Shown: in pieces, positions 1 through 64,000 of the stretch
Position numbering within the stretch: position 1 is the first letter of the stretch
How the letters are laid out: each line of letters begins with the position of its first letter
NCBI GenBank assembly: GCA_013376995.1
Contig: JACAAZ010000011.1
Span: forward strand, 69,332-133,331
From: Bacteroidota bacterium
GTDB lineage: Bacteria > Bacteroidota > Bacteroidia > Bacteroidales > UBA4417
Reading direction: 5' to 3'
Length of the DNA stretch: 64,000 nucleotides
The notes under the pieces: generated by a model
What the model saw: only the letters and a program-made list of their open reading frames with translations
The model's database searches: none
What the model was told of the DNA's origin: nothing
Made by a program: the position numbers and the translations under genes

Positions 1-369
1 CTGCCTCTTGGTTCCTCTCAACAATGGAGTATCTGGTGTTACCCAAAGGTTTCCATCCCGAAAGATGATGTTTGCAAAGGAAGTGTCGGTAATATAACCA
101 TCTTTGACAATTAGAATATCATCTTCGGTCACACCTTCGAGAAGTTTTGTGAAGCCTCTCCTGTCTAAGTACTTATGTGAATAATCAATAGAATTGTCTT
201 CTGTTATCCGAAGGGTCCTGATCGTCCTTGGTTTGTATGGTTCCCAGGTAATTGAACGGATTGAAGTATCGTAAATGACCCTACATTTGACAATGCCTGA
301 GTGCAAACCTTCCGGACACTTCAATAAGTTTTCAAGGGGCGTATTTAGTATTGTTTTATGAATTTCCAT
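1..369 (-). CDS. pabC: Aminotransferase class IV / aminodeoxychorismate lyase-like, truncated by window start
   Basis: Reverse-strand reading MEIHKTILNTPLENLLKCPEG...DDILIVKDGYITDTSFANIIFRDGNLWVTPDTPLLRGTKRQ matches the class IV aminotransferase motif; directly downstream of pabB. An alternative start lies at 384. Confidence 0.75.
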   Translation of the reverse strand, partial: MEIHKTILNTPLENLLKCPEGLHSGIVKCRVIYDTSIRSITWEPYKPRTIRTLRITEDNSIDYSHKYLDRRGFTKLLEGVTEDDILIVKDGYITDTSFANIIFRDGNLWVTPDTPLLRGTKRQ

Positions 370-439
370 TATTGAGCATTCCATGCGCTGCTTGTGCAGA
401 TGCAGGTTACATGGGATGCCATCCCTGAATTTTATGGTC

Positions 440-1435
440 TCAAGTAAAAGGGACATACACTTTAGCTATCATTTCCCGGTATTCCTTTTCTGCTTCACTG
501 AAGGAGGTGATTCCGCCACCACTTTTAAATATCATGCCTTCCGGTGTGGACTCAATGAACCGTATCATTACCCCGCTATCCAGGTTATTGCCATCAAAAT
601 AACCGAAAACTCCTGTGTAGAATCCTCGATCATACGTTTCAGTTTCCCGGATGATCTGTAATGTCCTTTCTTTTGGAGCCCCGCTGATTGATCCTGCAGG
701 CAGGATCCTGAAGAGTATGCTGCCTAGATTTTCCCGGTAATTATCCGGCAGAATGCCGGTTATTCTTGAACTGGCTTGCAATAAAGCCCCATAATTGGTT
801 TCAATCCTGCCGATATACCTGAATTCTTCTACCTTCACCTGTGATGCAACGCCTCCAAGGTCATTCCTTATCAGGTCCACAATGGTGTAATGTTCAGCAA
901 GTTCTTTTGGATCGGAGAGAAGCTTTTGCTCAGCATCTGGCAATGAGGCATCAATCGTCCCTTTCATGGGGAAGGAGGAGATTTTGCCATTTTCGATCCT
1001 AATAAAAGTTTCAGGAGAAAAAACCACGAAGCGGTTATTGAACCATAGTTTGTAAGGGGCATCGCTTCTGTCGAAAATTTCATGCAGGTCAAGGTTGACC
1101 GCAATAGGAGTAGGGCAGGTAAGATTAAGCAGGTAACTGTTTCCATATTCAATTTCCCTGGCAACCTTGTCATATTGAAAGGCATAGGATTCAAAAGTGA
1201 CTGGAAATTTACTGAAGGTCATCTTTTTGCCAGTTCCTGCATCAAAAGGCTGTCCATTCCCAAATCCATGAATACAAAACTGGAGCATTTCCGGGTCCAG
1301 GTCTATAAGCGGCTGGATAATGGAATGTTCCGCCATGAAATCAACGATGAACAGGAAAGGTTTCTTTTGGGAACCATAGCTGTTCATAAGCCTGATGGCT
1401 GTATTTTTGTCAGACAAGGAATGTGCCTTCATCAT
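440..1435 (-). CDS. pabB: Aminodeoxychorismate synthase component I (chorismate-binding enzyme)
   Basis: 331 aa with IVDLIRNDLGGVA, ILPAGSISGAPKERTLQII and GFYTGVFGYFDG chorismate-binding motifs. Confidence 0.88.
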   Translation of the reverse strand: MMKAHSLSDKNTAIRLMNSYGSQKKPFLFIVDFMAEHSIIQPLIDLDPEMLQFCIHGFGNGQPFDAGTGKKMTFSKFPVTFESYAFQYDKVAREIEYGNSYLLNLTCPTPIAVNLDLHEIFDRSDAPYKLWFNNRFVVFSPETFIRIENGKISSFPMKGTIDASLPDAEQKLLSDPKELAEHYTIVDLIRNDLGGVASQVKVEEFRYIGRIETNYGALLQASSRITGILPDNYRENLGSILFRILPAGSISGAPKERTLQIIRETETYDRGFYTGVFGYFDGNNLDSGVMIRFIESTPEGMIFKSGGGITSFSEAEKEYREMIAKVYVPFT

Positions 1436-1456
1436 GCAAACATACTGATTTCTGTT

Positions 1457-2035
1457 ATGAAACCCTCGGTATTACTGGTCGACAACCATGATTCATTTAC
1501 TTACAATCTGGCAGGAATACTGGAAGAATCGGGTTTGTGCAAGTTGAAGGTTTGTTTCAACGATCAACTGCGAATGGGCATGATGAAGTCCTGTGATAAG
1601 ATCCTGTTTTCACCTGGTCCGGGTATTCCCAAAGAGTACCCCCAAATGAGGGAAATTATTGAGAGATTTGGTGCAAGTAAAAGCATTCTTGGAATTTGCC
1701 TTGGGCATCAGGCTATTGTTGAATCATTAGGAGGTTCATTATTTCGGCTTAACAAGGTAATGCATGGTTCACGTCAGCAGATTCAACTGTCAGAACCGCT
1801 TGATCCATTGTTTCTGGGTCTGCCAAAACGGTTTCATGTAGGATTATATCATTCATGGGCAGCAAATCCCTCTAACCTGCCGTCAAGTCTGCATGTTACA
1901 GTAACTGGCAGAGATGGAATAATTATGGGTATTTCCCATGATTCAATGGACCTGAAAGGTCTTCAATTTCATCCGGAGTCCTATATGACCGAATATGGGC
2001 ATAAAATGATCTCAAACTGGTTGAAAAGTAAATAA
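1457..2035 (+). CDS. pabA: Glutamine amidotransferase (aminodeoxychorismate/anthranilate synthase component II)
   Basis: MKPSVLLVDNHDSFTYNL, SPGPG, GICLGHQAI and FHPES motifs. The ORF is open upstream to 1082, but the domain begins at ATG 1457. Confidence 0.88.
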   Translation: MKPSVLLVDNHDSFTYNLAGILEESGLCKLKVCFNDQLRMGMMKSCDKILFSPGPGIPKEYPQMREIIERFGASKSILGICLGHQAIVESLGGSLFRLNKVMHGSRQQIQLSEPLDPLFLGLPKRFHVGLYHSWAANPSNLPSSLHVTVTGRDGIIMGISHDSMDLKGLQFHPESYMTEYGHKMISNWLKSK

Positions 2036-2138
2036 GCGAAAGCAAAATTCAGGATATATGAAAGGACCATTCATGATGTCCTTCTCCTACCATGTATAAA
2101 AGTAAAACGATATCTGCAGATAATCAGAAATCTCCAGG

Positions 2139-2789
2139 TTATTTGCCAACCGTTAATTTCCAGTTCATGTTTGCAGGGACTGAGTTTGAAATTTTATTTT
2201 CAATCGTGATCGCCCCGGCATCTTCCGAATATTTTGTGACCTCAGAAGTAATTAAATTCCAACCGGTTTTCAAGTTAAGATCAACAATTTCGGTCTCAGT
2301 TATTCCAAAGTAGGAATAGGAGAATGATCCTTTGAGGGTTGTGTTCTTTGTAACATACATGATATCACCAACTGCACATCCTTTTGTTAATTCGGCAATT
2401 CCATTTGAAAACTCCATAGATCCAATTGAGGTTCCACTATTATCGCCAATTTCAAAGAAAATGTCTGCACACTTTGAGGTAGTGTCACTAATAGCAAGAG
2501 GCATTTCAAAATAACTTACAATTCCATCCAGCGTTGCAACTGAAGGAGCAGTCATACTAATACTAAAACTGCCATCCGAACCGATGATCGCTTCCCCTGT
2601 ATTTTCATTGGCGGTAGAGGAAGTACTTACAATTTTCTTATCACTGCCTTGCGTCCAGCCATAAAGTTTTCCCTTAAGAATATTGCCTGACAAACCCTCG
2701 GAATTTGAGGAATCTGAATCCTTTTTACAGGAAGTAAAGGCTAGTATTATCAGTCCGCATAGGAAAAAATTGAATGTAAATGTTTTCAT
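2139..2789 (-). CDS. Hypothetical lipoprotein
   Basis: 216 aa with signal peptide and lipobox-like FTSCKKDSDSS. Confidence 0.65.
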   Translation of the reverse strand: MKTFTFNFFLCGLIILAFTSCKKDSDSSNSEGLSGNILKGKLYGWTQGSDKKIVSTSSTANENTGEAIIGSDGSFSISMTAPSVATLDGIVSYFEMPLAISDTTSKCADIFFEIGDNSGTSIGSMEFSNGIAELTKGCAVGDIMYVTKNTTLKGSFSYSYFGITETEIVDLNLKTGWNLITSEVTKYSEDAGAITIENKISNSVPANMNWKLTVGK

Positions 2790-3085
2790 GATTTAGAGGA
2801 TTTATATGAATAAAATAGGATCATGTATCTTTCGAGCAGTTAGAGATTCGAGATTTGGGTTTATTGTGAAAGAGATTTTTACGTTTTGCTGCTTCAGTAG
2901 TTTCAATTAAAATTGTGTTCACGGATGAAAGGTAAAAAGCTATAGAAGTATTTTGGGTGAATCTATTGAATATCTGGAATGAAGTTAAATATTAATGAGA
3001 CTGCTAATCATTAATTAAATGTAAAATTTATTTCCCTGTTATCCAAATAGAAACCTGATTTGATCCAGCCCCCTAAATGTCTCAT

Positions 3086-4111
3086 TTATAGCAATTCCAA
3101 ACTTGCTTTCATTACGTCCATGGTGCTGATATTTTGCATGCAGTTGAAATGTTTTTTAGGACAATAGTTCAATCCTTTTGTAGTACAGGGCCGGCAATCA
3201 ACCTCTTTTTCAATAACCCTGCTCCTGGTTTCCAAAGGGAAGAATCCCAACTGCCTGGTTGTTGGGCCGAAAATTGCTACCACAGCTGTTTTCTGTGATT
3301 GCGCCAGGTGCATCATTCCACTGTCATTGGTAATTACAACTTTCGCATAGGACAGGAGAGCTGCGGATCCCAGCAACGAAAGCTGCCCTGCATAGTTTAA
3401 TGCTTTCTGCTTCATTCCATTAATGATGTCATCGCACAAATGTTTATCATTAGGCCCGCCCAGGAATATTAACTGTCCGCCACGTTGCTCTATTAACAGA
3501 TCCGCCAGTTCACCAAAGCGGGAAGGTATCCATTGCTTGTTACTGAATGAAGCACCCGGGCAGAGCACGAAAAGTGGTTTTGAAACATCGATGCCATCCG
3601 AAGATAGTATTTGTTCCACCTTTAATTTTTCATCGTCAGAAACAAGGACGTCTGTTCCCTTTCCATCATAAGAAATATTGTAATTCTGAACTGCATCAAA
3701 ATATCTCAGGTAAACAGGTTTAGCTTCGCTGAACATATTCCTGCCAATCTTAACGAGTAGCCAACGGCGGAAGGATTGTTTGCTGTAAGTGGATACCTGT
3801 GGAAACCTGATTGACCTCTTCAGGTAATTGGTTCTCAAATTGTTGTGCAGGTCAATGAACCAGTCATAATTTTCATTCTTCAACTGATCTTTTAACTGGT
3901 TCAATGCTTCAGTGCCACCTGATTTATCGAAGGTAATGACCCTGTCAATATTAGGGTTATTGATTAGCAAAGCAGAAAATTCTTTTTTGACCAGGAAAGT
4001 GATCCTTGCTTCCGGGAATGCTTTCCTCACTGATCTAACTACAGCAGTTGTGAGGATAATATCACCTATGGAACTAAGCCTTGCTATCAGTATGTTGGAT
4101 GGATTTGTCAA
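3086..4111 (-). CDS. Glycosyltransferase family 9 (ADP-heptose:LPS heptosyltransferase-like)
   Basis: MTNPSNILIARLSSIGDIILTTAVVRSVRKAFP, VVITNDSGMMHLA and VAIFGPTT motifs. Confidence 0.9.
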   Translation of the reverse strand: MTNPSNILIARLSSIGDIILTTAVVRSVRKAFPEARITFLVKKEFSALLINNPNIDRVITFDKSGGTEALNQLKDQLKNENYDWFIDLHNNLRTNYLKRSIRFPQVSTYSKQSFRRWLLVKIGRNMFSEAKPVYLRYFDAVQNYNISYDGKGTDVLVSDDEKLKVEQILSSDGIDVSKPLFVLCPGASFSNKQWIPSRFGELADLLIEQRGGQLIFLGGPNDKHLCDDIINGMKQKALNYAGQLSLLGSAALLSYAKVVITNDSGMMHLAQSQKTAVVAIFGPTTRQLGFFPLETRSRVIEKEVDCRPCTTKGLNYCPKKHFNCMQNISTMDVMKASLELL

Positions 4112-4148
4112 CGGAATCTGGGAGTCTTATATAATTGTTATACTATAT

Positions 4149-5372
4149 TTATCGACCACTGAACAGTGTAACACGTTTTGCTGCAGGAGTTTGGCAATAT
4201 TTTTTGACAAATATTTTCTCCTTGTCAACCGCTTTGCGAAGGTCTGAAATATTACGTGATAATTCTGTAATATTCCTTTTAAGTCCCGGGTCTTCGGAAT
4301 GCAGGCTTTTTACGACCAGTTCGCTGCTGAGCAGCAAAGAGTCTGTGTCTTCAATCATCCGTCGTATTTCTGAATCCGAAAGATTTGGTTTCCTGAACTG
4401 CTTATTTTTAGCATGAACATACTGATTGAATGTGTTGACGGATTTGTTGAAGTTTTCGATTGCATCATTCCCCTCAGAAACAACTGCATTTTTCTTGTCA
4501 ATCATCTGGTTGGCATGATAAACCTCCAGTGAATTGTCAAGGAATTTGCAATATTCAATAATCAATGGATTTGCTAGCCCTCTTTCATGCACCCTGCGGC
4601 TTTCAATTGCCAGTTTATCGGATGGAGACGCAGCTAGAAACAACTCAATAGAATCGTTGAAATTATAATGATCACCGGTCTCTGGCGTTTCCCCACCAGT
4701 AATAAAATCTTCATATCGCAGTGGTGATGGCAGGAGCTGCCAGCTGGGATCGAATGGCATTCTTTGCAGAATAGAGATTGATGGTGGGATTTTGTAATAA
4801 TCGAGGGAGAAGTGCCGGATAAATATATTTTCCTGAAGCCCGCCGGCTCCCCAGGTAGGATCGAAGAGATACCATTTGTCATTGATCCTCGCTGCATTCC
4901 ATGCATGGGGAATCTTGTCTATAATCCCTTCATGCTGGGTGTAGCCTGTCACGACATAGGAGGTGATACCACAGAGATGGCAAAGCTCGTCAAAAAGAGC
5001 TGAATAGCCTTGACAAATGGCCGCCCTGGTCTTCAATACCTGTTGAATGAGGTCGGAAGTGGAAGAATAGGGTGTAGGGTGGTCAAGTTGTGCCGGGTCG
5101 TAAGCAATGTTATTACCGATCCAACTATATATCTGGAACAAGATAGAATCCGGGTCCCGCGATTCCTGCATTATGGCATCGGCAAGCACTTTAGCAGAAA
5201 ATACGGTATTTGAATCCTTGATTATGGTGCTGTTCTTTTCATGATAAGCAATGCCCGGAACTGATTGCCCGTGCCCTTTGGGAAATACAGACAAAAAAAA
5301 TAAGATAAATAGGATCCAAGGAGAGTTCCTTTTGAGTGTTTCTGCCGAATGTCGTAATTGCACTTTTTCCAT
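4149..5372 (-). CDS. Transglutaminase-like domain protein
   Basis: 407 aa; RAAICQGYSALFDELCHLCGI, HAWNAARIND and WYLFDPTWG match the Cys-His-Asp transglutaminase core. Confidence 0.82.
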   Translation of the reverse strand: MEKVQLRHSAETLKRNSPWILFILFFLSVFPKGHGQSVPGIAYHEKNSTIIKDSNTVFSAKVLADAIMQESRDPDSILFQIYSWIGNNIAYDPAQLDHPTPYSSTSDLIQQVLKTRAAICQGYSALFDELCHLCGITSYVVTGYTQHEGIIDKIPHAWNAARINDKWYLFDPTWGAGGLQENIFIRHFSLDYYKIPPSISILQRMPFDPSWQLLPSPLRYEDFITGGETPETGDHYNFNDSIELFLAASPSDKLAIESRRVHERGLANPLIIEYCKFLDNSLEVYHANQMIDKKNAVVSEGNDAIENFNKSVNTFNQYVHAKNKQFRKPNLSDSEIRRMIEDTDSLLLSSELVVKSLHSEDPGLKRNITELSRNISDLRKAVDKEKIFVKKYCQTPAAKRVTLFSGR

Positions 5373-5660
5373 AGTTAATCCAGCAAATATAGGAATAGAT
5401 GAAATTCAACCCATATTTGATTTCGGTCGAAAAATAGGTTGCTCAATAACAAGATTTTAAGCTGAAAATTAAAGAATCGGTCCAAAATTTATTGAAATTC
5501 GGGCCAGGAAGGCAGAAAAATCATGGAATGTCGTTCTGAAAGTGTTGTCATTATTGATACATGTAGATATGATATATGTTTTGGAATAAATTCAATTTGT
5601 CTTTATTTTGGCAGTTAACAAATTCAATTTTCAAAAATCAGTTAACCTAAAACAAGCAAA

Positions 5661-7223
5661 ATGAAAAAAACAGTACTTATGATCATGGCCTTCGCAGCCA
5701 TAAGTTCAACATTATGGGCGGGGGGTATCGTTACCAATTCAAATCAAAGTGCAGCCTATGTCAGGATGCTGGCTCGCGATGCTTCATACAACCTTGATGC
5801 TGTATATTTCAATCCGGCGGGACTCACGCTCATTAAAGACGGATTTCATTTTTCACTTAACACCCAGACAATCTGGCAGGATAGGTCAATCAAAAACGAT
5901 TATAAGTACCTGAATAATGGAGAATACAAAGGCAAAGTTTTTGCTCCTGTTTTCCCAAGCATTTATGCAGCTTATAAAACGGGCAAGACTGCATTTTCCG
6001 CGGCTTTCATTCCAGTTGGCGGTGGAGGTGGCGCCACCTTTGATAAGGGGCTTCCTTCATTTGAAATTGGAATTTCCGATCTTGTTCCCAGCCTTAATGC
6101 ACAAGGTATTCCTGTTTCAGCTTACAGTGCCGACCTCTATTTCAAGGGTACTTCTGTTTACTGGGGAGCCCAATTAGGTGTTTCAACTGAACTTACTGAT
6201 AATGTTTCCTTGTTCATTGGTGCAAGATATATTATGGCTTCCACCACATACCAGGGGCATCTTAAAGATATTACATTGTATTCTGAACAACCTGTTTTCG
6301 GCGAGTCTACTTCAATTAAGGCTGCTGATTTCTTTGCCGGGGCCCAGTTGAAATATCAGCAAACAGCTGCTGCTTTTGGAGCCGCATTAGATCAGTCTGC
6401 AGTTATCCCGGAAGCAATGGCAACCCAGGCCGGATTACCTGTAGGAACAACTTTTGGACAAGCCACTGCTATTTTCACGAATGCTGCAGTTCAGGCCGGC
6501 GCACGTAAGGCCCTGCTATCAGACCAGGAAGCCGATGTTACTCAAAAAGGTACTGGGATCACTCCTATTTTTGGGATGAATATCAGCCTGCTGGATAAGA
6601 AACTCAATATCGGTGCAAAGTATGAGTTCGTTACCCCTATGTTGGTGAAGAACAATACCAAGAAAGACTTTCTTGTTGGATATACTGCCAATGGCACACC
6701 TATTACCGAATTCCCCGATAAGGCCGAGACTCATTCTGATATGCCTTGCCTGCTATCCATCGGAGTTGCATATAAAGTTTCCGACAAGTTGAACCTTGCC
6801 CTCGGCTACCATGGTTATTTTGATAAATCAGCAGATTATGGAAAAACCAACAGTGAAGGTGTAGCTGTAAGCAATAAAGGCATTATGGATAAAAATTATT
6901 TCGAAATCGCCCTGGGGGCAGAATATAATATTACCAAGAAACTGCTTGTAAGTGCAGGTATCCTTCGCGCTCAGACAGGTGTTTCCGAAGCTTACCAGAG
7001 TGACCTCAGTAACAGCCTTTCTTCAAATACCGGTTCGTTTGGATTTGGTTACAATGTAACTCCCGGCATCCAGGTTAACGTTGGCGCTCTCTATACAACC
7101 TATGTAAGCAGTGATAAACATTATACCCATTACCTTGGCAAGACTGCTGTTCCGGTAGTTGAAACCTATGGAAAAGGAAATGTTATCGTTGCTCTTGGAG
7201 TTGATGTAAGCCTTGGCAAATAA
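5661..7223 (+). CDS. Outer membrane protein, OmpP1/FadL/TodX family
   Basis: 520 aa with signal peptide, GGIVTNSNQSAAYVRMLARDAS...LDAVYFNPAGLT, beta-barrel-like repeats. Confidence 0.85.
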   Translation: MKKTVLMIMAFAAISSTLWAGGIVTNSNQSAAYVRMLARDASYNLDAVYFNPAGLTLIKDGFHFSLNTQTIWQDRSIKNDYKYLNNGEYKGKVFAPVFPSIYAAYKTGKTAFSAAFIPVGGGGGATFDKGLPSFEIGISDLVPSLNAQGIPVSAYSADLYFKGTSVYWGAQLGVSTELTDNVSLFIGARYIMASTTYQGHLKDITLYSEQPVFGESTSIKAADFFAGAQLKYQQTAAAFGAALDQSAVIPEAMATQAGLPVGTTFGQATAIFTNAAVQAGARKALLSDQEADVTQKGTGITPIFGMNISLLDKKLNIGAKYEFVTPMLVKNNTKKDFLVGYTANGTPITEFPDKAETHSDMPCLLSIGVAYKVSDKLNLALGYHGYFDKSADYGKTNSEGVAVSNKGIMDKNYFEIALGAEYNITKKLLVSAGILRAQTGVSEAYQSDLSNSLSSNTGSFGFGYNVTPGIQVNVGALYTTYVSSDKHYTHYLGKTAVPVVETYGKGNVIVALGVDVSLGK

Positions 7224-7274
7224 TCAAGATCAGGTGCAATTGACGCAAGGTTAATACGCTTAAAACTTATTTAT

Positions 7275-7313
7275 AACCCTGAAGGAGTATACAAGCTCTT
7301 TCAGGGTTTTTCT
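7275..7313 (+). terminator. Rho-independent terminator
   Basis: AACCCTGAAGGAG...CTCTTTCAGGGTT followed by TTTTCTTT, about 50 bp after the FadL-like stop. Confidence 0.8.
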
Positions 7314-7438
7314 TTAGTGCATGATTACTTGTTGAGCATGTATTGTCATGTTTGAACATAGAAAGTATAACCATTGGGTTGGCCATGGCTTTTCTGATAA
7401 AGCTGAAAGGGACTTAAGTGATTATTCCGCTTAGATTC

Positions 7439-8176
7439 TTACTTCGGCTGAACTGCGGAAGGAAGAGTAACTGCTTTAATAGTATCATGCGGAGCTGCAA
7501 TAATGATATTGAATTTCTGATTTGCAACTGCTTCATTTATCTTCTTTTCGAGAAGAAGATTGAGGTACTGTTCTTTCAGGGTGTCATTCTCCTGGTGCCA
7601 ATTCCTGGTTATAGCTCTGAATGCAAAGAATCCTATGATGCAAAGCGTAAGGGAGAACGCAATAATAGCAAAGGTGCGGGATAGCATATCCCTTTTTGGA
7701 GGTTCTGCCGGTTTAACATTCGGATAGGTATCTGTTACCGTGAAGACTTCTTTATCATTGGCCTGTACAGCAATACTCACAGGGAAATGCCGCTCAAGAA
7801 GCTCTTCAAAATAGTCTGCGATTGTATCCTTTACAAGGTAATCAAGCGCTTGCCTGATTGGCCCGAAATTTATGTAACTGGTAATCACCAATAGGTTGAA
7901 CTCAATATGCAGGGAGCCTTCTTTTTCCCTGTAGCCAAGAAAATAGATACGGGTGTTTTCGCGAATAAGGATACTTCTTTCAATGTTTGTCTTCAGGAAT
8001 TCCCTGATTGGATTATCTGTATCGAATCGTTTTCTCCTGACATTATCGTCGAAGCGGGTCAATTCAGAACGCAGCACATCGCGCAGCTCAGAATGCGATT
8101 TATCCTTATCCCTGATCTGGATAGAGTATTCAATCTCTCTGACTGTTAATGCAGCGTTATCGTTAATCCTCGGCAT
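7439..8176 (-). CDS. Hypothetical protein with one C-terminal transmembrane segment
   Basis: 245 aa ORF; hydrophobic TFAIIAFSLTLCIIGFFAF. Confidence 0.6.
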   Translation of the reverse strand: MPRINDNAALTVREIEYSIQIRDKDKSHSELRDVLRSELTRFDDNVRRKRFDTDNPIREFLKTNIERSILIRENTRIYFLGYREKEGSLHIEFNLLVITSYINFGPIRQALDYLVKDTIADYFEELLERHFPVSIAVQANDKEVFTVTDTYPNVKPAEPPKRDMLSRTFAIIAFSLTLCIIGFFAFRAITRNWHQENDTLKEQYLNLLLEKKINEAVANQKFNIIIAAPHDTIKAVTLPSAVQPK

Positions 8177-8269
8177 TGGTTTGGTCTGGTTCAGGAAAGC
8201 CTGAAAGGTAGTTGTTAAAACCTATTGGTTAATAGCAATTTGAGTAAAAAGTTTTATTTTTTTGAAGAT

Positions 8270-8965
8270 TTAACTCTTGAACTCGTCATGATCTCCCTGG
8301 AAACGGAATCCCAGGCGTTTTCCCGTAACTATTTTCATATTGTCAAGTGTCATCTGCATATCAGCAACAGTCACCTCCTTCATATTCTCATAAGGTGGAG
8401 TCAACAGGTCAAAATTAATGGTGTACCTGATTGCAGACTCAATGATCTTTCGGGCAGATTCACGGTTCATAACGGATGACTGAAAGTTGTTGAATAATTG
8501 CCCTATCTCCCGTTTCCCTTCAATAAAATAATGGCTTTCGTTATTGATGAATATTCGACCTATCAGGTATCCCAGGTCATTTTCGCGGTTGTATTTAAAT
8601 GAGTCTGCCAGGAAGTTAAAGATCATGATCAGCCCGGAATAGGACCGGTTTGGATCTTCCTTGACATAAGAAGTCTTCATAACTTCATGTTCCCTGGAGA
8701 ATTCAAACACATTGGTGTGCATGATAAAAACCAGTACATCTCCACCAAACTTAAGTTCAGCTTCAAATTCTCCCTTGTCAATGAATTCAAAAGGAATTAC
8801 TGTCGGTTCATTCCTGTATTTTGTACGGTATTCAAGAGCCATTTCGCTCAGGATGGATTTGATCATCCTGAAAGTGTCAAGGGTAATGTTGTAAATACCT
8901 CTTTTGAAAGATGCCTTTTTCTGGATCCCATCAAAAAGGTCATCTCCTGGCAGAACGTCCATCAT
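8270..8965 (-). CDS. Conserved-type hypothetical protein
   Basis: 231 aa ORF, tandem with the preceding gene. Confidence 0.6.
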   Translation of the reverse strand: MMDVLPGDDLFDGIQKKASFKRGIYNITLDTFRMIKSILSEMALEYRTKYRNEPTVIPFEFIDKGEFEAELKFGGDVLVFIMHTNVFEFSREHEVMKTSYVKEDPNRSYSGLIMIFNFLADSFKYNRENDLGYLIGRIFINNESHYFIEGKREIGQLFNNFQSSVMNRESARKIIESAIRYTINFDLLTPPYENMKEVTVADMQMTLDNMKIVTGKRLGFRFQGDHDEFKS

Positions 8966-9180
8966 AGTGACTGAAAATTTTTATAAAAGTACTAAGAAAA
9001 ATAGATTTGGAAGTGTCTGAAGGCAGCAAATCAAAAGAAGGTTCAGGAAACCAGGGCTCTGAATATGAAGAATGAAGTAGTTTGGAATCAGCTCTGCAGG
9101 TGGATTAATTCGGTAGAAGGCAAATTTTGAGGGTGGCGGGAAGCGTTTTATGAATGACTGAATTAAATAGAATACTCTGA

Positions 9181-10743
9181 TTACGATTTATTGATCAGTG
9201 CTATTGCCTTTGCACAATTAACGCCATCCATGGCTGAAGAGACAATGCCCCCGGCATAACCGGCACCTTCTCCGCACGGGAAAAGGCGTTTTATCTGAAG
9301 TTGCTCAAATGTATCGGGATCTCTCGGAATGCGGATGGGTGAAGAAGTTCTTGACTCAGTTCCAAGAATGACAGCTTCATTGCTAAGGTATCCTTTCATT
9401 TGTTTATCGAACATCACAAAAGCCTGCTGAAGTCTTCCTGCAACAAGGGGTGGCAAAAGTTCATGCAGAGCCGATGTGCGTAAACCAGGGAAATAGGAAC
9501 TCACTGGAAGGGATGAAGATACCCGCCCTTCAACAAAATCTGTAATTCTTTGGGCGGGAGCTGTTTGTGTCATCCCGCCGGCTCTCCAGCAAGCATCTTC
9601 TATCCTTCGCTGAAACTCAAGTCCTGCAAAAGGTCCAAACTCATTCAGGTGGGCAAAGTCAGCAGGCTCTATGGCTACTACAATGCCGGAATTTGCATAG
9701 GGTGAATTCCGCTTGCTGTTGCTCATTCCATTAACAACAAGCTGCCCGGTCTCGGTGGCAGACGGAACTATGATTCCGCCGGGGCACATGCAGAAAGAAA
9801 ATACCCCTCTTCCTTCAACTTGTTTGACAAGGCTGTAACTAGCTGCCGGAAGGTAGGGATCACGGGGTGCATGGTGATATTGGATGGAATCAATGAGTTC
9901 CTGGGGATGTTCAGCTCTTACACCTAATGCGAAACTTTTTGCTTCCAACCCGACAGCGTGACGATCAAGTATTTCGTATACATCCTTTGCAGAATGGCCG
10001 GTTGCGATTATTACAGCAATTCCTTCGAAGGCATTTCCTGACTTGTCAATCACCCCGGTAGTTTTCCCTTTATGGATAATCAGATCATGAACCCTGTGAT
10101 TGAAATGAATTTCACCACCGGCATCAATTATGCTCTGCCTCATTGATTGTATGATGGCCGGCAGCTTATCTGTTCCGATGTGGGGATGGCTGTCGATGAG
10201 GATGTCAGGATCTGCTCCGTGTGAAACCAGTATTGATAATATCTCCTGTACACTTCCCCTTTTTGTGGAGCGTGTATAAAGTTTACCATCCGAATAAGTT
10301 CCGGCTCCTCCTTCGCCAAAACAATAGTTGGAATCCGGATTCACAATATGCTCGCGATTGAGGCGGGCAATGTCAAACTTTCGCGCCTTAACATCCTTTC
10401 CTCGTTCCAGTATGATTGGCCTTAAATTATTCTGGATTAATGTTAGCGCTGCAAATAATCCCGCCGGGCCTGCACCGACTATGATTACAGGAGCTTTCCT
10501 GCTGACATCAGGGTAGTTCTTGATGAAAGAAGGCGAAACTTCAGGCCCTTTTTCATCAATGAACAATTCTGCCTTTACCCGGATCTTGACTTTTTGGGTC
10601 CTTGCATCGATAGACCTCTGGATTGGATTTATCGTCCGGATCTTTCCAACTGGGATATGCAGGAAATGAGCGAATGCCCCTCTCCACGAAGAGCGGTCAG
10701 CCGCCTGTTTCGGCGTCATCCATATTTCTGCTTCACGACGCAT
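9181..10743 (-). CDS. FAD-dependent dehydrogenase (NAD(P)/FAD oxidoreductase)
   Basis: 520 aa; APVIIVGAGPAGLFAALTLIQ Rossmann motif, FGEGGAGTYSDGKLYTR, PCGEGAGYAGGIVSSAMDG. Confidence 0.85.
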   Translation of the reverse strand: MRREAEIWMTPKQAADRSSWRGAFAHFLHIPVGKIRTINPIQRSIDARTQKVKIRVKAELFIDEKGPEVSPSFIKNYPDVSRKAPVIIVGAGPAGLFAALTLIQNNLRPIILERGKDVKARKFDIARLNREHIVNPDSNYCFGEGGAGTYSDGKLYTRSTKRGSVQEILSILVSHGADPDILIDSHPHIGTDKLPAIIQSMRQSIIDAGGEIHFNHRVHDLIIHKGKTTGVIDKSGNAFEGIAVIIATGHSAKDVYEILDRHAVGLEAKSFALGVRAEHPQELIDSIQYHHAPRDPYLPAASYSLVKQVEGRGVFSFCMCPGGIIVPSATETGQLVVNGMSNSKRNSPYANSGIVVAIEPADFAHLNEFGPFAGLEFQRRIEDACWRAGGMTQTAPAQRITDFVEGRVSSSLPVSSYFPGLRTSALHELLPPLVAGRLQQAFVMFDKQMKGYLSNEAVILGTESRTSSPIRIPRDPDTFEQLQIKRLFPCGEGAGYAGGIVSSAMDGVNCAKAIALINKS

Positions 10744-10866
10744 AGACTTATTTTTCTGGCCGTGAAATTAGGGTTTCTGATGATATCCGGGACAGATTGA
10801 TCAAAGATTTAGGCTATGAAGGACTTAAATGTGTGATTGTTTTTAGGAAAGGGGGACAGGGGGGCA

Positions 10867-11100
10867 AGACAAAAGATAAAAGTCAAAAGATAAAAGACAA
10901 AAGATAATAGACAAAAGATAAAAGACAAAAGATAAAAGTCAAAAGATAAAAGACAAAAGATAAAAGACAAAAGATAAAAGACAAAAGACAAAAGATAAAA
11001 GACAAAAGATAAAAGATAAAAGATAACATATTACAGACAAAAGTTACAAGATAAAAGATACAAGATGAGAATCTGAAGACTGAAGTGAGTAATGATAAAT
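10867..11100. repeat. Degenerate heptanucleotide tandem array (AAAAGAY family)
   Basis: Consecutive 7-mers such as GACAAAA GATAAAA GTCAAAA GATAAAA, degrading into GTTACAA GATACAA GATGAGA ATCTGAA on the same grid. Confidence 0.95.
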
Positions 11101-11145
11101 GAATAAGATATCCGCCAGTTGGAGGATGAAAATGGATTCCTTGTG

Positions 11146-11205
11146 AAGAAACGCCGAACCCTTTAAACGCCGATCCGCCAGCTGGCGGACAAACGCCGAA
11201 CCTCT
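11146..11205. repeat. AACGCCGAACCCT dispersed repeat with CCGCCAGCTGGCGG palindrome
   Basis: AACGCCGAACCCTTT, AACGCCGATCCGCCAGCTGGCGGA and AACGCCGAACCTC in succession. Confidence 0.75.
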
Positions 11206-11207
11206 GT

Positions 11208-12020
11208 TTAGTCGCCTTCGAAAGTGAAATTAATCTGGAATATTTTGGATTGCATACTGGAAATAGCATCCGTATAAATAGTATGATCTCGCTTGATTAA
11301 ATCAAGGATTCCATACGACATAACTACTTCAGTGCCGAATTTAAAATAGGCTGTGTAAAAGTCGAAACCTACACCTAAGTGGGCATAAACATCGTTTCTG
11401 TCAATGAAAACATGAACTATGTTGCTGTCCTCTTTCTTTTTCGCATTCGATGCCAGGTCGAGGGCGTATTTGGCCCCAACGAGCACATATGGTCGAGTGT
11501 TGTTAATGCGGCTTCCCTTAAATTTGAAAGAAAGCGGGAATTCAACGAAAGTACTTTGGATATTCTTTTTGGCAACCAATAACTGCGGTGCTGCTGTACC
11601 AGAGAATGCCTGGATATTATAAATAAGATCCCTTTCGCCAAAGGTTAATGAAGGTGTGAATCGAATATTGAAATACTGCCACAACTTCATATCTGCAATG
11701 ATGCCAATCACGAATCCATAGGTAGGATTCGACTCAATTCCGAATAAATTTGCAGAATCGAGGTTTAGATCAGGCACTGCATCTTTTCCTTCGCTCCCAA
11801 AAACCGTATTGTAATACATCCTCTTCTGAAAGCCCGGGTTCGTTTTCAGGCTAAAAAACATCCGGTTTACACCCAACTGGAATCCAAAATGATATGGAAC
11901 CTGGTCTGCATTTCGCAGGTTCAGGCTTTTGACACGCTGTGCAAATACATTGCTGCTTAGTGCAACAAGGATAATAAGTATGAAGAGGATTTTAATGCGG
12001 TTCAAAAGATGTAATTTCAT
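11208..12020 (-). CDS. porT: PorT family outer-membrane protein (T9SS-associated)
   Basis: 270 aa with signal peptide; QRVKSLNLRNADQVPYHFGFQLGVNRMFFSLKTNPGF; adjacent to ubiE. Confidence 0.75.
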   Translation of the reverse strand: MKLHLLNRIKILFILIILVALSSNVFAQRVKSLNLRNADQVPYHFGFQLGVNRMFFSLKTNPGFQKRMYYNTVFGSEGKDAVPDLNLDSANLFGIESNPTYGFVIGIIADMKLWQYFNIRFTPSLTFGERDLIYNIQAFSGTAAPQLLVAKKNIQSTFVEFPLSFKFKGSRINNTRPYVLVGAKYALDLASNAKKKEDSNIVHVFIDRNDVYAHLGVGFDFYTAYFKFGTEVVMSYGILDLIKRDHTIYTDAISSMQSKIFQINFTFEGD

Positions 12021-12108
12021 TTATTTTGAAAACGAACTCAAATTCACTTTAGTATATCAGCCGGCCTTTGGTAATGCAGAAAGCTACTAGATTAGCAAGG
12101 TAAACTTA

Positions 12109-12828
12109 TCATTTATTGCCGATATACAGCATGGTAATCCCAAAAGTAAGCTTCATGTATTTTACATCCTTGAAACCGGATCGCTTCATGATTTCAAGGA
12201 ATTCATCAGCCTGTGGAAAGACATTTACAGATTCAGGCAAATATGTATAAGCTGAACTGTGTTTTGAAACCAACCTTCCAATCAGCGGTAAGATAAACCT
12301 GAAATACATGGAATAAAACTGTTTAACCGGAAAGGCAGTTGGTTTGGAGAATTCCAGGATAAAAGCCTTGGATCCTGGTTTTAGTACCCTGTTCATCTCT
12401 GAAAGCCCCTTGGGCAGGTTCTCATAATTCCTTACTCCAAAAGCAACCATGGCTGCATCAAAGGTTGCAGTTTCAAAAGGTAGGTTTTCCGAATCTGCCT
12501 GAAGGAGAGTTATGCGATCATAGAGTCCTAGTTTTTTTACTTTTTCTCTTCCAACGGACAGCATTTCACCTGAGATATCGGTACCGGTTACCTGTGCAGG
12601 GTTAAGTTTGATGGCTTCAATTGCAAGATCGGCTGTTCCGGTGGCAAGATCCAGGATGTGCTGGGGCTTTTCTTCAGCCATCAGTTTTACCAGTTTTTTT
12701 CTCCAGCCTTTATCAATTCCCAGGGATAAAAAATGGTTCAGGAAATCGTATCTACCGGCAATGCTGTCGAACATGCCTTTCACTTGTTCTTTTCGACCTG
12801 GCGCCTGTTGAATGGGAGGTTTATTCAT
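12109..12828 (-). CDS. ubiE: Demethylmenaquinone/ubiquinone methyltransferase
   Basis: 239 aa; MFDSIAGRYDFLNHFLSLGIDKGWRKKLV, LDLATGTADLAIEA, GVRNYENLPKGLSEMNRVLKPGSKAFILEFSKP. Confidence 0.93.
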   Translation of the reverse strand: MNKPPIQQAPGRKEQVKGMFDSIAGRYDFLNHFLSLGIDKGWRKKLVKLMAEEKPQHILDLATGTADLAIEAIKLNPAQVTGTDISGEMLSVGREKVKKLGLYDRITLLQADSENLPFETATFDAAMVAFGVRNYENLPKGLSEMNRVLKPGSKAFILEFSKPTAFPVKQFYSMYFRFILPLIGRLVSKHSSAYTYLPESVNVFPQADEFLEIMKRSGFKDVKYMKLTFGITMLYIGNK

Positions 12829-13574
12829 GATTGGGTTATACGGTTTTGAACTTTCACCCAGCTTTCAGTAATCAGGAAACTTTCTTCCATATTGCTGATC
12901 ATTTGTGTGAAGCGTTTCATCGGAACAGCAAATGATAATTCATTGGCGCCAACAGAAGGCCGGGCTGAAACATCGAACATGCCCAAAATAGCTGAAGGTT
13001 TTTCTTTTTGATTTTCAAAAAACGGGACCTGGAAGACAGTCATGCATCCGGCACCCATCGGACAAATAACACCGTTTGAACTTTCATCTTCGTAATTGGC
13101 CAGGGTGAACAAGCCTGAAAGTACATCAGGAGTTGCCAGGAAAATAACTGCAAAAGGCTCTTCGTTACTTTCCAGTAAATCCCAGCGTTTTATTGCAAGG
13201 AATTTACCCGGGGCTTCAAATGGTGGGTAGTTCTTGAGCCATTTTTCAACCAATTCGGGTGATTTCTTATAGCGTTCTCCTTCTAAAGTCTCGTTTCCAT
13301 AGGAAAGGAAATATTCAAACCCGGGCCTGAGTTTTTGGCTGAAACCGCAATACCGGTTTCCACCACCACAGGCAATTGAACCTTTGCCAAAACAAATAGC
13401 TTTTCCTTCCCTGGCTTTGTTCATCTGCGCAATCATGCAATGCTGGCCTTTCTCAGGGAAAACCTGTTCCATGCCATCAGGGGTGTCAGTATACCAAACT
13501 GCCAGTGGAAGTTCAACTCCCGGGAAAAAATGAGCCCATTTTTCAGTAAATTCTTCAACCAGTTTTAATTCCAT
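12825..13574 (-). CDS. DUF169-type protein
   Basis: 249 aa; Cys-rich ACGGGNRYCGF and VICPMGAGC; overlaps the ubiE start by 4 nt. Confidence 0.7.
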   Translation of the reverse strand: MELKLVEEFTEKWAHFFPGVELPLAVWYTDTPDGMEQVFPEKGQHCMIAQMNKAREGKAICFGKGSIACGGGNRYCGFSQKLRPGFEYFLSYGNETLEGERYKKSPELVEKWLKNYPPFEAPGKFLAIKRWDLLESNEEPFAVIFLATPDVLSGLFTLANYEDESSNGVICPMGAGCMTVFQVPFFENQKEKPSAILGMFDVSARPSVGANELSFAVPMKRFTQMISNMEESFLITESWVKVQNRITQS

Positions 13575-13585
13575 AAGAGGGAGGT

Positions 13586-14656
13586 TCAGGATGGATCAAC
13601 AAGTAGTTTAATAGCTTCTGAAAGTAATTCTGATTTCTTAACTGGGACAACTCCCACATATTCGCATACAAGTCCACCGGCTAAGTTGGAAAGACAGGCG
13701 AGGCGGTCAAGAGATTGTTCAGTGGCTATACAAAGTGCTGCTACACTGATCACAGTATCTCCGGCCCCTGAAACATCAGCAATGTTCCTGACATGGGCTT
13801 TCAGGATGCAGGAATTCCTGGAATTGTGGATTTGCTGGCTAACATATACGCCTTCATCCGACAAGGTAATCATGATAGTTTCAGCTTTCAGTAGTTCATG
13901 GAGTTTGTCAGCGGCTCTATCCAAACTGACTTCAGACCTGGGGTCAACCTCTATTTTCAGTCCTTCCCGGATCTCTTTCAGGTTGGGTTTGAACAAGCTT
14001 ACGGATTGGTAGGTGAAAAAGTTTTCGCGTTTCGGGTCAACTACTACCGGGATACCTGACAGGTTTGCTTCATGGATGATCCCGCCTATTACCGCTTCTG
14101 TAAGAACTCCTTTATTGTAGTCCTGGAGGATTACAACTGAGGGTTTAAGCTGTTTCAGGCCTGAGCGGATTATGTCAAGCAGCTGTACTTCTTCCGATTG
14201 CGATAAATCTTCAACTGTTTCATGGTCGACACGCAGCATCTGAACTTTATTGCCAATGATCCTGTATTTCGTTGTAGTGATACGGTCGTGGGACTTTATG
14301 ATCCCGGAACTGCTTATTCCTTCCTTATCAAGGAGTTCAATAAGTTCTTTCCCCTGGTTATCATCTCCGATAATGGAGTATAATAAAGGTTCTGCACCCA
14401 GGGCTTTTATATTGAGAGCCACATTGGCTGCGCCTCCGAGAAGATCTTCCTTTTGACGCAGGGCTACAACAGGCACGGGGGCTTCGGGTGAAATACGATC
14501 GACAATCCCTTTGAGGTAGGTATCGATCATCACATCCCCGACGATCATAATCTTCAGGCTTTCAAATGAACCGAATAACTGTTGGATTTGTCCTGCAGAT
14601 GAAAACATATTTGAAAATATTATTTGACCTTGTATCGGCAGTTGACTGGAAAACAA
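13586..14656 (-). CDS. rfaE1: PfkB-family kinase, D-glycero-beta-D-manno-heptose-7-phosphate kinase (RfaE domain I)
   Basis: VGDVMIDTYLKGIVDRISPEAPVPVV, LGGAANVALNIKALG, DVSGAGDTVISV. Confidence 0.85.
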   Translation of the reverse strand: MFSSQLPIQGQIIFSNMFSSAGQIQQLFGSFESLKIMIVGDVMIDTYLKGIVDRISPEAPVPVVALRQKEDLLGGAANVALNIKALGAEPLLYSIIGDDNQGKELIELLDKEGISSSGIIKSHDRITTTKYRIIGNKVQMLRVDHETVEDLSQSEEVQLLDIIRSGLKQLKPSVVILQDYNKGVLTEAVIGGIIHEANLSGIPVVVDPKRENFFTYQSVSLFKPNLKEIREGLKIEVDPRSEVSLDRAADKLHELLKAETIMITLSDEGVYVSQQIHNSRNSCILKAHVRNIADVSGAGDTVISVAALCIATEQSLDRLACLSNLAGGLVCEYVGVVPVKKSELLSEAIKLLVDPS

Positions 14657-14941
14657 GTGTCACACTGCCATCAGCTTCATTGTATTACTCAAGTAACTTT
14701 ACAGCAAAAGTAGTGATAATGGTTAATAGTTGGAGATAGGATGAATTTCCCAATATTATCTTCACATAACTAATTTAATGAGAATAGTGAAGGTTTTACA
14801 TCCTGCACGAATAAAGAGTCAGGTAACATATGGATACTTCTTTCCTTCTTATAAAGGAAACCGCATTCAACAGGAAAGTAATTCTAAGAACCAGGAGCCG
14901 GGAAAATCTCAACCTTCTGGAGCCCGTGGAAAAAGATTCAA

Positions 14942-16144
14942 CTATTTGAGCTTCGAAAGCGCTTCCTTGATTCTTCGAATGGCTTCGCGCAGGTTATCTT
15001 CAGAGGTGGCATAGGAAATCCTTATGCAATCAGGAGAGCCGAAAGCAACACCGGGTACTATTGCCACATAAGCAGTGTCAAGAATATAGTCGCATAAATC
15101 TGAACCTGAGAGGATAACCCTGTTCCCGTCCGATTTCCCGTAGTATTGAGATACCTCTGGGAAAAGATAGAAAGCGCCATCAGGTGTATTGGTTTTAATA
15201 CCAGGAATATCTTTCATTAGAGCCAGGGCAAGGTCCCGACGATAAAGGAAAGCCTGGACCATATGCTGGATATCTGCACTCTCACCTGGGATTGTGTCAA
15301 TAGCTGTAATTGCTGCGCGTTGAGTTATAGAGCAGGTTCCGGAGGTTATCTGTCCCTGCAGTTTATCGCAGGCTTTTGCAATTTCAATCCTGGCAGCCAT
15401 ATAACCAAGCCGCCATCCCGTCATGGCAAAGCCTTTACTCACACCATTGACAATGATGACCCTGTCGCGAACATTTTCAAATTGTGCAATGCTTTCATGA
15501 TGCCCAAGGAAATTGATATGCTCATAAATCTCATCAGAAATGATGAATACATGAGGGTATTTAGCCAAAACATCAGCAATTGCTTGTAGTTCATCTTTCT
15601 GGTAGACAGTTCCTGTCGGATTGCAAGGGCTGGAAAAAAGGAAAATCTTTGTCTTTGGAGTGATTGCAGCTTCTATTTGTGCCGGAGTTACCTTGAAATC
15701 CTGGTCAATCCTTGCATCAATATAAACCCCTTTGGCACCGGCAAGTTTGATGATCTCCTTGTAGGAAACCCAGAAAGGGGCGGGTATCAGAATTTCATCG
15801 CCGGGGTTGGCCAGGCATAGGATGGCATTAGCCAGTGATTGCTTAGCACCCGCAGAAACTACAATCTGTTCCGGGCTAAACGTAAGATTATTATCTCTTT
15901 TGAGCTTCTTTGAGATTGCTTCCCTCAATTCAGGATAACCCGGAACCGGAGGATAATGAGTGTAATTCTCATCAATTGCTTTTTTGGCTGCTTGTTTAAT
16001 ATGTTCCGGAGTGTTGAAATCCGGTTCGCCAATACTAAGGTTGATAACATCAAAACCCTGGGCACGTAATTCACGGCTGCGACGGGTCATAGCCAGTGTT
16101 TCCGATTCTGCCAACTCATTGATCCTGTCAGACAAAAAATTCAT
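14942..16144 (-). CDS. aspC: PLP-dependent aminotransferase (aspartate aminotransferase type)
   Basis: 400 aa; VINLSIGEPDFNTPEHI, SSPCNPTGTVY, NGVSKGFAMTGWRLGY. Confidence 0.9.
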   Translation of the reverse strand: MNFLSDRINELAESETLAMTRRSRELRAQGFDVINLSIGEPDFNTPEHIKQAAKKAIDENYTHYPPVPGYPELREAISKKLKRDNNLTFSPEQIVVSAGAKQSLANAILCLANPGDEILIPAPFWVSYKEIIKLAGAKGVYIDARIDQDFKVTPAQIEAAITPKTKIFLFSSPCNPTGTVYQKDELQAIADVLAKYPHVFIISDEIYEHINFLGHHESIAQFENVRDRVIIVNGVSKGFAMTGWRLGYMAARIEIAKACDKLQGQITSGTCSITQRAAITAIDTIPGESADIQHMVQAFLYRRDLALALMKDIPGIKTNTPDGAFYLFPEVSQYYGKSDGNRVILSGSDLCDYILDTAYVAIVPGVAFGSPDCIRISYATSEDNLREAIRRIKEALSKLK

Positions 16145-16220
16145 ATTTTTCAGGTATATGGATTGATTGCAGGCAAAGGTAGAAAAATAATGCTGTGCTG
16201 GAATTTGTGTTAAAAGAAAA

Positions 16221-16260
16221 TAAGTTATTTGTTATTTGGTTAACAGATATTCGGTTAATG
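16221..16260. repeat. Weak NNNGTTA heptad-like tract
   Basis: TAAGTTATTTGTTATTTGGTTA; shares AGTTATTTGTTAT with the tract at 62371-62440. Confidence 0.4.
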
Positions 16261-16362
16261 GTCAGATAAATAATGCTTTAGATAGAAGATTTATTCATTT
16301 ATTACTTTTGTCTCTGGTCCGTCTGTTAATTTTTCGACCTTTGTACTTCATAAAATAGTGAT

Positions 16363-16887
16363 ATGGCTGTAATTCTTGAAATCCTGAAATATATTCTTCC
16401 TTCACTGCTCGTATTAGCTACAGCATATTATTTGCTCAGAGAACTTTTTGCACGTGAAAAGAGCAGGGAAGTCCTTCAACTGAAAGTGGAAGCGCAAAAA
16501 GCAAGTTTGCCTGTCAGGATGCAAGCCTATGAGCGTTTGGTGTTGCTCCTGGAACGTATTCAACCTGCCGGGCTAATTCTCAGGACCAGTGCACCGGGAA
16601 TGAATGCTTCTTCGATGCATGCAGCCCTTATACAAGCTGTAAGGGATGAATACGATCATAATCTTTCCCAGCAATTGTATGTTTCGTCAGAGGCCTGGGA
16701 ACGCGTGAAAAACTCACGTGAGGAAGCTATCAAGATGATTAATTCAGCAGCCACCCTGGTTGCCCCTGAGGCTTCTGTCGCTGAATTGGCTCAGCATATC
16801 CTTGTTCAGGACATGGAGCAGGTACATGATATGACAAATCAAGCCATAGAGTTTCTCAAGCAAGAAGCCCGAAATAATTTCTTTTGA
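16363..16887 (+). CDS. Hypothetical protein with N-terminal transmembrane helix
   Basis: 174 aa ORF. Confidence 0.65.
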   Translation: MAVILEILKYILPSLLVLATAYYLLRELFAREKSREVLQLKVEAQKASLPVRMQAYERLVLLLERIQPAGLILRTSAPGMNASSMHAALIQAVRDEYDHNLSQQLYVSSEAWERVKNSREEAIKMINSAATLVAPEASVAELAQHILVQDMEQVHDMTNQAIEFLKQEARNNFF

Positions 16888-17095
16888 GAGAACAAGTCTG
16901 ACGGCTTGTGGCTTCCCGGATAATCCTGCTATTCACCATCGCCAATCCTGCCCTGAAAGAAATCAGCGACATTGACGTTAGAAATGACGCCGTCATTTTT
17001 CACTTAACATGATAAAAGAATCTTCATCGAAATATTCTTTCAGCGAACCAATTTGCTAAATCCTTGTTTAATATTTGTTTACTAAAGATTAAACA

Positions 17096-17554
17096 ATGCA
17101 AAGATTGGAATTTACTACGTATGTTCCGGGTTCTCTTTCAGCCATCTGGGATTTCTTTTCATCACCGGCTAACCTTGGAAACATAACTCCTCCTGAAATG
17201 AGGTTTCAAATTACTTCCCCTGATCAGGATCAAATGTATGAGGGAATGGTTATCAGTTACCGAGTTTCTCCGATGCCGATGATGAGAATAAACTGGCTCA
17301 CGGAGATTACACATATCCGTGAGAATATACATTTTATTGATGAACAGCGAATAGGGCCTTATAATGTCTGGCATCATGAGCATCATTTCAAAGAAGTTGA
17401 TGGAGGTGTTGAAATGAAAGATATTCTGATCTATTCAGTTCCATTTGGAATACTCGGCAGACTTGTTGATGTGATCATGGTCCGAAATAAGGTAAAGGCG
17501 ATTTTCAGCTTTCGCGAACAACGCATCCGGGAGCTATTTCCTTCATCAAAATAA
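17096..17554 (+). CDS. SRPBCC / START-like ligand-binding protein
   Basis: 152 aa; TTYVPGSLSAIWDFFSSPANLGNITPPEMRF. Confidence 0.8.
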   Translation: MQRLEFTTYVPGSLSAIWDFFSSPANLGNITPPEMRFQITSPDQDQMYEGMVISYRVSPMPMMRINWLTEITHIRENIHFIDEQRIGPYNVWHHEHHFKEVDGGVEMKDILIYSVPFGILGRLVDVIMVRNKVKAIFSFREQRIRELFPSSK

Positions 17555-17662
17555 AAGTGTGCTGGAGCCTATTATTTTATTGAACAATCACATGATTTTC
17601 TGTGTTTTTTTTATCTTTATATTTCTTTCTTCCAGGGTGATAAACGATATTAATAAGTTAGC

Positions 17663-18820
17663 ATGCCACATTATCAGAAGTTGGGATTGATTCCGGCAAA
17701 ACGTCATATCCAGTTTAATAAACCTGGAGGAGGATTGTATTCTGAGCAATTATTGTCGACAGAAGGCTTTTCAGATGCCTATTCTCTAACCTACCATCTC
17801 TATCCGCCAACCATGGTACTCTCGATTGATGAGCCCTATTCGGTAGCACCGGAGATTTCGCTTGAGAAAAATATGCAGAACCGAAGTTTCCAGGGATTTT
17901 CGGCGAATCCGGCCGATGATTTTTTGGTAAGCAGGGTGCCGTTGCTGGTTAACAACGATGTTCATATTTCAGTTGCTTCGCCTCGCAAATCGATGGATAG
18001 TTATTTCTACAAGAATTCATCTGCTGATGAACTCCTCTTTATCCATGAAGGCTCTGGGACAATTAATACGATGTTTGGCAAACTGCGGTTTTCCTATGGC
18101 GATCATGTGGTTATTCCACGTGGAGTTACCTATTCCATCAATTTTATAACAGCAGAGAACCGGATTTTAATTGTTGAATCTTTCAGCCCTTTCCGTTTCC
18201 CAAAGCGTTATGTTAACCGTTTCGGGCAATTGCTGGAACATGCACCCTTTTGCGAAAGGGATATTCGGACTCCATCGGATCTTGAAACTATTGATGCCAA
18301 AGGGGATTTTAAAATCCTGATAAAAAAGGATGGGTTTATATATCCATATCATTATGCTACGCATCCGTTCGACGTGGTAGGCTGGGATGGATTTCATTAC
18401 CCATATGCTTTTTCTATCCATGATTTCGAGCCAATAACAGGTAGAATACATCAACCGCCTCCGGTGCACCAGACCTTTGAAGCCAATAACTTCGTGATGT
18501 GTGCATTTGTTCCGCGTCTCTATGATTATCATCCAGGGGCAATTCCTGTTCCCTACAACCATAGCAATGTTGATTCGGATGAAGTCCTCTATTATGTGGA
18601 TGGGGAATTTATGAGCCGCAAGAATGTGAAAAGAGGACAACTTACGCTACATCCTATTGGAATTCCTCACGGACCCCACCCCGGAACAGTAGAGAGAAGT
18701 CTTGGCGCAAAGGAAACATTGGAACTGGCAGTAATGATCGATACTTTCAAACCATTGATGATCACTAAACAAGCGATGGAGATTGAGGACCAGGAGTATT
18801 TTAAATCCTGGGTTGAATAG
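17663..18820 (+). CDS. hmgA: Homogentisate 1,2-dioxygenase
   Basis: 385 aa; EEGxGxxxTxxGxLxxxxGDxVVIPRG-like cupin region, DVVGWDGFHYPYAFSIHDFEPITGRIHQPPPVHQTFEA, HPIGIPHGPHPG. Confidence 0.9.
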   Translation: MPHYQKLGLIPAKRHIQFNKPGGGLYSEQLLSTEGFSDAYSLTYHLYPPTMVLSIDEPYSVAPEISLEKNMQNRSFQGFSANPADDFLVSRVPLLVNNDVHISVASPRKSMDSYFYKNSSADELLFIHEGSGTINTMFGKLRFSYGDHVVIPRGVTYSINFITAENRILIVESFSPFRFPKRYVNRFGQLLEHAPFCERDIRTPSDLETIDAKGDFKILIKKDGFIYPYHYATHPFDVVGWDGFHYPYAFSIHDFEPITGRIHQPPPVHQTFEANNFVMCAFVPRLYDYHPGAIPVPYNHSNVDSDEVLYYVDGEFMSRKNVKRGQLTLHPIGIPHGPHPGTVERSLGAKETLELAVMIDTFKPLMITKQAMEIEDQEYFKSWVE

Positions 18821-18839
18821 AGAGGGAAAATGAAGGATT

Positions 18840-18915
18840 GCAAATTGCAAATTGCAAATTTCAAAATAGGAAGCATTAATCAATGAACATGATAAATTTC
18901 AAAATGCAAATAATT
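18840..18915. repeat. Heptad array beginning (GCAAATT)3
   Basis: GCAAATT GCAAATT GCAAATT TCAAAAT AGGAAGC ... Confidence 0.75.
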
Positions 18916-18951
18916 GGGGAGATTGAATGCTTAAAATTTGAGTAGTCAGTT

Positions 18952-19050
18952 TTTTCATTTCATATTTCCCATTTCAATTTCCCTTAGATCATTTGCATTT
19001 TACACTTTGCACTTTAGCTTTTTTCTTTTGCCTTTTATCTTTTGTCTTCA
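18952..19050. repeat. Heptad array (NNNCTTT / NNNCATT family)
   Basis: TTTTCAT TTCATAT TTCCCAT TTCAATT ... TGCACTT TAGCTTT TTTCTTT TGCCTTT TATCTTT TGTCTTC. Confidence 0.85.
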
Positions 19051-19084
19051 AAAAAAATAAACCAGAAATAACAACCATAAACCA

Positions 19085-20179
19085 ATGACAACTGATTTTC
19101 TTCCAATAAATGGAACTGACTACGTTGAGTTTTATGTGGGCAATGCCAAACAAGCAGCTCATTATTACCAGACTGCATTCGGATTTCAACCCCTGGCATA
19201 TGCCGGGCTTGAAACCGGGCTTACAGACCGAACCTCCTATGTTTTGCAGCAGGGTAAAATTCGATTTATGTTCACGACAGCGCTAACTCCAGACTCACTT
19301 GTTGGAGAACATGTAAAACAGCATGGTGACGGGGTCAAAGTGGTTGCTTTATGGGTGGATGATGCCCGTTCAGCTTATAACGAAACTGTGAAGAGGGGTG
19401 CAAAATCCTATTTTGAGCCTATGGTTTCGAAGGATGATTCAGGTGAGGTAATGTTGTCGGGGATACATATTTATGGAGATACTGTTCACATTTTTGTCGA
19501 AAGGAAAAACTACAAGGGGACCTTCCTTCCCGGTTTTATTCCCTGGGAACCTGAATACAAGCCTTCGGAAGTGGGATTGAAATATGTTGATCATATGGTA
19601 GGTAATGTTGACTGGGGACAAATGAATACCTGGGTGGATTTTTATGCCAATGTAATGGGATTCAAACAGTTGATCTCTTTTGATGATAGTGATATATCAA
19701 CTGAATATACTGCCCTTATGAGTAAAGTAATGTCAAATAACAACGGTTTTATCAAATTTCCTATCAATGAGCCTGCCAAGGGAAAGAAGAAGTCACAAAT
19801 CGAAGAATATGTTGATTTCTACCATGGGTCAGGGGTTCAGCATGTTGCAATGGCAACTGATAACATCATTGAAACGGTTAGCGCTTTGCGTGCCCGTGGG
19901 GTAGAATTTCTTACTGTGCCTGATTCCTATTATGATACAGTTATCGAGAGAGTTGGATTGATTGCCGAGGACATAAATGAACTGAAGGCAAGAGGGGTTC
20001 TGATTGACAGGGATGATGAAGGTTACCTCCTCCAGTTATTTACCAAACCCGTTGAGGATCGTCCTACCGTTTTTTATGAAATCATTCAGCGGAAGGGTGC
20101 AAAATCTTTTGGGAAAGGCAATTTCAAAGCGCTCTTCGAAAGTATTGAACGTGAGCAGGAAAGAAGGAATACACTCTAG
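19085..20179 (+). CDS. hppD: 4-hydroxyphenylpyruvate dioxygenase
   Basis: 364 aa; YVEFYVGNAKQAAHYYQTAFGF, VDHMVGNV, GSGVQHVAMATDNI, LLQLFTKPVEDRPTVFYEIIQR. Confidence 0.95.
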   Translation: MTTDFLPINGTDYVEFYVGNAKQAAHYYQTAFGFQPLAYAGLETGLTDRTSYVLQQGKIRFMFTTALTPDSLVGEHVKQHGDGVKVVALWVDDARSAYNETVKRGAKSYFEPMVSKDDSGEVMLSGIHIYGDTVHIFVERKNYKGTFLPGFIPWEPEYKPSEVGLKYVDHMVGNVDWGQMNTWVDFYANVMGFKQLISFDDSDISTEYTALMSKVMSNNNGFIKFPINEPAKGKKKSQIEEYVDFYHGSGVQHVAMATDNIIETVSALRARGVEFLTVPDSYYDTVIERVGLIAEDINELKARGVLIDRDDEGYLLQLFTKPVEDRPTVFYEIIQRKGAKSFGKGNFKALFESIEREQERRNTL

Positions 20180-20214
20180 ATTTTAAGTACTTATTTGATG
20201 ACTGAGTTTCTGTT

Positions 20215-21465
20215 ATGATAAAATCCTGGATTGAAATTAAGGAGAATAGTGATTTTTCAATGGAGAACATTCCTTTCGGAATAGGGAATATTCCTGGTTC
20301 AGGCCCAAAGGTATGCACCAGGATTGGGGATACATTGATTGATATTTCCATGCTTTCGAAACTTGGTTATTTTGATCAGCTTGGAAGGGATGAAGATGTT
20401 TTTGATAAAGAAGTTCTAAATCCTTTTATCGCTAAGGGCAAGTCTTTTACCTGTGGAGTCAGGACAATCATTTTTGAGTGTTTTATACATGGGGGTGCAT
20501 CCGAAAATGAATCTTCCCTGTTAAACGAACGAGCGCTTTATCCCGCAGATTCAATTGAAATGCTCATGCCATTGGATGTTGGCGACTATACTGATTTCTA
20601 TTCAAGCCGGGAACATGCAACCAATGTTGGTGTAATGTTCAGGGATCCTGAAAATGCACTTTTGCCCAATTGGCTTCATCTTCCTGTAGGTTACCATGGC
20701 CGGGCTTCGTCTATTATAGTTTCAGGTGCATCCATTCATCGTCCTAAAGGCCAGATAAAACCAGCTGACAGCCCCTTGCCGGTCTTCGGGCCAACCCGAC
20801 AACTTGATTTTGAGCTGGAACTTGCATTTGTTGTTGGTAAAAATACAAGCCTGGGACAATCGGTTCCGGTTGCAGAAGCTGAAAGCTACATATTTGGATT
20901 GTTGCTTTTTAATGATTTGTCAGCCAGGGATATACAAGCTTGGGAGTACGTTCCGCTCGGGCCATTTCTTTCCAAGAATTTTGGATCTGTGGTTTCACCC
21001 TGGGTCGTAACAATGGATGCTCTGAAACCTTTCAGGGTTCCTGGCCCCATGCAGGAACCAGAAGTTCTTCCCTATCTTAGAACCGAGGGGGACAATAATA
21101 TTGATATCAATCTCGAAGTGTCTATCCAAGCCGCTGATCAGCCGGAGTTTACAGTCTGCAAATCCAACTTCCGTTATATGTATTGGAGTATGAGCCAGCA
21201 ACTAGCTCATCATACAGTGAACGGATGTAATATCAGGATAGGTGACCTGTATGCAAGTGGTACCATCAGTGGCCCGGAAGAAGGTAGTTTCGGAAGTATG
21301 CTTGAATTGACCTGGAGAGGGACCAGGCCTATTATTTTGCCTGATGGCTCTGAAAGAAAATTTATAGATGATGGTGACACCATAATCATCCGTGGACATT
21401 GCCACAAGGAAAATCTTCGGGTAGGCTTTGGAGAGGCAGTAGTAACTATACTCCCTTCCAATTAA
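20215..21465 (+). CDS. fahA: Fumarylacetoacetase
   Basis: 416 aa; DFYSSREHATNVGVMFR, LPVGYHGRASSIIVSG, DFELELAFVVG, NDLSARDIQAWEYVPLGPFLSKNFGSVVSPWVV. Confidence 0.95.
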   Translation: MIKSWIEIKENSDFSMENIPFGIGNIPGSGPKVCTRIGDTLIDISMLSKLGYFDQLGRDEDVFDKEVLNPFIAKGKSFTCGVRTIIFECFIHGGASENESSLLNERALYPADSIEMLMPLDVGDYTDFYSSREHATNVGVMFRDPENALLPNWLHLPVGYHGRASSIIVSGASIHRPKGQIKPADSPLPVFGPTRQLDFELELAFVVGKNTSLGQSVPVAEAESYIFGLLLFNDLSARDIQAWEYVPLGPFLSKNFGSVVSPWVVTMDALKPFRVPGPMQEPEVLPYLRTEGDNNIDINLEVSIQAADQPEFTVCKSNFRYMYWSMSQQLAHHTVNGCNIRIGDLYASGTISGPEEGSFGSMLELTWRGTRPIILPDGSERKFIDDGDTIIIRGHCHKENLRVGFGEAVVTILPSN

Positions 21466-21478
21466 TTTTGATATATCT

Positions 21479-22381
21479 ATGAAGACAATTGATCCGCTAG
21501 CACTTCCTCCAAATCTGTTGCACCGGATGCTGCTGACTGCGATAGCACCTCGTCCCATCGCTTTTGCAAGCACCATCGATGCTCAAGGTTTGCCTAATCT
21601 GTCTCCATTTAGTTGTTTTAATGTCTTTGGAATTAATCCAACTACCCTGATATTTTCACCTTCAAGAGGGGGAAGAGATAACAGGCTTAAGGATACCTAT
21701 CTCAACATTAAAGAAATTCCGGAAGTTGTTATAAATACTGTAAGCTACAGCATGGTAGAACAGGCGAACCTTGCCAGTACCGAATATCCAAAGGGCATCA
21801 ATGAATTTGTTAAAGCTGGATTTACACCTATAGCGTCAGACAAGATTAGGCCATTCAGGGTAGGAGAATCGCCTGTGCAATTGGAATGTAAAGTGAGGCA
21901 GGTCATCGAAACCAGTGATAGGCCTGGCTCAGCAAACCTGGTCGTATGCGAAGTAGTCCTGATCCATGTTAATGAAAAACTGATGGATATAAAGGGTCAG
22001 CTTGATCCCCGAAAACTTGACCTGGTGGGCAGAATGGGGGTTGACTATTATGTGAGGGCTTCCGGTAAAGCATTATTCACTGTCGAGAAACCGGCAGAAA
22101 AACAAGGCATCGGTATCGATTCCCTTCCCGAAGAAGTGAGAATGAGCAATGTACTTACAGGCAATGATCTTGGAAAGTTAGGCAGCGTTATAATGCTTCC
22201 ATCAGCCCCGGAAGTCAATGAGGCTAAAAAAACTGCGACATACAAAAAACTTATCTCTGAAAACCCGGTGGACCGTGACAAGTTAATTGATTCTTCGCAT
22301 AGGATAGCCCGGGATATGATATCCAGGAATGAGGTTCATGAAGCCTTAAAGTTGCTGCTTGCGATAGCCAGGTACCAGTAA
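21479..22381 (+). CDS. Flavin reductase-like FMN-binding protein
   Basis: 300 aa; LLTAIAPRPIAFASTIDAQGLPNLSPFSCFN. Confidence 0.85.
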   Translation: MKTIDPLALPPNLLHRMLLTAIAPRPIAFASTIDAQGLPNLSPFSCFNVFGINPTTLIFSPSRGGRDNRLKDTYLNIKEIPEVVINTVSYSMVEQANLASTEYPKGINEFVKAGFTPIASDKIRPFRVGESPVQLECKVRQVIETSDRPGSANLVVCEVVLIHVNEKLMDIKGQLDPRKLDLVGRMGVDYYVRASGKALFTVEKPAEKQGIGIDSLPEEVRMSNVLTGNDLGKLGSVIMLPSAPEVNEAKKTATYKKLISENPVDRDKLIDSSHRIARDMISRNEVHEALKLLLAIARYQ

Positions 22382-22444
22382 GCTGGTCAATTGTTAATGC
22401 TTTGATATAGGTTATTGGAGTTTAGACTATAAAACATTGGTTCA

Positions 22445-22852
22445 TTATTTCCAGTTCTGTTTTTGTGGAAAGATCCGGGATGCTATCCAGGCAAAAAAGC
22501 CAAGTACGATACCTGAAAACAGTCCGATTATTGGCCCGGAAACCAGCATAAGTATCCTCGGGTTGACAGGGATTTGTATTTGTGCCATCATGTTGGACTC
22601 TTCAGCATGGTTTGCAATATAAGAATCATATAGCAGGATATGAGCCGTAGTTATATAAACTGAGTTTACCAGGCTAATAACCAGACCATGGCTGAAAAAG
22701 CGTCCTCCACTCTTTTTTGCAATCAGGTATGCACACACCAGGAAGATCGCAAGCCAGAACAAAGGCTCAATATTGGAAGGAATCCAGTAAACTGTTGCAA
22801 TAGCCATTGCCAAACCAAAGAGGGAGAGTTGTAAGATCAGTTTTATGTTCAT
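22445..22852 (-). CDS. Hypothetical membrane protein (DUF4199-like topology)
   Basis: 135 aa, four hydrophobic segments. Confidence 0.6.
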   Translation of the reverse strand: MNIKLILQLSLFGLAMAIATVYWIPSNIEPLFWLAIFLVCAYLIAKKSGGRFFSHGLVISLVNSVYITTAHILLYDSYIANHAEESNMMAQIQIPVNPRILMLVSGPIIGLFSGIVLGFFAWIASRIFPQKQNWK

Positions 22853-23046
22853 CTGAAGAGTGTTAATTAAATTGATATTGGTTAATGACTTAAGAGCAAA
22901 TAAATCGTGTTGGGAATTTGCATCCTGAAAAATCTAAATATTAGCTTTGATAGAATTGCGAGAGTGGAAAACTTAAGAAACCTTTTACATTTCTGACAGC
23001 TATGCAGAGTTTGTTGAGCGTTGGATAATAATTAAAAAGGTTCAAG

Positions 23047-24813
23047 TTATTCCTGTAACTGGATTTTATTCGTCAACAACTCTGTCTTCTCCAGTGCTAG
23101 TCCATCCTGGATAAGCTTTAACAGGGAACCATCCTGTATGGCTTTCAGCTTTAAAAAGCGGAGAATGTCTTCTCTTAGTTTCTTAAATTCAGGGTAAGGT
23201 TCAACCAATTCCTGCATCTCGAGTGCGAGCAGCCAATCCTGGGAATAATTTAACTTCAAATCCTCCAATATATCTTTAAGGATGCCTGGTTCAGGTGATC
23301 CTTCACGCATCATATTAACTGTTTCATAGTAAATATGTAATTTTCTTGTCTGCTGCGAATGGATCAGTTTATGCGTTTTCTCCTGCGGAACCGGGAATTC
23401 GAATTTGTATGCGGCCGGATCTGCCACACCGGAATAGCATGATACAATTTCAGAGCCAATTGCCATATCATATAGGCCCCACTGGGGGTTGAACAAGATT
23501 TCGTTCTGATAACTTACTGTGCAATCTGAAAAAGTAAAAAGAATGTTTCTACCATTCAGGCGAACTTTGGATCTTAAAACTCCTCTCACTTCAACACCAC
23601 TCTCAAAAATAAGCTCAACGTGATTTTCTTCCTCTATCCCGAGATTGCAAAGCTCACCTTCGGTGATCATTTCAACTGGTGTTTTAATGCCTTTTAATAG
23701 ACCTACAGGGGAGCCAAATCCCGTAGAATGATAATCAATGCCATGGCCGGGAATGACTTGCCCGGAAACGGATAGTATGACAGGTCCGCTGAAGTTGATA
23801 TACGAAGGTTGGTCATTGAATTCAATACATTTTGATAACATCCCTGAAACCTGTAAGCCGGAACTGTAACAAATTGTTGAGAGTGAATCCGACTTCAATG
23901 CTTTTTTAATTCCTGCTGAACCGCCTTTTCTCACAGCCATTGTAGATGCATATTCTTCAAGAACCGTATTCAAATGGTCGAAGTCTGGTGTAACAAAAAG
24001 TTGTGGTTGCTGGGTTGTGATATCGAAACTCATCAGCCTGGCATCGATGGAATAGGGTATCTTTTTTACTTGCGGTTGAAGGCAGTTATAGCTTTCGCCT
24101 ATAGATGAAAGGAGACCTGCGCCATAAATCCTGGGTTTTTCCAAATCGCCAATGAGGCCATACTCAACGGTCCACCAGTGTAAATTCCTGAGTAATGCCA
24201 TCTCAGATTGACATTCAACAGAAGGCATTAAGTGTTCAAGGTCCTCTTCGGCTTCTTCTATGCTTGAGGCAGATGAATACGGATCAGCTTTAAGGATGGA
24301 AAGATGCCTTATGGCTTCATAGATATGGTCATCAAAAGGAGTGGAAAATGCCATTGAACCCAATTTGCCGAAATTGCGCAAATAGCTGGCATACATTGGG
24401 TCGGCAATTATAGGAGCATGTCCTGCAGCTTCATGAATAATATCAGGGGCAGGTGTATACTGAATCTGATTAACGGGCCTGATGTCCGCAGCAATAACCA
24501 GTACATTGTAAGCCTGGAACTCCATGAATGCTGCTGGAGGGATGAAGCCATCCACAGCCACAGCAGCCCATCCGATCTCTTTAAGGATTCGGTTCATCCC
24601 ATACATATGAGGTATCCGGTCAATGCTGATACCGGTTTGCCTTAATCCTTCCAGGTAGGAAGAATGAGCTACATTAGGCAGAAACCGTACATTCTGTCTC
24701 ATGATATAACGCCATACTGCATGATCCTGAGCAGTATACTCATTATAAGGTTGCTCGATCACCAGGCTAAGAAGGTGCCCGGGTAAGCGGTCGAGTACTT
24801 CATTCATCTCCAT
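23047..24813 (-). CDS. Aromatic amino acid hydroxylase (phenylalanine 4-monooxygenase family) with about 300-aa C-terminal extension
   Basis: 588 aa; PDIIHEAAGHAPIIADPMYA metal-binding region, WWTVEYGLIGD, YGAGLLSSIGE. Confidence 0.88.
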   Translation of the reverse strand: MEMNEVLDRLPGHLLSLVIEQPYNEYTAQDHAVWRYIMRQNVRFLPNVAHSSYLEGLRQTGISIDRIPHMYGMNRILKEIGWAAVAVDGFIPPAAFMEFQAYNVLVIAADIRPVNQIQYTPAPDIIHEAAGHAPIIADPMYASYLRNFGKLGSMAFSTPFDDHIYEAIRHLSILKADPYSSASSIEEAEEDLEHLMPSVECQSEMALLRNLHWWTVEYGLIGDLEKPRIYGAGLLSSIGESYNCLQPQVKKIPYSIDARLMSFDITTQQPQLFVTPDFDHLNTVLEEYASTMAVRKGGSAGIKKALKSDSLSTICYSSGLQVSGMLSKCIEFNDQPSYINFSGPVILSVSGQVIPGHGIDYHSTGFGSPVGLLKGIKTPVEMITEGELCNLGIEEENHVELIFESGVEVRGVLRSKVRLNGRNILFTFSDCTVSYQNEILFNPQWGLYDMAIGSEIVSCYSGVADPAAYKFEFPVPQEKTHKLIHSQQTRKLHIYYETVNMMREGSPEPGILKDILEDLKLNYSQDWLLALEMQELVEPYPEFKKLREDILRFLKLKAIQDGSLLKLIQDGLALEKTELLTNKIQLQE

Positions 24814-24905
24814 GAGCTGTTCTTTTCAATAATAACAAATCAATTACCTTTGAAGTTCAATCTCCTTTATTTTTACGAATATAATAAACGCATTCATGAA
24901 TTTCA

Positions 24906-26150
24906 ATGCCTGACCCAATTCTTCATATAGCGCTTCCAGTTTTGGATGAAACCGCAACCATATCTGCGGTTTTGAATTGCCTTTTTCTCCAAACTGTCCA
25001 GGATTTCAGGTTATATGTATGTGTTAATCAGCCGGATGAATGGTGGAATGAACCATCAAAAAGGAGAATATGCCTTGAAAATGCATCCCTGCTGAATTTT
25101 CTGCATTCTTTAAAGGATGAACGCATCGTGATAATTGACAGGACTTCTCCAGGAAAAGGATGGCTTGGGAAAAATCACGGGATTGGCTGGGCAAGGAAAA
25201 CACTGATGGACAGGATATCGGAAGTGGCTGACAAAAAAGATATTATTGTCAGTATGGATGCTGATACCTCCTTTGATCCAGGGTTTCTTGAATCCATTCT
25301 TTCCAATGTACTGGTAAATCCGGAAGTAGTAGGCTATTCGATTCCTTACTATCACCGGATTACCGGGATAGAAGACCTGGACAGGGCAATGCTCCGGTAC
25401 GAGATATACATGAGGGCATATGCCATTAATCTTTGGAGGATCAAAAGCCCTTATTGTTTTACAGCTCTCGGCTCAGCAATCGCTGTTCCTGTATGGGCCT
25501 ACAGGGCAATTGGCGGACTCACCCCAAAGCTAAGCGGTGAAGATTTTTATTTCCTTCAGAAACTTGTTAAATTCGGAACAATCCTGCATTGGACAACAGA
25601 GCAGGTTTACCCGGCAGCCAGGCTGTCGGAGCGAGTTTACTTCGGGACAGGCCCGGCACTTATAAAAGGACTGGCAGGAAATTGGGAAAGTTACCCGATT
25701 TATAATGTGGAGTTCTTCAAGCCAATTTCGGAAGCTTACAAGCTCTTTCCCCGTCTATTTGAAAAGGATATTCCGACTCCCCTTGATGAATTCCTGGCTT
25801 GTCGTTCAGGAGGGCTTCCCTGGGCAGGAATAAGGAAGAATTCCAGGAGCAGGGAACAGTTCATAAGGGCTTGCCATGAAAAAATTGATGGCTTACGGAT
25901 CTTGCAATACCTAAAGGAAGTTGACAGGAAATATCCTGTTCCTGCGGAGTTATCAACCCTTGAATTGATTGCCGTAATAGCAGAAGAACAGGAAATTATA
26001 CCAGAGCTGGAAATCCTGCCTGATTTCACTTTCTCCGGATCTTCTGTAAAATGCCTGAACGCAATCCGCAATACTTTAGCGAGAGCTGAAATGAGTTTCC
26101 GGAAACGGCATTGGACCCAGGTAAGTGGTTTGAATGCTATTTTTAATTAA
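24906..26150 (+). CDS. Glycosyltransferase family 2
   Basis: 414 aa; IALPVLDETATISAVLNCLFLQ, IVSMDADTSFDPGFLESIL, LSGEDFYFLQKL. Confidence 0.8.
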   Translation: MPDPILHIALPVLDETATISAVLNCLFLQTVQDFRLYVCVNQPDEWWNEPSKRRICLENASLLNFLHSLKDERIVIIDRTSPGKGWLGKNHGIGWARKTLMDRISEVADKKDIIVSMDADTSFDPGFLESILSNVLVNPEVVGYSIPYYHRITGIEDLDRAMLRYEIYMRAYAINLWRIKSPYCFTALGSAIAVPVWAYRAIGGLTPKLSGEDFYFLQKLVKFGTILHWTTEQVYPAARLSERVYFGTGPALIKGLAGNWESYPIYNVEFFKPISEAYKLFPRLFEKDIPTPLDEFLACRSGGLPWAGIRKNSRSREQFIRACHEKIDGLRILQYLKEVDRKYPVPAELSTLELIAVIAEEQEIIPELEILPDFTFSGSSVKCLNAIRNTLARAEMSFRKRHWTQVSGLNAIFN

Positions 26151-26198
26151 CCGGAACTTTGAAGGGAGGTGTTTGTTAATTGAGGGTGGAAGTTTAGG

Positions 26199-26277
26199 AA
26201 GATAAAAGGAAAAAGATAAAAGGAAAAATATAAAATATGGAAGCATTAGGCAGGAAGCAGGAAGCAGGAAAGTGAAA
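26199..26277. repeat. Heptad array switching from AGATAAA/AGGAAAA to AGCAGGA words
   Basis: AGATAAA AGGAAAA AGATAAA AGGAAAA ATATAAA ATATGGA AGCATTA GGCAGGA AGCAGGA AGCAGGA. Confidence 0.85.
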
Positions 26278-26335
26278 CTATGGTAGAGTAATTTAATAAT
26301 TTATAAGCTGGCTGCCATAAGGAAGCGCTTAACTT

Positions 26336-26385
26336 TAAAACGCCGAACCCTTGTAGCGTCCATCCTCAAGCTGGCGGTAGAATGC
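26336..26385. repeat. AACGCCGAACCCTT dispersed repeat with degenerate AAGCTGGCGG dyad
   Basis: AAAACGCCGAACCCTTGTAGCGTCCATCCTCAAGCTGGCGG; same order of elements as 11146-11205. Confidence 0.65.
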
Positions 26386-26408
26386 AAACCTAATATATCG
26401 AGTCCATT

Positions 26409-26463
26409 TAACTAGTAACTAATAACCAATAACTCATATCCAATAACTAACTGCCAACTATCT
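26409..26463. repeat. Heptad array (ACTAATA family) abutting the miaA start codon
   Basis: ACTAGTA ACTAATA ACCAATA ACTCATA TCCAATA ACTAACT GCCAACT ATCTCAT|G. Confidence 0.85.
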
Positions 26464-26464
26464 C

Positions 26465-27388
26465 ATGTCCCCAACCAACCTGATAACGCTACTTGGACCT
26501 ACTGCAGTCGGGAAAACGCAACTCGCGGCCAGGCTTGCTAATTCCATCGGGGGAGAAGTAATAAGTGCGGATTCCAGGCAAGTTTTCAGGGGTATGGATA
26601 TTGGGACAGGGAAGGATCTGGCAGATTATATCGTTGATGGGAAAATGGTTCCCAGCTACCTGATTGATGTTGAAGATGCAGGGAAGGAATATAGTGTGCA
26701 CTCTTTCATGCGGGATTTTGAGGATGCCTATAAAAAGATTCGCCTTATAGGCAGGATCCCGGTACTTTGTGGTGGAACCGGGCTATATCTGGAAGCCGTT
26801 CTGAAAGGTTACCAACTAGTAAATGTACCTGTGAACGCGGAGTTCCGGAATGAAATGGAGAAATTCCAGGACGCAGAACTTTTGGCGATGCTCAGCATTA
26901 AAAAGCCATTGCATAACACCACCGACAGCCTGGACAGGCAACGCATGATCCGGGCCTTGGAGATCGAGACATACAGGGAGTTGACTCCATCCAAAAAAAA
27001 TCCGGACTTTTCACAGACACTCGTGTTTGGACTCCGATTTGAACGCGCAATTATAAGGAAAAGGATTACGCAGAGGCTTCGGGCCAGATTGGAGAATGGA
27101 ATGATTGAGGAGGTGGAGGGACTGATTGCACGTGGTGTCTCTCACAGTATGCTTAAATACTATGGGCTGGAATATAAATATATTTCCATGTATCTTGCCG
27201 GTGAATTATCGTATTCGGATATGTTTGAACTACTGAATACTGCGATTCACCAATTTGCCAAGCGACAAATGACCTGGTTCAGGCGGATGGAGAAGCATGG
27301 TATTAACATTCACTGGCTGGAAGGAGAAGACGGCCCTGAAAATAACCTGATTGAAATGCTTTCTTCAATTTCAAAAGTGAATAGCTGA
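26465..27388 (+). CDS. miaA: tRNA dimethylallyltransferase
   Basis: 307 aa; LLGPTAVGKTQLAARLA, ISADSRQVFRGMDIGTGK, GGTGLYLEAVL, RQMTWFRR. Confidence 0.93.
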   Translation: MSPTNLITLLGPTAVGKTQLAARLANSIGGEVISADSRQVFRGMDIGTGKDLADYIVDGKMVPSYLIDVEDAGKEYSVHSFMRDFEDAYKKIRLIGRIPVLCGGTGLYLEAVLKGYQLVNVPVNAEFRNEMEKFQDAELLAMLSIKKPLHNTTDSLDRQRMIRALEIETYRELTPSKKNPDFSQTLVFGLRFERAIIRKRITQRLRARLENGMIEEVEGLIARGVSHSMLKYYGLEYKYISMYLAGELSYSDMFELLNTAIHQFAKRQMTWFRRMEKHGINIHWLEGEDGPENNLIEMLSSISKVNS

Positions 27389-27574
27389 TCAGTTCCGCCA
27401 AAGCAAGCCTTTAATATCTTTAATCCTTGATTTCCTATTATTAGCATATCTCTGTTAATATCATTCTGATATCCTGCTGCCAAACTCTGAAAAATAACTC
27501 TTTTTTTCTGTAAATTTACCTACAGAAAGCGATTGTCGGTAATTTTCCCCCAGGGTTATCGTTCATGATTAAAC

Positions 27575-28990
27575 ATGTCATTTGTGAAGCCATTTAACCG
27601 GAGAAAACTCATTTATCCTGTTCTTTTTTTGGGGATGTTATCCCTTGCTTTTCAGGGATTTGCGCAACGTGACCCAGAACCAAAGCCCAAGCCCCCTCCT
27701 TTAAACCGCATACTTTTCATCTTCGATGCCTCTCAAAGTATGTTGGGAAGGTGGCAAAGCGATACAAAGTTCAACTATGCCAAGCGGATCATGAGTGAAT
27801 TGTTGGATAGCCTTTCTACAGTGCCCAATATTGAACTTGCCCTCCGGCTCTATGGTCACCAGTTCCAGTTCCCACCACAGCAATGCAATGATACCAAACT
27901 GGAAGTGCCTTTTGGCCCCGGCAATGCTTACAAAATAAAGAATAAATTACGATCCATCGAGCCAAAAGGGACAACACCATTAGCCTATTCCCTGGAACAG
28001 TCAGCCAAGGATTTTCCTCCCTGCACAAATTGCAGGAATATAGTTTTGCTCATCACTGATGGAATTGAAGAATGTTCCGGCGACCCCTGTGCAGTTTCCA
28101 GGATGCTACAGAAAAATGGTATTATCCTGAAGCCCTTTATCATTGGGATAGGTCATGATTTCAATACTGCCTTTAATTGCGTCGGGTCCTATTTTGATGC
28201 TACCAGCGAACGTGATTTCAAGAAGGCTCTAAATGTTGTCATTTCGCAGGCTCTGAATTCCACCACCATGCAGGTTAACCTGCTGGATGAGGCAGGTAAG
28301 CCAACAGAAACGGATGTAAATATGACTTTCTACGATGCTGTTTCGGGAAAGATCATGTATAATTTTATTCATACAATTAATAACCGCGGGCTGCCTGATA
28401 CGCTTATTCTTGACCCATTGATCACCTATAACCTGGAGGTTCATACCATTCCTCCTGTATCATTGGATAGCCTTACACTTTCCCCAGGCAAGCACACTAT
28501 TGTAGGGATCAATGCACCCCAGGGTTACCTCCAGTTGAAAATGGCTGGTTCTTCTGTCGCTTCGAAGGGATTGCAATGCCTGATTCACCCGGCCGGTAAA
28601 AAGGATATTCTCAATCTGCAGTTATTTGGGCAAACAGAAAAATACATTACTGGTCATTATGATCTGCAGGTATTGTCCTTGCCAAGGCTTTTTATCCCGA
28701 ATGTTGAGATAAAACAAAGCACTACAGCTACCATAGAAATCCCTGAACCTGGAATTGCTGTAATCAGGAAATACTTCAATGGGTATGGTAGCCTTTATCT
28801 GGAGGACAAAAATAAACTTACATGGATCTATAACCTGGATGAGAACCAGATTCAGGAAACTCTATTCCTGCAACCCGGAAATTATCGGGTGATTTTCCGT
28901 CCTAAGACAGCGCGCCATTCCATCTATACCATCGAAAATAAGTTCACCGTTACTTCCGGTAAAACTTCCGATATAGTCCTCTATAAATAA
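27575..28990 (+). CDS. von Willebrand factor A domain protein, secreted/periplasmic
   Basis: 471 aa with signal peptide; ILFIFDASQSMLGRW MIDAS-like motif, GTTPLAYSL, VLLITDGIEECSGDPC. Confidence 0.85.
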   Translation: MSFVKPFNRRKLIYPVLFLGMLSLAFQGFAQRDPEPKPKPPPLNRILFIFDASQSMLGRWQSDTKFNYAKRIMSELLDSLSTVPNIELALRLYGHQFQFPPQQCNDTKLEVPFGPGNAYKIKNKLRSIEPKGTTPLAYSLEQSAKDFPPCTNCRNIVLLITDGIEECSGDPCAVSRMLQKNGIILKPFIIGIGHDFNTAFNCVGSYFDATSERDFKKALNVVISQALNSTTMQVNLLDEAGKPTETDVNMTFYDAVSGKIMYNFIHTINNRGLPDTLILDPLITYNLEVHTIPPVSLDSLTLSPGKHTIVGINAPQGYLQLKMAGSSVASKGLQCLIHPAGKKDILNLQLFGQTEKYITGHYDLQVLSLPRLFIPNVEIKQSTTATIEIPEPGIAVIRKYFNGYGSLYLEDKNKLTWIYNLDENQIQETLFLQPGNYRVIFRPKTARHSIYTIENKFTVTSGKTSDIVLYK

Positions 28991-29070
28991 ATTTTGCCGG
29001 ATTCTTCCTTTCCCGGATTAAACCCGGGCAAAATAGAGTTGTCTTACTCTCACAAATTTAAATACTCACC

Positions 29071-29619
29071 ATGGCCGAATACTCGGATGAAGAATTATTG
29101 AAACTCTTCCGTAACGGCGAGAATCCTGATTATGCTTTCAGTTTGCTGGTGCGGAAACACCAGGAGCGTATCTACTATTTTGTACGTCGAATGGTTGTTG
29201 ATCACCAGGATGCTGATGATGTCGTACAGAATGTATTTATCAAGGTGTGGAAAAACCTTGGCAGTTTCAGGGAAGATTCCAAATTGTTTACCTGGATTTA
29301 CAGGATCGCGGTGAATGAATCACTCAGTTTTCTTAAAGGCAAGCGGCTAAGATCATTTCTTTCATTTGATGACCTGGAGGCTGGAATGCTGCGTTCATTA
29401 AATGATGATAATTATTTTGACGGCGACCATGCCATGAAAAAGTTACAGGAAGCTATTATCAGGTTGCCATCAAAACAAAAAGCAGTATTTAATATGCGAT
29501 ACTTCGACGAACTGAATTACGAAGAAATGTCAGCTATTTTAGGTACTTCAGTTGGAGCATTAAAAGCATCCTATCATTTTGCTGTAAAAAAAATTGAAGA
29601 ATATGTAAGCAGCAATTAA
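29071..29619 (+). CDS. RNA polymerase ECF sigma factor
   Basis: 182 aa; DADDVVQNVFIKVWKNL region 2 and LPSKQKAVFNMRYFDELNYEEMSAILGTSVGALKASYHFAVKKI region 4. Confidence 0.93.
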   Translation: MAEYSDEELLKLFRNGENPDYAFSLLVRKHQERIYYFVRRMVVDHQDADDVVQNVFIKVWKNLGSFREDSKLFTWIYRIAVNESLSFLKGKRLRSFLSFDDLEAGMLRSLNDDNYFDGDHAMKKLQEAIIRLPSKQKAVFNMRYFDELNYEEMSAILGTSVGALKASYHFAVKKIEEYVSSN

Positions 29620-29658
29620 ACGAATAATAAATGGAGTAGTCCTATTAACGTCAATAAA

Positions 29659-30189
29659 ATGACAAAAATGAAAAAAGATCAAAATCCGGTTAATTTATCT
29701 GATACTGATGATATTGGAAATATCTTGCCTGCAATAAAAGGGCTGGAGCATTTCAAAGTGCCGGAAACATATTTTGATCAACTTCCGGGTAGGATCCACG
29801 ATCGGATCGGGAAAGAATCGATGCCCGGGATTTTATCCTTACTGAAGAAAATGCCGTATCTGAAACCCCGGATCGTTTTCCCGTTAGCTGCAGCTATTAT
29901 AATTATAGGCGGGATCCTTATTTTCTTACCGCGCACGAAGGATTCGAACCGGGATCTTGTTATGAAGCAGGATTCAAGTGTAAACATGGAAGAATATGAC
30001 GAGTCATATGCTACGGAAGCCCAGTTTGAAGAATTCAGCTATGCCTATCAGACACTCCAGGATTCAGATCTTACAAATGAAGTAATATCTGGATTTATTT
30101 CTCAGAATGAGAATTCCGTATCAGAGCAGGATATTGCCGAATACCTTAAAGATCAGGATATAGATTCGGATGTTCTTGCAGAACTTTAA
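29659..30189 (+). CDS. Putative anti-sigma factor / membrane protein
   Basis: 176 aa with one central transmembrane segment, directly after the sigma gene. Confidence 0.6.
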   Translation: MTKMKKDQNPVNLSDTDDIGNILPAIKGLEHFKVPETYFDQLPGRIHDRIGKESMPGILSLLKKMPYLKPRIVFPLAAAIIIIGGILIFLPRTKDSNRDLVMKQDSSVNMEEYDESYATEAQFEEFSYAYQTLQDSDLTNEVISGFISQNENSVSEQDIAEYLKDQDIDSDVLAEL

Positions 30190-30218
30190 AGAATGGTAAC
30201 TAATTAATTAACAATATC

Positions 30219-30764
30219 ATGAAACTATCTCAAAAGATTTCAATACTTGTCATCGTCGCTTTGGCAAGTATCACAAGCAGGATTGATGCTCAACCTGAAG
30301 GCGGCAACAGGCAAAAAAGAATGGAAAGAATAGATGCCCAGCGAGTTGCTTTTATCACTGACCGTTTGCAGCTTACTCCTTCTGAAGCACAGGTTTTTTG
30401 GCCTGTATTCAACGAATACGATGCTAAACGAAAAGCCTTGACAAAGAACTTTCACAAAGCGCCTCCGGGTGAAGAAAAACGTTTTGAAGATATGTCGGAC
30501 AAGGAAGCATCTGAAGCTGCAGATAACCAGCTGGTTGAAGCTCAAAAGCTACTTGACCTCAGGAAAGAGTATCACGCAAAATTCAAGAGTGTGCTCCCTG
30601 CTCAAAAAGTATTAGGGTTGTATGAATCTGAGAAGGATTTCCAGAGGCACCTGATTGATCAGCTGAAAGAAGGCCGTGGCCAGGGGCCAGGAAAAGGTAA
30701 AGGGCCAGGATCCGGAAGGCAACTTAGGGACAGGAGCGGTAAGGAAGCACCAGATAATGAATAA
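30219..30764 (+). CDS. Spy/CpxP-like periplasmic protein
   Basis: 181 aa with signal peptide; RVAFITDRLQLTPSEAQVFWPVFNEY. Confidence 0.65.
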   Translation: MKLSQKISILVIVALASITSRIDAQPEGGNRQKRMERIDAQRVAFITDRLQLTPSEAQVFWPVFNEYDAKRKALTKNFHKAPPGEEKRFEDMSDKEASEAADNQLVEAQKLLDLRKEYHAKFKSVLPAQKVLGLYESEKDFQRHLIDQLKEGRGQGPGKGKGPGSGRQLRDRSGKEAPDNE

Positions 30765-30782
30765 TGATTGAAGTGGGAGATA

Positions 30783-30812
30783 AAAAAAGGCAACCACCTG
30801 GTTGCCTTTTTT
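30783..30812. terminator. Bidirectional Rho-independent terminator
   Basis: AAAAAAGGCAACCACCTGGTTGCCTTTTTT between convergent genes. Confidence 0.9.
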
Positions 30813-30832
30813 ATCTGATCAAAATCCCATAA

Positions 30833-32785
30833 TTACCCATTCATGGATATGAGGAATTCTTCATTTGTATCTGTATATTTCATCTTATCTTTCAGGAATT
30901 CCATTGCTTCAATTGGGTTCATGTCAGCAAGGTGATTCCTGAGAATCCAAAGACGTTGCAATACATCTTTCTCAAGCAGGAGGTCATCACGCCTTGTGCT
31001 GGAGGCAACAATATCAACAGCGGGAAAAATACGCTTGTTGGACAATTTCCTGTCTAACTGCAATTCCATGTTGCCGGTTCCCTTGAATTCTTCAAAGATA
31101 ACCTCATCCATACGAGATCCTGTTTCGATAAGTGCTGTTGCGATGATGGTTAGCGAACCTCCATTTTCAATCTGGCGGGCAGCACCAAAGAACCTTTTGG
31201 GCTTTTGCAGTGCATTTGCTTCAACACCGCCTGACAGTACCTTGCCTGATGCGGGTGCTACTGTATTGTAGGCACGTGCAAGGCGGGTAATGGAATCAAG
31301 CAGGATGACTACATCATGGCCACACTCAGTCAATCTTTTTGCTTTTTCAAGAACAAGGTTGGCAATCTTAACGTGCCTGTCAGCCGGCTCGTCAAATGTG
31401 GACGAGATAACTTCTGCCTTAACAGAACGCGCCATATCAGTTACTTCTTCCGGGCGTTCGTCAATTAACAGAACAATGAGGAAAGCTTCAGGATGGTTTG
31501 CAGCGATTGCGTTGGCAATTTCTTTAAGTAGGACAGTCTTACCGGTCTTTGGCTGAGAAACAATCAGGCCTCTCTGGCCTTTTCCGATTGGGCAGAAAAG
31601 GTCAATGATCCTTGTACTCATTGTAGATCCGGGATGACCGGTCAGCCGGAATTTCTTTTCAGGGAATAATGGTGTAAGGTAATCAAACGGAATACGGTCA
31701 CGGATCTCCTCAGGAGTGCGGCCGTTAATCGTTTCTACTTTCACCAGCGGGAAATATTTTTCTCCGTCTTTTGGCGGACGAATGGTTCCTTTTATTGTAT
31801 CCCCTGTTTTGAGGCCGAATAGTTTAATCTGTGATTGGGAAACATATACATCATCAGGAGAATTCAGGTAGTTGTAGTCGGATGAGCGCAGGAAGCCATA
31901 ACCATCAGGCATGATTTCCAGGACACCCTCGCATGCAACAATTCCTTCAAACTCCCACAAATAATCTTCACGTGGTTTACCACGCTCCATCTTGTTGTTG
32001 AAACGTTGTTGCTGGTTATCCCTGTTTTGTTCGTTGGGACGTTGAACTTCCTGTGGAAGTCCAATTTCCTGAGTTATGCCCATTTCCTGTGGGAGGCCGA
32101 TTTCCGGGGCAATGCTGTTTTCAGCTTCCTGGGGCACAATGCGGTTTGACGATGGTTCCTTGAATTCAAACGATGGCAGGAAGTCATCCTGTTCGATCAA
32201 TGGCATCCCCAAATCCATGATAGCTTCATCGTCACGGATATGCCTTGAGAGTTTCTCCCTTTTTTCCCAGCGTTTGTTTGGCTGGTTATGACGATCCTGG
32301 TTTCCGGGAGTATTGGCATGAGGAGTTACAACCTGGGTAGGTTGCTGAACAGGAGTTGTTGGAATGATCTTCTCCTCTTTTGGTGGTGCGGTAAATAATT
32401 CCGGAGTAGATGCTTTTACAGGTTGAGGAGGAGTAAATGGTGTACTTTCTTTTCCTTCAGGATTCCTGGGCATTGGCTGGGGAATGGTCGGACGGTTGGG
32501 TTGTCCTGGTTTGCGGCCCCTACGTTGTTTATCTTTAAATTCACCTTGCCCCGGGCGGCTTAATACCTCAGGTGGGATACGTTTGCGCCTCTTTTCACGC
32601 TCTGTCTCCTGGATTTTCTTTTCAGCTTCCAGCAGGTCCTCAGGGGGATTGGCGGCTTGGTGGTCGAGTATCTGGTAAACCAGATCTTGTTTTTTGAGGG
32701 AATCACTTTTGCGGATATTGAGCTTCTTTGCCACATCACGCAAATCAGGAAGCAGCATCTCTTCGAGCTGGCTTTTATCGTACAT
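30833..32785 (-). CDS. rho: Transcription termination factor Rho with large N-terminal insertion
   Basis: 650 aa; [56 protein letters not shown]. Confidence 0.97.
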
Positions 32786-33068
32786 GCGAAAAATAATTAA
32801 TGAACTTGAAAGAGTTTTGGTTTTTCAGATTATGTGTTTTTGGATATAGCCTCAAACAGGCATACTGGAAAGGCTGAACCGGGAAAATGATAAGGGAGAC
32901 TTGAGAAATAAGTGTAATAACGTCACAAAGATAGATTAAATTATTCAATTTGGTTGAGACATACAAAAAATTTCTTTTCACATCCACTTGTTGAAAGTAT
33001 TTATTTGTCGAGCATTACGAATGAACGTTACACTTCTGTATTTTCGCTGCAAAAAGAAGGGAATTTTT

Positions 33069-33731
33069 ATGACCGCAACGCGGCTGACAGATACATACCG
33101 CCACCAGGGCCTTCGGAGGAAATTGACTGAGCTGTTGCGTCAGAAAGGAATAATGGATGAAAGTGTTTTAAATGCTATTTTCACAGTTCCCCGCCACTAT
33201 TTCTTTGATTCTTCTTTCCTCGAATTCGCCTATGAGGATAAGGCTTTCCCAATTGGTTCCGGCCAGACGATCTCCCAGCCATATACTGTGGCATTCCAGT
33301 CTGAATTACTTAAAGTAAGCCCGCATATGCGGGTTCTTGAAATAGGCACTGGATCAGGATACCAGGCATGCATTCTTGCTGAAATGGGGGCTAAGGTTTA
33401 CACCATTGAAAGACAGAAATTGCTGTTTGATAAAACAAAAGACCTGCTGCCAAAAATGAACTTCCGTATTCGTCCTTTCTATGGTGATGGGTATAAGGGA
33501 CTTCCGGCCCATGCCCCTTTTGATCGAATACTGATAACTGCTGCAGCTCCAAATATCCCCAATGAACTACTTTCTCAGCTTAAAGTTGGGGGAGTAATGG
33601 TAGTACCTGTAGGAGAAGATGTTCAAACCATGTACAGGCTTGAGAGATCCAGCGAGACAGAATTCATATCTGAGAAACATGGAATGTTCAGATTTGTACC
33701 AATGTTATCAGATAAAGCAAAGGATATTTAG
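33069..33731 (+). CDS. pcm: Protein-L-isoaspartate O-methyltransferase
   Basis: FPIGSGQTISQPYTVAFQSELL, VLEIGTGSGYQACILAEMG; the likely start MTATRLTD lies inside the longer ORF from 32988. Confidence 0.9.
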   Translation: MTATRLTDTYRHQGLRRKLTELLRQKGIMDESVLNAIFTVPRHYFFDSSFLEFAYEDKAFPIGSGQTISQPYTVAFQSELLKVSPHMRVLEIGTGSGYQACILAEMGAKVYTIERQKLLFDKTKDLLPKMNFRIRPFYGDGYKGLPAHAPFDRILITAAAPNIPNELLSQLKVGGVMVVPVGEDVQTMYRLERSSETEFISEKHGMFRFVPMLSDKAKDI

Positions 33732-33784
33732 CTGATATCTTTACGAAACTACCTTCAACAGCCGGTATAATTTCTTCCCTTCCC

Positions 33785-36184
33785 TTATATCTCAACGATG
33801 ATGCCAATAGTTGGTAATACGGTGCCTGATACGTTCTTAAGGTATTTCACTTCATAACGGGAAGCATCTTCAGGGTTTATTACCGGATTACCGTTTAAAT
33901 CTCTTTGCAGCACCAGGTTAGGAGCACCATCAGCTTTAAAATTGTAGACATTTTGAATATCCAGGTAAATGTTGAGGGACCATTTCTTAAAAAAATACTC
34001 CTTATCCACTCTCAAATCTAATTGCTGAAATGCCTTTAACCTCTCGGAATTATAACGGTTATAATCCAGGTAGCCTTGCCCTTGAACATTCCAGGCTGCA
34101 ATGAGCGTTGATCGGTTAATGTCGTAGGGTGTGTAAGGTGCACCTCCAACATACCTCCATTTCATACCGATCTCCCAGTTTTTCTTCAGACTGCTGAAGG
34201 CTGTGATGTTTAGAATATGATGATTATCCCATGCGGATGGAATAAATTTTCCCAGCTTATCTTCTGAATAAGAATGAACCCAGGAGTAGGAAACCGTGAG
34301 GTCTACAAAATTCATGATCTTATCCTTGATATAAAGTTCAGCACCGTAAGCCTTACCTTTGACTGTTGAAACTACTTCTTCATTGCCGTAAACACCAAAG
34401 TCAGCAGGTTTGCTTGCTAATGATACAGAATCTTTAACTGAGAATGGATAATGCGAATACCATTTGTAGAATCCTTCAAGGGTAATGCGTGAATTGGGTT
34501 TCCTGCGGTATTCCAGGCCAGCTACAAGGTGATCTGCCTGTATATACTTGATTTTATTCGATTTGTTTTTAAGCTCTCCATCTGCATCCCGGTATCCTAG
34601 CATGGTGTAAGATGGAAGCTGGTAATACCTGCCAACGTTGAAGTTTAGCAGTAACTTATCTGTTAAGGTATAGGATGCTGAGAACCTTGGAGAGAACTGT
34701 CGGAGAAGGTTGTTCATGCTGTTGGAGTAACTGTTGGCATCCATGCGTGCTCCAAGGGATAGTGACAAGCGTTCTTCAAGGTAACTTCGGCTTACCTGTG
34801 CAAAAATGTTCCACTTGATAAATTTCAAAGCAGAATCAAAGCGAATGGCAGTAACGGTATCCGTTGCATTGGGGATGAAAACCTTTTCAAACGTATTATT
34901 ACTGTATTTGCTGAATTCCGAACCGGCACCATAGGTCAGCTTATACCCGTTAAACCGGGCAACTTCTTCATACCGGAATTTATTCTCAATTTCCTGTGAA
35001 ACATACTTCAGATTTAACTTGGAAGGATCAGAGTCGAGATTTTTTTCAAATTTGAATTCTTCGTTGTTCAGCATGTTTCTGCTGATAACAAATGTTCCGT
35101 AGGAATTTTCCCTGTAATGGCGGTAAATAGCTCCAATGGCATAATTCCACTGGTTGTTCACAGGGAGGTAATCCAGGATGTATTGCTGGTCTTCAGTTGG
35201 GTTGTTTATACCCGTATTCAGTTTCATTTTGTCAAGGGCACCAAGGCTGATAATAGTCAACTCATTCTTGACATTGAATTTTGTCTTCACTTTGAACATA
35301 TAGTCGTTGAAAGTGGGGAGAAAAGGGAGGCCGATCGCACTAAAAAGGAATTGAAGATAAGAGCGGCGGACAGAAAAAAGGAAGTTAGTCTTCTTATTGA
35401 TTGGCCCGTTAGCGCTGAATGCTGTTTCACTGGCCCCTAAAGTAGCACGGTAAACAATTTTGTCAGGATTTCCGTCAATCAATTTCATGTCAAGCACAGA
35501 GCTAAGTGTGTTTCCACGGCTTGCAGGGAATGAGCCTGAATAGAAATCAACATCCCGGAGGAAATCGGTGTTAATTATACCAACCGGCCCGCCGGAAGCG
35601 CCCTGGGTAGCAAAATGATTCAGGTTGGGTATTTCCATGCCATCCAGCAGGAATTTGTTCTCTGCGGGGCCACCACCTCTTACAATTACATCATTTCGGA
35701 ATGATACCGAGGATGCGACACCGGGCAGCGACTGAATTACTTTGGATATATCCCTGTTTGCACCCGGGCTTTTTTCAATTTCTGAAATCCCAAGCGACCT
35801 GAGCGATACCGGGCTTTCTTCAACCCGCTTGAAAGGGGAAGCTTTAATTTCTACATTACCTAATTCCACAGTTTGTTCCTTCATTGCAATATCCAGGAAT
35901 ACTGTTTTGGAATTGGAAACATGGATCTCTTCTGTAGTTACTTTCTCAAACCCAACTGATGAAGCTGTGACCCGCACAAAATCCGGTATCAGCCCGTCGA
36001 ATTCGAAATTGCCGTCAGGATCGCTGACAGCCCCTATGGTTGTACCATCAATAATCAGGTTGGCAAAAGGAATAGGGGAGTTGTTCTTAATGTTGTATAC
36101 CCTTCCTTTGAGTGTCCCGGATTGGGCAAAACCTTCAAAAGCAAGAACTATAAAAAGAATTGACAAAATTCCATTGAACCTCAT
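33785..36184 (-). CDS. TonB-dependent receptor with N-terminal carboxypeptidase-like domain
   Basis: 799 aa; SGTLKGRVYNIKNNSPIPFANLIIDGTTIGAVSDPDGNFEF, plug domain DVIVRGGGPAENKFLLDGMEIPNLNHF. Confidence 0.92.
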   Translation of the reverse strand: MRFNGILSILFIVLAFEGFAQSGTLKGRVYNIKNNSPIPFANLIIDGTTIGAVSDPDGNFEFDGLIPDFVRVTASSVGFEKVTTEEIHVSNSKTVFLDIAMKEQTVELGNVEIKASPFKRVEESPVSLRSLGISEIEKSPGANRDISKVIQSLPGVASSVSFRNDVIVRGGGPAENKFLLDGMEIPNLNHFATQGASGGPVGIINTDFLRDVDFYSGSFPASRGNTLSSVLDMKLIDGNPDKIVYRATLGASETAFSANGPINKKTNFLFSVRRSYLQFLFSAIGLPFLPTFNDYMFKVKTKFNVKNELTIISLGALDKMKLNTGINNPTEDQQYILDYLPVNNQWNYAIGAIYRHYRENSYGTFVISRNMLNNEEFKFEKNLDSDPSKLNLKYVSQEIENKFRYEEVARFNGYKLTYGAGSEFSKYSNNTFEKVFIPNATDTVTAIRFDSALKFIKWNIFAQVSRSYLEERLSLSLGARMDANSYSNSMNNLLRQFSPRFSASYTLTDKLLLNFNVGRYYQLPSYTMLGYRDADGELKNKSNKIKYIQADHLVAGLEYRRKPNSRITLEGFYKWYSHYPFSVKDSVSLASKPADFGVYGNEEVVSTVKGKAYGAELYIKDKIMNFVDLTVSYSWVHSYSEDKLGKFIPSAWDNHHILNITAFSSLKKNWEIGMKWRYVGGAPYTPYDINRSTLIAAWNVQGQGYLDYNRYNSERLKAFQQLDLRVDKEYFFKKWSLNIYLDIQNVYNFKADGAPNLVLQRDLNGNPVINPEDASRYEVKYLKNVSGTVLPTIGIIVEI

Positions 36185-36413
36185 CGTTTTTTGTTTAATG
36201 ATTTGTTTAAATACATAAACAAAGTGAAAATAAAAAGGTTTGCAGAAATTGAAAAAAAATCAAAATGGAATACCAAAGAGGTGTCAAAGTGAAAAAACCA
36301 ACATCCAACATCGACTCATGCATGTGAAAAGAATCTGCATATTTAAACCTGGCTTTGTAGAAAGCAGGCATAAAAAAGAATCCGGTATGACAGAGAAAGT
36401 GAGAATGCCTTGT

Positions 36414-37148
36414 TTATGGCACTACATTCATTTCAACCTGAAGCTGTTTCGGAGTATTTTCCTCAATAACTATAGGTTTAAGCAAGGAGTTGGCATAATC
36501 GCCAGAACCATACCAGCCAAGGAAATCCCCAGGGGAGAGCGTAATGCTGTTATCCATGTCTTTCCAGACATCAAGATAATATGTCCCTGGTGCGACAGCT
36601 GGGAACGAAAAACTTACAATAGACCCGAACCCGAATACATTAACACTGTCAGCCGATTGGCCAGCTGACCTTGCTGCAAGGGATGTAAATAAACGAACCT
36701 TGGCTGAAGAGAGGTCCAGTTTTTTACCTTCAGCAAAGCTTGCAGTGCCACTCAGCGCCGACTTCCCGGAAGGTAATACATAAAGTTTGACACTGTCAGA
36801 AACCTGGTTTCCTGAAGGGTCGGTTACCCTGATTATGGTGCGGTATAATCCTCCTTGCAAAGGTGCAAGCCAATAAACTGAATCTCCATATCCAGATATC
36901 TTTCCCCCATTGGTTGTATAGGAAAAAACCAGTTCATCCCCGTCAGCATCAGAAGCCAGAACAGTAAGCAAAGCTATGGAACCGGCAGGAACTGTATCCA
37001 TTGACAATAAAACTCCATCAATGGTTGGGATACTCTGGACCTTTTCGGAGCAGCTACTGATAAACAAAGCAGTTATAAGAGCAACGCTGAGGAAGCCTAG
37101 GATGTAAAATTTCAGATATTGGTTCATAAGTCGCCTGATTAGCAGCAT
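36414..37148 (-). CDS. Hypothetical lipoprotein with Ig-like region
   Basis: 244 aa; ALFISSCSEKVQSIP lipobox; DADGDELVFSYTTNGGKISG. Confidence 0.65.
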   Translation of the reverse strand: MLLIRRLMNQYLKFYILGFLSVALITALFISSCSEKVQSIPTIDGVLLSMDTVPAGSIALLTVLASDADGDELVFSYTTNGGKISGYGDSVYWLAPLQGGLYRTIIRVTDPSGNQVSDSVKLYVLPSGKSALSGTASFAEGKKLDLSSAKVRLFTSLAARSAGQSADSVNVFGFGSIVSFSFPAVAPGTYYLDVWKDMDNSITLSPGDFLGWYGSGDYANSLLKPIVIEENTPKQLQVEMNVVP

Positions 37149-37256
37149 GCAAAATAATTAAAAATTGTGCTAGCTGAGGCAAAATGCAGATATTATTTTA
37201 CAGTATGCCCGTTTTGATCAACAAATTGAAATTGCCAGCATTCATTTTTAGGTTCC

Positions 37257-40200
37257 ATGAAAAAAACTGACCTTTGCCAAAAAATATACATTAACGATTT
37301 CCTGATGATTTTCGGCTCAAAGAACTGTTATTCTCTACTCATTTTACTCTGTATACTGCTTTTAGGCAAAACATTTCATAGCAATGCCCAAAATGTTTTT
37401 CATCCGCAGAAGCCCGATCCAGGATGTGTTTCATGGGTTGATTCTGTTTATTCACGGTTAACTCCCGCTCAGCGGGTCGCTCAATTGCTGATGATCCGCG
37501 CCAATTCTGTTGTTGACTCAGGCGAAATCAGGCAGGTCGCTGCATGGATCAGGCAATACAACATTGGTGGTATCTGTTTTTTTAAAGGGGGTCCACTTAG
37601 GCAGGCAATTCTGACTAATTACTACCAGTCGATGGCTGCTACACCTATACTTATTTCAATGGATGCGGAATGGGGACTGGGTATGCGTTTGGATAGCACT
37701 ATTGCTTTCGCTCGTCAAATGACCTTAGGCGCAATGGCTGATGAATCTCTTATCACCCGCTATGGTGAGGAAATGGCCAGGCAATTAAGGAGGATAGGAG
37801 TACAGGTGAGTTTTTCACCTGTGGCTGACATAAACAATAACCCGGCAAACCCGGTGATAAATGTGCGCTCATTCGGTGAAGACAGAAAAGATGTTGCCAG
37901 AAAGGCGCTACTTTACATGAAGGGTTTGCAAAAAGGAGGTGTAATGAGTGTGGCAAAGCACTTTCCAGGCCATGGTGATACTGATACCGATTCACACCTT
38001 GCTTTACCAGTCATTGATCATTCTGCTGAAACAATTGATACACTCGAATTATACCCGTTCAAAAAACTCATTGAAGCTGGTGTTGATGGGATCATGATTG
38101 CCCATCTTTTTATCCCTGCGCTTGATTCCTCCCGGAATCTGCCTTCCAGCTTATCCAAAATTGTAGTCAATGATCTGCTCAAAAATAAGCTCGGTTTTAA
38201 AGGTGTGATCTTTACTGATGCACTCGATATGAAAGGTGCAGCCAATTTTGCCCCCCAGGGGATGGTTGAAGTGAAAGCTTTGGAGGCTGGAAATGATGTG
38301 CTTTTATTACCTGAATCTGTCGACAGTGCAGTTCAAAATATCCTGGCTGCAGTTGATAGCGGACTAATAAGCCAAACGATTATAGAAGAGCGTTGTAAAA
38401 AGATGCTTGCTCTTAAATATAAGTTGGGGATTTCTCAAACGCAGACAGTAAAAGTTGAAGGATTAGTTGCGGACCTTAATACCCCCATGGCTGATTACCT
38501 CAACAGAACTTGCTACGGATCAGCAGTTACACTTTTAAAGAATGATGGAGGTCTTCTCCCGATCCAACGACAAGACACACTTAAGATAGCTTGTGTGACC
38601 ATTGGTTTCAAAGATGAGACTCAATTTCAGCAACGCTTGTCTTCCTATGCTGCTATTGATCATTATTCTTTTCCAAGAGATCCGGAAGCAAGGCAGTTAT
38701 GGAAATTCAGGACTACACTTGATAAGTATAACCTGGTAATAGTCAATATAAACAATACACATCCTTCACCCTTACGTGATTTCGGGATTTCCGAGGTTAC
38801 CACCGCTTGGGTGGATACTTTGCTGGCCAGTAAGCCTTGCGTGCTGAATGTCTGTGCTTTGCCCTATTCTGTTGCCCTGTTCCGAAATGCTGACAAGGCC
38901 CAATCAGTTATCATATCTTACCAGGATAATGCTACAGCCTATGATGCATCCGCTCAATTGATATTTGGGGGAATAATGGCGAAAGGTCACACCCCGGTTT
39001 CCATTTCTGCAAGATTCCCTCTTCATAGCGGACTACCTGACGCCAATGTAAGCCGATTTAAGTTTACACTTCCTGAAGATGCAGATATTCCATCTGCTTC
39101 ACTAGCCAGGGTTGATAGTATAGTAAGAGAGGGTATGCAGGCAAAGGCCTACCCGGGTTGCCAGGTTCTGATAGCAGTAAATGGCAAGGTTATCTATTCA
39201 AAATCTTTTGGTTATCATGACTACAGCAATAAGGAACCGGTACTGAATTCTGATATTTATGATCTTGCCAGTGTCACTAAGGTGGCAGCTACTACCCTGG
39301 CTGTAATGAAGTTACACGATGAACATAAAATAGATCCGAAAAAGCCTTTATCCCGCTATCTTCCTATGCTTGATAACAGCAACAAGAACAAAATAAGCGT
39401 ACAGGAAGTGATGGCTCATCAGGCAGGGCTTGTTGCCTGGATACCTTTTTACAAAAAGGCCATGGAAGGAGGAAAATGGGATTCTGCTATCTTTAGCAGG
39501 GTTGCTGATTCATCTTTTTCTCTTCGAGTTGCTGAAAATCTTTATGTCCGTAAGGATTATCCGGCTTGGATGCTTGATTCCATTGTTCGCTCTCCGCTTT
39601 CTCCGAAGAAGGAATACAAATACAGCGACCTGGGTTTCATCCTCATGCAGCAGGCTATAGAACACATCGCAGGAATGCCATTGGACCAATATGTTAAAAA
39701 TGAGTTTTACAGTCCCATGGGGTTACCCACTCTGGGATTTCACCCCAGGGAAACATTTCCATTGAAAAGAATTATTCCGACTGAGAATGATACTGTATTC
39801 AGAAGGCAGGTGGTTCATGGTGATGTGCATGATCCAGCAGCTGCTATGATGGGTGGCGTAGCGGGCCATGCGGGCCTGTTCGGGAATGCTACCGACCTGG
39901 CTGCTTTGTTCCAGATGCTCTTGCAGCATGGGAATTATGGAGGCCAGCATTACCTGGATAGCTCAACTATAGAGGAATTTACATCGCGACAATTCCCAGG
40001 TAACCGAAGGGGATTAGGGTTCGACAAACCCCAGGATCCGGGTGAAGAAGGCCCTGCATGTGCTGATGCCTCCCCCAGAAGTTTCGGACACACAGGGTTT
40101 ACCGGTACTTATGTATGGGCAGATCCTGATAACCAGATGATCCTTGTTTTCCTTTCGAATCGAGTAAACCCGGATGCCGAGGATAATAAACTTGTAAAAC

Positions 40201-40301
40201 TGGGTACACGAACAAAAATTCAGCAAGTAGTCTATGATGCGATCCGGGAATCGAATAAACAGGTTAGCCCCGCGAGGAAACTTGTTAATTCGGCAGAATG
40301 A
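37257..40301 (+). CDS. Glycoside hydrolase family 3 / serine hydrolase (beta-lactamase-type) fusion
   Basis: 1014 aa; GH3 KHFPGHGDTDTDSHLALP and GFKGVIFTDALDMKGA; C-terminal DLASVTKVAATTLAVMKL (SxxK) and YKYSDLGFILM. Confidence 0.93.
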   Translation: MKKTDLCQKIYINDFLMIFGSKNCYSLLILLCILLLGKTFHSNAQNVFHPQKPDPGCVSWVDSVYSRLTPAQRVAQLLMIRANSVVDSGEIRQVAAWIRQYNIGGICFFKGGPLRQAILTNYYQSMAATPILISMDAEWGLGMRLDSTIAFARQMTLGAMADESLITRYGEEMARQLRRIGVQVSFSPVADINNNPANPVINVRSFGEDRKDVARKALLYMKGLQKGGVMSVAKHFPGHGDTDTDSHLALPVIDHSAETIDTLELYPFKKLIEAGVDGIMIAHLFIPALDSSRNLPSSLSKIVVNDLLKNKLGFKGVIFTDALDMKGAANFAPQGMVEVKALEAGNDVLLLPESVDSAVQNILAAVDSGLISQTIIEERCKKMLALKYKLGISQTQTVKVEGLVADLNTPMADYLNRTCYGSAVTLLKNDGGLLPIQRQDTLKIACVTIGFKDETQFQQRLSSYAAIDHYSFPRDPEARQLWKFRTTLDKYNLVIVNINNTHPSPLRDFGISEVTTAWVDTLLASKPCVLNVCALPYSVALFRNADKAQSVIISYQDNATAYDASAQLIFGGIMAKGHTPVSISARFPLHSGLPDANVSRFKFTLPEDADIPSASLARVDSIVREGMQAKAYPGCQVLIAVNGKVIYSKSFGYHDYSNKEPVLNSDIYDLASVTKVAATTLAVMKLHDEHKIDPKKPLSRYLPMLDNSNKNKISVQEVMAHQAGLVAWIPFYKKAMEGGKWDSAIFSRVADSSFSLRVAENLYVRKDYPAWMLDSIVRSPLSPKKEYKYSDLGFILMQQAIEHIAGMPLDQYVKNEFYSPMGLPTLGFHPRETFPLKRIIPTENDTVFRRQVVHGDVHDPAAAMMGGVAGHAGLFGNATDLAALFQMLLQHGNYGGQHYLDSSTIEEFTSRQFPGNRRGLGFDKPQDPGEEGPACADASPRSFGHTGFTGTYVWADPDNQMILVFLSNRVNPDAEDNKLVKLGTRTKIQQVVYDAIRESNKQVSPARKLVNSAE

Positions 40302-40308
40302 GGAGGTG

Positions 40309-40560
40309 GGAAGCTGGAAGCCGGAAGTCGGAAGTCGGAAGTCGGAAGCCGGAAGCCGGAAGTCGGAAGCCGGAAGCCGGAAGTCGGAAGTCGGAAGCCG
40401 GAAGCCGGAAGTGGGAAGCCGGAAGTGGGAAGCTGGAAGCCGGAAGTCGGAAGCCGGAAGTCGGAAGTCGGAAGCTGGAAGCCGGAAGCCGGAAGTGGGA
40501 AGTCGGAAGTCGGAAGCTGGAAGCCGGAAGCCGGAAGCCGGAAGTCGGAAATCGGAAATA
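40309..40560. repeat. 36-unit heptanucleotide tandem array GGAAG(C/T)(C/T/G)
   Basis: 252 bp = 36 x 7; GGAAG core invariant in the first 34 units. Confidence 0.97.
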
Positions 40561-40581
40561 CAAATGTAAATACCTAACCTT

Positions 40582-40645
40582 TATAACGCCGAACCCTTAT
40601 AACGCCGAACCCTTATAACGCCGAACCCTTTTAACCCTAAACCCT
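40582..40645. repeat. 16-bp tandem repeat TATAACGCCGAACCCT x3 plus degenerate fourth copy
   Basis: 40582-40597, 40598-40613, 40614-40629 identical, then TTTAACCCTAAACCCT. Confidence 0.95.
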
Positions 40646-40731
40646 TCGAACATATAACAATAATTTGAACAACAACAGATAATCCGCCTCTTGCGGAAAA
40701 TTAAATTCACAACTATTAAATACGTTTTTGT

Positions 40732-41238
40732 ATGGCAACAGTAAAATTTAAAGGTAATCCAATTCACACAGTTGGTGAACTCCCGGTAGTTGGAAGTGCA
40801 GCACCAGATTTCACACTTGTTAAGAATGATCTCAGCGAGGTTTCCGTCGTGGATCTTAAAGGCAAAAAAGTTGTTCTGAACATCTTCCCAAGCCTTGATA
40901 CAGCCGTTTGCGCTGCATCCGTTAGAAGATTCAATGTTGAGGCGTCCAGGCTTCCAAATACAGCAGTTGTATGTATTTCTAAGGACCTTCCCTTTGCACA
41001 CACACGTTTCTGCACCACTGAGGGAATCGCGAATGTGATCTCCGCTTCCGAGTTCAGGAGTAACAATTTTGGTAAATCTTATGGCGTAATGCTGACGGAT
41101 GGCCCTTTGCAGGGCCTGATGGCTCGTTCAGTCGTTGTGCTTGATGAAACCGGGAAAGTCATGTATAATGAGCTGGTTCCGGAGATCACCCAGGAGCCTG
41201 ATTATGATTCAGCAATTAAGGCTATCATGAGCAACTAG
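40732..41238 (+). CDS. tpx: Thiol peroxidase
   Basis: 168 aa; [53 protein letters not shown]. Confidence 0.95.
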
Positions 41239-41239
41239 G

Positions 41240-41270
41240 TTTGCAGGTTTCAAAAAGAGGCGTATCTTTG
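41240..41270 (+). promoter_or_regulatory. Bacteroidota-type promoter for tRNA-Leu
   Basis: TTTG (41240-41243), exactly 19 nt, TATCTTTG (41263-41270). Confidence 0.75.
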
Positions 41271-41287
41271 CACTGCTTTTTAAGCCC

Positions 41288-41369
41288 GCGGATGTGGCGT
41301 AATTGGTAGCCGCGCCAGACTTAGGATCTGGTGCCGAGAGGCGTGGGGGTTCGAGTCCCTTCATCCGCA
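41288..41369 (+). tRNA. tRNA-Leu (anticodon TAG)
   Basis: GCGGATG/CATCCGC acceptor stem, CCAGA-CTTAGGA-TCTGG anticodon arm, long variable arm, GTTCGAGTCCC T arm; no encoded CCA. Confidence 0.97.
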
Positions 41370-41374
41370 CAAGA

Positions 41375-41405
41375 CAAATGCCTGCATTCGCAGGCATTTG
41401 TTATT
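41375..41405 (+). terminator. Hairpin/terminator downstream of tRNA-Leu (copy 1)
   Basis: CAAATGCCTGC ATTC GCAGGCATTTG, 11-bp perfect stem, then TTATT. Confidence 0.75.
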
Positions 41406-41511
41406 AAAGCGGATGAATGGACGAGAAGTTTATCCCGAACGGCATCAAAAGAAATAGTTTTGGAGTAAAAAGAGGACTGCCGATTCGGGGAGTCCCTTCA
41501 TCCGCACAAGA

Positions 41512-41542
41512 CAAATGCCTGCATTCGCAGGCATTTGTTATT
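41512..41542 (+). terminator. Second copy of the same hairpin
   Basis: Same sequence 137 bp downstream. Confidence 0.7.
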
Positions 41543-41931
41543 AAAGCGGATGAATGGACGAGAAGTTTATCCCGAACGGCATCAAAAGAAATAGTTTTGG
41601 AGTAAAAAGAGGACTGCCGATTCGGGGAGTCCCTTCATCAGTTATAAGGTTTCCTGAACAACAACATTGCGTATCCTAACCGGAATAACCATTCCGGAAT
41701 ACATACCTGATTGCTTTTAGTTTGAAAAGTAGCTGGTGAAATGAACAAAATCTGCATTTTCTCTCTTTAAATGTGATAGAGAAATTAGAATATACACGAT
41801 TAAAAAATGGTTGGGCAACTATGAACCCCCACGCCTATTTGCAAAACTTTGTCTTAATAAATAAGCTAAAGTCTATTTCTCTGTTAAATATTCCTTCTGT
41901 CAAACACCAGCTTAGTCTGAATATAATATAA

Positions 41932-42201
41932 ATGAAAATGAAGAATTGGAAAATCAGGCTGGGAATTTCGCTAATTATTCTGTCTGCTCTGTCATTTTTA
42001 TCATTGCTGATAATCCCTTTTCTTAAAAGTGGATCCGGTATTAAGGTCACAATTTCAACCGTTTTGATAGTATTGGGGGAAGTCACTTTCTGGACAGGTG
42101 GGTTCCTACTTGGGAAAGAAATCCTGTCAAAATATAAATCATACCTGAATCCGGCGAACTGGTTTAAAAAGAAGCTGGATAAACAAGAACTCGAATCCTG
42201 A
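41932..42201 (+). CDS. Small hypothetical membrane protein
   Basis: 89 aa with two hydrophobic segments. Confidence 0.6.
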   Translation: MKMKNWKIRLGISLIILSALSFLSLLIIPFLKSGSGIKVTISTVLIVLGEVTFWTGGFLLGKEILSKYKSYLNPANWFKKKLDKQELES

Positions 42202-42342
42202 TCTCAAAATAACCTTTCGTTTATAACTACTAAACAATTTGTAAATTGCTGAAATTTACCAGCTTTACTAATGGTGTTATGCCATCGAATTGCTGTATGT
42301 TGTTTGTTAAGTTCATTTATTTTAAATCTATATATAAGCAAT

Positions 42343-44433
42343 ATGCACAGAATGTATCTGTTTGCCTTTTTATTCTTTCCAATTATCAATTTGTATTCCC
42401 AGGATTATAAACCTGTTCCGACCCGGACCAGTCCGGTAACTGATACCTTTTTTTGCCGATACAAGGTTGTTGACCAGTATCGATGGCTTGAAAACACTCA
42501 AAGTCCGGAAGTAATTGATTGGGTCGATCAGCAAAACAAGGCATCTTCAAAATATCTGGAAAGGGCTTGCCGAAGGACAGAATCCTTTGATCTCATTAAC
42601 CACTATGCCTATACCAGGTATGATAACCCACAAAAGCTGGGAAAGTACTATTTTACAAATGCTTACTATAATGACCACGGTGGTTCGGCTATTTTCTTTC
42701 AAACTAAACTGGATGCAAACCCGGAAATACTGGTCGATCCAATGGAGATTTCAACCCGTGATAAGATACGGATAGGCTCCTATTCTTTATCGAAGGATTC
42801 AAAGCTGCTGGCATTCCAGTTCAGCCGGAATGGCAGTGACTGGCAGGAGGCAATGGTTGTTACCATGTCAATGGGTAAATTTAAAAACGACCATCTTACC
42901 GGTTTAAAGTTTTCGCACCTGGCATGGAAAGATGATGGCTTTTTTTATACTACTCATTCACAGGATGGAAAATTTGGGGAAACATATGGCCCCAAGGTGT
43001 TCTATCATAAAATCGGGAGTACCCAGGAAGATGATCACCTTGTTTTTGGAAGACCATATAGCCCCGGAGTGACCATCGATTATCTGACTTCCAGCGATGA
43101 ACGTTTTTTTATACTGAAGGAAAGAAATGAAACTAAAGGTATTATAAACGTTTTCTATATTGATTATCAGTCAGGATCAGATTCGCTTAAGCCATTGATC
43201 CAGAATATGAAGAAATTCAATCTCGATTTCCTGGATTCACACGATGGGAAGCTGATAGCTACTGCATACTCTGCTAAAACCAACCGAAGCATTGTAGAGA
43301 TCAATCCGGCAGATCCATATCACTGGAGAGGGATTGGAGATGAATTCTCTGACGCAGTACTCCAGGATGTTATTCCTTTCGCAGACAGGTTGGTAGCAGT
43401 TTATAATGCAAACCAACACCCCAATATTATAGTAATGGATTATAAAGGAGGTGTACTTTATAAGAATGAAATGCCGGTTGCAACTTCCGTTGGAGGTTTC
43501 AGTGGTGATCCCGCTGATGAGGAGCTGTTATATTATTTTACATCCTATACTGTCCCCCCGATTGTATATAAATTCAATATCAAAACTTTTAAGAATGAAC
43601 TCACTCAACAAACTTCTGTTACATTCGATTACCGCGATATTGAATACAAGGAGTTGGAATATCCATCATCTGATGGAGTGATGGTTCCTATTGTACTGGT
43701 TTATAAAAAAGGCCTGGTCCTGGATGGAAACCATCCGGCTATTCTAAATGCATATGGTGGCTTTGGGATTATATCCCAGCCTTCATTTGACCCGGGTATT
43801 GTATATTTTGTCATACAGGGTGGCGTATATGCGTTTGCAAATATCCGGGGTGGGGGAGATAAGGGTATTAAATGGGCATTGGATGGCCGGGGTGACAACA
43901 AGCAAAATTCTTTTGACGATTTTATAGCTGCAGCACAATACCTGCTTGAAAACAAGTATACTTCCAGATCAAAGCTCGCGGCCACCGGGGCTTCAAATGG
44001 AGGATTGGTAGTTGCTGCTTCAGCTATCCAACGTCCAGATCTTTTCAAAGCTGTTGTTCCTGTGGTGGCTCCCCTGGATATGCTTCGTTTTGAAAAATTT
44101 ACCATCGGTCACTGGCACACGGATGAGTATGGAACGGTAAAAGATAGCAGCAGTTTTAAAAAGCTTCTTGCATATTCACCCTATCAAAATATTGAGGATA
44201 ACATAAACTATCCTTCAATGCTGGTTATAACCTCCGAAAATGATGACCGGGTTCCTCCTCTTAATTCTTTCAAATTTGTGGCAAGGCTGCAGAACAGGGT
44301 ATCGCAGGTAAACCCTGTCTTTCTCAAGACTGAAATGAATGCAGGCCATAACGGGGCCTCAACCTTATTTAATTCTGTTCAATCAAAAGCATATATCTAC
44401 GGCTTTATAATGAATGAACTGACAAATAAATAG
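42343..44433 (+). CDS. Prolyl oligopeptidase family serine peptidase (S9)
   Basis: PVTDTFFCRYKVVDQYRWLEN, NAYGGFGI, LAATGASNGGLVVAA, ENDDRVPPLNSFKF; likely start MHRMYLF inside the longer ORF from 42271. Confidence 0.92.
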   Translation: MHRMYLFAFLFFPIINLYSQDYKPVPTRTSPVTDTFFCRYKVVDQYRWLENTQSPEVIDWVDQQNKASSKYLERACRRTESFDLINHYAYTRYDNPQKLGKYYFTNAYYNDHGGSAIFFQTKLDANPEILVDPMEISTRDKIRIGSYSLSKDSKLLAFQFSRNGSDWQEAMVVTMSMGKFKNDHLTGLKFSHLAWKDDGFFYTTHSQDGKFGETYGPKVFYHKIGSTQEDDHLVFGRPYSPGVTIDYLTSSDERFFILKERNETKGIINVFYIDYQSGSDSLKPLIQNMKKFNLDFLDSHDGKLIATAYSAKTNRSIVEINPADPYHWRGIGDEFSDAVLQDVIPFADRLVAVYNANQHPNIIVMDYKGGVLYKNEMPVATSVGGFSGDPADEELLYYFTSYTVPPIVYKFNIKTFKNELTQQTSVTFDYRDIEYKELEYPSSDGVMVPIVLVYKKGLVLDGNHPAILNAYGGFGIISQPSFDPGIVYFVIQGGVYAFANIRGGGDKGIKWALDGRGDNKQNSFDDFIAAAQYLLENKYTSRSKLAATGASNGGLVVAASAIQRPDLFKAVVPVVAPLDMLRFEKFTIGHWHTDEYGTVKDSSSFKKLLAYSPYQNIEDNINYPSMLVITSENDDRVPPLNSFKFVARLQNRVSQVNPVFLKTEMNAGHNGASTLFNSVQSKAYIYGFIMNELTNK

Positions 44434-44542
44434 ATCTGAAATTCTATATGGATCATCATCTTTTTATGGTTAACCTTTTCTTTCAATATACTTAAATGGA
44501 AAGATTCCAAATTAGCTTGAAATGAGATTATCCATTCTGTAG

Positions 44543-44558
44543 TTCGTATTTTTGCGAA
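44543..44558. promoter_or_regulatory. Candidate ArsR operator dyad 1
   Basis: TTCGTATTTTTGCGAA upstream of the arsR start; 14/16 identical to 48206-48221. Confidence 0.55.
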
Positions 44559-44573
44559 ATACTAAATAGTCTT

Positions 44574-44897
44574 ATGAAAATTCCTTATTCAGAAGATCAG
44601 GTCAAACTAGCCCGTTTTGCAAAAGCTATGGGGCATCCTGCAAGGATTAAGATTCTTGAGATCCTGTCAAATCAGGAATGTTGCTATAGTGGTAACATTG
44701 CGGAAGAATTTCCTATTGCTTTATCAACTTTATCACAGCACCTGAAAGAATTAAAGAAATCAGGATTGATCCAGGGAGAGATTAACCCTCCGCGGATTAA
44801 ATACTGCATCAACGAAGACAACTGGAAAGTTGCCAAGAAATTGTTTGATGCATTCCTGGTGGATAAATTGAATCAAAGCGAAGATTGTACTAGTTAA
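44574..44897 (+). CDS. arsR: ArsR-family transcriptional regulator
   Basis: 107 aa; GHPARIKILEILSNQECCYSGNIAEEFPIALSTLSQHLKELKKSGLI. Confidence 0.9.
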   Translation: MKIPYSEDQVKLARFAKAMGHPARIKILEILSNQECCYSGNIAEEFPIALSTLSQHLKELKKSGLIQGEINPPRIKYCINEDNWKVAKKLFDAFLVDKLNQSEDCTS

Positions 44898-45316
44898 TGC
44901 TAATTTGCATGAAAGAACATTTTAAGAATCTGGGGTTTGTCATTGAAGGTATGTTACACCTCACTGGGAGACAGGCATTGCAATGTCTTGAAGAAGGAGC
45001 AGTATTGGTGGATATCAGGGAAGACTTCGAATTAGCCATCAAGGATTTCCTTGTGGATGAATACATTCGTTGTCCATTCAGCGAATTCGATCAGAATTTC
45101 GATTTGCTGCCAAAGGACCGGGCTCTCATCCTGGCTGATTGTGTAGGGATTTCAAGTAAGAAAGCAATGCAAAAACTTCATGATAATGGGTATTCAATGA
45201 TAGCCAACCTGGCAGGCGGAATTGCTGACTGGGAAAAGGATGGACTGCCTATGAACAAGGATATAGAATCAATGAATGGTCAGTGCCCTTGTATGATCAA
45301 GTCCAGGAAATCATAA
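44897..45316 (+). CDS. Rhodanese-like domain protein
   Basis: 139 aa; EGAVLVDIREDFELA, LADCVGISSKKAMQKLHDNGYSMIANLAGGIADWEKDGLPM. Confidence 0.8.
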   Translation: MLICMKEHFKNLGFVIEGMLHLTGRQALQCLEEGAVLVDIREDFELAIKDFLVDEYIRCPFSEFDQNFDLLPKDRALILADCVGISSKKAMQKLHDNGYSMIANLAGGIADWEKDGLPMNKDIESMNGQCPCMIKSRKS

Positions 45317-45500
45317 ATCATAATATCCTGCTATTATCATGAGATTCGACATGATGGATTATTGGTTTCAGTTTTTTAAATCCCTGAGGTGCAATATCTT
45401 CTAATTCGAAAATCATATTGCTGGTTTTTTGGAAAATCAATTTATTAATTCAAATCTGTTTTCGATACTGTCACCGAACTATAACCTTTAAAAAATACCA

Positions 45501-46247
45501 ATGAAAAAAGAATTTGTACGGGTCATCGCTACCACTGTGTTGATAATGGTTGCATGTTTTGTAATGGCTCAAACTAAAGTGAAGATTGATAAATCAGGTT
45601 CAAAAGGAAATGTTGTTTTCCTAGTGGTGACCGAAGGAAGCAAACAATTGCCTGAGGCTACTAATATGGCAATTAAAACGCAAAGAAAGTACCCTAAATC
45701 AGAAGTGATTGCCATGGACAGGACTGATAAAGCGAATTCAACCTTGGTAACAAAATATGGCCTGGCCGGTGCACCGCTTCCAATTATCCTTGTTATTGCA
45801 ACTAACGGAGTTGTGGCAGGTGGTTTACAGTTAAGTGAGGCAACTCCAGAGGACCTGCTTGACCTGGTACCAACTAAAAGACAGGCAGCTGCATTGCTGG
45901 CATTCAGTGAAAACAAGCCAGCCTTCATTGTGCTCTATAAAAAGAACATGAAAGACAAACTAAAAGTCGTGGAAGAATGCAATAAAGCTGCTGCTGGCCT
46001 GGGAGGAAAAGCTGTAGTCGTTGAAGTGGATCTTGATGATAAGTCAGAGACGGGCTTTATGAGTTTGCTCAAACCTGACATGAAAGCAACTACCACCCAT
46101 GTACTGGTCTTCAATGCAAAAGGTCAGTTTACGGATGAGCATAAATCACCTGTACAATCAGCAATCCTGATTGCATCTTCCAAAAAAGTGGTAAAAAGCA
46201 GTTGTGCTCCGGGGGCTTGTGGTAGTGGTGGTTGTGGTAAAAAATAA
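45501..46247 (+). CDS. Secreted thioredoxin-fold-like protein with Cys-rich C-terminus
   Basis: 248 aa with signal peptide; tail KSSCAPGACGSGGCGKK. Confidence 0.65.
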   Translation: MKKEFVRVIATTVLIMVACFVMAQTKVKIDKSGSKGNVVFLVVTEGSKQLPEATNMAIKTQRKYPKSEVIAMDRTDKANSTLVTKYGLAGAPLPIILVIATNGVVAGGLQLSEATPEDLLDLVPTKRQAAALLAFSENKPAFIVLYKKNMKDKLKVVEECNKAAAGLGGKAVVVEVDLDDKSETGFMSLLKPDMKATTTHVLVFNAKGQFTDEHKSPVQSAILIASSKKVVKSSCAPGACGSGGCGKK

Positions 46248-46258
46248 AATTGGGGGAT

Positions 46259-47476
46259 ATGAACTTATTAAAATTAGTCTGGCTTGAACTTGGCCAACGC
46301 AAAACGCAGTTGATATCAGGTATTATAGCAATAACTCTTGGGATTGGTGTAATAGTAGCGATTCGCTCAATTTCTGTAGTTTCAGAAAAAGCTGTAGCAA
46401 TTAACCTCGATAACCTTGGAGCAAATATCCTTGTTCTTCCGCAGGGAGCCAGTGTGGATAACTATTATGCAGCAGATATTGACGCTCCAACTTTCCCGGA
46501 AGAATATGTGGAAAGAATTGCTACTTCAGACCTTACAGGAGTCGACAATATGTCACCAAAATTGACCCGCAGGATTGACATAAACGGACAAAAATTAGTT
46601 CTAACCGGGATTCTCCCTAAAAATGAACTTGCATCAAAGCCTATTTGGCAGAATTCCGGGTTATTTGGTGCAGATTTGAAAGCTTCGTGCGGATCAAATC
46701 CATCGAATGCCACATTGGGCTATAAAGATGAGAAACTCCAGCGGAAATCTATAGATTCGCTGGGGCTTACAGATTGCCTGATTGGGTCTGTGGCTGCAAG
46801 CAGGTTGAAACTTGAGGAAGGAGATATTCTAAAGATTTCCGGGACAGGGTTAAAAGTTGCCAGGGTACTTGGTGAGACTGGAACTGTAGATGATGACAGG
46901 GTTTTCGCCCATCTTCATACTGTACAGGTTATTTTGGGAATAAAGGACCAGGTTAGTGCCATTGAAATAATGGGCTGTTGTAATGCTATTTCAGAAGGGT
47001 TACTCAGTAAACTGCGCAATATTTTGCCAGATACAAAGGTGACAACCATCGGCCAAATTGTATCCACTCAGATCAAAACAAACAAACTGATGAACCAGGT
47101 ATCTTTGATCATGCTGATAATTATTGTATTTGTCGGGGGAATATCGATTGGGAATTATATGTGGGCAAATGTTAATGAGCGGAAAAGAGAAATCGGCATC
47201 TTACGCATGATTGGTTACTCCAAGTCATCAATCTATGCTTTGCTTATGCTTAAGGCGACTATTATGGGTTTTGTTGGAGGGGTAATTGGGTTCCTGGCCG
47301 GTGTTTTGATTGCATGGTTCCTAGGGCCATACATTGCCGGGATAAACATAGCACCGATACCCATACTTTTATTGTGGTCTATACTGATCTCAATATTCAT
47401 TTCTTTGGCTGGATCAATACTGCCAGCATGGTTTGCAGCTCGTTTCGAACCCTTCACCAATATGCAGGAAGTATGA
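46259..47476 (+). CDS. ABC transporter permease, FtsX/MacB-like
   Basis: ISGIIAITLGIGVIVAIRSISVVSEKAV N-terminal TM and periplasmic domain; GGISIGNYMWANVNERKREIGILRMIGYSKSSIY; ATG 46259 preferred over TTG 46250. Confidence 0.88.
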   Translation: MNLLKLVWLELGQRKTQLISGIIAITLGIGVIVAIRSISVVSEKAVAINLDNLGANILVLPQGASVDNYYAADIDAPTFPEEYVERIATSDLTGVDNMSPKLTRRIDINGQKLVLTGILPKNELASKPIWQNSGLFGADLKASCGSNPSNATLGYKDEKLQRKSIDSLGLTDCLIGSVAASRLKLEEGDILKISGTGLKVARVLGETGTVDDDRVFAHLHTVQVILGIKDQVSAIEIMGCCNAISEGLLSKLRNILPDTKVTTIGQIVSTQIKTNKLMNQVSLIMLIIIVFVGGISIGNYMWANVNERKREIGILRMIGYSKSSIYALLMLKATIMGFVGGVIGFLAGVLIAWFLGPYIAGINIAPIPILLLWSILISIFISLAGSILPAWFAARFEPFTNMQEV

Positions 47477-48147
47477 CAACCATTTTAAATGTTCAGAATT
47501 TAGCAAAAACCTACAGGATGCGGGAAGGTATGGTCCATGCCTTAAATGATATTTCTTTCTCAATTAATAAAAGCGATTTCGTTTCAATAACCGGTCCATC
47601 GGGATCAGGGGAAACAACTTTATTAATGGCTTTGAGCGGGTTAATACGTCCAACCTCAGGAGAGATAATTTTTGAAAATAATAATCTTGTTACTGCTTCT
47701 GATAAGGAATTGGCTGGATACAGGAAAAAACATGTTGGTTTTGTAATGCAAAACTTCTCGCTTATTCCTTATATGACAGCTATTCAAAATGTTATGATCC
47801 CTTTGGGCTTAAATGGGCATTCTGAACGTGAGCAAAAGCAATTATCCGCATCAGTACTTGAGTTAGTTGGCCTTGGAAACAGGAAATCCCATTATCCAAG
47901 GGAATTATCAGCCGGTCAACAACAAAGAGTTGCCATTGCGCGAGCACTGGTAAATAAGCCTGATATCATTTTTGCTGATGAGCCTACAGGGAATTTAGAT
48001 CCATCCTTGTCGACCGGGATATTAGAGTTCCTTCAGAAAGTGAACAGGGAATTTAACATTACTATTATGATGGTAACTCATAGTCCCCAGGCTGCCAATT
48101 ATGGTGATGTGAAAATCCGCCTTGATGAAGGAAGACTTTGCAATTAA
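47473..48147 (+). CDS. ABC transporter ATP-binding protein with altered Walker A (GPSGSGETT)
   Basis: ATGA overlap with the permease; LSAGQQQRVAIARAL signature, IIFADEPTGNLD Walker B, MMVTHSPQ H-loop. Confidence 0.9.
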   Translation: MTTILNVQNLAKTYRMREGMVHALNDISFSINKSDFVSITGPSGSGETTLLMALSGLIRPTSGEIIFENNNLVTASDKELAGYRKKHVGFVMQNFSLIPYMTAIQNVMIPLGLNGHSEREQKQLSASVLELVGLGNRKSHYPRELSAGQQQRVAIARALVNKPDIIFADEPTGNLDPSLSTGILEFLQKVNREFNITIMMVTHSPQAANYGDVKIRLDEGRLCN

Positions 48148-48205
48148 ACTGTAGCCAAATTCTTAATAATTTGATAATACACATAATAGGGGTAGATTTT
48201 CAAAC

Positions 48206-48221
48206 TTCGTAATTTTACGAA
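48206..48221. promoter_or_regulatory. Candidate ArsR operator dyad 2
   Basis: TTCGTA-ATTT-TACGAA perfect dyad upstream of the arsC pair. Confidence 0.55.
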
Positions 48222-48303
48222 ATGTTTTCTCTTTCAATTATAGCATTGTTATTGAATGAATTAGATGAAAAAGAGAATGTGAGAATCAAATCATGTCAAT
48301 ATT

Positions 48304-48741
48304 ATGAAGACTAAAGTTTTGTTTGTTTGTGTTCATAATTCAGCCCGCAGCCAGATGGCAGAAGCCTTCTTGAATTTAATTGCTGGCACTGAATTTGAAG
48401 CTGAAAGTGCCGGCCTTGAACCAGGAAACCTTAATCCTTTTGTTGTTAAAGTCATGAATGAAATAGGCATAGATATTTCAGGCAATAGAACTAATGGTGT
48501 TTGGGATTATTTTCGGAAAGGCCGGGTTTACCAATATGTGATTACAGTATGCGATGTTAATACTGAGGAAAAATGTCCAATATTTCCGGGAGTTACAAAG
48601 AGGCTGAGTTGGCCTTTTACCGACCCAGCATCCTTTACAGGTACAGAAGAAGAAAAACTTTCGCAAACAAGGTTGGTCAGGGATAGCATTAAAGCTGAGA
48701 TCGAGAATTTCATTCATACGCATCAGCAGGTAAATTTCTAA
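48304..48741 (+). CDS. arsC: Arsenate reductase, LMW protein tyrosine phosphatase family
   Basis: VLFVCVHNSARSQMAEAF, ITVCDVNTEEKCPIFPG, WPFTDPASFTGTEEE. Confidence 0.9.
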   Translation: MKTKVLFVCVHNSARSQMAEAFLNLIAGTEFEAESAGLEPGNLNPFVVKVMNEIGIDISGNRTNGVWDYFRKGRVYQYVITVCDVNTEEKCPIFPGVTKRLSWPFTDPASFTGTEEEKLSQTRLVRDSIKAEIENFIHTHQQVNF

Positions 48742-48760
48742 CAACAAATCATTTTATGAG

Positions 48761-49183
48761 ATGAAAGTATTGATCCTTTGCACTGGGAACAGTTGCAGAA
48801 GCCAGATGGCCCATGGTTTTCTACAGTCCTTTGATAATGAGCTGACTGTATGCTCAGCTGGCACTGAAGCTTCCGGCAAACTCAACCCCAAAGCAGTTGA
48901 AGTAATGGAAGAAATTGGAATTGATATAAGTCATCACACATCCGATTCAATCGATTTGTATCTTAACGAGGAATGGGATTATGTAATTACTGTGTGCGGT
49001 GGTGCAAATGAAGCATGTCCTGCATTCCTTGGTAAAGTAAAACATCGTTTGCATATCGGTTTCGATGATCCTTCCCATGTTACAGGTTCAGATGATTTTA
49101 TATGGAGTGAATTCAGAAGGGTTCGGGATGAGATCAGGTTAGCGTTTTTAGCGTTTTATGAGAAGAATTTGACAATTCGGTAA
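48761..49183 (+). CDS. arsC: Arsenate reductase, LMW protein tyrosine phosphatase family (second copy)
   Basis: VLILCTGNSCRSQMAHGFL, ITVCGGANEACPAFLGKVKHRLHIGFDDPSHVTG. Confidence 0.9.
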   Translation: MKVLILCTGNSCRSQMAHGFLQSFDNELTVCSAGTEASGKLNPKAVEVMEEIGIDISHHTSDSIDLYLNEEWDYVITVCGGANEACPAFLGKVKHRLHIGFDDPSHVTGSDDFIWSEFRRVRDEIRLAFLAFYEKNLTIR

Positions 49184-49364
49184 TTTGACAATTCGGCAAT
49201 TCGACAATGAGACAATTCGGCAATTTGGAAATGAGACAATTTGAAAATGAATTAATTTAGGAATGATTTAATTTGGAAATTTGAAAATGAGGCAATTCGA
49301 CAATTCGGCTATGAGATAATTTGGCAATGGGTCAATTAGGCAACTTAGACAATTAGACAATGAG
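49172..49364. repeat. Degenerate octanucleotide array (RCAATTNG family), about 24 units
   Basis: ACAATTCG GTAATTTG ACAATTCG GCAATTCG ACAATGAG ACAATTCG GCAATTTG GAAATGAG ... ; one 9-nt unit. Confidence 0.93.
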
Positions 49365-49429
49365 GATGATTTATCATTCTAAAATGATTGGTTATAAGAA
49401 TTTATTATTAATTTTCAGAAACTTGAGCT

Positions 49430-49783
49430 ATGAAAGATGAATTCAAGGAAAATGTGATTATTAACTTAACATTTGATTTTGCTTTAAAAATTATTGATTT
49501 CTGCGACGAACTTGAAGCCTTGAGAAAGTACAAACTTTCAGAGCAGCTATTTAAATCAGGAACTTCGATTGGCGCAAATGCAAGAGAAGCTCAGAATGCA
49601 GAAAGTAAAGCAGACTTCATTCATAAATTTAAAATTTCAGCAAAAGAAGTTGAAGAAACCGAATATTGGTTATTGCTTTGTAAATATTCTGATAAGCTTC
49701 CTGACTCCACTCAACTTTTATCTGACCTGGAACCGATAAAAAAAATAATTTCGAAAATAATAGGCACATCTCGAAGGATATAA
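49430..49783 (+). CDS. Four-helix-bundle protein (S23 / 23S rRNA intervening-sequence family)
   Basis: 117 aa; LTFDFALKIIDFCDELEALRKYKLSEQLFKSGTSIGANAREAQNAESKADFIHKFKISAKEVEETEYWLLL. Confidence 0.9.
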   Translation: MKDEFKENVIINLTFDFALKIIDFCDELEALRKYKLSEQLFKSGTSIGANAREAQNAESKADFIHKFKISAKEVEETEYWLLLCKYSDKLPDSTQLLSDLEPIKKIISKIIGTSRRI

Positions 49784-49832
49784 AGGTTTCGATGAATAAC
49801 TGAGTCGAAAATGGAAAATTTCCCAAAGTAGC

Positions 49833-49904
49833 CATTATCACATTGCCGAATCGTCGCATCGCCGAATTGCCGAATTAACTCATTGCCAAATTAACACATT
49901 AACA
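49833..49904. repeat. Degenerate octanucleotide array in opposite orientation (CATTGCCG/AATTGCCG), 9 units
   Basis: CATTATCA CATTGCCG AATCGTCG CATCGCCG AATTGCCG AATTAACT CATTGCCA AATTAACA CATTAACA. Confidence 0.92.
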
Positions 49905-49906
49905 AA

Positions 49907-51001
49907 ATGCCCTCACAACCCCGCCTCAAATTCCTTGACCGATATCTGACTCTGTGGATATTTCTTGCTATGGCCATTGGCGTTCTTTCAGGTTACTTAT
50001 TTCCCGGAATCGCTAAATTTTGGGATTCGCTGAAATCTTCACCGGATAGCACGACCAATATCCCTATTGCCATCGGGCTTATCCTGATGATGTACCCGCC
50101 ATTGGCTAAAGTAAAATATGAAGAGCTTGGCGATGTGTTTCGCAACTGGAAAGTACTCATCCTTTCGCTCATTCAGAACTGGGTAATTGGTCCGGTCCTG
50201 ATGTTTGCCCTTGCCATATTGTTCTTCCGGCTGTTCCCTGGAGAAAACAATTCAAATCTCCCTTATATGTATGGCATAATTATGATCGGCCTTGCCCGCT
50301 GCATTGCAATGGTCATTGTGTGGAACGACCTGGCTAAGGGAGACGCACAATATGCCGCCGGTTTGGTAGCTTTTAACAGTATATTCCAGGTCCTGTTCTT
50401 TTCCGTTTATGCCTATGTCTTCATTGCAGTTCTTCCGGCATGGTTCGGGATCCCGACCAATGATGCAGTGGAAAGAATAACGATCGGACAAATAGCAAGG
50501 AGCGTTTTTATTTACCTTGGCATTCCTTTCCTTGCGGGATTTATCACACGATTTATCCTGGTTCGCATCAAAAGTAAAGTTTGGTATCAGAACAGGTTTA
50601 TCCCCAGGATAAGTCCAATAACACTTATCGCTTTACTTTTCACAATCCTGGTCATGTTCTCACTCAAAGGTGAATACATTGTAAAAATCCCTTTGGATGT
50701 TATCAAGATTGCCATCCCCTTACTTATCTACTTCCTGATCATGTTTATCGGGTCTTTCTGGATGAGCAGGAAAATAGGCGCAAGCTATGAGCAATCTGTC
50801 ACACTTTCATTTACGGCAGCTAGCAATAATTTCGAACTGGCCATTGCTGTCGCTATAGCCATATTCGGAATGAATTCCGGAGAAGCATTTACGGCAGTGA
50901 TCGGCCCCCTTGTTGAAGTTCCTGTCATGATCGCCCTGGTAAACCTTGCGTTTTATTACAAGCGGAAGTATTTCGCCCTAAAGGCAGATGGTAACTCTTA
51001 A
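49907..51001 (+). CDS. acr3: ACR3-family arsenite efflux transporter
   Basis: 364 aa; [69 protein letters not shown]. Confidence 0.95.
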
Positions 51002-51206
51002 AAACCAACGCCTAAGATTCTTAATAATTAATCTGTTAATTCCCTTTAGTTGATAACTGAACTGTTTATCAACTTTGATCCTGCTTTTGCATTATTACTA
51101 TTAAATTTTGTTTAGAGATTATCATTGCCAAGAATCAAAATTGAGATTTGATTGTTATTAGTTGTTGAATATTTAAACCAGTATTTTCTAACCAAATTAC
51201 AAAAAC

Positions 51207-51704
51207 ATGAAAACACCTATTTATCGTTTAATTGTCCTACTGCTGGTAATTACCTGCAGTTTTTCGACTGCTTTTTCCCAGGAAAATGCTGATTATAAGG
51301 GTCAAATTGCCAAAATCAATAAGGAAATGAAAGCAAATATGCTGTCGGGTAATAATGATGCAAGCCTGAAATTTTATACAGATGATGCAATCTCGATGCC
51401 TGCCTATGAGCCTATGCATGTAGGTATTGAAGCTATCAAAAAAGCAAACGAGGAAATGGCAAAATCAGGCTGGAAGGTAACAGCCTTTGAGCCGACTACA
51501 TTTAAGATCAGTTCCAGCGGCAAGCTTGTTACTGAAGTGGGTACCTATAAAATCAGTTTCAAGGGGCCCGGTGCAGATATGGCTATGGATGATGTTGGCA
51601 AATATCTCACCGTTTACCAGGTTCAGGCTGATAAATCGTTGAAAGTTAAAATTGAAACCTGGAATTCGGATAAAAATCCCATGGAACAGGAAAAGAAGAA
51701 ATAA
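51207..51704 (+). CDS. SnoaL/DUF4440-like secreted protein
   Basis: 165 aa with signal peptide; NNDASLKFYTDDAISMPAYEPMHVGIEAI. Confidence 0.75.
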   Translation: MKTPIYRLIVLLLVITCSFSTAFSQENADYKGQIAKINKEMKANMLSGNNDASLKFYTDDAISMPAYEPMHVGIEAIKKANEEMAKSGWKVTAFEPTTFKISSSGKLVTEVGTYKISFKGPGADMAMDDVGKYLTVYQVQADKSLKVKIETWNSDKNPMEQEKKK

Positions 51705-51725
51705 AAGTATCGTCTGGTGAAAGGG

Positions 51726-51762
51726 AAGTAAAGCCACCTAGAATATCAAGGTGGCTTTACTT
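51726..51762. terminator. Rho-independent terminator
   Basis: AAGTAAAGCCACCT...AGGTGGCTTTACTT, 14-bp perfect stem. Confidence 0.85.
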
Positions 51763-51878
51763 ATTTTCAGTCACGTGATTGCCAGAATGAATTTAAAAGG
51801 TTTATTTATAGATATATGGGAACAATATCCGCATAACCTGCTAAAATATTACCTGGTTTTTCCTCTTTGGATTCTTTC

Positions 51879-52190
51879 CTAGTCTTTTCTTTTCCTTGAA
51901 GAACCTTTTCCTCCAAGAAAACCCCAACCTCCACTTCCAATCAGGAATCCAAAAGCATACCAGGCACCATTGTTATTCTGGGCGAAGACAGTAATATCAT
52001 CCCTGAAAAACATAAGGATCAGGTCAACAGGAGCTATGAATCCATGCAGCAACCCTCCCCAGAAACCATAAACATGTCCATGAAGACAAGCGGTCACTAT
52101 TTCCTTATTGGCGCAGGAATTTAAAGCCAGCGCGGCAGTTATTAGAATAAAAAGGCTAATTAGCTGCTTCGATTGAATACGTATTTTCAT
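51879..52190 (-). CDS. Hypothetical lipoprotein/small membrane protein
   Basis: 103 aa; LALNSCANKEIV lipobox. Confidence 0.6.
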   Translation of the reverse strand: MKIRIQSKQLISLFILITAALALNSCANKEIVTACLHGHVYGFWGGLLHGFIAPVDLILMFFRDDITVFAQNNNGAWYAFGFLIGSGGWGFLGGKGSSRKRKD

Positions 52191-52243
52191 ATTGTGAAGA
52201 TTTAGATACGAAAGTAAGCCGAAAAAACAGGTTTACAAAATCC

Positions 52244-53257
52244 CTATTGTTTAGCTGTGGAATTATCCTCATCGCTGTTTAAGTTCTTCTTGATTGGAGC
52301 CCGGATACTCAAAGCCTTCTTCATAATATCGAACCAGAAGTTGCTTCCTAATTGCACGGCAAATGCAGTGATAAGCACCCCCAGGAATTTGAGGGAAAAG
52401 CCAATCCATCCCTGCCCAAACCATTCTTTCCCGAATTCTCCCGGCCTGTAACCCAGGAAATAGCCTGCCGATTCTTCGTACATTATCCTCAGCTTGTTCA
52501 CGTTGCCCTTTGAGGAAGTGGAGTCGGACGGACTGGATCTGCCTGGCATAACTATGGGATCCACCTGCTGCGACACCAGCACCTGGCCTTTCTCGTTCCA
52601 AATCCGGATAGTGGTGGTAGAGTCGTGAGACATGCTGATATTGGGCATCATGGCGACAATGTTATCTACGTTTTTGCTTAATTCGTTTTTGTCACTTAAT
52701 GCATCATTAGCGATTTTTATCGTGTCAATGTTTAGACCGATTGCCAAAACAAATCCCAAAAGAAGCAGGATCCGCCTTACCTTTTTCCTGTACCATACAG
52801 TTGAATGTTCCAGGGCATCATCATAGAACTGAGTCAGGCTGGTTTCAAATGGTCTTAATTTATTTCCGCTTTTAGCTGCCAGGTCCTGGAGAACCTTCTT
52901 AAAGGCTTCAGGGATTTCTGCACCCTGTATTGCATTTTGAAGATTGCCTTCCCTGAAATTCGGAGCCCCGATTTTCTCAATTACAAACAGGAAGAAGTTA
53001 TTTGCAGGTATATAAACCGGGTATTTTCCTGATTTGTGCATGAGGCTTTGAATATGCGGACTTTTCTCGAAATCGGTCCGGATAAAATTTCTCCATTCTT
53101 TAGAAATAAAAAGCAGTTCAATAGCTTTCTTAAGATTCTTTTCCCTCAGGTGGAAGATGCCCTGCGTTATTCCTTCATTTATTGATGACAGAATGAGGCT
53201 GCTGGTGAAATAGGTAAAAGTCAGCAGTATTACCAGGTTTAGTATAGGTGAATCCAT
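52244..53257 (-). CDS. Hypothetical membrane protein
   Basis: 337 aa, three or more hydrophobic segments. Confidence 0.65.
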   Translation of the reverse strand: MDSPILNLVILLTFTYFTSSLILSSINEGITQGIFHLREKNLKKAIELLFISKEWRNFIRTDFEKSPHIQSLMHKSGKYPVYIPANNFFLFVIEKIGAPNFREGNLQNAIQGAEIPEAFKKVLQDLAAKSGNKLRPFETSLTQFYDDALEHSTVWYRKKVRRILLLLGFVLAIGLNIDTIKIANDALSDKNELSKNVDNIVAMMPNISMSHDSTTTIRIWNEKGQVLVSQQVDPIVMPGRSSPSDSTSSKGNVNKLRIMYEESAGYFLGYRPGEFGKEWFGQGWIGFSLKFLGVLITAFAVQLGSNFWFDIMKKALSIRAPIKKNLNSDEDNSTAKQ

Positions 53258-53544
53258 AACAATTAGGCTAATTCATGACTTTTTTGGATGAAGATGATTA
53301 ATCTATCTCAAACAACCATGCCTGTTAATTGTGCGAATTGTCAGTCATAAAACCGGATTGTTTCTAAAGGCCACACTCAGGAGATGAAATTATTGATGTG
53401 ATGTATTGTTAGTTAGCCTGTTGAAATAAATAATATGGGATTCAGCGTGTGACAATTATTCAAATGAGTACTTTCGCCTTCGAAATATTTTATAAGCACC
53501 AATTCATTGTTAATACGCATTACAACCAACCACAAACCATAACC

Positions 53545-56500
53545 ATGAAACTAATCTTACTTTCCTTGGTTTTGAGCCTGTTTTGCATTGTATTGAATGC
53601 ACAACCTCAATTGACTCATCCCACTTTTATTGCAAAAGGAACCTATTATGGATTGAGCAAACCCCTCAGGGATCTGCCGGTCATGACACAAGCCGATGTC
53701 GAACAAATGGCTAAGAAAGCCAAAGAAGGCGAATTAAATCCTGGGTTGGGAATCAGGAGCTATCCATTTGCCTCCATTGCACTTCCGAGAGGCGAAGATC
53801 AAGCATGGCAAAAACAATTTGGTAAAGCAGCTGCATCAAAGGCTCCTATCATCAATTTTGAAGGACAGGATTCCCCTTATTATCCGCCTGATTGTAATGG
53901 CACTGTTGGACCAAACCACTATATGCAAACTGTAAATTGTTCCTATACAATTTATAGCAAAACCGGCGCTGTCCTGGCGGGTCCAACCCAGTTGAACTTG
54001 ATTTTTGGTTCTGTTCCGGGAGCGAATCGTAACGATGGAGACCCGATCATCCTTTATGATGACCAGGCTGATCGCTGGCTGGTAACGGAGTTTTCTATTC
54101 CCAGCTCTGGCCAGAACTATATGCTGATGGCCGTTTCCGAAACCAATGATCCAACAGGTGCATGGCATCAGTATTCATTCCCTGTTGCCTCCATGCCTGA
54201 TTATCCTAAGTTTGGGATATGGCAGGACGGATATTATATGGGTGATAATAACTCCAGTGGTAACGATATCTATGTTTTTGAGCGTGCCCCTATGCTTACA
54301 GGTGCAACAGCACAGGTAATGGGGTTCAATAATCCTAACCGTCCCAACAGTGTAGATGGTTTTATGTGTGTTCCCCCGGTTGATAATGACGGACCTTTTG
54401 CGCCAGCTGGTTCCCCGGGATTATTCATTGCTTTTAATGATGATGCCTTTGGCGGTGGAGTTGATGAACTTTGGATCTATGAGCTGGCAGCTAACTGGAC
54501 AACGCCTTCTCTTTCTACATTCGGTCGCACACAACAGTTACCGGTACAGCCTTTCGATAGCAATTTTGGCAATAACTGGAGTAATATTACCCAGAAAGGT
54601 ACTTCCCAAAAAGTTGATGCTATACCACAGGTGATTATGAATGCTCCCCAATACCGGAATTTTGGATCACATCAAACACTTGTCTGCTGTCATACTGTGG
54701 ATGTCGACGGCACTAACCATGCTGGTATCCGTTGGTATGAACTACAGAAAACAACCGGCGACTGGACAATCAGGCAGCAATCTACCTATGCCCCCGATGC
54801 GAACAACCGGTGGATGGGATCAATATCGATGAATGCTGGTGGAAATATCGGGATTGGTTATTCCGTTTCAAGCAGTACTATGTATCCGAGCATAAGGTAT
54901 TGCGGGCAAACATCTGCCGCAAATGTTTTAGCAAATGGTGTACTTGATTACCCGGAAATGTCCATTTTTGAAGGTTCAAATTCTCAATCAGGAGCAGATC
55001 GCTGGGGAGATTATTCAAAAATATCACTCGATCCTCTCGATGATGGAACATTTTGGTTCACTACTGAATATATTGGAGGAGGAGGATCTCGTAAATCAAA
55101 GGTTGCTGCATTTACAATTGGTATAATTGCACCCCTTGCAAATTTTTCGGCCAGCAATTATACACCTTGCATCAATAATCCTGTGGTGCTTTCTGATCAA
55201 AGCACCAGTGCCCCTATTTCATGGTTGTGGTCAGTTTCTCCTTCATCTTTTGAATATTTAGATGGCACTGACAGCACTTCACAAAATCCCCATATCAAAT
55301 TTACTTCATATGGTAGCTATACAATATCTCTCACAGCTACAAATGCTGGTGGAGATAATACTATTACCAAACCGGCATTTATTTCCGTTAATCCTGTAAA
55401 TGCTGCTTTCCATGCAACTGCCACAACAGTTGTTGTTGGCAGTTCAACTATTTTCTATGATGAATCAACCTGTGATGTAGCTTCCTGGTCCTGGAATTTT
55501 GGTGACGGGGCAAGCCCGGCAACCGCAAATACCCAGGGACCGCATGTTGTGACCTACTCTACATCCGGCTTGAAAACAGTTACCCTAACCGTGAATGATA
55601 CCCTGGTACTAACTAAAACAGATTATGTAAATGTTATTGACCCTTCATTCAACATGACAAACGCAAGCATTAGCGCTTGTTCCGGAAATTTCTATGATCC
55701 GGGTGGTTCAGGAGCCAACTATGGGAACAACCAGGATTATGTTCTTGTTCTTTACCCCGGTACACCTGGTAATATGGCGCAGGTAGATTTTTCAGCGTTT
55801 AACCTTGAGTCTGGAATGTTTTGTGCCAATGATTACCTTAAAATCCTTAACGGGAATTCAATCTCATCTCCTGTCATGGGTGTATACTGTTCAAATACAT
55901 CACCCGGGACTAAAACTGCCTCCAATGCCAGTGGAGCACTGACTTTTATTTTTCATAGTAACAATGCAGTAACCCTCTCCGGGTGGAATGCTGCGATCAG
56001 CTGTATTGAAGGAGTAGGAAGTCCCCTGACCTTGAATGCAACTCCCTTCAGTTATTCCCAGATCGATTTGACCTGGGTTCCCAATGTTCAGAATAATGGA
56101 GTAATGCTGGTATATTCACCTGATGGCGTATTTGGAAGCCCTGTCAACGGTTCTGCATATCAGGCTGGTGATAATATTGCCGGTGGAGGTATCGTGCTGT
56201 ATGCAGGCAGCCAGACTTCATACAGCCATATGCAATTGCAGGCTTCAACACTTTACCATTACAGGGCCTATTCCTATGATGCCTCCCAGAACTGGTCATA
56301 TGGAGTTGAAGCCAATGCTACAACACTCAGTCTTCCTGCAGTACTAATTACCCCTATGAGCCAAACAGTTGCTTACCAGGCTGGGACTGCCTCCTTCGAT
56401 ATAACTACGAATAATCCATGGGCAGCAACTTCTGATGTGTCCTGGTGTTCCGTAACACCATCAGGCAATGGTACAGGTGTAATAACAGCCAGTTACCAGG

Positions 56501-56859
56501 AGAATACCGGGCCGGTTTTTAGAACAGCAAACCTCACGGTGACTCTAACAGGACTTCCCAACCAGGTTCTGCAACTGATCCAGTTGCCGTCCTTCGTTTC
56601 AGTTCCTGAAGCCTCTGAAGCAGGAATTATGCTTTTTCCTAATCCAACTTCCGGGATATTTACCATCAGCGGACCTGCAAAACAGGCACTGGAACTTGAC
56701 CTGGATGTGTATGACTCACATGGGTCAATTGTCATGTCAAGGAAATGCAGCGGTTCAGCAACTTATGCGTTCAACCTGTCTTCCAGTCCAAAAGGATTGT
56801 ATTTTGTCACTGCCAGGTATGGTGAGAAAAACCTGCATTGGAAGATGGTGCTTAAATAG
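53545..56859 (+). CDS. Large secreted protein with PKD and CUB-like domains and a T9SS C-terminal sorting domain
   Basis: Signal peptide MKLILLSLVLSLFCIVLNAQ; PKD ASWSWNFGDGASP; C-terminal LFPNPTSGIFTISGP...SSSPKGLYFVTARYGEKNLHWKMVLK. Confidence 0.85.
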   Translation: MKLILLSLVLSLFCIVLNAQPQLTHPTFIAKGTYYGLSKPLRDLPVMTQADVEQMAKKAKEGELNPGLGIRSYPFASIALPRGEDQAWQKQFGKAAASKAPIINFEGQDSPYYPPDCNGTVGPNHYMQTVNCSYTIYSKTGAVLAGPTQLNLIFGSVPGANRNDGDPIILYDDQADRWLVTEFSIPSSGQNYMLMAVSETNDPTGAWHQYSFPVASMPDYPKFGIWQDGYYMGDNNSSGNDIYVFERAPMLTGATAQVMGFNNPNRPNSVDGFMCVPPVDNDGPFAPAGSPGLFIAFNDDAFGGGVDELWIYELAANWTTPSLSTFGRTQQLPVQPFDSNFGNNWSNITQKGTSQKVDAIPQVIMNAPQYRNFGSHQTLVCCHTVDVDGTNHAGIRWYELQKTTGDWTIRQQSTYAPDANNRWMGSISMNAGGNIGIGYSVSSSTMYPSIRYCGQTSAANVLANGVLDYPEMSIFEGSNSQSGADRWGDYSKISLDPLDDGTFWFTTEYIGGGGSRKSKVAAFTIGIIAPLANFSASNYTPCINNPVVLSDQSTSAPISWLWSVSPSSFEYLDGTDSTSQNPHIKFTSYGSYTISLTATNAGGDNTITKPAFISVNPVNAAFHATATTVVVGSSTIFYDESTCDVASWSWNFGDGASPATANTQGPHVVTYSTSGLKTVTLTVNDTLVLTKTDYVNVIDPSFNMTNASISACSGNFYDPGGSGANYGNNQDYVLVLYPGTPGNMAQVDFSAFNLESGMFCANDYLKILNGNSISSPVMGVYCSNTSPGTKTASNASGALTFIFHSNNAVTLSGWNAAISCIEGVGSPLTLNATPFSYSQIDLTWVPNVQNNGVMLVYSPDGVFGSPVNGSAYQAGDNIAGGGIVLYAGSQTSYSHMQLQASTLYHYRAYSYDASQNWSYGVEANATTLSLPAVLITPMSQTVAYQAGTASFDITTNNPWAATSDVSWCSVTPSGNGTGVITASYQENTGPVFRTANLTVTLTGLPNQVLQLIQLPSFVSVPEASEAGIMLFPNPTSGIFTISGPAKQALELDLDVYDSHGSIVMSRKCSGSATYAFNLSSSPKGLYFVTARYGEKNLHWKMVLK

Positions 56860-56873
56860 TAAAATTAGGTGTT

Positions 56874-56926
56874 AAGTCATACAAAAAATGCCGGCTGAAT
56901 TTGAGCCGGCATTTTTTGTATGACTT
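56874..56926. terminator. Bidirectional terminator with 23-bp perfect stem
   Basis: AAGTCATACAAAAAATGCCGGCT-GAATTTG-AGCCGGCATTTTTTGTATGACTT between convergent genes. Confidence 0.92.
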
Positions 56927-57579
56927 TATTTCTTCAGTTTGTCCTTGAAGACCTTTCTGATCTTATCAACTTTTGGGTCTATTACCATTTGGCAGTAGGG
57001 GGCATTGCCGTTCTTGTCATAATATGCCATATGATAGTCCTCCGCTTTATAAAAGATCTTCAGTGGGCTTATTTCGGTAATTACCGGGTCCGGGAAAGCT
57101 TTTTCTTTATTCAGTTTATTCTTGTATTCAGTGGCCAGGGAGTGCTGATTTTCATTGTGGTAAAATATTACTGATCGGTATTGAGTACCCCTGTCGCCTC
57201 CCTGCCGGTTGAGGGTTGTGGGATCATGGGCGGTCCAGAAGACTTCCAATAGTTCGCTGAAGCTGATTTTGGTGGTATCATATATTATTTGAGCGACCTC
57301 TGCATGGCCTGTTAGCCCCGAACAAACATCCCTGTATGTCGGATTAGCGGTCGTGCCCCCTGAATATCCCGGTGTTACTGAAATTACACCATTTAGCTGT
57401 TCATACACTGCTTCTGTACACCAGAAGCAGCCGGCTCCGAAAGTTGCTGTATCCAGGACACCAGGGTTAGCATAGGTTTCTTTGATCATGGTATGCGAAG
57501 TTGAAGGATGATTATTGCATCCTGCTATGAGTGGAAAAAGCAGGACAAGTAGAAGGGCTTTTAAAAAATGAATGTTCAT
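56926..57579 (-). CDS. msrA: Peptide methionine sulfoxide reductase A
   Basis: 217 aa; ATFGAGCFWCTEAVYEQLNGVISVTPGYSGG, GHAEVAQIIYD. Confidence 0.95.
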   Translation of the reverse strand: MNIHFLKALLLVLLFPLIAGCNNHPSTSHTMIKETYANPGVLDTATFGAGCFWCTEAVYEQLNGVISVTPGYSGGTTANPTYRDVCSGLTGHAEVAQIIYDTTKISFSELLEVFWTAHDPTTLNRQGGDRGTQYRSVIFYHNENQHSLATEYKNKLNKEKAFPDPVITEISPLKIFYKAEDYHMAYYDKNGNAPYCQMVIDPKVDKIRKVFKDKLKK

Positions 57580-57651
57580 GGAGTTTATTTTAAATACAAC
57601 AAACAGTTACTAATTTAGGTTCAGTGTTGCAAATGTGATAAGATTTCAGGA

Positions 57652-57682
57652 ATTGGTGGTTCCTTAATTTTTTTTACCTTTG
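57652..57682 (+). promoter_or_regulatory. Bacteroidota-type promoter upstream of trigger factor
   Basis: ATTG (57652-57655), 19 nt, TACCTTTG (57675-57682). Confidence 0.65.
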
Positions 57683-57767
57683 CAGCCTTATTTTGAATAG
57701 GGGAAATTACATTGTATCTCTTTGAAAATAAGGATATTTATAAAGAACGGATAAACAAATTGAATTA

Positions 57768-59129
57768 ATGGAAATTACGAGAGAGAATTCTGGCGAAATG
57801 ACTGCCACTGTGAAAATTGCAATCAGCCCTGCTGAATACACCGAAAATGTCAACAAGGTCCTGAAAGACTATCAGCGAAAAGCGAATGTACCAGGTTTTC
57901 GTCCCGGACATGTTCCTTTCGGAATGATAAAGAAGATGTATGGCAGTGCTGTGTTTGCCGATGAAGTGAACAAATTGGTTTCAGACGCACTTCATAATTA
58001 TATAGCTGAAGAAAAACTGGATATACTCGGGCAACCTTTGCCTAATATGGAACTTACCCCATTATTTGACTGGAAGGATGAAAAAGAGATCACCTTCTTT
58101 TTCGACCTTGGTCTTTCTCCGCAGTTTGACATGACATTGGATGATAGTATAGCTATAGATTATCATGTTATCAAGGTAAATGAAGAACTGCTTGATAAAT
58201 ATATGGTGGATATTCGTCAGCGTTATGGAACAATGAGCGCTACTGAAGTTGCCGGTGAAAAAGATGTTCTCGACGGTGAATTTGTTGAGCTTGATACTGA
58301 AGGTAATATTCTTGAAAATGGTATCGCGAACAAATCGAAATTGATGATTGATACCGTTAAAGACGAAGAAATCAGGAAATCTCTTGTAGGAGCCAAACAA
58401 GGTGATGTCATTAGTTATAATCCTGCCAAAGCTTCAGGAAATGCTTCTGAGACAGCTTCTTTGCTGGGAATTACCCGCGACAGGGCTGAAAATCTTGAAT
58501 CCGATTTCAGGTTTACAATCCAGGAGATTACAACCATGGTCCCAGCTGAACTGAATGAAGAATTTTACAATAAAGTATTCCCGGATGAGGGAATCACTGA
58601 ATTGAAAGATTTCCGCGAACGCATTCGGATTGAATCAGAAAAAGCATTTACAGCAGACAGCGACCACCTGTTCATGCACCATGCCCAGGAAAAACTTTTG
58701 GAACTCGCGCCTATGCAGCTTCCGGATGCTTTCATGAAACGCTGGCTTGTTGAAAGCAATGATGGTAAAATCAAGGCTGAAGATCTTGAGAAGGATTATG
58801 ATAAGTACGCTGCTTCTATGAAATGGCAGCTTATCGAGAATCGCCTGATCAAGGATTTCAACATCGAAGTACCTGACGATGAAATCAAGGATTATGTGAA
58901 GGATCGTTATCTGCCGGGCTGGAGAACCATGCCGTTAACTGATGACCTTAGCAGCCGCCTCGAAACGTTAGCTAATAGTTTCCTGGAGACCCGTCACGAT
59001 GAGGTTCGCAGGATAATTGATGGCCTGTTTGAAACTCGCATTTCAGCACTTATCAAATCAAAGGTTAAGCTGCATGAAATTGAGATCAGTTATGAAGATT
59101 TTGTAAAACTGGATGCTGAAAAGCACTAG
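57768..59129 (+). CDS. tig: Trigger factor
   Basis: 453 aa; KANVPGFRPGHVPFGMIKKMYG; upstream of clpP-clpX. Confidence 0.93.
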   Translation: MEITRENSGEMTATVKIAISPAEYTENVNKVLKDYQRKANVPGFRPGHVPFGMIKKMYGSAVFADEVNKLVSDALHNYIAEEKLDILGQPLPNMELTPLFDWKDEKEITFFFDLGLSPQFDMTLDDSIAIDYHVIKVNEELLDKYMVDIRQRYGTMSATEVAGEKDVLDGEFVELDTEGNILENGIANKSKLMIDTVKDEEIRKSLVGAKQGDVISYNPAKASGNASETASLLGITRDRAENLESDFRFTIQEITTMVPAELNEEFYNKVFPDEGITELKDFRERIRIESEKAFTADSDHLFMHHAQEKLLELAPMQLPDAFMKRWLVESNDGKIKAEDLEKDYDKYAASMKWQLIENRLIKDFNIEVPDDEIKDYVKDRYLPGWRTMPLTDDLSSRLETLANSFLETRHDEVRRIIDGLFETRISALIKSKVKLHEIEISYEDFVKLDAEKH

Positions 59130-59318
59130 CAGAACCTTTTCGACGTTAAATTGTTAGGTTTTACGCCTAATTTAGAATAAGGAATTATCGTTTTAGGATG
59201 TTACCTTTTGCGGCTTTTAGCTATTAATAGTTGCTTCTGGACCATAAAACATCCTTACCGGGTTCGCTTGAAGCTGAACCTGTCATTGGGTGATCAATAA
59301 CTTAATACATAGAAGCAA

Positions 59319-59987
59319 ATGGATGATTTTCGCAAGTATGCTTTACATAACCGCGGTATCAGTAGCCTGAGCATGCACAGGTATACTTCGGTTCTGAATA
59401 ATTACATCTCCCCAACCATTATTGAAGAACGTCAGTTGAACATTGCCACAATGGATGTTTTCTCACGTTTGATGATGGACCGCATTATCTTTTTGGGTGT
59501 GCCAATTGATGATTATGTAGCCAATATCATACAGGCACAGCTTCTCTTCCTCGAATCTGTTGATTCAAAACGTGATATACAGATATACCTGAATACTCCC
59601 GGTGGCTCTGTATATGCCGGCCTCGGAATTTATGACACCATGCAGTATATAGCTCCGGATGTTGCAACAATTTGCACCGGGATGGCTGCCAGTATGGGTG
59701 CCGTTCTGCTTTGTGCTGGAAAGAAAGGGAAACGCACTGCGCTTAAACATTCACGCATTCTGATTCATCAGCCAATGGGTGGTGCTGAAGGCCAGGCTTC
59801 CGATATCGAGATCACTACACGTGAAATACTCAAACTGAAGAAAGAGCTCTATGAAATTATTGCTCTGCATTCAGGTCAGCAAATCAAAAAAATTGAAAAA
59901 GACGGTGATCGCGATTACTGGATGACCTCCGAAGAAGCTAAAGAATACGGAATGCTGGATGAAGTGCTTCACCGCGATGTTCAGTAA
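59319..59987 (+). CDS. clpP: ATP-dependent Clp protease proteolytic subunit
   Basis: 222 aa; IYLNTPGGSVYAGLGIYDTMQYI, GMAASMGAVLLCAGKKGKR, ILIHQPMGGAEGQASDI. Confidence 0.96.
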   Translation: MDDFRKYALHNRGISSLSMHRYTSVLNNYISPTIIEERQLNIATMDVFSRLMMDRIIFLGVPIDDYVANIIQAQLLFLESVDSKRDIQIYLNTPGGSVYAGLGIYDTMQYIAPDVATICTGMAASMGAVLLCAGKKGKRTALKHSRILIHQPMGGAEGQASDIEITTREILKLKKELYEIIALHSGQQIKKIEKDGDRDYWMTSEEAKEYGMLDEVLHRDVQ

Positions 59988-60126
59988 GCAATTCAACGCT
60001 ACACCAACTATATACTTGAACTACAGGTGCTTTTTTTGTAACTTTACACAATACTCGTGAACTAACTATAAACTTATTTCCATGAGAGGACAGCATTAAC
60101 CTCCCATCTACCAACACTATCAACTT

Positions 60127-61362
60127 ATGACAAAAAAAGAAGAACGTTGCTCATTTTGCGGAAGGCTCAAGCATGATACGAATATCCTGATTGCTGGCCT
60201 GGAAGCACATATTTGTGACTATTGTGTTGACCAGGCACGCGAAATCATGAAGGAAGAGCTCACGCACACTGTTCAGCGTGACCAGAAGCATTTTGAAACA
60301 CCTAAACCGCTGGAAATTAAAAATTACCTGGATGGTTATGTAATTGGTCAGGATGATGCGAAGCGTATCCTTTCCGTGGCAGTTTACAATCATTATAAGA
60401 GGATCAATCAGACCTCCGTTAAATCAAAGGATGAAATTGAAATAGAGAAATCGAATATTATCCTGGTAGGTGAAACAGGTACCGGCAAAACTTTACTTGC
60501 CCGTACTATTGCCAGGATGCTCCACGTTCCGTTCTGCATTGCTGATGCTACTGTCCTTACTGAAGCAGGTTATGTGGGTGAAGATGTTGAAAGTATCCTT
60601 ACCCGGCTATTGCAGGCAGCTGATTACAATGTTTCAGCTGCAGAGAAAGGGATTGTTTTTATTGACGAGATTGATAAGATTTCAAGAAAGAGCGATAATC
60701 CCTCGATAACAAGAGATGTTTCCGGAGAAGGTGTTCAACAGGCCTTGCTTAAATTGTTGGAAGGTGCTGAAGTGAATGTTCCACCACAAGGCGGAAGAAA
60801 GCACCCGGAACAAAAAATGATCCAGGTGAATACCAAGAATATACTGTTTATCACTGGCGGTGCTTTTGATGGTATTGCCAATAAGATTGCTGCTCGTATG
60901 CAGACCAGTATTATTGGTTACAGTATGGATAGAGAAAAAGATCAGATAGATAAAACAAACCTGCTGCAGTATGTTGCTCCCCAGGATTTGAAAAGCTATG
61001 GACTCATTCCGGAACTTGTAGGACGTTTTCCTGTAGTAACTTATCTTAACCCCTTGAGCAGGGAGGTTCTTATCCGTATCCTCACTGAACCCAAGAATGC
61101 GCTTATCAAGCAATTTGTCAGGTTATTTGAAATGGATAATGTGAAGCTCACATTCACAGATGACGCTTTTGAATTTATCGTAGACAAAGCCCTTGAATTC
61201 CGGACTGGTGCCCGAGGTCTTCGTTCTATTCTCGAAGCTATCCTTACGGATGCGATGTTCGAGATCCCTTCCCAGTCGAAACATACCGAGCTGGTTATTA
61301 CAGCTGGCTATGCCATTGAAAAACTGGGTAAGACCAACGTTGCCCGTCTAAAGGTAGCCTAA
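60127..61362 (+). CDS. clpX: ATP-dependent Clp protease ATP-binding subunit
   Basis: 411 aa; [10 protein letters not shown]...ICDYCV zinc finger, [28 protein letters not shown]. Confidence 0.97.
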
Positions 61363-61386
61363 GTCCAGAAAAATCTTACTTCATAC

Positions 61387-61416
61387 AAAGCGCCTCGAAA
61401 AGGGGCGCTTTTTTTT
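61387..61416 (+). terminator. Rho-independent terminator after clpX
   Basis: AAAGCGCCTCGAAAAGGGGCGCTTTTTTTT. Confidence 0.88.
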
Positions 61417-61419
61417 ATT

Positions 61420-61503
61420 TCAAAATGCAAAATACAAATTGAAAAATCGAAGTGCCGGGTTCCTAGTGCCTTGTTCCTAGTGCCTGGTGCAATGTGCTTG
61501 TAC
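61420..61503. repeat. Word-switching heptad array
   Basis: TCAAAAT GCAAAAT ACAAATT GAAAAAT CGAAGTG CCGGGTT CCTAGTG CCTTGTT CCTAGTG CCTGGTG CAATGTG CTTGTAC. Confidence 0.85.
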
Positions 61504-61609
61504 TAGGAGTTGAACTCAAGATTCAGGTTATAAGCATATCGATAAGATGATTATGTAAATAAATATTTTGTACATTTTTGTCCCTTTTCGTCCTACACCC
61601 AATACACTC

Positions 61610-61697
61610 AGCCCTTTTGTCTTTTCCGCCTGAGGATTTGCCTTTTTACTTTTGTCTTTTTACTTTTTACTTTTGTCTTTTGACATTTTGCCTGTCC
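61610..61697. repeat. Heptad array (CTTTTRY family)
   Basis: CTTTTTA CTTTTGT CTTTTTA CTTTTTA CTTTTGT CTTTTGA CATTTTG. Confidence 0.88.
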
Positions 61698-61768
61698 TCA
61701 TCCAATAAATCCCCCTCTATCGTAGTTAATACTTTAATTTATTTATTGACCTTTGTGGTAGCAAATTT

Positions 61769-62368
61769 TTGAAAGTGAAAGCTCTTATCCTCTGTTTCAT
61801 GGTATTTATTCCTGCTCTCCTGTTTTCGCAGGTTATGAATCCTCATGATGAAAGGGGGTATAAGTGTACTGTTGTAATTATTGATGGTGACACCCTTCCG
61901 GTTGTCTATTATGGAAAGGTTGACGTAACAGGTAACAAGTCATTCCGTAACAGCGCTGATGCCCGTCAATGGCAAAGGCTGGTCTATAATGTCAAAATTG
62001 CATACCCCTACGCCAAGTTGGCTGGCATAAAATTCGCCGAGTACAGCAAAAAGTTGGAGACCATTTCCAGCGAGAGGGAAAAGAAGCTTATGATGAAGAA
62101 GGCAGAGGATGAGCTTCAAGCCCAGTTTGGTGCTGAATTAAAAGATCTGACCTTTACCCAGGGTAAAATATTGCTTAAACTGGTAGATAGACAGACTGCT
62201 AATTGTCCGTATGATATAGTTGTTGAATTCAGGGGAAGGTTTGTCGCCTTCTTCTGGCAGGGGATAGGCAAATTGTTTGGCTACGACCTGAAATCGAAAT
62301 ATGATCCTTTGCATGAAGATGCAGATATTGAGCGGATCGTTATTATGATTGAGAACGGGTCTATTTGA
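61769..62368 (+). CDS. DUF4294-type secreted protein
   Basis: 199 aa; DGDTLPVVYYGKV, VKIAYPYAKLAGIKFAEY; start ambiguous (TTG 61769 or GTG 61775). Confidence 0.7.
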   Translation: MKVKALILCFMVFIPALLFSQVMNPHDERGYKCTVVIIDGDTLPVVYYGKVDVTGNKSFRNSADARQWQRLVYNVKIAYPYAKLAGIKFAEYSKKLETISSEREKKLMMKKAEDELQAQFGAELKDLTFTQGKILLKLVDRQTANCPYDIVVEFRGRFVAFFWQGIGKLFGYDLKSKYDPLHEDADIERIVIMIENGSI

Positions 62369-62370
62369 AA

Positions 62371-62440
62371 TTGGTTACTGGTTATCAGTAATAAGTTATT
62401 GGAGGAGAGTTATTTGTTATCAGTTATCTGAATTAGGTTA
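62371..62440. repeat. Heptad array (NNNGTTA family), 10 units
   Basis: TTGGTTA CTGGTTA TCAGTAA TAAGTTA TTGGAGG AGAGTTA TTTGTTA TCAGTTA TCTGAAT TAGGTTA. Confidence 0.85.
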
Positions 62441-62563
62441 ATTCGGGCTGAGGCGTTGAAATAGGTGTTGTTTCAAAAGGAATAATTCTCCATATATTCT
62501 GCTGTTAACTCAATCATCTTTCCGTCCGATGTCCTGGAGAAGCTATCGGCTTCTACTTCTAGA

Positions 62564-62645
62564 AGCCTCTTACTTCTTACTTCTTAATTCTTACTTCTTT
62601 CCTCCTGCCTCCTGCCTTCTGCCTCCTGCTTCCTGCTTCCTGCTA
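62564..62645. repeat. Heptad array switching from TACTTCT to TGCCTCC words, abutting the sugar transferase stop
   Basis: TACTTCT TACTTCT TAATTCT TACTTCT TTCCTCC TGCCTCC TGCCTTC TGCCTCC TGCTTCC TGCTTCC TGCTATT. Confidence 0.9.
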
Positions 62646-64000
62646 TTGTCCGCTTCCTTTAATCACGGTAAGCAACGTATAGGCAATAATCTTAAAGTCC
62701 ATGGCAAGTGACATGTTTTCCAGGTAAAGGATATCAAATTTCAGTCTTTCTATCATTTGGTCAACACTCTCTGCATAGCCATATTTTACTTGTCCCCATG
62801 AAGTAATACCGGGTTTTACCTTTAATAGGAGGCGGTAATGGGGTGCCCTTTGCGCGATCTGATCAATGTAATATTGCCTTTCCGGCCTGGGTCCGACTAA
62901 TGACATATCTCCTTTAAGCACGCTGAAAAATTGGGGAATTTCATCTAGCCGTACTTTCCTGAGAAATTTACCAAATGGAGTGACGCGGTTGTCGTCTTTC
63001 GACGAAAGCATAGGTGTGCCGTTTTCAGCCCCGATTCTCATTGAGCGGAACTTGGGTATGATAAAGGGCTTACCATTTATCCCGATTCTTTCCTGCTTAT
63101 AAATAACTGGTCCCTTGGAAGTAAAAAGTACTCCCAGGTAACAGAAAATATATACCGGAGTGAGGATCACAATGGCTATTAAGGATAGGACAATATCAAA
63201 AAAACGTTTTAACGACAGTTGCCATGGTGGCATAAAATCAAACGATACCTGTATTAGGGGTGTCTGGTAGATGGATGTCGTTCTGACTGTACCTAGTAAG
63301 AAGTCCTGCATATCGGGAATAACTTTGATAAATACATTTGTGTCTTCTATTTCAGAGATGATCTTCTCAATAGTTTTGTGCTCCGAGCGTTCTGTCGCTA
63401 TAATAACCTCTTCCACATTCATTTCCTGTATGAGGGTTTTTAGTTTCGTGTAATGTCCCAGATGGGGTATGAAATTTTCCAGTTTGTAATTTGGGTATTC
63501 GATGGCATGAACAAATCCAAGAAAATGGTTACCCGAAGAAACGGTTTGATTTTCAAGTTCATTATAAAGAGACACTGCATTGCCATTGCTTCCTACAATC
63601 AGGGTGTTGAATCCAATCTTCCTGTGCCTAAGTTTGTAAAGTGTTACAGAAGCAATGATATAGCGGAACGTGAAGGTGATGAAGAAATGCAGGCTGAATA
63701 AGGTCAGGAAATACTTGTAATAACTTTTGTAGCTTACGATGATGTCATCCAGTATAAGAGAGAAGAAGATTATGATAACTCCAATCGTAGTCAGTAACAA
63801 GGTTTGGGCAAGTTCCCTCATCCTGGCTTTCCTGTAAACACGATGGTAGGCCCCAGTTAAAGCATACAGCAGTAACCAGAAGAGGGGTATGAATATTATT
63901 CCGTAGTAGAAATTTTTATCTTCCAGCACCAGTTTCAATGTATCATTGATAAGTGGTGTTTCTGTGGCCTTTCTACTGTAAAAAAACAGGCTCCATGCTA
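62643..64000 (-). CDS. Polyprenyl glycosylphosphotransferase / exopolysaccharide sugar transferase, 5' end beyond the window
   Basis: KRFFDIVLSLIAIVILTPVYIFCYLGVLFTSKGPVIYKQERIGINGKPFIIPKFRSMR, VGPRPERQYYIDQI; the frame stays open past the TTG at 63938 (AWSLFFYSRKATETPLINDTLKLVLEDK). Confidence 0.9.
   Translation of the reverse strand, partial: AWSLFFYSRKATETPLINDTLKLVLEDKNFYYGIIFIPLFWLLLYALTGAYHRVYRKARMRELAQTLLLTTIGVIIIFFSLILDDIIVSYKSYYKYFLTLFSLHFFITFTFRYIIASVTLYKLRHRKIGFNTLIVGSNGNAVSLYNELENQTVSSGNHFLGFVHAIEYPNYKLENFIPHLGHYTKLKTLIQEMNVEEVIIATERSEHKTIEKIISEIEDTNVFIKVIPDMQDFLLGTVRTTSIYQTPLIQVSFDFMPPWQLSLKRFFDIVLSLIAIVILTPVYIFCYLGVLFTSKGPVIYKQERIGINGKPFIIPKFRSMRIGAENGTPMLSSKDDNRVTPFGKFLRKVRLDEIPQFFSVLKGDMSLVGPRPERQYYIDQIAQRAPHYRLLLKVKPGITSWGQVKYGYAESVDQMIERLKFDILYLENMSLAMDFKIIAYTLLTVIKGSGQ

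Follow-up and report, generated by a model that had tools for sequence, protein, structure and literature searches.

Hairpin units with duplicated tRNA tails behind tRNA and tmRNA genes: an RtT-like tandem array in a Bacteroidota genome

Introduction

RtT repeats have long been regarded as peculiar to tyrT of E. coli, and we know of no account of them as mobile. In integron cassettes, a hairpin ends each unit, the bases that open the next unit complete its outer stem and asymmetric bases are left unpaired; these cassettes form head-to-tail arrays where some units carry genes and many do not. Short hairpins are also the hallmark of the CGTC-tagged REP superfamily, whose members bear an unpaired tag, occur in Bacteroidetes without a dedicated transposase, and are dispersed, often as head-to-head dimers (PMC3733652). 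The passages of that paper drawn on here mention no association of CGTC repeats with the 3' ends of tRNA or tmRNA genes.

Here we analyse an array behind a tRNA-Leu gene in a 64,000-nt stretch of a Bacteroidota genome (the window; contig JACAAZ010000011.1, assembly GCA_013376995.1). A first-pass annotation had described it as a 137-bp tandem duplication with tyrT-like architecture, and had proposed either an independent, smaller counterpart of the E. coli repeats or tandem att-site scars. As a whole, this interpretation is partly supported.

Results

A tRNA-Leu gene followed by two identical units

The tRNA-Leu(TAG) gene lies at 41288-41370 on the plus strand, as do the parts of the array described below (ARAGORN; Rfam RF00005, 56.3 bits), with A58 at 41354, C61 at 41357 and C74 at 41370. 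TRF reports a repeat at 41353-41639 (period 137, 2.1 copies, 100% matches, score 574), made of two 137-nt copies (41353-41489 and 41490-41626) that are 100% identical and of a 13-nt piece (41627-41639) that begins a third. The duplication read in the first pass, starting at 41354 and comprising two copies plus 12 bp of a third, is recovered in full. That start is A58 of the tRNA; position 41353 (R57) matches in the repeat only because the core, too, ends in G.

In every unit the tail of the tRNA-Leu (nt 58-74) is followed by a spacer containing a terminator-like hairpin, then by an arm that is nearly the full complement of that tail, by a core -GACGAGAAGTTTATCC...TTCGGGG- and, abutting it, by the next tail copy. 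In the first unit, the tail is the end of the tRNA itself (41354-41370, delimited by repeat boundaries that are equal in 40 other loci); the spacer (41371-41419) takes in the terminator-like hairpin (41374-41401) together with the outer stretch of the arm (inverted repeats I4 and I9; fold); and the core (41420-41490) reads GAC-GAGAAGTTTATCC-hairpin-GGGG and is matched by our covariance model, R1, at 41408-41505 with 49.2 bits. The second tail copy (41491-41507) is 100% identical to the first, and so is the second spacer (41508-41556), with its outer arm from 41546 and its hairpin at 41511-41538; the hairpin noticed earlier is present in both copies. The second core (41557-41627; R1 match 41545-41642, 48.2 bits) leads into a truncated third tail copy, AGTCCCTTCATC (41628-41639; repeat family D2). 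The first-pass annotation had overlooked the 14-nt arm GCGGATGAATGGAC (41409-41422), which is found in each unit and is complementary to the tRNA tail at 13 of its 14 positions. Arm, core and next tail copy are predicted to fold into a single long hairpin (-38.6 kcal/mol, z -5.2), and the entire 137-bp unit folds with a z of -8.1. An Rfam search with gathering and relaxed thresholds returned the tRNA and weak chance families, and nothing else.

Two further repeats lie in the neighbourhood. About 470 bp downstream, GAACCCCCACGCC (41823-41843; repeat I2) matches the variable loop and T-arm of this tRNA-Leu in inverted orientation. Upstream of the tRNA, before a thiol-peroxidase-like ORF, TRF finds a 7-bp tandem repeat, GGAAGCC, in about 35 copies (40309-40550) and a 16-bp repeat (40576-40646).

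Units behind many tRNA genes and tmRNA

The core is present at four loci of the same genome, each time beside the own tail of a different gene: tRNA-Leu(TAG), tRNA-Gln(CTG), tRNA-Gln(TTG) and the end of a contig, C33, which we read as a tmRNA locus because its tail is that of the tmRNA in a relative, G005. The first-pass annotation had suggested checking the copy number in relatives and looking for repeats anchored at the 3' ends of other tRNA genes. Units sit behind the same tRNA-Leu in five relatives (G002, G003, G004, G013 and G014), with no recognisable unit there in others, such as G001, G005 and G006. The pattern GRSGAGAAGTTTATCC matched 30 times across 398 genomes of the phylum, and its reversed control not once. 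In public genomes, a scan yielded at least 141 exact matches to the core on at least 120 stretches. Among the matches listed, a tRNA on the same strand ends within 400 nt upstream in 89 of 141, versus 0 of 141 for a tRNA on the opposite strand, and in 73 of 141 the core is followed by a copy of the tail of its own tRNA; the remaining listed matches are mostly in coding sequence or at contig edges. Most hosts among the matches listed are Bacteroidota; Patescibacteria, Chlorobiota, Lentisphaerae and Spirochaeta contribute single cases, in MAGs where binning errors are possible. With the covariance model (E <= 1e-4), units were found in 59 of 392 Bacteroidia genomes (about 15%). In another R1 search, most of the hits that did not match the core exactly were once more located behind the tail of a tRNA or tmRNA. 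The genes used comprise tRNAs for Ala, Arg, Asn, Asp, Gln, Gly, Ile, Leu, Lys, Met, Thr and Trp, as well as tmRNA, and unit length is 59-192 bp, almost all units being shorter than 200 bp. Hairpin units behind tRNA and tmRNA genes are a widespread class and apparently an undescribed one, the openly available literature that we searched containing no description of them.

Elsewhere in the genome of the window, truncated or palindrome-interrupted tRNA copies without the core lie downstream of tRNA-Pro(TGG), tRNA-Arg(ACG), tRNA-Leu(GAG) and tRNA-Ser(TGA) (loci L056, L075, L083 and L079), and several contigs of this assembly end, or show runs of N, at tRNA 3' ends.

The duplicated tail and a pairing rule

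We measured the boundaries of the duplicated segment in 40 loci with one unit, or using the last unit of an array. Agreement between the tRNA and its copy is 100% at nt 58 and 92% at nt 74, and goes toward background from nt 75. Since it is sharp at both ends, we take the 17 nt from A58 in the T-loop to C74 to be duplicated; R57 is assignable to neither core nor tail, there being a purine at that place in both the core and the tRNA. The GRS triplet of the core pairs with nt 59-61 of the tRNA in 59 of 59 non-redundant cases, a count for which the search pattern fixed G-R-S in the core and left free which R or S meets which tRNA. The pairs are GAC/GTC (31 cases), GGC/GCC (21), GGC/GTC with a G:T wobble (5), GAG/CTC (1) and GGG/CCC (1), and the A:C combination GAC/GCC never occurs. 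Pairing continues at nt 62-64 (92, 71 and 63%) and fades beyond. The excess of G:T over A:C at nt 59-61 (5 versus 0) suggests that it is the tRNA-sense strand that folds, although these numbers are small and the bias is gone at nt 62-64 (11 versus 11). Aligning 42 units gave 90.6% pairing in the two helices and a covariation score of 0.385, versus 0.217 in shuffled versions (0/500) and at most 0.177 in slid ones. We infer that this pairing plays a part in choosing the target or in folding the strand during insertion. A primer binding site of the retroviral type was considered as well, and rejected: the pairing peaks at nt 59-62 instead of the 3' end of the tRNA.

Empty sites, filled sites and losses

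One flavobacterial genus, that of G150, offers a comparison of occupied and vacant sites in the spacer between tRNA-Thr and tRNA-Tyr. G499, G506 and G518 have an empty spacer; that of G496, G150, G501, G505, G454 and G495 is filled, though in G495 most of the core is missing. The flank that follows the last tail copy in filled sites is the flank of the empty sites, and an outgroup, G494, has a similar flank and no spacer. The empty sites show that spacer and core are what is inserted, that the 17-nt tail is what is duplicated, and that precise losses occur. In trees built from the flank, G499 is sister to the filled G454, and G506/G518 to the filled G496, so that at least two precise losses make the simplest history, the polarity of gain and loss being drawn from a single locus of this one genus. 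Decay of the core or of the tail copy, with the tRNA spared, is seen in several filled genomes.

In the Thr case the spacer is foreign. In the genus of the window, the spacer terminator resembles the usual flank of tRNA-Leu, which fits local duplication as well as insertion; terminators already present at the site may thus have been captured or duplicated by some units. With spacers varying from locus to locus, conservation does not extend to most of the inserted DNA.

Larger units and the search for an enzyme

A few units bounded by tails are larger. Behind a tRNA-Leu of G126, tail and core enclose genes for an ImmA/IrrE-type protein, which is RmrA-like in PADLOC, and for a DUF4411/PIN protein, and in the tRNA-Asp arrays of G761, GIY-YIG units alternate with core units. 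Tail-bounded stretches with a KAP NTPase gene (G797) or, in G609, with OLD-like and ORF6N genes adjoin core units rather than being strictly inside them. A 138-aa ORF in a Patescibacteria unit has no convincing Pfam family match. No integrase was recognised in the larger units that we read, and ordinary units, at 59-192 bp, leave no room for one of their own. A RAYT/Y1 transposase was rejected as a partner, being absent from two carrier genomes and having no core near the Y1_Tnp loci examined. For a phage origin, the phage collection that we searched offered no support, as no match in it covers most of the 37-nt core.

GIY-YIG ORFs, often in tandem, are also found between a tRNA and its partial copy (L183, L383 and, in the genome of the window, L248 at tRNA-Val GAC, L250 at a tRNA-Val TAC tail at a contig end and L252 at tRNA-Asp), the partial copy having a perfect palindrome in its anticodon, variable or T-arm region. 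This arrangement is a second, related kind of tRNA-tail cassette, possibly with a homing nuclease. At one locus (L356, in G116 contig C16, 1526-1582, minus strand) the core replaces the T-loop of a tRNA-like pseudo-copy, directly before the apparent start of a broken GIY-YIG ORF, with an intact-looking GIY-YIG ORF just upstream.

The same plan in enterobacteria

The 178-bp rttR repeats behind tyrV in E. coli K-12 have a tail copy that starts at A58/N59 and carry an arm, GGGGAAGGAT, which is the complement of ATCCTTCCCC, followed by GAGAAG. The tyrT-like architecture perceived in the first pass holds, as both arrays share the tail start, the complementary arm and the GAGAAG after it. RtT units behind tRNA-Pro in Salmonella and E. 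coli have the arm GAGGAT for the tail ATCCTC, then GAGAAC, and their spacer contains a T-run terminator. Behind a Providencia tRNA-Lys, an RtT-like unit has the arm GTGCAGGT for the tail ATCCTGCAC (one base missing), then GAGAAG. In enterobacteria too, the arm varies with the tRNA. Repeats of the E. coli type are present in 4715 of 5426 genomes, with 1-10 (median 3) per E. coli genome that carries them, and in E. coli this architecture is annotated as a small RNA, RttR. The Rfam RtT model (RF00391) gave three E. coli hits and none in L009 or four other Bacteroidota loci (E <= 0.5), and R1 scored 4 bits on RtT. As for an independent, smaller counterpart, the window units are smaller (137 versus 178 bp) and may or may not be independent, the covariance models failing to detect each other's units.

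Discussion

We consider that the array is probably made of insertion cassettes of tRNA 3' ends, gained and lost through their tails. A small piece of DNA, consisting of a variable spacer, often with a terminator, and of a hairpin-forming core, would be inserted behind the tRNA, and nt 58-74 would become duplicated around it; the tRNA gene stays intact, as a complete tail is still fused to its body. The core would fold on one strand, most likely the tRNA-sense one, with the GRS triplet and the next few bases pairing with the start of the following tail (nt 59-64), the unpaired GAGAAGTTTA forming a one-sided internal loop and the inner hairpin standing above it. Direct tail repeats could then let units multiply in tandem, as in the window, or drop out precisely. 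Evidence for this comes from the tie to same-strand tRNAs whose own tails are copied, the sharp ends of the duplication, the triplet pairing and helix covariation, the empty, filled and precisely vacated sites with decay in some filled genomes, the larger tail-bounded units with genes, and the fit of both window units to R1. That no recombinase or transposase was linked to the units in our search for Y1 and our reading of the larger ones counts against this explanation, and so do the variable spacers, the likeness of the spacer terminator to the tRNA-Leu flank in the genus of the window, and the single locus behind the polarity of gain and loss.

Alternatively, the units could encode a functional RtT-like RNA, cut from the tRNA transcript and kept by selection, in which case the sense-strand pairing would be RNA structure. 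The covarying helices, the wobble asymmetry at nt 59-61, the RttR annotation and the frequency of the E. coli repeats are in line with this, as is the presence of some units within tRNA-Ile/Ala and tRNA-Thr/Tyr spacers, where they would be co-transcribed. However, a terminator-like hairpin separates the tRNA from the core in the window and at many loci, core or tail copy has decayed or been precisely lost in close relatives, the wobble bias is missing at nt 62-64, and few of the Bacteroidia genomes carry a unit at all; we find this explanation unlikely. It is rather improbable, too, that the units are attachment-site remnants of larger islands of the tyrosine-integrase type, deleted so as to leave their ends and the duplicated tail. 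Such insertions classically leave a copy of the tRNA 3' end that starts in the T-loop, and the KAP, OLD-like, ORF6N and ImmA/IrrE-PIN genes do lie in larger tail-bounded stretches at such sites, but an integrase normally has one site and here one conserved core goes with many tails and tmRNA; moreover, nearly all units are below 200 bp, those read have no identifiable integrase, and some islands adjoin a core unit instead of lying inside it. The att-site scars of the first-pass annotation are a partly correct idea: the 17-nt duplication and the precise empty sites are what a tRNA-targeted insertion leaves, but no integrase was found in the units read.

Ordinary tandem duplication, by slippage at the hairpin with arms made complementary through template switching (quasipalindrome correction), would account for identical tandem copies, for arms that match each local tail and for precise tail-to-tail losses. 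It leaves unexplained why unrelated tRNAs of different phyla have one conserved 16-nt core beside them and why the limits of the copy, nt 58 and nt 74, stay constant, and is very improbable as a full account, though slippage and template switching may be the source of changes in copy number and arm length. An assembly artefact, to which the identical copies and the N runs at other arrays of this assembly could point, is already refuted for the architecture, given units at the same tRNA in G013 and G002, the same plan in dozens of independent assemblies including isolates, and the pattern matches against an empty control; the N runs do make the copy number of the window array in the real genome uncertain.

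A broader proposal, which we put forward tentatively, is that cassettes anchored at tRNA and tmRNA genes form a system spanning several phyla, with a recombination or insertion site that would be a single-strand (DNA or RNA) hairpin pairing with the T-stem of the target, and that this system would mostly move empty hairpins, sometimes nuclease or defence-like genes, the RtT repeats of E. coli being its enterobacterial branch. The RtT plan (A58 tail copy, complementary arm, GAGAA) extends to other enterobacterial tRNAs, to many Bacteroidota tRNAs and tmRNA, and to some other phyla. Given also the empty sites and precise losses, RtT can be viewed as possibly one branch of a class that moves or recombines, which makes its origin testable, and the rule linking the triplet to nt 59-61 is a concrete and falsifiable clue to how insertion chooses or copies its target. 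In practical terms, such arrays break assemblies and add partial tRNA copies to annotations.

How do these units stand beside the systems already described? Like RtT, they stand in tandem behind a tRNA whose 3' end is present in every unit (window 41353-41639; E. coli array), and share an arm complementary to the tail directly followed by GAGAA, as seen in the window, E. coli, tRNA-Pro and Providencia tRNA-Lys. They differ in the sequence past GAGAAG, in the inner fold and in length, the RtT unit being longer. Judged by sequence comparison, it is supported that the window units are built like RtT, and not supported that they are RtT, since neither covariance model finds the other's units. With CGTC-tagged REPs they have in common the GACG of the core, which is CGTC on the opposite strand, and an inner hairpin that partly resembles dispersed palindromes. 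Those REPs have a stem of 8-9 bp, a loop of 4-5 nt and a terminal CGTC, whereas the inner stems here are of about 4-6 bp with loops of a few to tens of nt; and instead of being dispersed in many copies per genome, the present units are few, nearly all at tRNAs, tied to tRNA or tmRNA 3' ends in one orientation and with a tail copy. A dispersed REP was rejected on a separate count: in 11 genomes one inner-hairpin pattern has 9 sites, 7 of them in tRNA-Trp/tRNA-Thr arrays and 2 elsewhere. With tRNA-targeted integrative elements the units share a duplicated tRNA 3' end, a restored tRNA, precise empty sites and precise loss; they differ from those of the tyrosine-integrase type in their length of 59-192 bp without a recombinase, in combining one core with many tails, and in the use of tmRNA. 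We saw no integron integrase and recognised no attC consensus boxes (GTTRRRY) by eye. Still, as in integron cassettes, the bases that open the following unit complete the outer stem, here through pairs at nt 59-64, with the difference that the anchor is a tRNA and that the sequence of the stem varies with the host tRNA.
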